Assembly: GCA_030728245.1 (NCBI GenBank)
Contig: JANQZX010000124.1
Location: 20,438-62,421 of the forward strand
Length of the DNA stretch: 41,984 nt
Origin: Saprospiraceae bacterium
GTDB taxonomy: Bacteria > Bacteroidota > Bacteroidia > Chitinophagales > Saprospiraceae
Direction: 5' to 3'
A program made the translations under genes and the position numbers. Of the stretch, positions 1-41,984 are shown piece after piece. Under the pieces are notes generated by a model. The model had not been told where the DNA came from. It worked only from the letters and a program-made list of their open reading frames with translations, and ran no database searches. Numbering within the stretch: position 1 is the first letter of the stretch; each line of letters begins with the position of its first letter.

Positions 1-959
1 TGGTTTCATTATCTATTGAACCTACCACCGCCTGTAATCTGCGTTGTCCGGAATGCCCCAGTGGACTCAGGCAGTTTTCGAGGGAAACGGGAACCCTTAA
101 AATCGATTTTTTTAGAAAAACAATAGATGAGGTTTATAAGGATTTGTCCTTCCTTATCTTTTATTTTCAGGGGGAACCTTACCTCAATCCTAATTTCCTG
201 GAAATGGTTGCTTATGCCAATGAAAAGAACATATTTACAATTACCTCAACCAATGCTCATTTTTTGTCGCCTGAGGTGGCACGAAAAACGGTCTTGTCTG
301 GTTTGGACAGATTGATTATTTCTATAGATGGAACAACCCAGGAGGTTTATGAACAATACCGAAAAGCTGGAAAACTAGCCAATGTACTAGAAGGTACTAA
401 AAATATGGTTGCAGCCAGAAAATCACTGGGGGTAAGCCATCCGGAGATTTTTTTTCAGTTTCTGGTCGTAAAACCTAACGAACACCAAATGGAAGAGGTA
501 AAGGTACTGGCGAAATCATTGGAGGTGGACGGAGTGCTTTTCAAATCGGCTCAGGTGAATGATTTTGAAAATGGAAATCCCCTAATTCCTTCCCTCACTC
601 GTTTTTCCCGTTATAAGGAAGTGGGGCCCGGTAAATTTGAAATTAAAAATAAACTGAAAAACCAATGTTGGAAATTATGGCATGGTTCCGTCATTACCTG
701 GAATGGCCTGGTGGTTCCCTGCTGTTTCGATAAAGATGCAAAATATGTCATGGGCAACCTGCATGAGCATTCCTTTAAGGAAATATGGTCCAAAAATGCT
801 TTTCTTTCCTTTAGAAGGCAATTAGTTAATAACAGAAAAAAAATCGATATCTGTCAAAATTGTACCGAAGGGTGTAGTAAAGATAATGCGCTTTTTTCCT
901 CCGGTGTATTCACATTCGTCAATCCCTCAGGGTCAAAAGCAGTTACTAAAGATATATGA
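1..959 (+). CDS. Radical SAM/SPASM domain protein (5' end outside window)
   Basis: The frame is open from the left edge, so the start lies upstream; 318 residues are visible from the first full codon at position 3. The radical SAM cluster motif CNLRCPEC (CX3CX2C; C11, C15, C18 of the visible part) binds the 4Fe-4S cluster that cleaves S-adenosylmethionine. A C-terminal SPASM-type cysteine set follows: C222, the pair C240-C241, and C284-X2-C287-X3-C291, expected to hold auxiliary Fe-S clusters. SPASM enzymes often modify peptides or mature enzyme cofactors, but the substrate here cannot be read from sequence. It converges on mobA, and the last 106 nt encode protein on both strands. A link to the molybdenum operon is only positional. 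A later ATG at 144 would remove the SAM motif and is not the start. Confidence 0.9.
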   Translation, partial: VSLSIEPTTACNLRCPECPSGLRQFSRETGTLKIDFFRKTIDEVYKDLSFLIFYFQGEPYLNPNFLEMVAYANEKNIFTITSTNAHFLSPEVARKTVLSGLDRLIISIDGTTQEVYEQYRKAGKLANVLEGTKNMVAARKSLGVSHPEIFFQFLVVKPNEHQMEEVKVLAKSLEVDGVLFKSAQVNDFENGNPLIPSLTRFSRYKEVGPGKFEIKNKLKNQCWKLWHGSVITWNGLVVPCCFDKDAKYVMGNLHEHSFKEIWSKNAFLSFRRQLVNNRKKIDICQNCTEGCSKDNALFSSGVFTFVNPSGSKAVTKDI

Positions 960-1447
960 TTATTATTTAATATATTCAGCAAGCTATAATTACCTTCTTT
1001 ATATTGCTCTTCCATGAGGGGGAATGCGGAGGGTTCCCAAATGCCAATCAAAGGTTCCGGAAAATCATGATTGGAAGATTTAAAAACAGTGGCAATGCCT
1101 TGTACATTTCTTTCTTTTAACAGTTGCGCTATATTTTTTACAGAAAATAGGGGCAAATCACAGGGAATAACCAACCAGGCTGCATTTGGATGGGTTAAAA
1201 AAGCAGAAATCAAGCCACTCATTGGACCTTTGGAAGGGACAAGATCAATTAAAGGATTACATCCATCCAGATTATCTGATAATTGAACTTCCTGACAGGA
1301 GATATAGGTTTTTTCACAAAAGGGGGCCAACAATTTCGACAGATAGATACGGTGTTCCAATCCAAAGTAGGAAATGAGACCTTTATCTTCTCCCATTCTG
1401 GTACTTTTCCCACCGGCAAGAACCAATCCATATAGCGGATATCCCAT
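854..1447 (-). CDS. mobA: Molybdenum cofactor guanylyltransferase MobA
   Basis: A 197-residue protein of normal MobA length. MobA transfers GMP from GTP to Mo-molybdopterin, giving the guanine dinucleotide cofactor (MGD) used by DMSO-reductase-family enzymes. The sequence has the nucleotidyltransferase signature LAGGKSTRMGEDKG (residues 9-22 region), the GPMSG loop (74-78), CDLP (96-99, the metal-binding aspartate) and the late NVNTPEE motif (178-184). Its ATG (1447-1445) directly follows the moaC stop (1450-1448) with no spacer, indicating co-transcription and probably translational coupling. It is the last gene of the molybdenum operon. Its 3' end runs 106 nt into the oppositely transcribed radical SAM gene. 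The adjacent FdhF/YdeP oxidoreductase is the likely client of the cofactor. Confidence 0.9.
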   Translation of the reverse strand: MGYPLYGLVLAGGKSTRMGEDKGLISYFGLEHRIYLSKLLAPFCEKTYISCQEVQLSDNLDGCNPLIDLVPSKGPMSGLISAFLTHPNAAWLVIPCDLPLFSVKNIAQLLKERNVQGIATVFKSSNHDFPEPLIGIWEPSAFPLMEEQYKEGNYSLLNILNNNHISLVTAFDPEGLTNVNTPEEKSALSLLHPSVQF

Positions 1448-1927
1448 TTAACCTTCCTTTGAGAGATAAGACGATTTACCTCCTGTTTTTGAAAGAAGGC
1501 TAATTTCTTTAATCATCATTTCCTGAGAAAGGGCTTTGCACATATCATAAATGGTGAGTGCGGCAATGCTTGCCCCGGTAAGCGCCTCCATTTCAACGCC
1601 CGTTTTTCCTGTTACTTTGACAGTGCAATCAACCCATATTTCATTTTCCCCTTGTACATAAATATTCACATCACATTTTTCAATAGGAAGAATATGACAC
1701 AAGGGAATCAAATCTGCCGTTTTTTTTACCCCCATGATACCCGCCAGCATAGCTGTTTGAAATACAGCTCCTTTTTTGGTTTTAAAATTATTTTCTATTA
1801 AAAAAGGCATAATATTCGGGGGCATATAAATTTTTGCCCTGGCTACCGCCTCGCGTTGTGTGACAGATTTGTCACTCACATCAACCATATTTGGATTATC
1901 ATGATCGTCAAGATGGGAAAAGGACAT
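1448..1927 (-). CDS. moaC: Cyclic pyranopterin monophosphate synthase MoaC
   Basis: MoaC acts after MoaA, converting the cyclic dihydro-GTP product to cyclic pyranopterin monophosphate. With the ATG at 1927 the protein has 159 residues, the usual length, and begins MSFSHLDDHD. The frame extends upstream to 2014, but that extension overlaps moeA and has no family similarity; the 1927 start leaves 10 nt after the moeA stop. Motifs: NMVDVSDK (13-20), LIPLCHILPI (73-82), the long conserved block TGVEMEALTGAS...YDMCKA (109-132) and LLSKTGGKS (144-152). All match the catalytic and hexamer-forming segments of the family. It lies between moeA and mobA in a tightly packed operon. Confidence 0.93.
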   Translation of the reverse strand: MSFSHLDDHDNPNMVDVSDKSVTQREAVARAKIYMPPNIMPFLIENNFKTKKGAVFQTAMLAGIMGVKKTADLIPLCHILPIEKCDVNIYVQGENEIWVDCTVKVTGKTGVEMEALTGASIAALTIYDMCKALSQEMMIKEISLLSKTGGKSSYLSKEG

Positions 1928-1937
1928 AAACGAAAGA

Positions 1938-3143
1938 TTAGTTTTGTAATTTAAATGGCCAGAAAGTGAAAAATTGCCCGGCTTGAAATTCAGTTTCATT
2001 TTGGGGTAATTCAATGAATCCGTCAGCGTCTAGTAAATTGGCAAAATCACCGGAGCCATTTCCTGGCAGTGGATAGGCCTCTAAAATATGTGTTTCTGGG
2101 TTAGTTGTTAATTTTACAGGCACAAAAAACGTCAGAGGGGCGTTAAAAACTATAGTTTTCAACAATTTGACTTTGGGTTGAGTGGTATGCGTTAAACCTA
2201 AGCTTTCTTTTAACCAGGGAATGAGGTATCGGGTGACACAAAGCAGGGTAGATACGGGATTACCGGGAAGGGCAAAGACCCGGGTTTTCTCGTTGGATCC
2301 AAAAAAGAATGGTTTTCCGGGTCGTTGGGACACCTTATGAAAAAACGACTGTATGCCTGCCTCTTTTAATGCTTTAGGGATATAGTCGAATTTACCAGCC
2401 GACACGCCTCCACTTAGTACAATCAGCTCATAATTATCGAGGAGTTCTTTTATTTTATATTGAACATATTCTTCATTATCAGGCAAATGAATCATTTCAG
2501 CAGCAATCCCCCATTTTTTCAAAAAACTAAAAATGGCATAACTGTTCGAGATTCTTATTTGATGTGAAGCGGGAATTTCTGAAACAGGAACCAGTTCATC
2601 TCCGGTGGAAACGATGACGGTTTTTGGATATTGTAGCACCTTTAAAGTAGATTTTCCAACCGATGCGGCAACACTCAATTCAACAGGACCTAGTAATACC
2701 CCTTTTTTCATTAAAACAGTACCAGCTGCTTTATCGGAACCACAGAGGTGAATATTCTGAAATGGTTCTACCTGTTGGATATTAACGCTAGCCATTCCCT
2801 CCGAAATGGTAATATCTTCGACACGGATTACCACATCTGTATTTTCGGGTAAAATAGCGCCGGTCATAACTTCTACACAATGCCTTTCATTCAATAACCG
2901 ATAAGGTTCATCCCCTGCGGCTTGTACTTTTTCAATGGGAAAATCTCGTGTTCCTGTGGAAAAGGTATTAAAACGAATGGCTATTCCGTCCATGGTAACC
3001 CTGTTGAAAGGTGGGAATGGCCTGTCAGCCAAAATATTCTCATCGAGAACCTTTCCCAAAGCTTCGGTTAATGGAACGTCAGTACTTTTTAAACTCAATT
3101 TATTGGCCAGTACGAGCTGATAAGCCTCTGTTACAGTAATCAT
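1938..3143 (-). CDS. moeA: Molybdopterin molybdenumtransferase MoeA
   Basis: A 401-residue protein. MoeA inserts molybdate into adenylylated molybdopterin, the metal-insertion step of cofactor synthesis. Seen in the sequence: the N-terminal block PFPPFNRVTMDGIA (about 42-55, where many homologues have MDGYA), STGDEL (mid-protein), SNSY, the central LSGGVSAGKFDYIPKAL segment of the MogA-like domain, GKPFFFG, and FALPGNPVSTLLC, followed by a C-terminal domain IV. The ATG overlaps the stop of the upstream oxidoreductase gene as ATGA (3143-3140), a classic sign of translational coupling. A MogA/MoaB adenylyltransferase partner is not in this window. Confidence 0.93.
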   Translation of the reverse strand: MITVTEAYQLVLANKLSLKSTDVPLTEALGKVLDENILADRPFPPFNRVTMDGIAIRFNTFSTGTRDFPIEKVQAAGDEPYRLLNERHCVEVMTGAILPENTDVVIRVEDITISEGMASVNIQQVEPFQNIHLCGSDKAAGTVLMKKGVLLGPVELSVAASVGKSTLKVLQYPKTVIVSTGDELVPVSEIPASHQIRISNSYAIFSFLKKWGIAAEMIHLPDNEEYVQYKIKELLDNYELIVLSGGVSAGKFDYIPKALKEAGIQSFFHKVSQRPGKPFFFGSNEKTRVFALPGNPVSTLLCVTRYLIPWLKESLGLTHTTQPKVKLLKTIVFNAPLTFFVPVKLTTNPETHILEAYPLPGNGSGDFANLLDADGFIELPQNETEFQAGQFFTFWPFKLQN

Positions 3144-5413
3144 GTAGTGGGTGAAACCGTTATTATGGATGATTTATAAATAGGGGTTTGACTGGTTTTA
3201 GCGGTGTGCTGAATGGAAATAAGGGCATTGGCCTCGGGAAAATAGGTTGCAATACAACCTTTTGGAATGGGATATGGAACGACACTAAATCCAGATAATT
3301 GAAGCGTGTCAGGCGAAAAAGGGTTAGAAAGATTCACCTTTTGTTTCGGTTTTAATCCTAAGGCATCCATATCTTTTTTATTCATCATGACTATTTTTCG
3401 GTCATTTTTAATGCCTCGGTACCGGTCGATCAGACCATAAATGGAGGTATTGAATTGGTCATGACTTCGAATGGTCATCATTCGGAACGATCTGTCTGGC
3501 AAAGAAAGGTCTGGCACCTCATTAATGGTAAACTGAGCCTTGCCGGAAGGAGTAGGAAAGGTTTTTTCCCTTAGAGAATTAGGTAAGACAAAGCCTCCTT
3601 TTTTTCGTAACCGGGTATTAAAATCTTGAAAACCAGGTATTACCTTCTCAATGACTTCCCTGACTTCATCATAATTAGCAGCCCATGATTTCCATAAAGT
3701 TTTAGTCTCCGTCAAGGTATGTCGGGCAATGCCTGCTACTATGTCTGGTTCGCTTTTAAGATGAGGAGAACAAGGGGGCAATACTCCTTTAGAGGATTGT
3801 ACAATACCCATCGCATTTTCCGTACTCACTAACTGAATATTTCCATTGGACACATCCTTTTCTGAACGAGCCAGACAAGGGAGAATGAGCGCCGTTTCTC
3901 CGGTTTCGAGATGGCTTCTGTTTAATTTGGTTGAAATTTGAACCGTTAATGTACATTTTTGAAGTGCCCTGCCAGTAAATGAGGCATCGGGCGCAGCACT
4001 GGCTAAGTTTCCTCCCAAGCTAACAAATACCTTTGCTTTACCACTTTCCATAGCTTTTATGGCTTCAACAACCGTGTAACCCGGTTTTTCAGGAGGGGCA
4101 AAACCTGCTGTTTCCTTTAAATTTTTGAGGAATGATGCGGAGGGTGCTTCAGTTATACCCATGGTCCTGTCTCCTTGCACATTGCTATGTCCACGAACGG
4201 GGCAAGGTCCTGAGCCTTCCTTTCCGAAAGCTCCTTTCACAAGAAGTAGATTTATAACTTCCTGAATATTTTCAACGGCATTTTCATGTTGCGTTAACCC
4301 CATAGACCAGCAGATAATCATCTTTTCAGATTTCCGGATCATCTCTGCTGCTTGTTTAATCAGCGCTCTTTCCACACCCGAAGCATCGGCAAGAGTATTA
4401 AAATCTTGTTGCAACAAGTGATTCGCAAAGGCTTCATACCCTTCCGTGTTTTCATAGATGAAAGGGATGTCAAAAGCAGCATCAGGCCTTTTCCTTTCTT
4501 CATAAAACAGGAGCTGAAGAATGGCTTTCAACAGAGGTACATCTCCATTGATGGTAACAGGTAAATATAAATCGCTGAGAATAGTTCCTTTACCAAAAAC
4601 CTTTAATAGTTTTTTGGGATTTTTAAAAGCAGAGAGACCTGCTTCGGGAATAGGATTAATACTGATGATTTTCCCTCCATTCTTTTTGCATTTTTCCAAA
4701 GACGTTAGCATTCTCGGATGATTACTCCCCGGATTTTGTCCTAAAATGATAACCAGATCTGTTTTTTCAAAATCATTCAGTGTAACGCTTCCCTTTGAGA
4801 CGCCAATCGTTTTCATCATAGCTTTGGCTGACGACTCATGGCATAAATGGGAACAATCGGGTAGATTATTCGTACCAAATTCCCGGGCAAACCATTGATA
4901 CATAAAAGCAGCTTCGTTGCTGGTTCTGCCGGAAGTATAAAAAACAGCCTCATCGGGCGAAGAAAGGGTCTTAAGATTTTTAGCAATTAAGGCAAAGGCA
5001 TCTTCCCAGGCAATGGGCGTGTAATGCGTGGCGCCGGGCAACTTTACCATGGGTTCGGCAATTCTGCCCAATTTCCCAAGTTCCATTTCCGTTTTGCTCT
5101 TCAATTCATCAATGGCATGATTTTTAAAAAAATCGGCATAGATTGTTTTTGAATCAGCCTCAGTAGCTATGGCCTTTATACCATTTTCACAATACTCTCC
5201 AAAGGGGGTTCTCTCATCGTCAGGGTCGGGCCAGGCACATCCAGGGCAATCGAATCCATCAAATTGATTCATTTTCCGCATGACGCGGGTAGATTTCCCC
5301 GGACCTAAGTCAAAAAGACCCATGTTTAACGTAGATAAAATAGCAGGTAATCCTACAGAAGATTTTTTTATACTCCCCAAACCCGGACCTTTTTCTTTGT
5401 TAATTTTTGACAT
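3140..5413 (-). CDS. FdhF/YdeP-family molybdopterin oxidoreductase
   Basis: A 757-residue protein from the ATG at 5413 (MSKINKEKGP); the frame continues up to 5524, but that part overlaps moaA and lacks similarity. It belongs to the DMSO-reductase superfamily, in the branch that includes E. coli YdeP, whose reaction is not settled. The N-terminal GFDCPGCAWPDPDDE block (about 53-67) and later CENG give a CX2C plus a third cysteine for a 4Fe-4S cluster. The segment DCSHLCHESSAK lies near the expected molybdenum site, and GQNPGSNHPRM is typical of formate dehydrogenase-like enzymes. No in-frame TGA is needed, so it is not a selenoprotein. There is no signal peptide, so it is probably cytoplasmic. 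It sits among moaA, moeA, moaC and mobA, implying they supply its bis-MGD cofactor. No fdhD or small electron-transfer subunit is visible. Confidence 0.88.
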   Translation of the reverse strand: MSKINKEKGPGLGSIKKSSVGLPAILSTLNMGLFDLGPGKSTRVMRKMNQFDGFDCPGCAWPDPDDERTPFGEYCENGIKAIATEADSKTIYADFFKNHAIDELKSKTEMELGKLGRIAEPMVKLPGATHYTPIAWEDAFALIAKNLKTLSSPDEAVFYTSGRTSNEAAFMYQWFAREFGTNNLPDCSHLCHESSAKAMMKTIGVSKGSVTLNDFEKTDLVIILGQNPGSNHPRMLTSLEKCKKNGGKIISINPIPEAGLSAFKNPKKLLKVFGKGTILSDLYLPVTINGDVPLLKAILQLLFYEERKRPDAAFDIPFIYENTEGYEAFANHLLQQDFNTLADASGVERALIKQAAEMIRKSEKMIICWSMGLTQHENAVENIQEVINLLLVKGAFGKEGSGPCPVRGHSNVQGDRTMGITEAPSASFLKNLKETAGFAPPEKPGYTVVEAIKAMESGKAKVFVSLGGNLASAAPDASFTGRALQKCTLTVQISTKLNRSHLETGETALILPCLARSEKDVSNGNIQLVSTENAMGIVQSSKGVLPPCSPHLKSEPDIVAGIARHTLTETKTLWKSWAANYDEVREVIEKVIPGFQDFNTRLRKKGGFVLPNSLREKTFPTPSGKAQFTINEVPDLSLPDRSFRMMTIRSHDQFNTSIYGLIDRYRGIKNDRKIVMMNKKDMDALGLKPKQKVNLSNPFSPDTLQLSGFSVVPYPIPKGCIATYFPEANALISIQHTAKTSQTPIYKSSIITVSPTT

Positions 5414-5454
5414 TTGAAGTAGCTGAAATTTTTGCTCGCGAAAATAACATAATT

Positions 5455-6453
5455 TTAACCTCCAATGGTTGACATCGACTCCGTGGCAGGAAAAAAGGCT
5501 TCCCTGTTTTTTTCTGCCTCCCAACCATCTTTTGCTCTATGGGAAAAACTTTGTTTGAGTGCGCCTTTAATTTGATCGTCCGTTGCATCATTTCGCATTA
5601 AATCCCGAAGATTAAATACCCCATGATCATATAAACAAGTTTTTAATGTGCCTTGTGGTGTAATTCTTATTCTGTTACAAGTGCCACAAAATGTTCGGCT
5701 ATAGGCAGCGATAATACCGATATCTCCCTTATACCCCGGAATCTTATAATTACTTGACGTGGAATACCTTGAGTCTTCCATTTTTGATAAAGAAGGAAAT
5801 TTCTCTTTTATATAATTTAAAATATTAATATGATTCCATTGAAGATGCTCATAATGACTACCTGTTCCATTAAAGGGCATTTCTTCAATAAATCGGACAC
5901 TTACGGGCGTGTTTTTGGTTAGTTCACAAAGGGGAATCAGATCATCTATGTTCTTATTGGCCATGACCACCGCATTTATTTTCGTTGGGATGCCATGATG
6001 AATTAAAGCCTCCAGTGTATTATAAACCGTTGAAAACAAATCTCTTCTGGTGATTTCAAAAAAACGGGCAGCATCTAAAGTGTCTAAGGACAAATTGACC
6101 GATTTAATACCTAAGCGTTTTAGTTCCGGAATAATATCTGCCGTATGGGTTCCATTGGTCGTGATATGGATTTCCTTCAGATGGGGCAAAGTATGTATAC
6201 TTTCTATGAATTTCATGATATCCTTTCTCACAAAAGGTTCACCTCCGGTAATTCTTAACTTGGAAATACCCAGTTCCGTGAGGATTTTGGTCAGTCTTTC
6301 TAATTCCTCAAATTGTAATAATTCTTTTTTGGGCATATATTGAATGCCTTCCTCTGGCATGCAATAAAAGCATCGCAGATTACAGCGATCGGTTACTGCA
6401 ATGCGCGCATAATTTATGATTCTTCCGTGATTATCAAAAATAGATTCGGTCAT
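5455..6453 (-). CDS. moaA: GTP 3',8-cyclase MoaA
   Basis: A radical SAM enzyme starting molybdenum cofactor synthesis: it rearranges GTP to 3',8-cyclo-7,8-dihydro-GTP. With the ATG at 6453 (MTESIFDNHGR) it has 332 residues, the family length; the longer frame to 6597 would overlap the upstream esterase and is rejected. Motifs: N-terminal cluster CNLRCFYC (24-31), GGEP (70-73), C-terminal cluster C256-X2-C259-X13-C273 with RIRIT between (GTP-binding arginines), and the C-terminal Gly-Gly ending STIGG that MoaA uses in catalysis. The start lies 8 nt after the esterase stop. A 41-nt gap separates it from the oxidoreductase. All residues expected for activity appear intact. Confidence 0.94.
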   Translation of the reverse strand: MTESIFDNHGRIINYARIAVTDRCNLRCFYCMPEEGIQYMPKKELLQFEELERLTKILTELGISKLRITGGEPFVRKDIMKFIESIHTLPHLKEIHITTNGTHTADIIPELKRLGIKSVNLSLDTLDAARFFEITRRDLFSTVYNTLEALIHHGIPTKINAVVMANKNIDDLIPLCELTKNTPVSVRFIEEMPFNGTGSHYEHLQWNHINILNYIKEKFPSLSKMEDSRYSTSSNYKIPGYKGDIGIIAAYSRTFCGTCNRIRITPQGTLKTCLYDHGVFNLRDLMRNDATDDQIKGALKQSFSHRAKDGWEAEKNREAFFPATESMSTIGG

Positions 6454-6461
6454 ATTGGTAT

Positions 6462-8183
6462 TTAATAGCGCCACGATGTTACATCGACGTTTTTTGGCGC
6501 TGATTTTAGAATTCTGGCAGTCCATTTTGGAATGAACATCTGATGGTAACGGAGGCGGGAAATATAATTTGGCTGGGTATGATCCCCATTCCAGCAATGT
6601 TCCGCCCTGTCGCCGTAGTCAACTTCCCCGTCATAATGAGGATTTTTTGTTTCCTCTAACATTTGCTCTGTAAAATAAACCGCATTATTCAGGTAAAAAT
6701 TATCCATATCACCACAATAGATATAAATTTTACCTTTCCAATCCTTACCATGTTTTGCCCAGTCACGTTTTAAAATATAGGATAAGTCATAATTTTCCTT
6801 CCAATATTGAGCCACTTCAGGAAAAATCTCACCACTATATTTATCCCAGATTCTCTTTGGGTACCCATCCTCTCCAACGGGAGAATACACCGCTTCCCAT
6901 ATATCCCACTGTTGTCCCGACCTTGTTTTGGTGCCTAAGGCCAATTCCCTGTGGTTAGCTTCCTGAATAGTGGCTGAAATACGACCAAGGGAATCTCTGT
7001 GTGCGGGACGAGGAGTTTGCTTATAGTCAGAAGCTATAAAATAGGCATTTTTATCTTCGTATAAGTTAAAAACGGTATTTGCCCTGAAATCAATGGGATC
7101 GGGACAAGCCGCATAACAACCATTATATTCTGTTGGATATTTTACCTGAACGGCAAGGGCTTCCCAACCCCCTGTGGAACCACCATAAGTGAAACGCGCC
7201 CATCCTTCTCCAATTCCACGATACATTTTTTCGATGTAAGGAATTAATTCATAGGTGATTGCATCGCCATAAGGCCCAAGATTTTCTGAATTAACTGCAT
7301 AAGAATCATCATAGAATGGATTCGCATGTTGTATTTCAATGGCAATGACACGGGGGAAATTTGGCCCTGTCCATTGTTTGTAAAACTTATAGGCTTCCTC
7401 TTGAACTATTCTGTTATAACAATCAACGCCAAATCGGGCGGAATATTCACATGGAATGGTCGTATCCGGCGGCGTAGTGCGGAAGCCACCAAAATCAGAG
7501 GGAAAATGTCCGTGATAAATGGCCAGAGGATATTTTGCCTTCGGATGAGTCTCCCAGCCTTCAGGTAAAAGGACGTGAGCACCCAGATACATATCCCTTC
7601 CCCAGAACTTAGAAAGTAGTTCACTTTTTATCTTGACATGCTTCACATATTTGGTATCTTCTGGTTCTTTGATAGGTGGAATAATTTTATCTAACAACAA
7701 CGGAATGATTCGGGCACTCCCCGGATTAAATGTAATTTTTTGTGGGGTGGAATACAAGTTGCCAGGTGCCAGATTCCATTGCTGGCCTTCCCCTCTGTCC
7801 ATCGGTAATTTTACAACATGGCCGTCCGCTTTCTTAAATGTTTCGTATTTGTGCAACAAAACCTGTACATAATAATCTCCGGCAGGTACGTCAGATAAAC
7901 TTTTAATGGGATAACCAAAAGCATTGGAGCCATCCACAACGATAGGTTTGCCTGCCTCCCATTCTTCTGCATCCAATCCAAAAACGAGTTGGGATTCAGG
8001 TCCGTCAACAATTTGAAAACGGGGTTCAGCCTTATCATTTTTCGAAAGCATAACCAGTAATCTGCCGTCCAGTTTTTCATTATTACCTTTATAGGTGACC
8101 GAAAAATATGGGGGTTTACCCTGGCTGTATGAGGAATTGAAAATAAAGAAACATAACGTAAAGAGGTAAAATACTTTTCTCAT
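6462..8183 (-). CDS. Secreted esterase-like alpha/beta hydrolase
   Basis: A 573-residue protein with a signal peptide (hydrophobic residues 4-18, likely cleavage near residue 20), so periplasmic or secreted. After an N-terminal beta-rich region (about 25-190) comes an esterase-D-like alpha/beta hydrolase fold. It has an oxyanion-type YHGH segment (223-226), the nucleophile elbow GGSTG with Ser336, a candidate acid in GDMDNF (Asp492 or Asp494) and candidate His529 or His535 near the C-terminus. Substrate unknown; related proteins act on ester-linked sugars or siderophores. It is the first gene of a close-packed minus-strand set, with moaA starting 8 nt downstream, an odd partner for cofactor genes. 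The upstream 137 nt to the divergent DUF5916 gene contains no clear promoter match. Confidence 0.8.
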   Translation of the reverse strand: MRKVFYLFTLCFFIFNSSYSQGKPPYFSVTYKGNNEKLDGRLLVMLSKNDKAEPRFQIVDGPESQLVFGLDAEEWEAGKPIVVDGSNAFGYPIKSLSDVPAGDYYVQVLLHKYETFKKADGHVVKLPMDRGEGQQWNLAPGNLYSTPQKITFNPGSARIIPLLLDKIIPPIKEPEDTKYVKHVKIKSELLSKFWGRDMYLGAHVLLPEGWETHPKAKYPLAIYHGHFPSDFGGFRTTPPDTTIPCEYSARFGVDCYNRIVQEEAYKFYKQWTGPNFPRVIAIEIQHANPFYDDSYAVNSENLGPYGDAITYELIPYIEKMYRGIGEGWARFTYGGSTGGWEALAVQVKYPTEYNGCYAACPDPIDFRANTVFNLYEDKNAYFIASDYKQTPRPAHRDSLGRISATIQEANHRELALGTKTRSGQQWDIWEAVYSPVGEDGYPKRIWDKYSGEIFPEVAQYWKENYDLSYILKRDWAKHGKDWKGKIYIYCGDMDNFYLNNAVYFTEQMLEETKNPHYDGEVDYGDRAEHCWNGDHTQPNYISRLRYHQMFIPKWTARILKSAPKNVDVTSWRY

Positions 8184-8320
8184 TTCATCTGATTTTTATG
8201 AAAATGTTGCCTTTCCGGGAATCGTTTAAAATTAATACTATTTAGGAATATTAACATACTTTTTAAACTATTACCTTTTTTGAATGTATTTTTACATTCT
8301 ACTTTTCTGAAATTTTGAAT

Positions 8321-10555
8321 ATGACACCTGAAATTCTGCGTTGGCCTCTAGTGCTTTTATCATTCATTTACTTTATTACGTTAAATGCACAGACACCTGG
8401 CATCACTTACGAGGAACAACCTAATATGAGGGTCTCCTTTACCAATGAAAAACCTGTTATAGATGGTAAAGTAGACGAAGATTGCTGGAAAAAAGGTAGA
8501 GGGGCTAAAGATTTTTGGCAACTCTTTCCCACCGATAGTATTAAAAATCCAGTGCAAACAGAAATTTTTATGGCCTACGATAAATACAATTTGTATGTCG
8601 CCGCCATTTGCTACTCAAAGGGGAATAAATATATAGTTCCTTCGCTTAAACGCGATTTTCGGGCAGGGGGAAACGATAATGTTACCTTTGTTTTTGATTC
8701 GTATAATGACAGAACCAATGCTTTCGTTTTTGGTATCAATCCTCTTGGTGTCATGAGAGAGGCGATTATTGCCAACGGAGGGAGGGAAAGGTCTGATTTT
8801 AATGAAAATTGGGACAATAAATGGCATGGTGAAGCCTTCATAGGTGAAAATTATTGGTCTGCTGAAATGGTCATTCCTTTTGCTGCGCTGAGATTTAAGG
8901 AAAATTCAACTTCCTGGAATTTCAATGCTTATCGTTTTGATACCCAATCCAATACCCAATCAACCTGGAACCATATTCCTCAAAATCAATTACCTATGAG
9001 CCTGGCTTTCATGAGTAAAATTGAGTTTGAGAAACCCATTGAAAAAACAGGTTCTGCATTTACCGTTATTCCTTATATTTCAGGGGGAAGTACGAAGGAT
9101 TTCACGACCAATTCGCCTACGAATAATACTTTTGGAATAGGTGGTGATGCGAAAATCGGACTGTCGCCTTCCTTAAATTTAGATCTAACAGTTAATCCAG
9201 ATTTTAGTCAGGTAGAGGTGGATCGTCAGGTTATAAACCTGGATCGTTTTGAAATATTTTTCCCGGAGAGAAGGCAGTTTTTTTTGGAAAATGCAGATCT
9301 ATTTTCTGGATTTGGAGATCAGCGAATTAATCCTTTTTTCTCCCGTAGAATAGGAATCGCTAAGGATGCCGATGGAAATAATTTTCAGGTGCCTATTCTT
9401 TATGGTGCCAGATTGAGTGGAAAATTAGATAATAACTGGAGAGTTGGTTTGTTAAATATGCATACACAGGCCGATCCGGATAATAAACTGGCCGGAGCGA
9501 ATTATACGGTGGGCGCTATTCAGCGTAAATTGTTCTCTCGCTCAAATATCGGTTTCATTTTCGTAGATAAAGAAAATTTTACTTCTGATCTTACTTTTGA
9601 ACCTATTGATCCTGAAAGGTTTAATAGAGTGGTTGGCGTCGATTATAATCTGGCTTCCTCTGATAATCGCTGGAATGGACGTACCTTTTATCACCAGATG
9701 TTTAATTCCGATAAGAATGGTAAAATGTCTGATCGCTTTGCTCACGGCAGTACACTGGTTTACCAGGACCGGGAATGGAATTTTACATACCAACATCAAT
9801 GGATAAAATCGGAGTATGCTCCAGCTGTGGGTTTCGTACCACGTAACAATTTTTTTGCGCTCAATGGTGAAATAAGTAGATTCTTTTATCCCAAAAATGG
9901 CCCTGTTAATCAATATTCTTTTGGGTTAAAAAGCGGACAAACCTGGCAACCAGAAGACGGTAGAACCGATCAGGAATTCTCCTTTTCATTTGAGGGTCAA
10001 CTAAAAAATACAGGGTTCTTTAATGTAGCAATAAATAATAGTTACATCTATTTGTTCGATGCTTTTGATCCTTCCCGAACAGATGCCAAAGCGCTTCCTG
10101 CTGGTTCATCCTTTAGAAATACTTTTGTTACTGGCTTTATTTCGTCCGATCAAAGAAAACAGATAAACTACAGATTGGAACCGTTTTTTGGCCAATACTT
10201 CAATGGAAATATTAAGGGTATTGAAGGCGGATTGGTTTGGCGCTATCAACCTTATGGTTCTATTGAAATGTCATTCAATTATAGCGATATAAGACTTCCA
10301 GAGCCTTATGGTTCCGCTAAGTTACTACTGGTCGGACCAAGAATTGATTTTACTTTTACAAAAAAGTTATTCCTGACCACTTTTATTCAGTACAATAACC
10401 AAGTTGAAAACTTAAACGTAAATGCCCGTTTACAATGGCGGTTTGCTCCAGTTTCCGATTTATTCCTGGTTTATACCGATAATTACGATACTTTCAATAG
10501 TACTACCAAGAATAGGGCACTTGTGGCTAAATTCACCTATTGGCTGAATTTATAG
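8321..10555 (+). CDS. DUF5916 outer-membrane protein with CBM9-like N-terminal domain
   Basis: A 744-residue exported protein; I take the ATG at 8321 rather than the TTG two codons earlier. The signal peptide covers about residues 1-23. The first domain (about 45-220) resembles carbohydrate-binding module 9: PVIDGKVDEDCW followed by the AYDKYNLYVAAICY strand. The rest is the DUF5916 domain, with its hallmark segments NPDFSQVEVDRQVINLDR and FFPERRQFFLENADLF, then many alternating hydrophobic strands ending in an aromatic-rich tail (TYWLNL) that suggests an outer-membrane beta barrel. The family is common in Bacteroidota and of unknown role. It is divergent from the esterase gene, and its stop overlaps the stop of the convergent kinase gene. 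Confidence 0.85.
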   Translation: MTPEILRWPLVLLSFIYFITLNAQTPGITYEEQPNMRVSFTNEKPVIDGKVDEDCWKKGRGAKDFWQLFPTDSIKNPVQTEIFMAYDKYNLYVAAICYSKGNKYIVPSLKRDFRAGGNDNVTFVFDSYNDRTNAFVFGINPLGVMREAIIANGGRERSDFNENWDNKWHGEAFIGENYWSAEMVIPFAALRFKENSTSWNFNAYRFDTQSNTQSTWNHIPQNQLPMSLAFMSKIEFEKPIEKTGSAFTVIPYISGGSTKDFTTNSPTNNTFGIGGDAKIGLSPSLNLDLTVNPDFSQVEVDRQVINLDRFEIFFPERRQFFLENADLFSGFGDQRINPFFSRRIGIAKDADGNNFQVPILYGARLSGKLDNNWRVGLLNMHTQADPDNKLAGANYTVGAIQRKLFSRSNIGFIFVDKENFTSDLTFEPIDPERFNRVVGVDYNLASSDNRWNGRTFYHQMFNSDKNGKMSDRFAHGSTLVYQDREWNFTYQHQWIKSEYAPAVGFVPRNNFFALNGEISRFFYPKNGPVNQYSFGLKSGQTWQPEDGRTDQEFSFSFEGQLKNTGFFNVAINNSYIYLFDAFDPSRTDAKALPAGSSFRNTFVTGFISSDQRKQINYRLEPFFGQYFNGNIKGIEGGLVWRYQPYGSIEMSFNYSDIRLPEPYGSAKLLLVGPRIDFTFTKKLFLTTFIQYNNQVENLNVNARLQWRFAPVSDLFLVYTDNYDTFNSTTKNRALVAKFTYWLNL

Positions 10556-11614
10556 AATAAGTTTCTTTAGCTCTGTTTCTTGTTCAAGCAGCGATTGAAA
10601 CAGTTTTAATTGGTTTTTTGCTCTTACGAGATTATGGTCGTGATATTTTATCTTATAATATTTGTCCCCAACAAGATAATCTCCTAAAAAGCGTATGGCC
10701 TGTTCCAATATCAACCAATGGGCGCCTAAAAGTAGATTTTCCCTTTCCACAGAGGTTAATATACTTCCTGCTCCGTCTAACCATCCACTGGTTAGTGCCT
10801 CAAACCTTTGGTAATCAACATATACTGCCGACAGATTTGGATCGTCTTCTGCCGTGGTAGTGGAAATGGTTCGTACCATATCGCCAAAATCACTTAAAAC
10901 GGATCCTCTCATGGTGGTATCCCAGTCAATGACGGCACAAGCCTGTCCACTGCTTTTATCAAAAAGGATATTTCCAATCTTTGCATCGTTGTGAACCGCT
11001 CTGAAAGGCAAGGATAATCTGGTGATTTTTATAAAGATTGATTGGTGCTCCCTGATCCATTGTATTTCTTTTTTAGCTTCCTTAATCCTTTCGGGTATGC
11101 CCCATTTGACCGCATAAGAAAGGGCTCGGGTCCTTAATATGCTATTGTGGAAGTTTGGAATCGTATCATATAATTTTTCAGCAGATAAGGTGGATAATTC
11201 ACGGAGGTATAAACCCAGTATTTTTGCCGCTGGATAAATGATGTCTGTGGAACTGGCTGACTCAATGGCAAAGGTATCAGGAATATACTTTACAGCTCTC
11301 CACGCATTTCCATGAATATCCTTATACAAATAGTCTCCTGATTGATTTACAATGGGTTGCAGTAATTTTAATCCTGATGGTTGTAATGTCAAATGATTAT
11401 AGATGGTCAGGTGATTTTCAACCACTTTCTCTGGTTCACGAAAAACATGGGTATTTATCCTTTGGAGGACTATCTGGGTGCCTGTATTTTCGTCAGTGGC
11501 CAAAAAAGTATCATTAATATGTCCATTGCCTAAAGTAGGAATCGTTTCAACAGAAGGAAAACATAAAAAGGCATTGGCGACCTCATGGACTGAAAAATCG
11601 GGATTCTCTTTCAT
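10550..11614 (-). CDS. Aminoglycoside-phosphotransferase-family kinase, N-acetylhexosamine kinase-like
   Basis: A 354-residue protein from the ATG at 11614; an in-frame GTG at 11647 would add 11 residues and overlap the CYTH gene by 20 nt. It has the protein-kinase-like APH fold: GNGHINDTF (29-37) and LQRINTHVF, both resembling the N-acetylhexosamine 1-kinase (NahK) group, then the catalytic loop HNDAKIGNILFD (208-219) and the metal-binding VIDWDT (228-233), then DFGDMVR. Inferred role: phosphorylating GlcNAc or GalNAc at C1 or a related sugar in the cytoplasm. That would suit the GH20 and sulfatase genes further along, but specificity is unproven. It follows the CYTH gene by 13 nt and is probably co-transcribed with it. 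Its TAA overlaps the convergent DUF5916 stop (10550-10555). Confidence 0.82.
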   Translation of the reverse strand: MKENPDFSVHEVANAFLCFPSVETIPTLGNGHINDTFLATDENTGTQIVLQRINTHVFREPEKVVENHLTIYNHLTLQPSGLKLLQPIVNQSGDYLYKDIHGNAWRAVKYIPDTFAIESASSTDIIYPAAKILGLYLRELSTLSAEKLYDTIPNFHNSILRTRALSYAVKWGIPERIKEAKKEIQWIREHQSIFIKITRLSLPFRAVHNDAKIGNILFDKSSGQACAVIDWDTTMRGSVLSDFGDMVRTISTTTAEDDPNLSAVYVDYQRFEALTSGWLDGAGSILTSVERENLLLGAHWLILEQAIRFLGDYLVGDKYYKIKYHDHNLVRAKNQLKLFQSLLEQETELKKLIL

Positions 11615-11627
11615 AACATTCCAGGCA

Positions 11628-12137
11628 TTAGATTTGTAACAGGTCACTATAGGAATTTTCTATCAGATCTTCCTTTTGAACATCAAGTAATTCCATGTAA
11701 AATTGACATTGTTCCTTCATTTTAATAATATCCATAGCATCAGTAGCATCTATGACCTCTATTTCAAGAAAACTACCAAGCGCTGTTAGTGTATCGATAT
11801 GAAACTTAATGTAATCAATGAAATAAATTTCCCTTTTCTTTTCAACAACAATCAGCGTAGGCAGGGCAGCTATCAAAACCGCTTTTAAGGAAGCCACCTC
11901 GGCAGGTTTGTACAAGGTCACCTCTGATTTTTTAGCATCCTTTTTATTTTCACGATCGTAGTATATCAAACTGTTTTCAATGTTTCCTTCCCTTAATTTC
12001 AATCGCCCGGTGGGAATCTTAAAATAGGTATCCACTTGTGCATCGACACCGATAAACTGTATGTTGGGTTGTTGAAGAAGCAGTTGTCTAACCTGTGATG
12101 GATTCGAACAACGTGCCTTAATTTCAATCAATTTCAT
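11628..12137 (-). CDS. CYTH-domain protein (class IV adenylate cyclase / thiamine-triphosphatase-like)
   Basis: A 169-residue single-domain protein. CYTH enzymes form a beta tunnel that binds triphosphate-containing or polyphosphate substrates with metal ions. Visible signature: the N-terminal IEIKAR (Glu5, Lys7; the ExExK-type motif in a shortened form), QVDTYF, GRLKLRE, LIYYDR, VVEKKREIY and the acidic FLEIEV strand. The first glutamate of the classical ExExK is replaced by lysine at position 2 or lies at the terminus, so catalysis is not assured. No signal peptide is seen. It starts a two-gene unit with the kinase downstream, suggesting a shared phosphate-transfer or sensing role. Substrate unknown. 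Confidence 0.8.
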   Translation of the reverse strand: MKLIEIKARCSNPSQVRQLLLQQPNIQFIGVDAQVDTYFKIPTGRLKLREGNIENSLIYYDRENKKDAKKSEVTLYKPAEVASLKAVLIAALPTLIVVEKKREIYFIDYIKFHIDTLTALGSFLEIEVIDATDAMDIIKMKEQCQFYMELLDVQKEDLIENSYSDLLQI

Positions 12138-12231
12138 TTTCTTATAAATTAGGGGTCGAAATTAGCTAAATAAAGAAAAGGGATAAAAATTCTTTTCCAT
12201 TTTAAATAATAAAATTTGTAGTTTAGTACAT

Positions 12232-12239
12232 CAAACCTA
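12232..12239 (-). promoter_or_regulatory. Candidate Bacteroidota -7 box upstream of CYTH gene
   Basis: On the minus strand this reads TAGGTTTG, an exact match to TAnnTTTG. It would place transcription start about 90 nt before the CYTH ATG. I see no convincing TTTG at the -33 position, so this is a weak call. Confidence 0.25.
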
Positions 12240-12261
12240 TTAAGAACCTTAAAATCTGGAT

Positions 12262-14904
12262 ATGAATCGTTTTGGTAGATTTAGTTTATATGTATTCCTG
12301 CCTCTAATATTATTGGCCGCCAGTTCTTACAGCGTATTTAAATACGTTAATACCTCTGAAGATCCAGAGGTGGTCAATATTAAAGTGCCCGAGGGATTTG
12401 CAGCAGAACACCTGTATCGTCCTTCCGATAATCAAAGAGGTTCGTGGGTGTCCATGTGTTTCGATGACAAAGGCAGATTAATTACCTCCGACCAATATGG
12501 CGGTATGTATCGTTTGACCATCCCTCGGATTGGGGAAAAGCTGGATACCCATAAGATTGAAAAAATCATGCTTAAAAATGATACCCTGAATTTTGGCGCA
12601 GCTCACGGTTTATTATATGCTTTTAATAGCTTATATATTATGGTGAATAATCGCCCAAGTAAAAATCTGCCTAAAACAAGCGGTTTTTACAGATTACAGG
12701 ATACTGACGGAGACGACCAATTTGATAAGTTGACCTTACTTAAAACCTTAGTAGGTGAAGGGGAACACGGACCACATAGCATCAAGTTATCACCTGATAA
12801 AAAATCGTTATATGTAATTTGTGGTAATTATACAGATCTTCCTGAAATGGATAGTTACAGGATTCCCAAGACATGGAAATATGATAATTTATTTCCTGAA
12901 ATCAAGGATCCAAGGGGTCATGCCAATGATAGAAAGGAACCCGGTGGTTGGATTGCTAACGTAGATCCGGAAGGCAAAAAATGGGAATTAATCTCCTCAG
13001 GTTATAGAAATCCATTCGATTTAGCTTTCAATGACGTGGGTGATCTTTTTGTATATGATGCAGACATGGAGTGGGATTTTGGTCTTCCATGGTATCGCCC
13101 CACCCGTATTTGTCATGCGACAAGTGGTTCTGAATTTGGTTGGAGAACAGGAAATGGTAAATGGAGTCCTGCTTTTCCAGATAATCTTCCGCCGGTTATC
13201 AATATCGGGCAAGGTTCACCGACCAATTTAATGTATCTCAAGGAAGCTAAATTTCCTACAAAATATAAGCAAACCTTGTTAGCATTCGATTGGAGTTTTG
13301 GTATTGTCCATGCCATTCATCTTAAGCCAAAAGGTGCAAGTTATACGGCTACTCAGGAGGAATTCTTATCTGCTGCTCCGCTACCACTTACTGATGGAGC
13401 CATTGGTCCTGACGGTTCCCTTTACTTTTTAACAGGTGGCCGACGTTTGGAATCCAGCTTATATCGGGTGTATTATAAAGGAAATGAATCTACGTCCGAT
13501 GGGGAAATGACCCAAATTACGGAAGAAAATAAATTGCGCAGACAACTGGAAGGCTTTCACGGAGCACCAAATGCAGCGGCAGTTGCAACGGTTTGGCCTC
13601 ATCTGAATCATGCAGACAGACATATCAGATATGCTGCCAGGATGGCATTGGAACACCAGCCATTAAGTGCTTGGAAAGAGAAAGCACTCAATGAAAAAAA
13701 TGCAGTGGCTTTGACAAATGCTATGATTGGTCTAGTGAGAACCACTACTGAAGTAGATAAGGCATTGATAATTGATGCGTTATACGGTATTAATTATGCT
13801 TCCCTATCCGCTTCTCAACAATTAGATGTTTTGAGGGCTTATGAATTGGTGTTTTCTCGTTTTGGTATGCCAGAGTCCGCCCAAAAGAAAAAGTTAATCG
13901 CTTTATTTGATGCGCAGTACCCTGCAAATACAAATGATCATAATAAGGCACTCAGCAAATTACTTGTTTTCCTGGAAGCCCCTTCAGTTTTGCCAAAAAC
14001 GTTGGTTTTAATGGATAAAAAGGAGCAGAATAACCCTAATGATGAGTTGGCTATGAGTTCTGAGGATCTTATTCTTAGAAATCCTCAATATGGATTGGAT
14101 ATCGCCAAAATGTTGGAAAAAATGCCTGAACCTCAACAGACTTACCTCGCCATTATGATTTCAAAAGCAGAAAAGGGCTGGAATCCTGAAATGAGGGAGA
14201 AATATTTTGCATGGTATCGCAAAGCTTTTTCTTATCGCGGTGGAAACAGTTATATCGGTTTTATTGATAAAGCAAGAAATTTTGCATTGAAAAATGTGAG
14301 TAAGGGAAAACGCAAATATTACGATGAACTGTCAGGCGGTGATTTATTGACCGATTCCGGCAATGATCTGGAGAGATCGGATTATCCAAAAGGACCGGGT
14401 AAAAATTATCAGATAAAGGATATAGACACTCTGTTTGCATCAGCCTTGAAAGACAGGAATTTTAAAACGGGTAAATCTATGTACATCGCTACTACCTGTA
14501 TCAGATGTCACGCCATTAAGGGAGAAGGGGGCAATGTTGGACCCGATCTTACTCAGATTGGTACCAGGTTTAGTACCAAAGATATCATGGAAGCTATTCT
14601 CCTGCCAAGCAAAACCATCTCTGATCAATATGCGACCACGGAGTTTCAGCTTAAAAATGGAAAAAGTATAGTAGGTAAAATTACCAATCAAGATGAAGAG
14701 AATTATTATATAGCTCAAAATCCTTACGTTGCTGATATTTTGGTTAAAGTGCCAAAGAAAAACGTGTTGTCTAAAAACTATTCTACTGTATCTTCCATGC
14801 TTCCAGGCATGGTAAATTCCCTGAATGCGGAGGAATTAAGAGATTTAGTAGCTTATTTGACATCTGGAGGCGATGAGAATCATCCCGTTTTTAAATCAAA
14901 ATAA
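12262..14904 (+). CDS. Membrane-anchored dehydrogenase-like propeller protein with C-terminal c-type heme domain
   Basis: An 880-residue exported protein with an N-terminal hydrophobic anchor or signal (about 8-24). Residues about 40-410 resemble the PVC-type 'membrane-bound dehydrogenase' domain, a glucose/sorbosone-dehydrogenase-like propeller: VPEGFAAEHLYRP, DQYGGMYRL, HGPHSI, YRNPFDLAFN. A helical, HEAT-like stretch follows (about 430-700). The C-terminal part carries a cytochrome c motif, CIRCH (C746, C749, H750), followed by GEGGNVGPDLTQIG and a typical PSKTISDQYATTEF segment, matching the heme-binding domain known from Pirellula and Verrucomicrobium. Likely a periplasmic sugar or alcohol oxidation protein passing electrons through its own heme; the substrate is unknown. 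Single gene followed by a terminator. Confidence 0.85.
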   Translation: MNRFGRFSLYVFLPLILLAASSYSVFKYVNTSEDPEVVNIKVPEGFAAEHLYRPSDNQRGSWVSMCFDDKGRLITSDQYGGMYRLTIPRIGEKLDTHKIEKIMLKNDTLNFGAAHGLLYAFNSLYIMVNNRPSKNLPKTSGFYRLQDTDGDDQFDKLTLLKTLVGEGEHGPHSIKLSPDKKSLYVICGNYTDLPEMDSYRIPKTWKYDNLFPEIKDPRGHANDRKEPGGWIANVDPEGKKWELISSGYRNPFDLAFNDVGDLFVYDADMEWDFGLPWYRPTRICHATSGSEFGWRTGNGKWSPAFPDNLPPVINIGQGSPTNLMYLKEAKFPTKYKQTLLAFDWSFGIVHAIHLKPKGASYTATQEEFLSAAPLPLTDGAIGPDGSLYFLTGGRRLESSLYRVYYKGNESTSDGEMTQITEENKLRRQLEGFHGAPNAAAVATVWPHLNHADRHIRYAARMALEHQPLSAWKEKALNEKNAVALTNAMIGLVRTTTEVDKALIIDALYGINYASLSASQQLDVLRAYELVFSRFGMPESAQKKKLIALFDAQYPANTNDHNKALSKLLVFLEAPSVLPKTLVLMDKKEQNNPNDELAMSSEDLILRNPQYGLDIAKMLEKMPEPQQTYLAIMISKAEKGWNPEMREKYFAWYRKAFSYRGGNSYIGFIDKARNFALKNVSKGKRKYYDELSGGDLLTDSGNDLERSDYPKGPGKNYQIKDIDTLFASALKDRNFKTGKSMYIATTCIRCHAIKGEGGNVGPDLTQIGTRFSTKDIMEAILLPSKTISDQYATTEFQLKNGKSIVGKITNQDEENYYIAQNPYVADILVKVPKKNVLSKNYSTVSSMLPGMVNSLNAEELRDLVAYLTSGGDENHPVFKSK

Positions 14905-14940
14905 GGACTTATTCATAGTTTATCCTGGAGGATAGGAATA

Positions 14941-14977
14941 AAAAAAGCACTTAGGAATCAGTTCCTAAGTGCTTTTT
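14941..14977. terminator. Bidirectional intrinsic terminator
   Basis: A perfect 11-bp stem, GCACTTAGGAA (14947-14957) with TTCCTAAGTGC (14962-14972) around a 4-nt loop, is flanked by an A tract on the left and a T tract on the right. It therefore works in both directions, serving the heme-domain gene and the convergent susC-susD transcript. Confidence 0.9.
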
Positions 14978-14998
14978 CACATTAAATAGGTTCAAGAA

Positions 14999-16684
14999 TT
15001 AATACCCGGCATTTTGCTTAAGGTAATCTTTTAGATTTGAAGCCCCATCAATGGCCGTTTGAGGAATGGGGAAAATCCGTTTATTTTTATCGGTATTGGT
15101 TTTTTCTGTCCAGATACCTTCATATTTTCCAAAACGAATCATATCGGTACGACGAAGCATTTCCCAATAAAATTCAAAACCACGCTCGCGGAAAAGTAAA
15201 TCGAGATTCATACTGGTTAAAGCTGGAGGCGCTTTTCTTGCCGTACGGGAAGAACGAACAAAATTCACATCAGCAAGCGCACCTGCGGCATCATTACTTT
15301 TTCTCAATTTAGCTTCAGCACGCATAAGATAAATATCAGCCAATCGTAAAATGACAATATCTGCCTGACCTTTATTTCTACCAGAATCAGAAATTCTACT
15401 GAATTGGTATTTTTCAACCCGATATCCGCTTGGATAATCACTTCCCTGGGGAGTAAAGTCAACTTTCTCGGTATGATTTACAGGAAGGTTAAATTTATTT
15501 CTGGTTAAGTGAACCAAAGGACCAACTAAAAATTTCCCTCCTGCACATCTGGTGAAACCGCTTACATTTCTTTGTAAACCGTATTGCTGGCCTCTTTGTA
15601 TTCCTCGATTGATTTCGTAAGTGGCACCATCTACACAAGTATCGGCAGGATTTGTATATCTTCCTACGTTTTGTTTGTGAAAACGGGGATCTACACTTGG
15701 ATCTTCAGGCGCATAAGCTTTTGCCCATGTTTGATAAAAATCAGAGGTAATGGCAGGTCCATCTGTTCCATTCGCATTTGGAAACGCAGCTAAAGGAAAC
15801 ATATCACCCGATAAGGAAAAATAGGCCATTCTGTTATGACCATTCAAATCGCCTCTTTGATCAATAGCAAAAATAAGTTCCTTATTTGTATTATTGTTGT
15901 CATCAAAAATGGAAAAATACTCAGACGCAAGCGCATATTGACCTGAAGCAATAATTTTATCACAGTATTTAATCACATTATCCATATCGGAAGCCGTGAA
16001 ATTAAAAGAAGAAGCATAGATATCTCTATATACTGGAGCATTCAAGTAAAGGCGTGCCAATAATCCCCAAACTGCCCCTTTGGTAAGTCTTCCAGGGCCT
16101 GCAGTGGTTCCTAAAAGTGGTTCTACATCCAATAATTCCTTTTCAATGAATTTTACGGCAGCATCTCCCCTTAAAATTTGGGAACCTGCATCAGGATTAT
16201 CTTTCACAAAAACCAATCCATAAAGATCTAAGGTTAAAAGTGAAAAATAAGCTCTCATACCTCTGGCTTCAGCTAAATATTCTTTGGCTATCGGATCAGT
16301 ATTTAAAGGTAAAGCCTGTAAGGCAGTTACTGTTCTGGAAACTGACTGTAATAGAGGGTTCCATGTATTTCTGACATTGGCATTGTTTGGATCAAAGGTT
16401 TGCCTGTGCAAAGCAATATAAATGCCATTGTCACCCCAGTCAGTACCCCCACGATATGGTAAAATGGCCTCGTCAGTTGTAATTTCCTGTAAGGCAAAAT
16501 AAGTGGTGTGTTGAAATATAGTAGGTAAAAGGGCATAAACAGGGGCAATCAAACCATCGGCTGCTTGTCTTGGTGTCAGGTTACCTGCTGAGGTCTCATC
16601 TAAAATGATTTCTTCCAAATTGGTACAGCTGCTAATAAGCATTACAAACAAAAAGGAGAAAATATATAGGTTTGTCTTTTTCAT
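14999..16684 (-). CDS. SusD/RagB-family outer-membrane lipoprotein
   Basis: A 561-residue surface lipoprotein with lipobox LISSC (Cys20 lipidated), a typical SusD start. SusD proteins sit as a lid on a SusC barrel and capture glycans or peptides before import. The segments ETSAGNLTPRQAADGL, LAEARGMRAYFSLLTLDLYG, the late IVILRLADIYLMRAEAKLR (TPR-like helices) and RERGFEFYWEMLRRTDMIRFG are family hallmarks. It starts 19 nt after the SusC stop, so the two form an operon. No glycoside hydrolase or sensor gene directly follows; a terminator ends the unit. Ligand unknown. Confidence 0.95.
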   Translation of the reverse strand: MKKTNLYIFSFLFVMLISSCTNLEEIILDETSAGNLTPRQAADGLIAPVYALLPTIFQHTTYFALQEITTDEAILPYRGGTDWGDNGIYIALHRQTFDPNNANVRNTWNPLLQSVSRTVTALQALPLNTDPIAKEYLAEARGMRAYFSLLTLDLYGLVFVKDNPDAGSQILRGDAAVKFIEKELLDVEPLLGTTAGPGRLTKGAVWGLLARLYLNAPVYRDIYASSFNFTASDMDNVIKYCDKIIASGQYALASEYFSIFDDNNNTNKELIFAIDQRGDLNGHNRMAYFSLSGDMFPLAAFPNANGTDGPAITSDFYQTWAKAYAPEDPSVDPRFHKQNVGRYTNPADTCVDGATYEINRGIQRGQQYGLQRNVSGFTRCAGGKFLVGPLVHLTRNKFNLPVNHTEKVDFTPQGSDYPSGYRVEKYQFSRISDSGRNKGQADIVILRLADIYLMRAEAKLRKSNDAAGALADVNFVRSSRTARKAPPALTSMNLDLLFRERGFEFYWEMLRRTDMIRFGKYEGIWTEKTNTDKNKRIFPIPQTAIDGASNLKDYLKQNAGY

Positions 16685-16703
16685 ATTTATTAATTTACTT
16701 GAC

Positions 16704-19688
16704 TTAAAAGGATAGGTTTAAACCAAAAAGAATGGATTTCGCTCTTGGGTAACTTAAATAATCTATACCATAAGAAGAAATTCCATTGATAGTTCTATCG
16801 GTATTCACTTCAGGGTCATATCCATCATATTTAGTCCAAACCATTAGGTTTTGTCCGGTCACAAATACTCTAAACTGACTTATCCATTTATCAATACCTA
16901 ATTTTGAAGTATTTAAATCATAAGCAAGAGAAAGATTATTTAATCTGAAGAAAGAACCGTCTTTTAAAAACCTGGTAGAAATAGGAGCTGCATTTGTAAT
17001 GGCTTCCTCCGGATAAAGAATGGCCTCAGGGGTAACATTAATCCCTTTAGATAGTCTTAATTTATAGAAATTGGCATTTGCTGTATTATCATACACCTTA
17101 TTTCCAGATATTCCATTGAAATTGATGGAAAGGGATAGTCCCTTATAGCCTAAATCTCCATTAAAGTTAAACATGGTACTTGGCAGTGCTGTTCCAGCTG
17201 CAATTCTATCAGCATCAGTAACAATGCCATCATTATTGACATCGCGGAATTTACTTTGTCCTTTTTCATCAAAACCAATGTGATCCTTGAGGAAGAAAGT
17301 GCCAATAGGCTGTCCATTGATATAACCATTAATAGTTGCTGAAGTCAGACCAGGTCCTGAAGCAGAGCCAGATGGAATTACAGAATAAGGAGAATTTTCA
17401 ACTACATTGTCAATTAAAGTAAGATTGGCACCTAGTGAATAGCTCCAGCCATTATCAGATCTTTTTTGATAGTTTAATTCAAATTCTAACCCTTTATTGG
17501 TAATAGTCATGTCCTCCACATTTGTCCAGAAAGTGGTGGCAGGTTGAACAGGATCAGCAGGGATTACTTCCAACAGGATGTTATTGGATACTTTGTTAAA
17601 ATAATCAACCGTACCGGATAAAGCGCCATTAAATAAGGAAAAATCAACACCAACGTCAATTTGAGAAGATACTTCCCACTGAATATCAGGGTTTGCAAGC
17701 CTGGCAAAAGAAATACCCACAGGGTAAGCACCTGTTGGTGCTAATGGGTAACTGGTAGTACCAGAAACAGTATTTGTATATAAAGGTTGCGTAATTTTTG
17801 AAGGAATTTCTTGATTTCCTGTCTGTCCCCAGCCTGCTCTTATTTTTAGGTCACTAAATACAGAATTCTTTAGGAAAGATTCTTCAGAAAGTCTCCAGCC
17901 TGCTGAAAATGAAGGAAATATACCGTATTTGTTGTTCGCACCAAACTTTGATGAACCGTCCGCTCTTACCGTAGCGGTTAACAAATATTTGTCCTTAAAC
18001 TGTAAATTAGCACGTGAGAAAAACGATTGTAATTCGTTGATTAAGGCATAACCACCGGGTTTATTATTTGCAATTGTCAAATCCTGACCTAATCCAGGGT
18101 TGTATATAGGCTCCAAATCAGAAATCGGGAACTTATTTATACTGGAATTCCGTCCATGTAAAAATATTCTCTGATAGGAATGTCCAGCTAAAAGATTAAG
18201 ATTAACTTGCTTATTTACAAATTTGTAGGTAAGATAATTCTCAATCAATTGATTATCATTTTCACCAATCTCAGTGTTTAATCTTCCCTCCTGTCTTGGG
18301 GTATTGGAGGCAAGAGATTGCACATCACGAACAAATGTTGAGTGATCCACTCCAAGATTAAGTTTGTAATCCAGGCCTTTAAATAAGTTAAGTGAAGGAG
18401 AGATATTTCCCATTACCCTATTTGTGGTAGTTATGTCTTTTTCCAGATTGAAATAAGTCAGAGGATTGACAAAAGTGGACTGAAAAACGTTAATATCCCC
18501 ATTACTGTTATAGGCAGAATAGGTAGGGTTTAAAGATATAGCCGTTCCCAGTAGAGTACCAATGGCAGGTCTGTTAGCTTTTACCTGACTGGCATTCAAA
18601 TTCATTTCTATATTTAAACGACCGTTTAAGGATTTCTGGTTAATTTTTACTCTGCCTACATATTGATCTAAATCACTTTTTTGAATGATGCCCTCTTGAT
18701 TTTGTACTCCAACTGATCCAAAAAAACTGGTATTTCCGCTTCCACCACTGAAGGAGAGGTTATGATTTTGGGTTTTAGCCGTTCTCATAATTACTTCTTG
18801 CCAGTCAGTATCACCACCCAGATCTTCTAACGTTCCGCCAATGGCATTAACCTGCGTCCTATATTCATCTGCGGAAAATACATCCAGTTTTCTGGCTAAA
18901 TTTGAAATACCTAAACTGCCTGAATAAGTGACACTCGAGAAGCCTGCTTTTCCCTTTTTAGTAGTAATAAGGATTACTCCATTGGCACCTCTCGCACCAT
19001 AAATAGCGGTGGCAGAAGCATCTTTTAACACGTCAATAGATTCAATATCATTAGGATTTAAAAAGGTGAGTGGATTAGTTGCTCCACCAGTACCTGAATT
19101 ATCCAAGGCAAAACCATCAACAACAAATAAAGGGGTACTTCCTGTTCTTACCCCACCAGGTCCACGAACAGTAATATTTTGTCTTGCACCAGGTTCTCCG
19201 CTTGTGCCTACAACGTTTACCCCAGCCACTTTTCCTTGAAGCAATTGCTCTGGTGAATTAATAATTCCCTTATTAAAATCATCAGATTTAATTGATTTGG
19301 CCGCACCGGTAATATCTTTTGTGGAGGTAGTTCCGTATCCGATCACCACAACCTGACCTAGTTCCTGCCCCTCTAATTCAAGGTTAACCACTATATTGGT
19401 TTGATTGCCAACGGTAATTTCCATTGTTTTATACCCCACATAAGAAAACACCAGAACTGTTGTGGCATCTGCTACCTCGATACTAAATTTTCCATCAAGG
19501 TCCGTAACCGTTCCAATACTAGTTCCTTTAGCAGAGACACTGCATCCAATAAGCGGTTCACCTGAAGTCGCATCTTTGACTAATCCATTGATTTGCAGTA
19601 CATTTGTTGCAAAAGCACTGACATTCAAAGATAAAGAAAGGACCATAAGTATAATCCCTTTTTGACCAAATGTCCATAATTTTTTCAT
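16704..19688 (-). CDS. SusC/RagA-family TonB-linked outer-membrane transporter
   Basis: A 994-residue TonB-dependent barrel. The order is signal peptide (about 1-27), CarboxypepD_reg-like domain (about 32-105; INGLVKDATSGEPLIGCSV...GKFSI), the SusC motif VVVIGYGT (113-120) acting like a TonB box, plug domain (about 124-240; GKVAGVNVVGTSGEPG, VDGFALDN, DVLKDASATAIYGARGANG), then the barrel ending in the aromatic-rich SILFGLNLSF. It imports whatever SusD captures, powered by TonB. There is no N-terminal STN domain, so direct anti-sigma-factor signalling is unlikely, and no ECF sigma or anti-sigma gene is adjacent. The 261 nt upstream, before the next TonB receptor, holds no clear TAnnTTTG match. 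Confidence 0.96.
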   Translation of the reverse strand: MKKLWTFGQKGIILMVLSLSLNVSAFATNVLQINGLVKDATSGEPLIGCSVSAKGTSIGTVTDLDGKFSIEVADATTVLVFSYVGYKTMEITVGNQTNIVVNLELEGQELGQVVVIGYGTTSTKDITGAAKSIKSDDFNKGIINSPEQLLQGKVAGVNVVGTSGEPGARQNITVRGPGGVRTGSTPLFVVDGFALDNSGTGGATNPLTFLNPNDIESIDVLKDASATAIYGARGANGVILITTKKGKAGFSSVTYSGSLGISNLARKLDVFSADEYRTQVNAIGGTLEDLGGDTDWQEVIMRTAKTQNHNLSFSGGSGNTSFFGSVGVQNQEGIIQKSDLDQYVGRVKINQKSLNGRLNIEMNLNASQVKANRPAIGTLLGTAISLNPTYSAYNSNGDINVFQSTFVNPLTYFNLEKDITTTNRVMGNISPSLNLFKGLDYKLNLGVDHSTFVRDVQSLASNTPRQEGRLNTEIGENDNQLIENYLTYKFVNKQVNLNLLAGHSYQRIFLHGRNSSINKFPISDLEPIYNPGLGQDLTIANNKPGGYALINELQSFFSRANLQFKDKYLLTATVRADGSSKFGANNKYGIFPSFSAGWRLSEESFLKNSVFSDLKIRAGWGQTGNQEIPSKITQPLYTNTVSGTTSYPLAPTGAYPVGISFARLANPDIQWEVSSQIDVGVDFSLFNGALSGTVDYFNKVSNNILLEVIPADPVQPATTFWTNVEDMTITNKGLEFELNYQKRSDNGWSYSLGANLTLIDNVVENSPYSVIPSGSASGPGLTSATINGYINGQPIGTFFLKDHIGFDEKGQSKFRDVNNDGIVTDADRIAAGTALPSTMFNFNGDLGYKGLSLSINFNGISGNKVYDNTANANFYKLRLSKGINVTPEAILYPEEAITNAAPISTRFLKDGSFFRLNNLSLAYDLNTSKLGIDKWISQFRVFVTGQNLMVWTKYDGYDPEVNTDRTINGISSYGIDYLSYPRAKSILFGLNLSF

Positions 19689-19949
19689 TTGAATTGGTTT
19701 AGATTTAAAAATAGATTGGAACCGAAAAATTCCTAAAATCGGGCAAATAAACCTATTCTACACCATTTAAACTTTAGTATTGTATTTAAGAAATCATTAA
19801 GAAATTCAGGGTATGTAATCTTATTGTTAAATATTTTTATTAGTTGAAAATCATTAGAACTTTAGAAGAATATTGTTTTATTAATTACATAAAAAACCCA
19901 AGAGGTGTGTAAAAATATTCATTTAAATTTATGCATCAAATTATTAATA

Positions 19950-22205
19950 TCACCATAAATAGGTGACTGAAAACCTGGCAAAGAAAGGGGTGCCAGGAGT
20001 GAAATGTATTTCTTCAACAGCAAGTGGCTCGTTCTTTAACCTGCTCAAAGTAGCAAACTGTGTTTCTTTCCACCGAGAATTCAGGATGTTTTGAAGATTA
20101 AGACCAAATTCTATCTTTTTTAATGTATAATTTGCTTGCAGATCTAATAAAAAATAACCTTTTGCCACAAGGCTAAAATCTTCATTAGCTGGGCGATCAG
20201 CTAAAAATCTTCCTCTCAGAGAACCATTAAATCCTTTTTCCTGACGTATGGAAAGTCCTCCTGTCACAGTGAAAAGGGGCGCTAAAGGGATATAATTTTC
20301 ACCTTTTGGGTCATTTTTTGATCTGGGATGTGCATAAGTTAAATCAATATCACTGAAAAGAACATTGGTAAGTTGTATTCGGCTGTTCCAATCCAAACCC
20401 CATCTTTGCGTTGCGCCACTGGGTTCCACTATGCCGGCATCACCTACATAAACCAATTCATCTTTTAAATTAAGGGACCATATACCAGCTTGAATCAACA
20501 TTTTATGCGTTGGCTTCAGACGAATACCTCCATCGAAACCCCAGGCAGGAGGTAAAATCTCCCTTCCATTTTGTGGGACAACTACTCTGGTATCATTAGA
20601 ATGAAATCCTTTGCCCGTATTGACAAAAAATTGTATTTTATTATTTGGAGTATAAAATACATTAAATTTTGGGGAAAGAATACCTGCATTTGCCCTTTCC
20701 CAATAGGGTATAACCTGGGGTAATTTATCAAAATAAGCATTTAAAAAATAATCTCCCCTCAGCCCCATGTTAATGGACCATTTTGAATTCAGCCTGATGT
20801 CTTCTTCTATAAATAGGCCTGAATTCAACTCTTTAACATCCCCAAATTGTATGGGAGTAATTAAATCTGTTCTATTGAAAGTACTGGATAATTCATTATC
20901 CACGACAAAATCATTGCGCAGTTGGATGCCAGCTCTAAAAAAAGCCGTTTTATTACCAATTAGGTGAGACACACTGTAAACACTGTTCATTCCCATCAAT
21001 GTCCGGTTTTCTTTTTGTCTGATTTGATCACCATTCACAGGGTCATTTAAAAAGAAAGTGAAATTGGAAAATAGGGTGAATTGATATTTGCTGAAATAAA
21101 TCTGATTTGACCAATTCCCTGCACCAAGCTTTGTGTTTGTCCTGAAATTTAGGATACTCCTTCCAGTTTTACCTCCTTCCGTTGGATCTATAGAGCCAAA
21201 AAAGGATATAAGCCCTTCTTCAACGGCTCTATCCGGGATCTGTCCGGAATGATTCCAGCTGGAAGAAAAATAATTAGCGGTTAAATTGAATTTTGTTTTG
21301 GTAGAAATATTACCTGTCCAACGACCCTGTAAATTTACTCTGTTAAAATCCTGAGGATTTTCAAAGTAGCTGTCGGAATAACTATATTCCCCTGCAATGT
21401 AGGCATTATTCCCTTTTTGACCACTTTCATCAGAAAGTAAATTAATGGCTGCCATGGTTCGAAAGGTATTAAATTGGCCAACTTCCATTTTAAGCATTTG
21501 CTGGCCTAGTTTTTCTCTCGTCTTGAAATTTACCCAACCTGCAGTGGCAAAATTTCCCTTTTCGGCATGATAAACTCCTTTTGCAAATTCGACCTGATCA
21601 ACTAATTCTGGAATCATGAAATGTAAATCAGCATATCCCTGACCATGGGCATGGGAAACCATGTTTACGGGAATGCCGTCAACAGTAAGTTGTATATCTG
21701 TACCGTGGTCTAAGTCAAAACCACGTAAAAATATTTGTTCAGCTTTACCACCACCCGCATGCTGACCAATGAAAAGTCCAGGTACAAGTCTTAATATTTC
21801 CTGGCTATTGATTACAGGTCTTAATTTTATATCTAATTTGGAAAATGGTTGATTCTTATGCAATACGGGGGAATAAATGGTCACATTTTCTAATTGGACA
21901 GCATTGTTTTGCAATTTTATCTCTTGAAAATTTGTAATTTCTGAAAATGGTAAAGTCAGCTTTATTTTTTCAAAACCCAATGAAGAAATTTCTATAATGT
22001 AAGTATCCCTAACCGTTAAGGGTAATTTGAAGTTACCCCATTCATCGGTGGATGTACCTGTCTGTGTCTGAATATCCACAATATTAATCCCTGTTTCCGA
22101 TGCCCCGGTTTCCTTATTTCTTATGTTGCCAGTAAAATAAATAAACTGAGAGAAAGCTAAAGTGCTTTGAAGAATAATAAGAATAGGTAAAAATATTTTT
22201 TTCAT
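19950..22205 (-). CDS. TonB-dependent receptor with histidine-rich plug
   Basis: A 751-residue outer-membrane receptor from the ATG at 22205; seven upstream codons in the same frame are excluded. Signal peptide about 1-20, then a carboxypeptidase-regulatory-like beta-sandwich (about 24-100). The plug (about 115-235) begins with PVINSQEILRLVPGLFIGQH and contains GFDLDHGTDIQLTVDGIPVN and HAHGQGYADLHF, giving histidines at 149, 167, 185, 187 and 195. The barrel ends in ARFSVTYLW, a terminal aromatic as needed for outer-membrane insertion. It is not SusC-like (no SusD partner, no VVIGYG motif). The histidine cluster could bind a metal, but this plug type is widespread and its ligand is not known to me. 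Confidence 0.88.
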   Translation of the reverse strand: MKKIFLPILIILQSTLAFSQFIYFTGNIRNKETGASETGINIVDIQTQTGTSTDEWGNFKLPLTVRDTYIIEISSLGFEKIKLTLPFSEITNFQEIKLQNNAVQLENVTIYSPVLHKNQPFSKLDIKLRPVINSQEILRLVPGLFIGQHAGGGKAEQIFLRGFDLDHGTDIQLTVDGIPVNMVSHAHGQGYADLHFMIPELVDQVEFAKGVYHAEKGNFATAGWVNFKTREKLGQQMLKMEVGQFNTFRTMAAINLLSDESGQKGNNAYIAGEYSYSDSYFENPQDFNRVNLQGRWTGNISTKTKFNLTANYFSSSWNHSGQIPDRAVEEGLISFFGSIDPTEGGKTGRSILNFRTNTKLGAGNWSNQIYFSKYQFTLFSNFTFFLNDPVNGDQIRQKENRTLMGMNSVYSVSHLIGNKTAFFRAGIQLRNDFVVDNELSSTFNRTDLITPIQFGDVKELNSGLFIEEDIRLNSKWSINMGLRGDYFLNAYFDKLPQVIPYWERANAGILSPKFNVFYTPNNKIQFFVNTGKGFHSNDTRVVVPQNGREILPPAWGFDGGIRLKPTHKMLIQAGIWSLNLKDELVYVGDAGIVEPSGATQRWGLDWNSRIQLTNVLFSDIDLTYAHPRSKNDPKGENYIPLAPLFTVTGGLSIRQEKGFNGSLRGRFLADRPANEDFSLVAKGYFLLDLQANYTLKKIEFGLNLQNILNSRWKETQFATLSRLKNEPLAVEEIHFTPGTPFFARFSVTYLW

Positions 22206-22223
22206 AAATATAGTAGTTTGCGA

Positions 22224-22231
22224 CAAAATTA
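22224..22231 (-). promoter_or_regulatory. Candidate -7 box for the TonB-receptor gene
   Basis: The minus strand reads TAATTTTG, an exact TAnnTTTG match, 18 nt before the receptor ATG, predicting a very short leader. A partial -33-like element (ACAA on the plus strand near 22252) is poor, so confidence is moderate. Confidence 0.4.
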
Positions 22232-22303
22232 ATATTTTATGGTTATTTTAAACAATGTAAATTGTCACTACATTTAGGTATTAAAACTATTAAACCTGTC
22301 AAA

Positions 22304-22711
22304 ATGCAAACACTGAAAGCCATTTATGTTAATCTACCCACAAGAGATTTGGAAAAAACACGGGTTTTCTGGACAAAGCTAGGCTTTTCCTTTAACGAAC
22401 AGTTCAGTAATGAGCAGGCTTTATGCCTGGAATTAAAAAAGGATATGATTTATGCTATGCTTATTTCCCATGAATTGTTTAAAACATTTACAAATAAGCC
22501 CATAAGCGATAATACCACTACTCAGGTGTTGATTGCTATTGAAGTCGATACGAAAGAAAAAGTGGATCAAATGGTTTCGCTTGCTTTTGAAAATGGAGCT
22601 ACCCGTTATAGAGATTCTGCTGATCATGGCTGGATGTATTACGATAGTTTTGCAGATCCCGATGGTCATCAATGGGAAGTCCTTTTTTCGGATATGTCTT
22701 TGTTAGGATAA
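22304..22711 (+). CDS. VOC-superfamily (glyoxalase/bleomycin-resistance-like) protein
   Basis: A 135-residue protein from the ATG at 22304 (MQTLKAIYVNLP); an upstream in-frame TTG at 22262 is less likely. It shows the vicinal-oxygen-chelate pattern: an N-terminal strand-helix with VNLPTRDLEKTRVFWTKLGF, ending with DSFADPDGHQWEVLFSD, where the His-Trp-Glu-Val segment provides the usual metal-ligand glutamate. Proteins of this group are metal-dependent lyases, dioxygenases or drug-binding proteins; the short sequence does not decide which. No signal peptide, so cytoplasmic. It is divergent from the TonB receptor and convergent with the peroxidase gene. Confidence 0.8.
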   Translation: MQTLKAIYVNLPTRDLEKTRVFWTKLGFSFNEQFSNEQALCLELKKDMIYAMLISHELFKTFTNKPISDNTTTQVLIAIEVDTKEKVDQMVSLAFENGATRYRDSADHGWMYYDSFADPDGHQWEVLFSDMSLLG

Positions 22712-22746
22712 AAAAAAACACCTTAAGTACAGGGACTTAAGGTGTT
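22711..22746 (-). terminator. Intrinsic terminator after the peroxidase gene
   Basis: A 12-bp perfect inverted repeat, AACACCTTAAGT (22717-22728) with ACTTAAGGTGTT (22735-22746), encloses a 6-nt loop. On the minus strand it is followed by eight or more T residues, so it mainly ends the peroxidase transcript. The plus-strand direction has only two T residues and is weaker for the VOC gene. Confidence 0.85.
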
Positions 22747-22780
22747 AAAAAAGGCTATGTTTTTATTAGACAAAAGCTAA

Positions 22781-24805
22781 TTATTTGCTCATTTTTATTA
22801 CTTTGAATACATCCCATTTGTGATCACGGGAAACTTGTAGATAATAAACTCCTACAGGTAGATCTGAAACAGACATTTCATAATATCCGGCACCACTTTG
22901 GGTTTGCATGGTTCTTAAAACTCTTCCATATTGGTCAGTTAATCGAAGTGTTTGCCCTTCAATGCTCTCTAATTGTATATTTAACAAGTCATTTACGGGA
23001 TTAGGATAAATATTTACTCCTTCTTTGGCCTTTACAGGCGATTGGATGTAATTTTCAATCACAGCAACAAGAGGCGTTTCATTCACATCTTCTCCATTTT
23101 CTCCAGGACATGGATTGGTAATAAATACATTCGACTGTAGGTTGGTAAGGGTTGTATTTCTTTTAATTACATCGGATAATTTGGTTTTGGATACTTCTGA
23201 TCTAACAGTTTTTGGAAGATTTGGATCTGATTTATAAAAATAAAAATCACCATCTCTTAATTTTTCAAACTGAGCTTTTAACAACGCATGCATTGTTTTT
23301 CCAACTGATTTACCAGGGAGTAAATCTTCTGCCAAAAGACCAATCCATAAATCAATATTGTCAATAGTGCCATATTGTGTTTGAAGAGCAGTAGCCAAAG
23401 TAGTATTTTTAGTAATATCAGCAAAAGTTCTGGCAGGGGTTCCTGTATAAAATTTACGGATATCATTATAATCAGGTAATCCGTGATCTCTACCTCTTTG
23501 AATATTTAGTGCAGCTAAATCGAGACCAAATCGGACAGGGGCGGATGGACTACCAAATAAGAAATTTCTGAGGACACTATTTATTTTAGTATCAGTTTCA
23601 TACTGTTTATGGGTTGCAAATCCCTTTAAAAAAGATTCTAATCCGAATTCTTCAATTATTCCAATATTGAAAAATGCATCAATCAAATCAATGCCTCCGC
23701 CGCCAACAACAGTACAATTATTATCTCGCATGGCTAATAAATCAGCAACTTGGGTATGACCAATTCTATACCCTGCTGTTGCGAAGGAATTTAGGATATC
23801 AGGTCGAACGGAGCTATTATACTTTGAATAATTATTTAGTCTGATACCCATTGCCGGAAGGAATTCCTGATAGGTTATGGCTTGTATTAAAGCACCTACT
23901 TCTTTTCTCGCTTTTTGATATATCTCTTCGTCATTGGTTAAACCCTGTGTTCTCAATCTATCACAAATACGGTTGTGCTCTCTTACAAAAATTAAATGTA
24001 AACCACTAATTCCTGGATGTTCAGCTCCTCTTACATCTCCAGTGACAATTGTTTTAATGGTATGATTTCCGTCATTTGCCATGCTAGGCGCTGAAGCATC
24101 TAAAGCACCTGTTGCTTCTCCAGTTAGCGTATTCCAGGGAAGATTATTACCCGCTGAGGTTTTTAATTTACCATTTACTTTGGTTCTCAACCAATTTGCT
24201 CTTGCACTATCAGATCCGTAAACGACTGAGCCATCGATCCAGGAGGTATTCAGATTCATTTGCTGACGTTGCGTATTGATGCCGCTTCCCGGGAAAATGG
24301 TACTTCTCGTAAAAGAGATGGGAACTGTGAAAAGTGGCTCATTAGCCGGTAAGGTAATGGGCACCGATTCTGTAGTACTACTTGGGGTTAATACCATATC
24401 ATGATCAAGAAATTGCCCCCATACATAAACATAAGTACTTAAATTTTTTGCACTGAAGGTTGTAACTGGTTCATCGCATATTGCATTTGAAATTTGTCTT
24501 GCAGAAGGACGGCTGGTTCCTCCCATAGCATTTTTGGTGTCAGTAGCACCATATTCAGCCGGAATTTCTCTGGCCAACGCAATATTGGTTGCGCCCCATT
24601 CTGCTTTGTTTTTACTAATGTTATTATTAGTTCCATCGATGGTACGATATATCGGTTGGTTACCAACAGGTCTGGGAGAATTTCTTCTGTTGGCGTCAAA
24701 TCGTCCGGGCATACCGTCAGATGAATGAGTTTGCGCAAAAGAGGAAATTGAAATACTTAGGATTAAAAGAATAACAATGTTCCTTAAAATAAAGTTAGAT
24801 TTCAT
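22781..24805 (-). CDS. Secreted animal-type heme peroxidase with T9SS sorting domain
   Basis: A 674-residue protein from the ATG at 24805 (MKSNFILRN), with a signal peptide (about 1-24). It belongs to the peroxidase-cyclooxygenase (animal heme peroxidase) superfamily: distal-side QFLDHD (Asp134, His135), GDVRGAEHPG (Arg259 and Glu262), FVREHNR (273-279), proximal GYRIGHTQ (His350) and NIQRGRDHGLP (434-444). Asp134 and Glu262 align with the residues that ester-link heme in myeloperoxidase. The last about 75 residues, starting VNIYPNPVNDLL and ending with GVYYLQV and a basic tail, form a type A Por secretion sorting domain, so it should leave the cell through T9SS and be anchored or released at the surface. 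Possible role: oxidant generation or polymer oxidation. The sulfatase gene lies 79 nt upstream on the same strand. Confidence 0.93.
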   Translation of the reverse strand: MKSNFILRNIVILLILSISISSFAQTHSSDGMPGRFDANRRNSPRPVGNQPIYRTIDGTNNNISKNKAEWGATNIALAREIPAEYGATDTKNAMGGTSRPSARQISNAICDEPVTTFSAKNLSTYVYVWGQFLDHDMVLTPSSTTESVPITLPANEPLFTVPISFTRSTIFPGSGINTQRQQMNLNTSWIDGSVVYGSDSARANWLRTKVNGKLKTSAGNNLPWNTLTGEATGALDASAPSMANDGNHTIKTIVTGDVRGAEHPGISGLHLIFVREHNRICDRLRTQGLTNDEEIYQKARKEVGALIQAITYQEFLPAMGIRLNNYSKYNSSVRPDILNSFATAGYRIGHTQVADLLAMRDNNCTVVGGGGIDLIDAFFNIGIIEEFGLESFLKGFATHKQYETDTKINSVLRNFLFGSPSAPVRFGLDLAALNIQRGRDHGLPDYNDIRKFYTGTPARTFADITKNTTLATALQTQYGTIDNIDLWIGLLAEDLLPGKSVGKTMHALLKAQFEKLRDGDFYFYKSDPNLPKTVRSEVSKTKLSDVIKRNTTLTNLQSNVFITNPCPGENGEDVNETPLVAVIENYIQSPVKAKEGVNIYPNPVNDLLNIQLESIEGQTLRLTDQYGRVLRTMQTQSGAGYYEMSVSDLPVGVYYLQVSRDHKWDVFKVIKMSK

Positions 24806-24884
24806 AGGGTGTTTTTTTATAATGGTTAATAAAGCGAACAACCCATTAAGCAAACTAATTTCCTTTTGTACTCATTCCATTTAA

Positions 24885-26351
24885 TTATTTTCCCCTAACT
24901 TTTTGATTTGGTTTTCTTCCCCAGTTCGTTAGATTGATATCCAGGTCGTCATGGGCTGCAATCATTTCCTGTCGACAAATATTTCTCATGTTAAGTATAG
25001 TTGTCTGATAGTCAGGTTTTTCCGAAAGATTGACTGTTTCCATGGGATCTTTTTTCAAATCAAATAACTGCGTCGTTTCCTTTCCCGCTACATTATAAAC
25101 GATTAACTTCATACCATCTGACGTTTTCACACTTCGGCTCCAATGTCCATAAACGTTATATATATTTTCCCGAACTTTTACCTTTTGATCTTTAATAATA
25201 GGCATTAAAGATTTAGCCTCTACGGTTTTAGGGGCGGGTATTTTTAAATATTCATAGATGGTTGGGGCTATATCACTTAAATAAACAAAACCATCTGCTT
25301 TTTTATTTTTTGGAATACCTGGTCCTGAAAATATCATGGGCACACGAATGCTATGTTCATATAAATTTTGTTTTCCCAGTAATCCATGCTGACCCACTGC
25401 AAGGCCATTATCTCCTGCAAATACTATCAGCGTATTTTCCATTAATCCCTCCTTCTCAAGGGTTTCCAGTATCCTTCCAACCTGTGCATCCATTTCTGAA
25501 ATCATGCCATAATAAAGGGCTATTTCTTTTTTGATTGCTTCCGGAGTTCTCGGCGTTGGTAGTAATTGTTCATCGCGAACATTCAAATCGCCATTATCAA
25601 AAGGATGTTTCGGCAGGAAATTTTTTGGCAATGGAATTTTTGTTGGATCATATAAGCGGTCGTAAGGTGGAGGTGGTGTCCTCGGGTCATGTGGGGAGGT
25701 CAATGCAACATAGCACATAAAAGGCCCGAACTTCGCCTTGTCACTTTGAAGAAATTCAATAGCATTATTGGTATATAACGTGCTGCTATAAATATCACTT
25801 TGTCTCTTGGTTGATTCTGGAAAAATGCCAGTAGGGTCAAATGCCTGAACCACAGGGTTAAATTGTCCACCGTCTTTTTCAAAATGCATGCCACCAAAAT
25901 AGATATCCCCGCCGTCGCTGAACATTCTGTGATGGGAGGCCTTATCGCTATGCCATTTTCCAGTGTGATAGGTTTCATATCCATTTTCGCGAAGTGTCTC
26001 AGGCAGACTAATCAAACTGTCGGGTATCACCCCTCCGTCAGAAGGAAGGCGATTCAAATATCTTCCTGTCATTAACATAGCCCGGCTTGGTACACACACC
26101 GCTCCATGATGTCCGCCCATCACATGGGCTTGAGTAAATAGGAGCCCCGATGCTGCCAGTTTATCCAGATTAGGTGTGGAAATTATTTTATTTCCCATGG
26201 CGCCTAATGCCTGATAAGTATGATCGTCTGAATAGATGATGAGCACATTTTTATTTAACGCATGACCGCTTATTTGTCCCTGAACAGAATGGGTAAAATG
26301 GAATGCAATGAAAATTTGCAATAAAAAGGTTGATTTTGGTGAAAATTTCAT
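24885..26351 (-). CDS. Exported type I sulfatase
   Basis: A 488-residue protein with a signal peptide (about 1-25). The arylsulfatase motif CVPSRAMLMTGR has Cys86, which must be converted to formylglycine for activity; a maturase is not adjacent, although the radical SAM/SPASM gene at the left edge belongs to the same broad enzyme class as anaerobic maturases. Metal-site residues: IYSDDH (Asp42, Asp43), TGKWH (131-134) and FAGDNGLAVGQHG near the C-terminal half. Removes sulfate esters from a carbohydrate or similar substrate; specificity not readable. It is divergent from the GH20 gene 101 nt away, suggesting joint use on a sulfated amino-sugar glycan. Confidence 0.93.
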   Translation of the reverse strand: MKFSPKSTFLLQIFIAFHFTHSVQGQISGHALNKNVLIIYSDDHTYQALGAMGNKIISTPNLDKLAASGLLFTQAHVMGGHHGAVCVPSRAMLMTGRYLNRLPSDGGVIPDSLISLPETLRENGYETYHTGKWHSDKASHHRMFSDGGDIYFGGMHFEKDGGQFNPVVQAFDPTGIFPESTKRQSDIYSSTLYTNNAIEFLQSDKAKFGPFMCYVALTSPHDPRTPPPPYDRLYDPTKIPLPKNFLPKHPFDNGDLNVRDEQLLPTPRTPEAIKKEIALYYGMISEMDAQVGRILETLEKEGLMENTLIVFAGDNGLAVGQHGLLGKQNLYEHSIRVPMIFSGPGIPKNKKADGFVYLSDIAPTIYEYLKIPAPKTVEAKSLMPIIKDQKVKVRENIYNVYGHWSRSVKTSDGMKLIVYNVAGKETTQLFDLKKDPMETVNLSEKPDYQTTILNMRNICRQEMIAAHDDLDINLTNWGRKPNQKVRGK

Positions 26352-26452
26352 ATTTAATAGGTTTATTTTTTAAATTTAGTGGTTTGTGGGCAATATTTCT
26401 GTAATTTATTAATATTTTTAAAAAGTTCTTTTTCTCTCTAAAAATCATATTG

Positions 26453-28894
26453 ATGAATTATTTTTCCTGGATTATCTCCTTTTTTCTAAGCATAAATTTT
26501 TTGGTAGCTCAATCTACGAATGCCCATTTAATACCTAAAAAAGGTTTGGTTTTAGAAAACCAAGGCATTAAATGGGGAAATGGTTCGGAATTGAATTTTT
26601 TTAACAGCGATAAATCAAAACACCATTATTATTTTACCTGGTGGGAACAGGATATGGATAGTTCTCAACCGGATGTGGACAAATTACTTATCGGTTCTGA
26701 AAATACCGCCGTCTCAGGATTTTATCAACTTAGGAAATCAAAACAGCTATTTGAAATAGAAATTAATTGTCAATGGAACAGACTGGATAGTGGATTAGTG
26801 GATGTTGTTCACAACAAATGGTGGTTTCCATTTATTGAAAATGCGACATTTGAAAGTCCACAAGGTGTATTTTCCTTTAAGGAATTGAAAGATTTTTCTG
26901 GATCAAGTTTAATTATCCATGCCTCTTGGGGCTCTTTCGAAATTAAAAGTTCCCATCCTTTTTCACTGGTAAAACAGGTCGAAATACCTGTGCCGGCAGA
27001 TCAGTTTTCGAGAAGAGACCAATATTTATTATTAGAGGAACGGAATATTCCCATCTTACCCGGAGGTTCCATAAAAAGATTTTTTTCGATAAGGGAATTA
27101 AAAGCAAACACGGTTATTTCGAATAACAGTGCTATGTCAAGTTCATTTATCGAACCCGTTAAAGATGCCTGGCAAGCTCCTTTTCAAGAATTTCCCGAGG
27201 TATTGCCTAAGCCTAAGGAGCTTGTTTTTCACAAGGGATTTTACGTATTTCCTGAAATGGAAAATGCAATATTGAACGAAACCCAAAAGGAATTCCTGAA
27301 AATCATTTCTTCCAAATGGAAATGGAACAAGAAATATGCACCGCAGATCAATACACGTAAAATTCCTTTAGGTCATGAGGAGGCTTATAAGATTCGTGTG
27401 GAAAATACAGGTATTTTTATTGATTATGAGAATGAAAAGGGGCTTCAGCATGCTTTATACACCTTACAACAGCTAACGGTAGCCCAAAGCAATAAATTAC
27501 AGATTCCGCTCCTTTCATTGTCCGATCAGCCATCAACCGATTGGCGGGGTATCCATTTGTTCACCGGACCAACCTCCCTGAATTTTCACAAACAACAATT
27601 TGAAAAAATATTATTGCCCCTAAAAGTAAATAAAGTGGTGGTTCAATGCGAGCAGGCCGAGTGGAAAAGTTTTCCAAATATTCATAATCACATTTCTATT
27701 TCTTTGAATGATTTAAAGGCGTCCTTTGATTTTTTTAATAAAAACAGGGTAGAACCCATTCCCCTTATTCAAAGTCTGGGGCACATGGAATGGTTCTTTA
27801 AATCTAAAGAAAACCGATTCATGGCCGTTAATCCTGCATACCCTTACACGCTTAATCCAACCTTAGAAAGTTCAAAACTGGCTATCCTGAATATTTGGGA
27901 AGAAGCTATTTCTCTACTGAAACCTAAAACAATACATGTTGGTTTTGATGAGATTGGTATGATCGGCTTTAATGAACCCCGGGAAAAGGAAATAGATTAT
28001 TGGAATATTCAGATGGGATTATTGGATAGTTTGACCAAAGCCAGAAAACTTAATCTTATGATTTGGGGCGACATGGGTCTGGCTCCTTCTGAAGGTCCCG
28101 ATGCTTGTAACGGTATTACTTCTGAACGAGCCAGAAAAATTCGGTCTTCCATTCCAAAAGGTACCTGGGTGGCAGATTGGCATTATCTGAACAACGCAGA
28201 TCTATCTGTTTATTTGCCTAATCTGAAGATTTGGAAAGAAAATGGGCATATCCCTCTGGCAAGTACCTGGTTTTATCCTCAAAATATCAAAGGTTTTGTA
28301 TCTGCAGCACAAAAAGTGGGAGCTGGTGTGCTACAAACTACCTGGGCCGATTTTGAAAGCAGTGAATATAATATGTTGCAAAATATGGAACAATTTGGTG
28401 CCTATATTCTCGCACTCGATTACGCCTGGAGTGGTCGGAATGAAATGCCGGAAAAATTGCCATACCATCCTATTGAAAAGTGGGGGCAGCTTTATTATAA
28501 TGATCCATTACCCATTTATTCAATGGCAGGTATGGATATCTTAAAGGATAAAAAGGGAACCTTAATCCATAATTTCCATTGGGAAAACAAAAAAGATTTA
28601 CCTGTAAGCGGCTTTTCTTTAGCGATTAAAACAGATAAAATTCTCCCCGAAGGAACGCCCGTCATCAAAATTTCATACATGGATGAGGGTACCGAAAAAA
28701 GTATTTTATTAAGGTATGGGGTAGAAATAAGAGGAGAGCAGGATGAAAGGCCTATATTCGACCAAATTCCGGGGAAGGGAAAAAATATATGGCACCATTT
28801 CTTGCCTGAATCTATTTCCCTGAATCAATTAACCATTGAAAGTATTCACCCACTTGTTCTTTTTAAAATGAATCAATTTCATTTTTTAAATTGA
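26453..28894 (+). CDS. GH20-type beta-N-acetylhexosaminidase-like protein
   Basis: An 813-residue exported protein from the ATG at 26453, just after an in-frame TTG. Signal peptide about 1-20, then a long N-terminal beta region (about 20-235). A GH20b-like domain follows (about 240-360; VLPKPKELVFHKGFYVFP... ALYTLQQL). The TIM barrel has DWRGIHLF, SLGHMEWFF and TIHVGFDEIGM, whose Asp499-Glu500 pair matches the GH20 catalytic Asp-Glu. The usual RGxxxD strand is altered (RGIHLF), so substrate or activity may differ from classical hexosaminidases. Family role: releasing terminal N-acetylhexosamine with help of the substrate's acetamido group. Divergent from the sulfatase. Confidence 0.85.
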   Translation: MNYFSWIISFFLSINFLVAQSTNAHLIPKKGLVLENQGIKWGNGSELNFFNSDKSKHHYYFTWWEQDMDSSQPDVDKLLIGSENTAVSGFYQLRKSKQLFEIEINCQWNRLDSGLVDVVHNKWWFPFIENATFESPQGVFSFKELKDFSGSSLIIHASWGSFEIKSSHPFSLVKQVEIPVPADQFSRRDQYLLLEERNIPILPGGSIKRFFSIRELKANTVISNNSAMSSSFIEPVKDAWQAPFQEFPEVLPKPKELVFHKGFYVFPEMENAILNETQKEFLKIISSKWKWNKKYAPQINTRKIPLGHEEAYKIRVENTGIFIDYENEKGLQHALYTLQQLTVAQSNKLQIPLLSLSDQPSTDWRGIHLFTGPTSLNFHKQQFEKILLPLKVNKVVVQCEQAEWKSFPNIHNHISISLNDLKASFDFFNKNRVEPIPLIQSLGHMEWFFKSKENRFMAVNPAYPYTLNPTLESSKLAILNIWEEAISLLKPKTIHVGFDEIGMIGFNEPREKEIDYWNIQMGLLDSLTKARKLNLMIWGDMGLAPSEGPDACNGITSERARKIRSSIPKGTWVADWHYLNNADLSVYLPNLKIWKENGHIPLASTWFYPQNIKGFVSAAQKVGAGVLQTTWADFESSEYNMLQNMEQFGAYILALDYAWSGRNEMPEKLPYHPIEKWGQLYYNDPLPIYSMAGMDILKDKKGTLIHNFHWENKKDLPVSGFSLAIKTDKILPEGTPVIKISYMDEGTEKSILLRYGVEIRGEQDERPIFDQIPGKGKNIWHHFLPESISLNQLTIESIHPLVLFKMNQFHFLN

Positions 28895-28946
28895 CCTTTG
28901 GTCTTAACCTTTTTAGTATCTTCCTTATGGATATACTTTTATTTCT

Positions 28947-28954
28947 TATATTTG
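28947..28954 (+). promoter_or_regulatory. Candidate -7 box for the sugar dehydrogenase gene
   Basis: TATATTTG matches TAnnTTTG exactly and lies 34 nt before the ATG at 28989, giving a leader of roughly 30 nt. No TTTG occurs at the ideal -33 distance. Confidence 0.4.
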
Positions 28955-28988
28955 TTAAAACAATCGATAACCCTTAATTTCTACTTAA

Positions 28989-30140
28989 ATGAAACTTAAA
29001 TATTTCTTTTTGAGTTGTTTCGCCCTCGTTTTTTATAACGCTTGCAAACAATCTGATGCTGCTTTTTTGCCTGAAACAGCCCCTGCCAATAATCCCGAAA
29101 TTACGGTAACAACCGTCGTTACTGGTAATGATGTTATCTGGGGAATGGAACTTTTGCCCAATGGTGATTTGATTTACGGAGAAAAAAAAGGAAAAATTTA
29201 TATTAAAAGAGGCGAACAGACTATTCCCCTTGAAGGTTTCCCAACCGTAAAAACTGGAGGTCAAGGTGGCTTCATGGATTTAAAGGCGCACCCGAATTAT
29301 GTGAAAAATGGCTGGATTTATGCTACGTTCACTTCCGCTGTCGCTGAAAAGGACTCAGAGGTGAAATTGGTTCGATTCAAAGTTAAAAATGATAAAATTC
29401 AGAACGTAGAGAATATTTTCGCTACCGGTGGCGGTAATACTTTTAATAATCACTACGGTAGCCGAATTGCCTTCGATAAAAATAATTATTTGTTCGTAAG
29501 TATCGGCGAAGGGGGCGGTTCTAGTTTAGGTGGCCCAAATTCTACCAATAAAAATGCCCAGGACACCAAGTTAAATTGGGGAAAAGTCCATAGGATGAAA
29601 GATAATGGGGACGTACCTTCAGATAATCCAGTACTTCCGGGAAATGCGAAGCCTACAACGATGTTTTCTTACGGACACAGAAATCCACAGGGTTTAACAT
29701 TGAATCCTCAAACAGGTGATATCTGGGAGACTGAACATGGTCCAAAAGGAGGCGATGAGATTAATATCATCTCTAAAGGGGAAAATTATGGCTGGCCAAC
29801 CTATTCTATTGGCATTAATTATAATGGAACCACCGTTTCAAACGATCATAAGGCAGAAGGGATTAAAGAACCTATTTTTACCTGGACGCCTTCTATCGGT
29901 GTGTGCGGTATCACTTTTATCAATTCCGAAAATTTCAAATCGTGGAATGGTAATTTTTTGGCAACAGGTCTTGCTGGTCAAAAATTATATCGCTTTGTTA
30001 TTAAAGACAATAAAATAGTTGAAGAAAATATCTGGATGGAAAAAATGGGGCGCTTTAGAAACGTTATCCAAGGTTCCGATGGAGCAATTTATATTTCTCT
30101 CGAAAGTCCGGGAAGAATTTTAAAGGTTACCGCTAAATAA
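28989..30140 (+). CDS. PQQ-dependent aldose sugar dehydrogenase-like lipoprotein
   Basis: A 383-residue protein with a lipoprotein-type start (VFYNAC, Cys19), so probably anchored in the periplasm or outer membrane. It is a six-bladed propeller of the soluble glucose dehydrogenase/YliI family, oxidising aldoses at C1 with pyrroloquinoline quinone. Matching motifs: GMELLPNGDLIYGEKKGKI, NNHYGSR (His155, Arg159; the catalytic histidine region), SIGEGGG, GKVHRMKDNGDVPSDNP, YGHRNPQGLTLNP, ETEHGPKGGDEIN and GENYGWP. PQQ synthesis genes are not in the window. It converges on the DUF2911 gene, with a shared bidirectional terminator. Confidence 0.92.
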   Translation: MKLKYFFLSCFALVFYNACKQSDAAFLPETAPANNPEITVTTVVTGNDVIWGMELLPNGDLIYGEKKGKIYIKRGEQTIPLEGFPTVKTGGQGGFMDLKAHPNYVKNGWIYATFTSAVAEKDSEVKLVRFKVKNDKIQNVENIFATGGGNTFNNHYGSRIAFDKNNYLFVSIGEGGGSSLGGPNSTNKNAQDTKLNWGKVHRMKDNGDVPSDNPVLPGNAKPTTMFSYGHRNPQGLTLNPQTGDIWETEHGPKGGDEINIISKGENYGWPTYSIGINYNGTTVSNDHKAEGIKEPIFTWTPSIGVCGITFINSENFKSWNGNFLATGLAGQKLYRFVIKDNKIVEENIWMEKMGRFRNVIQGSDGAIYISLESPGRILKVTAK

Positions 30141-30163
30141 TCATTGGGGTAAAATATTTAGTT

Positions 30164-30197
30164 AAAAAGGGCTGTCTAAAAATGACAGCCCTTTTTT
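30164..30197. terminator. Bidirectional intrinsic terminator
   Basis: The stem GGGCTGTC (30169-30176) with GACAGCCC (30184-30191) is extended by flanking A and T tracts on each side, around a 7-nt loop. It ends both the sugar dehydrogenase gene and the minus-strand metal operon. Confidence 0.92.
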
Positions 30198-30199
30198 CG

Positions 30200-30784
30200 T
30201 TATATAGTGGTAAATGGTACAGAAAAGCTAAGGTTTTCCCATTTGAAAATGAGTTCTCCTTCCTTCTTAGAAGTTTCTTTCAATTCAAAGGTTAATCTTG
30301 GGGTTGCTTCACTCTTTGTTGGCGTAATGTCAACGCGTAAAACGTCGTCTTTTGCATCGTAATCGTCGGATAAATGTTGCTCATGGTTCGTATTGAGTAT
30401 GAAAGTCCATTTTTCTTTCCCAGGAATGGTAAATAAACCATAAATGCCTGCCTTAACGACCTGACCATTGATTTTTATATCACTACTAATTTCAAATTTA
30501 TTGGCACTGTGGGCACCAGTAACCCAAACCTGATCAAAAGGGACCAATCCACCCCATATAACTCTTCCTCTTACGCCTGGTGCATAGTAGTTTAATGTCA
30601 ATTGGGTCTTTCCTACTTTTACAGTGGTTACCCGGGGAGTGCTTGCTTTTTTAAGATCCTCTTTAATTAGACCGGAATTTATGCTATCTGCATAGGTAAG
30701 CTTGACGTTTTTTGAGGATGTCTGACCATAAGCCAAAACTTGCGTAAAACAAGATAGGGATAAGGCAAAAATTAGTTTTTTCAT
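30200..30784 (-). CDS. Exported DUF2911 protein
   Basis: A 194-residue protein with a signal peptide (about 1-21). The body matches DUF2911: PRVTTVKVGKTQLTLNYYAP, GRVIWGGLVPFDQVWVTGAH, NKFEISSDIKINGQVVKAG, IYGLFTIPGKEKWTFILN and a late TPRLTFELKE strand. The family is common in Bacteroidota, all-beta and of unknown function. It is last in the four-gene minus-strand unit, 5 nt after the barrel gene, immediately before a strong terminator. Its place behind HMA and Cys-rich proteins suggests a link to envelope metal handling, but this is only contextual. Confidence 0.88.
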   Translation of the reverse strand: MKKLIFALSLSCFTQVLAYGQTSSKNVKLTYADSINSGLIKEDLKKASTPRVTTVKVGKTQLTLNYYAPGVRGRVIWGGLVPFDQVWVTGAHSANKFEISSDIKINGQVVKAGIYGLFTIPGKEKWTFILNTNHEQHLSDDYDAKDDVLRVDITPTKSEATPRLTFELKETSKKEGELIFKWENLSFSVPFTTI

Positions 30785-30789
30785 TCATA

Positions 30790-31602
30790 TTATTTTTTGA
30801 AGTTGAAAAAGGTGTACTCAAAATTAAGGTAAATACCGTTAGGTGCTGATCTTAACATGTTACTAAACAAAGATTTCCGATAGGCCAGATCAATGCGGCT
30901 TTGACTGTTGACAATAAATTGAATGGCCGCCGTTCCGTCAATAAAGGTCTTACGGTTATCGCTCAAGGTTTGCCCCAAAAACTCAAACATTACATTAATA
31001 TTGGTCTGTTTGTAACTTTTATACGTTTTTGGATACATCAATCGTCCCCAGGACAACGAATAATTGATGGCAGTGTTATCCTGCGTTTCAGGGAAAACAT
31101 AATTTGGATCGTTATTCGTTGCCTTCTCTAAACTTATGGAGCTGCTAATGGCCGTTTTGTGGACAAGCTTTGTAGCAATTAATCCGAGTTCAGCACCACT
31201 GTTGTGACCCATCGTTTCAATTTGTTCCTGGTGAATGTCTGCCCTGTTTTTACTCACCCGTCCGTAAGCGGCCAATCTGAAATGACTGTGTATGTCATCA
31301 GAGGAGAAAAAGCGGTATTTTAAAAATAAACTTCCTCCTTCTAAATATAACCTGTTGTTTCGGTTACTTAAAAAACTGGCCCCTCTGACCATGAGGTTTT
31401 TATTGATTCCATACGAAACCTCTGGCATTAAATGATAATTGTAGCCGTCTTCTAAAAGTTCTTTAAAAAGGGATTGTGATAATCGAATATTGCTTGATCC
31501 TGCAGGCATATTGCTTGCAGGATCAGTTACAACGAACAATTCTTGTGCTCCTAAAAAAGAAATGATATTAAGAAGACCTACGCTCAATAGGTACCTCTTC
31601 AT
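30790..31602 (-). CDS. Predicted outer-membrane beta-barrel protein of the metal operon
   Basis: A 270-residue exported protein (signal peptide about 1-19, cleaved near FLGAQ). The sequence alternates short polar turns with amphipathic strands (YHLMPEVSYGINKNLMVRG, SLFLKYRFFSSD, INYSLSWGRLMYP, IYLNFEYTFFNF), with aromatic residues at the end, as expected for a small outer-membrane barrel. I do not recognise a named family; similar proteins accompany HMA-domain proteins in Bacteroidota copper loci. Its ATG overlaps the HMA gene stop as ATGA (31602-31599), so translation is likely coupled. No cysteine or histidine cluster is seen. Confidence 0.7.
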   Translation of the reverse strand: MKRYLLSVGLLNIISFLGAQELFVVTDPASNMPAGSSNIRLSQSLFKELLEDGYNYHLMPEVSYGINKNLMVRGASFLSNRNNRLYLEGGSLFLKYRFFSSDDIHSHFRLAAYGRVSKNRADIHQEQIETMGHNSGAELGLIATKLVHKTAISSSISLEKATNNDPNYVFPETQDNTAINYSLSWGRLMYPKTYKSYKQTNINVMFEFLGQTLSDNRKTFIDGTAAIQFIVNSQSRIDLAYRKSLFSNMLRSAPNGIYLNFEYTFFNFKK

Positions 31603-32099
31603 TTGTTTTCTATTTTATAGTGAAAAACATCAGGCTTTTTTTGTGCATAAGTTCCAACAGAAGCGAACGTTTTTAAGTACTTCTTATGTTCCTTTTGCGT
31701 TACATAGCCTTCATCGAAAATTTTGATTGAGATTTCTTCCTCATTTATGGGAGAGCTCTTACCTAAGGGTATAAATTGATTAGCGTTCCCTGAAATAACC
31801 GAACCAGGCACGGTTACTATCAATGATCCGATAAAAAAGCCTGCTTTTTCTATGTTTTCCTTAAATAAATTGGGGGCATATTTATTGTCAGGTTTAAGAA
31901 AAACGGTAAAAGTGTTGGTATTTAAATCGGTAAGGACGCTATCTACACCAACGATGGTATTCAGCTGCTTATAAATCGCGTTGGAACACATGGAGCAAGT
32001 CAATCCCGTAGCTATGATTTCTGCCTTTTTCACCTGGGCAAATGTTGCGTTAGCTGTTAATATGCAACAGGCTAAGGTTATAAAAAATATATTTTTCAT
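31599..32099 (-). CDS. Exported heavy-metal-associated (HMA) domain protein
   Basis: A 166-residue protein with signal peptide (about 1-21). The mature protein begins with an HMA/CopZ-like ferredoxin-fold domain: AEIIATGLTCSMCSNAIYKQL with the metal-binding pair Cys35-X2-Cys38, then DSVLTDLNTNTFTVFL and IEKAGFFIG. About 70 further residues follow without a recognised domain (INEEEISIKIFDEGYVTQ...). Unlike cytosolic CopZ, it should bind Cu(I) or a similar soft metal outside the inner membrane. It is flanked by a Cys-rich exported protein upstream and a barrel protein overlapping downstream. Transcription may be controlled at a palindrome just ahead of its start (32117-32143). Confidence 0.87.
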   Translation of the reverse strand: MKNIFFITLACCILTANATFAQVKKAEIIATGLTCSMCSNAIYKQLNTIVGVDSVLTDLNTNTFTVFLKPDNKYAPNLFKENIEKAGFFIGSLIVTVPGSVISGNANQFIPLGKSSPINEEEISIKIFDEGYVTQKEHKKYLKTFASVGTYAQKKPDVFHYKIENK

Positions 32100-32116
32100 T
32101 GGTTAAATACAAGTTA

Positions 32117-32143
32117 TCTCTTAATTGTCGAACAATTAAGGGA
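32117..32143. promoter_or_regulatory. Palindrome upstream of the HMA gene, possible operator
   Basis: CTTAATTGT (32120-32128) and ACAATTAAG (32132-32140) form a perfect 9-bp inverted repeat around CGA, extendable to 12 bp with one G-T pair. It is AT-rich with no following T tract, so it is unlikely to terminate. Its position, 18 nt before the HMA ATG, suits a dimeric regulator site or an mRNA processing hairpin. Confidence 0.4.
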
Positions 32144-32180
32144 GATTAAAATAATAAAGGTTGAATAAAAAAATTAGATG

Positions 32181-32537
32181 CTAAGATATCTTTGGTGGCA
32201 ACCAAATATCGGGATGGTTAGTATTAAAATAGCCGTTCAAATAATAGAACCTGGCTTTATTAACTATATCTGAATAAGTGTAAATCGCATTATTTACTCT
32301 TGGGGGAATGGTTTTTTGTATATCTGTAATAGGACAATGACACAGTGGATCGCCGCATTTACCCCCACATCCATTGTCTTCGCAGTCCTTTTTTTGATTT
32401 TCAATACAACACGGAGCAAGGTCATCTTCCATTTTGTTTTCTCTCATTTTGCAGCACATCATCTCCCGCTCCACAGGCATACCTGGGAGAAATTGGTTGA
32501 AAAGGCTTAGCAAAATGATAAAAAACATATTTTTCAA
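32181..32537 (-). CDS. Small exported Cys-rich protein, probable metal binder
   Basis: A 118-residue protein that I do not recognise by name. The start is uncertain: TTG at 32537 gives MKNMFFIILLSLF, a normal basic signal-peptide start resembling that of the HMA protein; ATG at 32528 removes the only early lysine. A stop lies two codons further upstream, so no other start exists. Nine cysteines fall within residues 28-68 (two CC pairs, then CEDNGCGGKCGDPLCHCP), with several acidic residues and one histidine between them, a plausible soft-metal site or disulfide core. The remaining about 50 residues contain no cysteine and many Tyr/Asn residues. It is first in the putative copper operon; an 81-nt gap with a palindrome precedes the HMA gene. 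Confidence 0.72.
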   Translation of the reverse strand: MKNMFFIILLSLFNQFLPGMPVEREMMCCKMRENKMEDDLAPCCIENQKKDCEDNGCGGKCGDPLCHCPITDIQKTIPPRVNNAIYTYSDIVNKARFYYLNGYFNTNHPDIWLPPKIS

Positions 32538-32548
32538 TTCTCAATACC

Positions 32549-32556
32549 CAAATTTA
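32549..32556 (-). promoter_or_regulatory. Candidate -7 box at the head of the metal operon
   Basis: The minus strand reads TAAATTTG, an exact TAnnTTTG match, 12 nt before the TTG start and 21 nt before the ATG. It implies an almost leaderless transcript. No good -33 TTTG is seen. Confidence 0.4.
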
Positions 32557-32605
32557 AATAAAATTTAACTAAGAAGTTGAAAAAAATCTACAGATCGACC
32601 CAACT

Positions 32606-35600
32606 TTACCCACAAACAATCTTACTGTTACCTCCCAAGGTAGGAATAACCTTTATTTGGGTGGTAATCCTATCCTTCAATTCAGAAACATGACTGATAA
32701 TACCAATGCTTCGTCCTCGTTTGTATTGAATTTCCTCTAACATGGAGATGGCACTTTCCAGGGTGGCCGGATCTAAACTACCAAAGCCTTCATCGATAAA
32801 TAAATTACCCAATTCAGCCTTTCCCGATGCCAGATCACTCAATCCAAGCGCCATGGAAAGGGATACCAAAAAGGATTCGCCTCCTGATAGGGTGCTTTTG
32901 GCAGCCCGTCGGTTATTTCCCATATATTGATCTATCACATATAGATGGTTCATGTCTTCACCTTCCTGATGCATATCCAATAAATAACGCGCATTAATTA
33001 AAGCAAGATTGCTATTTGTCGCCTGTAATAATCTCTTCAAAGTCAATTCCTGGGCATATTCATTAAATCTTTTACCTTGTGCATCGCCTATCATGTTGTT
33101 CAATAGCTCGAAAGGCTTGATTTCCTTTTTCTTTTCTTCAAGGGCAATCAGCTCCTTTTTATACTTGTTTCGAGCTTGTTGGTCTGTCTCAATAATCTGT
33201 CCAATGCTGCCCTTTTTTGAGTGATGTCCTGAAATGGAATCTTCTAATATTTTCAAATCGTCGATGATTTGATCCAGGTGTATCTCTGTTTGATCCTGTT
33301 GTCTCAAGATTTGCAGCTCTTTCTCGAAATTTGTTTTATTTGTATCCAGCGAAGTTTTCCGCTGGGATAATTCATCTTTTTTATGTCGAAGCCTGATTCT
33401 TTCATCAGACGAAAGATTTATACTTTCCAGCGCTTCAGGAGATAAAAATCCAGCGTCTCTAAGGTTTTGCAGAAAAAGGTCCTTTTGACTTGAAAATTCC
33501 ATCCTTAGGGTCGCTGCCTCTTTCTGATTTTCAACTATTTGGTTGGTCAGAAAGGTTGAATCGGAGAGTAACTGCTGCATTTTTAATGTTTCCTCCCGGG
33601 ATGTAGTCAAGGGTTCTTCAATATTAGGAAGTTCGTTTAAGGCTTGAGAAGCAGCCTGAAAAGAAACATTGGCGTCGTTAACTACGTCTACTCTCGCGTC
33701 TAGTTCCTTTTTTTCCTTCTCAGCACTAAGAATGGCAGTTTCAAGTAACTTACTTTGGACGTCCAGCTCCTTTTCCAATGGTCGGTATTCGTCCTCCAGT
33801 TTCTTATATTCCTCTTGTTTTTTTGATAAATCTTGCAGGAAAGGTTTTATATCATTAAAATCGGAAATATTTAAATTTTCACTGAAATAGGCAAGTATCT
33901 CCGCTTTTTTAGCATCAAGGTCATCAAATCGATTCAATTTATTCTGTTCACCTTGCCATTTGAGCTGGAGATCCTCCAGTTTGTTTAATTCTGTTTTTAA
34001 GCCTTGTAACTGAATTTTCCTTGTGACAGTTTCGTTGATGATCTGTTGTAAATTTTCGTGTGTTTGAGAATGAGATTCAGCATGGACTAAAAATTTTGCC
34101 GTTACAGGCTCATGGCTTAAAACATGGATTTTTTGTTCAATATCCAGTATTCTGCCGTCATTTCCTTCTTTTTTGGCTATTAGGGCAGTTATTTTTCTGT
34201 CTATTTCCACTTTTTTATCACCCGATATTTTAAGAGAAGATTGGTGCCACTCCCGTTTGGAAGCCATAACCTGATCTGATATACCTGTATGGCCCGGATG
34301 ATGAACAGAACCACATAAAGGACACGGTTCACCATCAACCAGATGTTCTCTAAGGACAGCCAGGTCCTTTTCCTTTGCGGCCAAGGCTAGTATTTTTTCG
34401 ATTTCAGCCATGGCATCCGTATGTTGCTGTATTTCCTCTTCCACCAACTTGCGTTGATTATTTAAAGGTGGTAAGGATGCGTCAATGTTTATATTTTCCT
34501 GAAGTAAAAGGTTTGATTCTTTTTCAAAAGAAATGATATTTTCCAACTGAAGCAGTACTTGTCGAAGTTGACTTTCCAGGTTCTGTACTTCATCGTAATC
34601 CTTTTCAATTACCTTTCGCTCACCTAATTTTCGTATCGCTTCTAATTGAAAAAACAGGTTTCTTTCTTCTTTTTCAATGATGTTTCTGGCATCTTCTAAC
34701 TTAATATGAAGATCAATACCTAACTGCTGAAAAATGGAATTTCTATAATTTACTAAAGATTGGAAATTTTGTTGTCCGACAGCTAACTTTTCAAATAGGG
34801 GGATATTCTCCTTAAAGGCCTCCATTTTTGCTCCAATCTCCTCTTTTTTTGCTCCTATTTGAAGAATTAAGGCTGATTTGTCCGTCTTTTTCTTTTCTGC
34901 ATCCTGATAATTTTGATGTGCTTTTTCTTTTTCGTTAAGGGCTGTTTGATAAGCAGTATTCTTTTGGGCCTTATGATCAATGGCTGCTTGTATGGCTACC
35001 AGTTTTTGTGAAAGCTGCTCGATGAAATTATCTTTCGTCAGAGGAACACCTAACAGGTCAGTCCAAAAAGTTAATTTATCATGAATCTCTTTTCCTTTGC
35101 TATCCAGGGAAATCTTATTTTCATTGATTTTAATATCCAATGAATGAATGGCATCTTCCTTCTGCTTTAGAGCATCCCGGTCATTTAAAAGGGGATGGAA
35201 ACTGTCATATCGTTCCAGGCGCTCCCTATTGGGTTGAAAAACCGTATTTTCCTGTTCCCACTGCATCAGATCAGTCTTCACATTCTCCAGTAATGAGGAT
35301 TTAGTTACTATTTGCTCTTTAATTGATTTTAAGGCTATTTTTTTATTTTTTTTCTCTATAAAATGGTTCAATTCGGTTTCGAAGGTATTCAATTGATCTT
35401 TCAAATCACTTAACTCAGCATCGGAAAGCAGTTGGATATTTTTCAGTCCTTTTTCATCCTCTTCCATTTTAATTTTCAAGGCACTATATTTCTCGTACAC
35501 TTTTTTACCCACTTTTCTATAGACATCATCTCCCGTTATTTTCTCCATTAAGGTATATCTTTCCTCTTTATTTGCATTTAGTAAGGCAGAAAATTGACCT

Positions 35601-36079
35601 TGAGCCAGCAGTACACTTCGGGTAAACTGGACAAAATCGAGGGAAGTAATTTGCGTGTTTCTGGCGGGTACTTTGGTATTGGTCTCTAAAAGAACCCATT
35701 CATTTTTGTCTATGTCAAAAATCGATAATTCTTGTTTTCTTTCATTCAGATTATTATTCCTGTTATAGGCGATAGACCACTGGCTTTTATAAAGATCCTT
35801 GCCCTGGGTATATTCGACACTTACCAAAGCCTCGGTAGCCCCTTTGCTGATTAACGCCCCAGATTTTAAAAGTAAACCACTGGTAATACTTTGATCCAGG
35901 CGGGGTGATGCATTGTAAAGTGCAAGACAAATGGCATCCAGAATAGTACTTTTACCTGAACCGGTAGGCCCTGTTATGGCAAATAAAGTACTGTTAGCCA
36001 AAGGTTGTTTATTAAAATCTATAGGATGATCGCCTGCCAGTGAATTTAGGTTTCGGATGAATATTTTTTGGATTTTCAT
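32606..36079 (-). CDS. sbcC: Exonuclease SbcCD ATPase subunit SbcC
   Basis: A 1157-residue SMC/Rad50-type ATPase. It works with SbcD to cut hairpins and process protein-blocked DNA ends during replication and repair. Order: N-terminal half-ATPase with Walker A GPTGSGKST (37-45); long coiled coil; zinc hook CPLCG with Cys586 and Cys589 that joins two molecules; second coiled coil; C-terminal half with ABC signature TLSGGESF (about 1065) and Walker B LGNLFIDEGFGSLD (about 1090-1100), ending in a D-loop/H-loop region (IISHVSEL). Length is typical for the family. The start lies 4 nt after the sbcD stop, so the pair is one operon. Confidence 0.95.
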   Translation of the reverse strand: MKIQKIFIRNLNSLAGDHPIDFNKQPLANSTLFAITGPTGSGKSTILDAICLALYNASPRLDQSITSGLLLKSGALISKGATEALVSVEYTQGKDLYKSQWSIAYNRNNNLNERKQELSIFDIDKNEWVLLETNTKVPARNTQITSLDFVQFTRSVLLAQGQFSALLNANKEERYTLMEKITGDDVYRKVGKKVYEKYSALKIKMEEDEKGLKNIQLLSDAELSDLKDQLNTFETELNHFIEKKNKKIALKSIKEQIVTKSSLLENVKTDLMQWEQENTVFQPNRERLERYDSFHPLLNDRDALKQKEDAIHSLDIKINENKISLDSKGKEIHDKLTFWTDLLGVPLTKDNFIEQLSQKLVAIQAAIDHKAQKNTAYQTALNEKEKAHQNYQDAEKKKTDKSALILQIGAKKEEIGAKMEAFKENIPLFEKLAVGQQNFQSLVNYRNSIFQQLGIDLHIKLEDARNIIEKEERNLFFQLEAIRKLGERKVIEKDYDEVQNLESQLRQVLLQLENIISFEKESNLLLQENINIDASLPPLNNQRKLVEEEIQQHTDAMAEIEKILALAAKEKDLAVLREHLVDGEPCPLCGSVHHPGHTGISDQVMASKREWHQSSLKISGDKKVEIDRKITALIAKKEGNDGRILDIEQKIHVLSHEPVTAKFLVHAESHSQTHENLQQIINETVTRKIQLQGLKTELNKLEDLQLKWQGEQNKLNRFDDLDAKKAEILAYFSENLNISDFNDIKPFLQDLSKKQEEYKKLEDEYRPLEKELDVQSKLLETAILSAEKEKKELDARVDVVNDANVSFQAASQALNELPNIEEPLTTSREETLKMQQLLSDSTFLTNQIVENQKEAATLRMEFSSQKDLFLQNLRDAGFLSPEALESINLSSDERIRLRHKKDELSQRKTSLDTNKTNFEKELQILRQQDQTEIHLDQIIDDLKILEDSISGHHSKKGSIGQIIETDQQARNKYKKELIALEEKKKEIKPFELLNNMIGDAQGKRFNEYAQELTLKRLLQATNSNLALINARYLLDMHQEGEDMNHLYVIDQYMGNNRRAAKSTLSGGESFLVSLSMALGLSDLASGKAELGNLFIDEGFGSLDPATLESAISMLEEIQYKRGRSIGIISHVSELKDRITTQIKVIPTLGGNSKIVCG

Positions 36080-36083
36080 AAGA

Positions 36084-37319
36084 TTAATTTTCAGTTTGTA
36101 CTTCTTCCATGATTAAATTAAAGATCGTCAGGCAAGCTTCCTTATCTTCTGTTATTAAGGTGTTTGATTGCAGAATATTTTGGAAAACCTCGGCAGGTTT
36201 TATATCGGCTAAGGTTAAAACATCTGTTAAACTGGAAAGGGAAGCCAGGCTATTCTTAAAGGCATATCGGTAATTTGCAATACGTAAATCCTCTTTTTTC
36301 TCCATCGCTACCTGGTCTATAAACGCAGATATGTCTCTTCCAATAGCTGGATTATAATCTTCTTCAATAATGACAATATCTATTAACAGGGGTAATAATT
36401 TATCATTCTTCAGATGGTTAATTTCATTTTTGACCGATAAAAAATCTCCTTCGACCCTTTTAAGTTCGCGAAAAACAGGAATTTTAATGGATTCACTTTT
36501 TATTTCTTTTCCATCAATGGTAAGTAAGCGAACGATTTTTTGTTGTTTCCTTTCAGAAAAACTGAGGGCTATGGGTGAGCCACTGTACCAGATATGGTTG
36601 GATCCCTGTACATTTTGGGGCAAATGGATATGGCCCAGAGCTACGTAGGCAAAATGTTCTATGGGAAAACACTGGGCATCAACACTACCCAGATTACCTA
36701 CCTGTATCTGGCGCTCTGAATCTGAAACGGAGACACCGGCGGCAAATAAATGACCCATGGCAATGACGGGAATCTCTTTTTCATGATATTCTTCTGATGC
36801 TAAGGCTACTTGTTGATAGTAAGCTTTTATACCATTTCTAACTGCTTGCTCTACCGATTCAGAAGTTGCATCTAAGCCTGGTGTTCGAATATCCTGGTCC
36901 TTTAAAAAAGGAACAGCGGCAACAACTACCGTCGGCTCGTTTTCATCATTAATTGAAATAGGTATAAGGAGATTTTCTGTTTCAGTCGGCGCATGGCCAA
37001 CTACGTGAATGTTTAGATATTGTAAAATTTCCTTTGGCGCTTCAAGCATTGCGGCAGAATCATGATTACCTGCTGTAATGATTATCTTCTTTATTCCTAA
37101 GGGAATAAGTTGAGCCAAAAATTGATAATATTGTTGTCGGGCGTAAGTGGGAGGGTTAGCCTTGTCAAAAATATCGCCTGCAATGAGAAGGGCGTCCGGT
37201 TTATGTTCAGGAATACAGGTGTTGAGTAGCCAGGAAATAAATAATCGATGGTCTTCTTCTAAGGATTCGTTATATAGATTTATTCCTAAATGCCAGTCGG
37301 CGGTATGTAATATTTTCAT
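36084..37319 (-). CDS. sbcD: Exonuclease SbcCD nuclease subunit SbcD
   Basis: A 411-residue Mre11-type metallophosphoesterase. Metal-binding motifs are intact: HTADWHLG (Asp8, His10), AGDIFD (Asp49), GNHD (84-87, with Asn85 and His86), AMGHLFA and VALGHIHLP. A C-terminal capping region follows, probably contacting the SbcC coiled-coil base. It precedes sbcC by 4 nt. Upstream, only 23 nt separate its ATG from the fasciclin terminator, so its promoter must overlap that terminator, or expression depends on read-through. Confidence 0.95.
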   Translation of the reverse strand: MKILHTADWHLGINLYNESLEEDHRLFISWLLNTCIPEHKPDALLIAGDIFDKANPPTYARQQYYQFLAQLIPLGIKKIIITAGNHDSAAMLEAPKEILQYLNIHVVGHAPTETENLLIPISINDENEPTVVVAAVPFLKDQDIRTPGLDATSESVEQAVRNGIKAYYQQVALASEEYHEKEIPVIAMGHLFAAGVSVSDSERQIQVGNLGSVDAQCFPIEHFAYVALGHIHLPQNVQGSNHIWYSGSPIALSFSERKQQKIVRLLTIDGKEIKSESIKIPVFRELKRVEGDFLSVKNEINHLKNDKLLPLLIDIVIIEEDYNPAIGRDISAFIDQVAMEKKEDLRIANYRYAFKNSLASLSSLTDVLTLADIKPAEVFQNILQSNTLITEDKEACLTIFNLIMEEVQTEN

Positions 37320-37342
37320 TTTTAAGCTAAATTAAACAAAAA

Positions 37343-37371
37343 AACCACCGGAACTTTTATTTCCGATGGTT
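37343..37371 (-). terminator. Intrinsic terminator after the fasciclin gene
   Basis: An 11-bp stem with one G-T pair (arms 37343-37353 and 37361-37371) has a 7-nt loop and, on the minus strand, a run of seven T residues after it. It separates the fasciclin gene from sbcD. Confidence 0.85.
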
Positions 37372-37397
37372 TTTTCAAAACGTAGTTTAAAAACTAT

Positions 37398-37910
37398 TTA
37401 TTTTGGTAACACTACAGAGTCAATAACGTGAATAACGCCATTGTCAGCTTTCAAGTCTGTTACTAAAACAGTAGCTACACCGCCATTTTCATCTGTAAGA
37501 ATCACTTTACCGTCCTTCAGACTAACGGTTAATTTTCCACCGCTTACAGTAGTTACTTCTACTTTTCCACCACCATCAGTAATAGCTTTTACTACCGTTG
37601 CAGCATCTAAATTTCCAGCTACTACGTGGTAGGTAAGAACTTTAGCCAAAGCAGCTTTATTCTCAACTTTCAACAAAGTAGTAACCGTTCCTTCTGGAAG
37701 TTTCGCAAAAGCTGCATTAACTGGAGCAAATACTGTGAATGGACCTGTACCTTGTAAAACGGCTACTAAATCAGCAGCGGTAACTGCTGCAACTAAAGTA
37801 GTGTGATCTTTTGAACCCACGGCGATATCAACGATTGTTTTTTGTGCATTAAGGACAGAAAACAAAGAGCTAACAGCTACAAATACTAAACTTAATAATT
37901 TGAATTTCAT
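37398..37910 (-). CDS. Secreted fasciclin (FAS1) domain protein
   Basis: A 170-residue protein: signal peptide (about 1-22, cleaved near VLNAQ) and a single FAS1 domain. Conserved blocks: FTVFAPVNAAFAKLPEGTV (H1 region), VLTYHVVAGNLDAATV (the YHVV core) and the closing NGVIHVIDSVVLPK (H2). FAS1 proteins act in adhesion or matrix interactions outside the cell; a more precise role is not readable. Codons look uniform and adapted (many GCA/GCT Ala, ACT Thr), compatible with strong expression. It has its own terminator and is divergent from the helicase gene across 137 nt, in which I find no exact TAnnTTTG on either strand. Confidence 0.95.
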   Translation of the reverse strand: MKFKLLSLVFVAVSSLFSVLNAQKTIVDIAVGSKDHTTLVAAVTAADLVAVLQGTGPFTVFAPVNAAFAKLPEGTVTTLLKVENKAALAKVLTYHVVAGNLDAATVVKAITDGGGKVEVTTVSGGKLTVSLKDGKVILTDENGGVATVLVTDLKADNGVIHVIDSVVLPK

Positions 37911-38047
37911 GATTTTGTTTTTATTTTGAGAAAACCTAACGGGAATGGAATAAAATGGTTGCAGAATAATGAATTATTATGAGAGGTATTTTAATTCTTT
38001 AGGATGTAATTCATATTAATTGGTCATTTCTACTCATCTTTGTACCG

Positions 38048-39373
38048 ATGGAAATAAATAATAAAATAAAAGAAGTACTGGGAAATCTCAATATTTCTGC
38101 GCTAAATGAAATGCAGGAAGAAGCATTTCAGGCAATAAAAGAGGAATCAGAGGTTATTTTATTGGCACCAACAGGTTCTGGCAAGTCACTGGCTTTCCTT
38201 TTGCCCGTTTTTGAACTTATAGATGCGAATAATAAGGATGTTCAAATCTTAGTCCTTACCCCAACCAGAGAATTGGCTATACAGTTGGAACAGGTTTGGC
38301 AAAAAATGAAAACGGGATACAAAGTTAATACCTGCTACGGAGGTCATACAATGTCCGTTGAAATTCAAAATCTATCCCAGCCTCCTGCCATTATTATCGG
38401 TACGCCAGGTAGAATACTGGACCATCTGGGTAGGAGGTCATTTGATCAAAGAAAGGTTAAAATTTTAATCTTAGACGAGTTCGATAAGTCTTTAGCCATG
38501 GGTTTTCAAAACCAAATGGCACACATTATAAAAACGCTCACGGGCTTAAAAAAGAGGGTGCTTGTCTCTGCAACACAAAAATTGCAAATTCCTCCCTTTG
38601 TGGGCATAACTACTCCTGTAACTTTGCTTTTTTCAACGATTGGCGAAAAAACAACAGAAGGGTTAAATCTTAAGGTCATTTATGGCGAAACTGACGATAA
38701 ACTGAACCTTTTGTTTGATTTACTTTGCTACCTGGGGTCCTCTCCCACGATTATCTTTTGTAACCTGAGGGGAACTACCGAGGATGTTAGCGCAAGGTTG
38801 GCCGAAAAGGGAATAGTTAGTGCTTGTTTTCATGGAGGTATGACCCAGACAGATAGGGAAAAAACCTTGATTTCCTTCAGAAATGGCAGTCTTATTTTTC
38901 TCGTCTCTTCTGATCTAGCCGCCAGAGGTTTGGATATTCCCGAGGTGAAAAATATCATTCATTTTGAAATACCATCAAAAAATACGGACTTTATTCACCG
39001 GAATGGTCGAACAGCAAGAATGCATGCGGAAGGTAATGCCTTTCTTTTAATAGGTAAAAATGAAAGGTTGCCTGTATATTTATCAGAGCCTCCCGAAACA
39101 TTTGAGATTCCAATCGTTGACTCTCTTCCTGACGAATCACCCTGGATTACTTTATATATTAGTGGAGGTAAAAAAGATAAAATTAGTAAAACAGACATTG
39201 TTGGTTTCTTAGTAAAAAAGGGTGAGCTGGAATTACATGAAATTGGTAAAATTGAAGGCATGGATTTTATGTCATTCGTTGCCGTCCATCGAAATAAAGT
39301 GGAGAAGTTGTTGCTAAAAGTAAAAGACGAGAAATTGAAGGGTAAAAAATATCAGATTAGATTGGCAAGATAA
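38048..39373 (+). CDS. DEAD-box RNA helicase with DbpA-like C-terminal RNA-binding domain
   Basis: A 441-residue ATP-dependent RNA helicase. Motifs in order: Q-motif region, APTGSGKS (40-47, motif I), PTRELA (Ia), TPGR (Ib), LDEFD (motif II, Phe in place of Ala of DEAD), SAT (174-176, III), IIFCN (IV), SSDLAARGLD (V), HRNGRTAR (about 317-324, VI). The last about 75 residues (LYISGGKKDKI...IGKIEGMDFMSFVAVHR...IRLAR) match the DbpA RNA-binding fold that in E. coli recognises 23S rRNA helix 92, so a role in large-subunit assembly is likely. The next gene begins 10 nt later on the same strand, so co-transcription is possible. Confidence 0.92.
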   Translation: MEINNKIKEVLGNLNISALNEMQEEAFQAIKEESEVILLAPTGSGKSLAFLLPVFELIDANNKDVQILVLTPTRELAIQLEQVWQKMKTGYKVNTCYGGHTMSVEIQNLSQPPAIIIGTPGRILDHLGRRSFDQRKVKILILDEFDKSLAMGFQNQMAHIIKTLTGLKKRVLVSATQKLQIPPFVGITTPVTLLFSTIGEKTTEGLNLKVIYGETDDKLNLLFDLLCYLGSSPTIIFCNLRGTTEDVSARLAEKGIVSACFHGGMTQTDREKTLISFRNGSLIFLVSSDLAARGLDIPEVKNIIHFEIPSKNTDFIHRNGRTARMHAEGNAFLLIGKNERLPVYLSEPPETFEIPIVDSLPDESPWITLYISGGKKDKISKTDIVGFLVKKGELELHEIGKIEGMDFMSFVAVHRNKVEKLLLKVKDEKLKGKKYQIRLAR

Positions 39374-39383
39374 ATTATTGATA

Positions 39384-40937
39384 ATGTATAGGTTATGTAT
39401 ATTCCTCGTGTTATTGGGTATAAATATACCTTTATTTGGAAGGGATACAACGCTTTACAAAATAGTAACATCGACAAAGCCAATTAGAAGTCTGACAAAA
39501 TTAAATGGTAATATCGTTGTTACCCGCTATGACGGTGTGTTTGAATTTGATGGTGAAAATTTCTTTAAAACAAGTATTAATAAGGAAAAGGTAAAGGTTA
39601 CAAGTAATCCAAACGAAAATTGGGCAAAATTAGTCAATCCAAAGTTAGATTATGCTCAGGTGGAACTTTCAAATGAGGGCATTTACTGGGTACTGATTAA
39701 AAATAGATTTATTTATGGGTTTAAAATAGCAGATAAATTAAAAAAATCACTGCCTAATCTGGCTATTAGAGGTATATACGCAAACAACCATTCCCTTCTC
39801 GTTTCCACATATAAAGGCTTTTATTTGAATCAAAAGCCAGTATTTTCTGAAACCCTTGTTTTTTCAAATAGTAATATCATTGAAAATAAGGGGCATTTTT
39901 ATTTTGTGGCTAATGGCGAAATGATCTTTAAAATGAGCGTGGATGGGTCTGAACTTGAAAAAATAATAGATCGTAGTAAATTAGAGAAGATTAATAACGC
40001 AGCTGTGATTATTTTCTATAAGGGAATACTCTATATAGGAGGTGAAAAAGGATTGGCTTTATATGATAAATATAAAAAAATCCAAATTCTTAAGGAAGGA
40101 TTGGAAATTCATAATATGACTATTATTAAGGATAAACTTTGGATATCAGCCAGTGACGGCGTGTATATGCTTGAAAATAAAAACCTTAATAAGGTTTTTA
40201 AAATCAATAATAGTACAGGTGTTTTTAAGTTAGATGATTTGATTGTTTCTTCCAGCTTCGAAGGACTATGGACCTATGATATCAAAAAAAACAGATTAAA
40301 AAATGTCCTAGTAGGTTCTCCTTATGAGAAAATAGAGACGGATGCTTTTTATGAGGATGATTACGGTAATTTTTGGATAAGTACTATCAATGGAATTATT
40401 AGATACCAAAGAGATAATAAAAATATTTCTACCTTTTTGGAAGGAACTGAATTCAATAGGAGGTCCTATTTTTTTAAAGGGGATACCATCTACCTTGGAA
40501 GTAATGGAAATGGATTAATCAGTTTCGATATTAAGGAATTGATTGCTGAAGATGGAATTAATGCTCCAATAAAAGAAAATTTCATGTTTTTTTACCTGGC
40601 CACCGTCATTTTTATGGTTGGTTTATCCGTTGTATTTTTTTTGAAATTTAAATTAACCCCGGTAAATATAATAGTTGATCCTCCGGAAGAGGAAGTGGAA
40701 ACGGATGAAAATATATTCTTTGCATCCCTGGAAAATTATATCAGAGACCATATAGATGAGGTTAATGTCGATAAAATCAGATACCAGTCTGGTTTGACGA
40801 AATATGCTTTTTACACAAAATTTGTGGATCACTTTGGAAAAAAACCCAAGGAATATCTATCCGATATAAAGGAAAAAATTCTGCAAGAACGCCAAAATGA
40901 GTTATTTAGGAAAAGAAATTCGTTGGAAGAAATATAA
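39384..40937 (+). CDS. Membrane-spanning propeller sensor with cytoplasmic half-AraC HTH domain
   Basis: A 517-residue protein from the ATG at 39384 (TTG at 39378 is an alternative two codons earlier). Signal sequence about 1-20; then about 380 periplasmic residues of short beta repeats with propeller character (YDGVFEFDGENF, SFEGLWTYDI, and the clear Reg_prop-type repeat DDYGNFWISTINGIIRY at about 325-341); one transmembrane helix (401-420); and a cytoplasmic tail. The tail (about 443-505) matches only the first helix-turn-helix of an AraC-type DNA-binding domain: FFASLENYIRDHI, YAFYTKFVDHFGKKPKEYL. The second HTH is absent and no kinase or receiver domain is present. Inferred: a one-component transmembrane regulator or a degraded hybrid-sensor relative; ligand unknown. 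It is 32 nt ahead of a paralogue. Confidence 0.75.
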   Translation: MYRLCIFLVLLGINIPLFGRDTTLYKIVTSTKPIRSLTKLNGNIVVTRYDGVFEFDGENFFKTSINKEKVKVTSNPNENWAKLVNPKLDYAQVELSNEGIYWVLIKNRFIYGFKIADKLKKSLPNLAIRGIYANNHSLLVSTYKGFYLNQKPVFSETLVFSNSNIIENKGHFYFVANGEMIFKMSVDGSELEKIIDRSKLEKINNAAVIIFYKGILYIGGEKGLALYDKYKKIQILKEGLEIHNMTIIKDKLWISASDGVYMLENKNLNKVFKINNSTGVFKLDDLIVSSSFEGLWTYDIKKNRLKNVLVGSPYEKIETDAFYEDDYGNFWISTINGIIRYQRDNKNISTFLEGTEFNRRSYFFKGDTIYLGSNGNGLISFDIKELIAEDGINAPIKENFMFFYLATVIFMVGLSVVFFLKFKLTPVNIIVDPPEEEVETDENIFFASLENYIRDHIDEVNVDKIRYQSGLTKYAFYTKFVDHFGKKPKEYLSDIKEKILQERQNELFRKRNSLEEI

Positions 40938-40969
40938 GAATTGATTAATTTTGTTCCAATACATCCAAA

Positions 40970-41984
40970 ATGACCAAATATCTAACATTTTTTGTATGCT
41001 TTTTTCACCTAATCACTTTATCAGGAAGAGATACTACGCTTTTTAAAATCATTACTTCCCCTACGCCCATTAGGCACATGACCAATATTGATGGGAAAAT
41101 TATTTTGGCACGTTATGATGGAATTTTTGAATTTGATGGCGAAAATTTTAAAGAATCCAATTACGAATACAAAGATTTATCCGCATCCCTTGAAAAAAAT
41201 GAGCAATGGGCCAAATTGGCAGACCCTAAAATGGATTTTGCTCAAGTTCAGTTGTCCAGTGATGGTATTTATTGGGTTCTTATCAGAAATAAGTTTTTGT
41301 ATGGTTTTCGAATTATAGAAAAAATTAAAAGAATGCTCCCGGAATATTCCATGCGGGGTATTTATGTTTCAGGGGACTCTGCTTATGTAGCCACTTATAA
41401 TGGCTTCTATTTAGGAAATAAACAAATATATAAGGACACGCTCTTTTTTTCAAATTCTAATTTTTGGATAGATAAGGAATACATTTATTTCTCGGCAAAT
41501 TATGAAGATCATGTTTATCGTGTCGATAAAGAATTTTCAAATTTGAAAATAATAATGCAGGGGGAGCTAAAAGATAAATTTATTAAGAACATCTCCAGTG
41601 TCTCCATTTTTAATGGGGACTTGTATGTTGGGGGACAGAGTGGTTTTGGAAGGTTTAATGAAAAATCTGGTTTTGAATTAATCGATAAAAATGTGGTGGT
41701 ATCGAATATTCATATTATTAAAGGTAAGTTATGGTTGGCCTGCGTGGATGGGATTTATGTGTTGGAGGGTAAAAAATTAGTCAGGAAATTCAATGAAAGT
41801 AGCACTGGTCTTTTTCCTGTAGGCGATAAATTGTTTTCAACCGGTTTTGAAGGACTTTGGGAATATAATATGAACGCCAATAAACAAACCAATATTTTTA
41901 AGGGAACCGTTTATGAGGATATTGAAACCGATGCCCTTTACGCTGATCTGTTTGGGAATTATTGGATAAGTACCATTGATGGAA
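40970..41984 (+). CDS. Second propeller sensor, tandem paralogue (3' end outside window)
   Basis: The frame opens at the ATG at 40970 (MTKYLTFFVC) and stays open to the right edge, 338 full codons. A signal peptide (about 1-19) precedes RDTTLFKI. By hand alignment the first 41 mature residues share 27 identities with the preceding protein (RDTTL, PIR, RYDG, FEFDGENF), and similarity continues throughout: DGIYWVLI, RGIY, FSNSN, GFEGLW, IETDA, GNYWISTIDG. The last of these is a Reg_prop-type repeat just at the edge. The transmembrane and DNA-binding parts, if present, lie outside the window. It probably shares a transcript with the first copy. A 76-codon frame at 41088-41318 inside it is a shadow. 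Confidence 0.85.
   Translation, partial: MTKYLTFFVCFFHLITLSGRDTTLFKIITSPTPIRHMTNIDGKIILARYDGIFEFDGENFKESNYEYKDLSASLEKNEQWAKLADPKMDFAQVQLSSDGIYWVLIRNKFLYGFRIIEKIKRMLPEYSMRGIYVSGDSAYVATYNGFYLGNKQIYKDTLFFSNSNFWIDKEYIYFSANYEDHVYRVDKEFSNLKIIMQGELKDKFIKNISSVSIFNGDLYVGGQSGFGRFNEKSGFELIDKNVVVSNIHIIKGKLWLACVDGIYVLEGKKLVRKFNESSTGLFPVGDKLFSTGFEGLWEYNMNANKQTNIFKGTVYEDIETDALYADLFGNYWISTIDG

Follow-up and report, generated by a model that had tools for sequence, protein, structure and literature searches.

Hybrid two-component systems (HTCS) are a main class of glycan-sensing receptors in the Bacteroidota and have been described as acting via a full phosphorelay. Their sensors contain two 7-bladed propellers (PMC3243724). 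A kinase-less layout is known from the SusR-like regulators of Bacteroides, membrane proteins that join a periplasmic sensor to a cytoplasmic helix-turn-helix (HTH), and the DNA-binding domain of SusR was reported to be without significant similarity to other known ones (PMC3878776). The ToxR/CadC membrane transcription factors and the VtrA/VtrC co-component systems follow the same logic, with a periplasmic sensor, one transmembrane (TM) helix, a cytoplasmic HTH and an adjacent partner gene (PMC9214523). A pair of tandem genes is described here that is real and conserved, its parts ordinary and their combination unusual.

Like HTCS such as BT4663, the proteins of the pair are membrane-spanning single polypeptides with a sensor of the HTCS propeller family, the EFN..S signature and a C-terminal AraC-type output, but only the first half of that output is there (it is complete in sister paralogues), one propeller of about 370 aa stands in place of two 7-bladed ones, Y_Y_Y, HisKA/HATPase and receiver are missing and no polysaccharide-utilisation locus lies beside the pair. 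Because kinase, receiver and Y_Y_Y were tested and are absent, the proteins are, as judged from their predicted domains, not HTCS. Like the SusR-like regulators, as these are described, they are kinase-less membrane proteins with a periplasmic sensor and a predicted cytoplasmic HTH, laid out here as a signal peptide, a propeller, a single TM helix and the HTH. SusR genes control genes for starch or other glycans, whereas the locus of the pair has no link to SusC/SusD, though the pair may regulate glycan genes located elsewhere. The first HTH and the long helix that follows it are shared with the AraC/XylS family (MarA, HTCS output domains), whose members have two HTHs joined by a linker helix, whereas the pair is without the second HTH and its sensor is membrane-tethered, not soluble. 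ToxR/CadC and VtrA/VtrC differ in the types of HTH and sensor and in having the HTH N-terminal, so that the order is reversed. Similar in plan are propeller-Y_Y_Y-LuxR/GerE-type proteins, which are also kinase-less exported propeller sensors with a C-terminal HTH, but which are longer (925-964 aa), keep Y_Y_Y and have a LuxR-like HTH instead of AraC. The same genome holds two propeller-Y_Y_Y proteins (G000:C80, 925 aa with a LuxR-like HTH, and G000:C53, 964 aa and similar), and kinase-less propeller regulators as such are therefore a known kind. In the literature covered, from which subscription papers were mostly absent, no description of a propeller-TM-AraC one-component protein was found and, as far as found, what is new is the link to AraC without Y_Y_Y together with the halved output. 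Retention of an HTCS sensor and half the output, with the middle dropped, suggests that this class of sensor can signal straight through one membrane helix.

A side observation concerns an HTCS of this genome (G000:C57, L078:966-5061), which is present as two overlapping ORFs of 982 and 424 aa with the kinase split between them, the alternatives being a frameshift or an assembly error.

The locus and its neighbourhood

The window (the whole stretch of DNA that was analysed, 41,984 nt) holds the first gene of the pair entire and most of the second (Table 1). An earlier note on this DNA had described two adjacent paralogues 32 nt apart with 27 of 41 residues identical at the mature N-terminus; the coordinates (40937 and 40970) confirm the spacing, and the alignment gives exactly that identity over residues 20-60. 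A TTG at 39378 is an alternative possible start of copy 1. Orthologues of copy 1 are 83-90% identical and their context is conserved, and an invariant DT stands straight after the signal peptide across the family.

Table 1. Positions of the pair, of the parts of copy 1 and of the preceding gene in the window
Feature	Position	Strand	Description	Basis
DbpA-type DEAD-box RNA helicase	38048..39373	+		PF00270 E 2.8e-40, PF03880 (DbpA) E 2.7e-20
Copy 1	39384..40937	+	517-aa kinase-less propeller-TM-HTH protein	ORF and translation, orthologues
Signal peptide, copy 1	39384..39443	+	Residues 1-20 (MYRLCIFLVLLGINIPLFG/RDT)	Hydropathy peak, residues 1-19
Periplasmic beta-propeller, copy 1 (predicted)	39444..40553	+	Residues 21-390	Family profile, self-HHalign repeats, AF2, VIA-align
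Single TM helix, copy 1	40581..40646	+	Residues 400-421	Hydropathy 398-431 (peak 2.48), AF2 helix 400-421
Cytoplasmic half-AraC domain, copy 1 (predicted)	40707..40934	+	First HTH and long helix	Alignment with full AraC paralogues, profile, AF2
Inter-copy gap	40938..40969	+	32 nt	ORF coordinates
Copy 2, first 338 codons	40970..41984	+	Signal peptide and most of the propeller	ORF; the window ends inside it

The helicase stop codon lies 10 nt 5' of the ATG of copy 1 and, since the order and spacing of helicase, copy 1 and copy 2 are kept in L004-L007 and L009, the three look like one operon, probably with the dbpA-type helicase as its first gene. The gap between the copies is 32-43 nt across the orthologous loci of the genus, and the pair that the earlier note proposed to look for in related genomes is thus present there in conserved order. 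The neighbours of the pair are the helicase, fasciclin, SbcCD and an SRPBCC-like gene. Neither SusC/SusD nor glycoside hydrolase nor other sugar-utilisation genes were found in the stretches read at the locus, and a polysaccharide-utilisation context was accordingly set aside. Searches for an occurrence of the pair on plasmids and for an RNA element within the locus found none. The region upstream of dbpA is conserved in five genomes; no repeat stood out in it as a shared DNA site, and no binding site is claimed.

The contig (G000:C124, 63,876 bp) runs 1,455 bases past the window and completes copy 2. Exactly 100 N follow the window directly (L003:5423-5522), and this gap is a scaffolding or assembly artefact because its two flanks share an exact overlap of 55 bp. 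Beyond it lies the rest of copy 2 (G000:C124:62522-63094, ending at L003:6095), which carries the TM helix and the same C-terminal HTH, as does an intact orthologue of copy 2 (L006:7588-9120, 511 aa). A terminator-like hairpin (L003:6317-6345) and then the unrelated SRPBCC-like gene follow. The idea that the array might go on beyond the right edge was not upheld: the end of the contig holds the rest of copy 2 only and extension to the right gives two copies in all, which rules out a longer tandem array.

Assemblies were also seen to break within the stretch from copy 1 to copy 2, or at the end of the preceding helicase, in six of the seven genomes of the genus (at 41984 with L003:5423-5522, and in L004, L005, L007, L008, L009 and L083), for which P is about 1e-4 by contig density, calculated post hoc. 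This may reflect strain-level variation at the locus.

Sensor and output domains

Full-length members of the family begin with a hydrophobic stretch or a predicted signal peptide, followed by a propeller of ~370-400 residues, a single TM helix and a short domain in the cytoplasm. The family profile matches the sensor of the HTCS BT4663 (4a2l) with E 2.8e-31 and other solved HTCS sensors with E 2e-18 (BT4673) and E 8e-17 (BT3049), and self-HHalign detects internal repeats in it at 98% probability. In the AF2 model of copy 1, which is of moderate confidence (mean pLDDT 63, 12-row alignment) and unreliable over residues 21-125, consecutive four-stranded blades occupy residues 128-382 (pLDDT mostly 65-93, <60 in the last blade) and lie ahead of a TM helix (400-421) and of four helices at the C-terminus. 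The best Foldseek match of this model is 4a2m (E 2.7e-14), and VIA-align superposes it on BT4663, the closest solved fold, with Z 24.4 (275 aligned, rmsd 2.8); a model of copy 2, built on its intact orthologue, agrees with this and has the same best match. The signature at the end of the propeller, EFNxRS...YxGSxxGLxSF, aligns with the HTCS of the same genome. Propeller-type repeats akin to the sensor part of HTCS, claimed in the earlier note, are thus supported by profile and structure prediction, though the Reg_prop family of Pfam matches copy 1 only at E 0.023, below the cut-off; the structure prediction called for in that note did not turn out without a propeller fold, the outcome named there as fatal to the claim. 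By relationship the predicted sensor belongs with the HTCS sensors. Nine repeat-like motifs can be counted in copy 1 by eye, whereas in the AF2 model its core (111-387) can be laid over 7-bladed folds and 8-bladed designs also match; with residues 21-125 poorly modelled, these readings give a propeller of 7 to 9 blades.

Domain searches of copy 1 and of 20 family members found neither a HisKA + HATPase_c kinase nor a receiver domain, for which the model leaves no room between TM helix and HTH, and Y_Y_Y was absent from all 20. Only ~10-20 residues separate the last blade from the TM helix. The complete copy is therefore without a kinase, as had been proposed.

The C-terminus of copy 1 consists of the three helices of a first HTH (442-455, 462-469 and 473-484) and a long helix (488-516), with no second HTH in either the AF2 model or the alignment. 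Across the family this part aligns with the first AraC HTH and the long helix that follows it, then ends. It matches the AraC domain of an HTCS (12aw) with E 1.4e-5, or E 6.8e-4 for the half domain alone. Pfam HTH_AraC sees the half domain weakly in copy 2 (E 0.009-0.13) and gives no match on the C-terminus of copy 1; a full-length paralogue of the same genome matches HTH_18 with E 3.8e-6. The distinctive feature lies in this part, for which the earlier note had only listed an HTH_18 search: an AraC-type HTH is there, but only the first half of the domain. With a halved AraC domain on the cytoplasmic side, the copies are predicted transcription factors, beyond mere sensors. A TetR-like C-terminus (MtrR, E 0.06) was set aside, the AraC matches and the full-length sister proteins being stronger.

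Distribution and history of the family

A profile search of seven genomes of the genus returned only kinase-less ORFs of ~520-610 aa from stop to stop, the intact family ORFs being about 510-590 aa; the other matches were pieces cut by contig ends or disrupted, and the next one was an unrelated ORF of 977 aa (E 8e-11). Full-length homologues with a kinase, which would have made the two genes fragments, were thus searched for in the genus without any being found, so that an origin as fragments of kinase-bearing genes is ruled out there; nor was a kinase found in any close relative. Purifying selection acts on both copies (dN/dS 0.18-0.31 in copy 1, 0.12-0.26 in copy 2), and the synonymous divergence between them is saturated, which indicates that the duplication is old and that the copies have long been retained.

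Outside the genus, where the wide searches scored 3-4 candidates per genome and prevalence is a lower bound, the full architecture was found in at least two other genomes of a phylum sample (G158 and G442; 395 genomes, E 1e-25) and in at least three of an order sample (G018, G158 and G305; 299 genomes). These four represent four other genera, and all have both HTHs, as do paralogues in the same genomes as the pair (e.g. G000:C1, 571 aa). The halved proteins all fall into a single clade (98/97) that excludes the full-domain proteins, and the halved form is kept in at least three paralogue groups and also occurs as single genes (G001:C9, G002:C92, G003:C43, G005:C87 and G005:C120). Since the tree was rooted at its midpoint and contains long branches, the direction of change rests on the full domain being present in all four outside genera. 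No remnant of the second HTH was found downstream in another frame. Taken together, the single halved clade, the full domain in the outside genera and the lack of a remnant suggest that the second HTH was most likely lost once, before the tandem duplication. The best reading of the domain comparisons is that the family derives from HTCS that would have lost the phosphorelay and then half of the AraC domain. The series from HTCS through a one-component protein with full AraC domain to the half-AraC form would be a testable path for the collapse of a two-component system to one component, and its last member raises the question whether DNA can be read with a single AraC HTH in each subunit.

Three further features of the family were noted. 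A second, independent tandem pair is present at L039:5246-8977 (G001:C3), with full AraC domains and 61% identity in the sensor and 68% in the HTH. In G005, an insertion sequence carrying a DDE transposase (PF01609) splits copy 1 (L009:6687-6805 and L008:1-475); its terminal inverted repeats match (CTAAAGTTTCGGAG) and 7 bp of the target, TAATCAA, are duplicated, and copy 1 can therefore be lost. In a full-AraC paralogue (L037:5633-7069, G000:C128) an in-frame TAA falls where the first HTH begins, a point at which the orthologue (L038:4575-6287) is open; the paralogue is a pseudogene, a strain variant or the product of an assembly error.

Possible modes of action

The two copies are probably membrane-bound one-component transcription regulators, each predicted to combine an HTCS-type propeller, one TM helix and a half-AraC HTH. 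Each protein would be exported so that the propeller lies in the periplasm and the HTH in the cytoplasm; binding of a periplasmic ligand, or contact between propellers, would alter the dimeric state of the single-span protein so that two HTH units meet in the cytoplasm. Two such single HTHs could then replace one two-HTH AraC domain in binding DNA, and transcription would change without a phosphorelay. DNA binding, action as a dimer and separate signals with shared DNA sites are all inferred.

Divergence between the copies is uneven. Over the 336 aligned residues within the window they are 44% identical; in G002, the values are 46% for the propeller, 68% for the HTH, 31% for the TM helix and 26% for the linker, with the recognition helix KYAFYTKF identical in both. 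At 76 of 370 propeller positions the copies are fixed differently, and 28 of 57 HTH positions, recognition helix included, are invariant across both. The view that these are exported proteins with diverged sensor parts agrees with the signal peptides and with the propeller identity. As a sign of two sensors acting on shared DNA sites the contrast of 68% against 46% is suggestive and no more, being only partly specific to the pair because most other paralogue pairs tested in the family also conserve the HTH more than the sensor (e.g. 37% to 51%, 47% to 63%). Different ligands for the two copies would fit this pattern, which makes plausible either a heterodimer or two inputs that converge on the same DNA sites.

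A heterodimer would make copies 1 and 2 one receptor, in which the propellers pair and the two half-AraC HTHs rebuild a bipartite AraC-like DNA reader, by analogy with the co-component systems VtrA/VtrC or ToxR/ToxS. We regard this as unlikely, if the strongest of the alternatives. The conserved adjacency and spacing in the genus and the shared recognition helix point towards it, both copies have retained the same half, so that a dimer supplies two HTHs, and sensor heterodimers from adjacent genes have precedent (PMC9214523). However, both copies carry the first HTH and neither the second, copy 2 stays open in G005 although copy 1 is broken there, and the architecture does not require a heterodimer because halved relatives occur as single genes, where homodimers must suffice if they act in the same mode. 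The fuller version, a split DNA-reading receptor pair of HTCS lineage that shed first the phosphorelay and then half of its AraC domain and whose two tandem copies, with different sensor propellers, dimerise in the membrane to rebuild an AraC-like reader, appears somewhat less likely still; if true, two periplasmic signals would have to be rightly combined before a promoter responds.

About as improbable as that version is a helical domain that no longer binds DNA, serving instead for protein-protein output, or a propeller that has a structural role in the envelope, its tail being anchored. Such a role would suit a mere half of an AraC domain with its weak recognition by Pfam, and the family profile also matches the T9SS component PorZ (5m11, E 7e-4). 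Against it, no part is better conserved between the copies than the HTH, recognition helix included, the C-terminal tails contain many basic residues and a complete AraC domain is kept in the sister clade. That the proteins are decayed HTCS, remnants without kinase and half the output domain on the way to loss, is very improbable and already largely refuted: homology to HTCS at both ends, the in-frame stop in the G000:C128 paralogue and the interrupted copy 1 of G005 speak for decay, but the family is kinase-less across the seven genomes and four further genera, is under purifying selection and, by its saturated synonymous divergence, has long been retained.

A gene with a Fibrobacter succinogenes major domain (PF09603) is frequently present within 2 kb of single-copy relatives, though not of the tandem pair. 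This holds at eight of 13 loci (L038, L039, L040, L041, L044, L045, L046 and L048), against about 4% each from gene density (P about 4e-9 on the assumption of independence); counted by orthologue group the figure is three of six (P about 1e-3). Both full-AraC and half-AraC members are among these neighbours. AraC regulators of another type (L079 and L080; G000:C156 and G000:C91), about 360-400 aa long and, to judge from the N-terminal sequence, apparently multi-pass membrane proteins, likewise adjoin Fib_succ_major genes.
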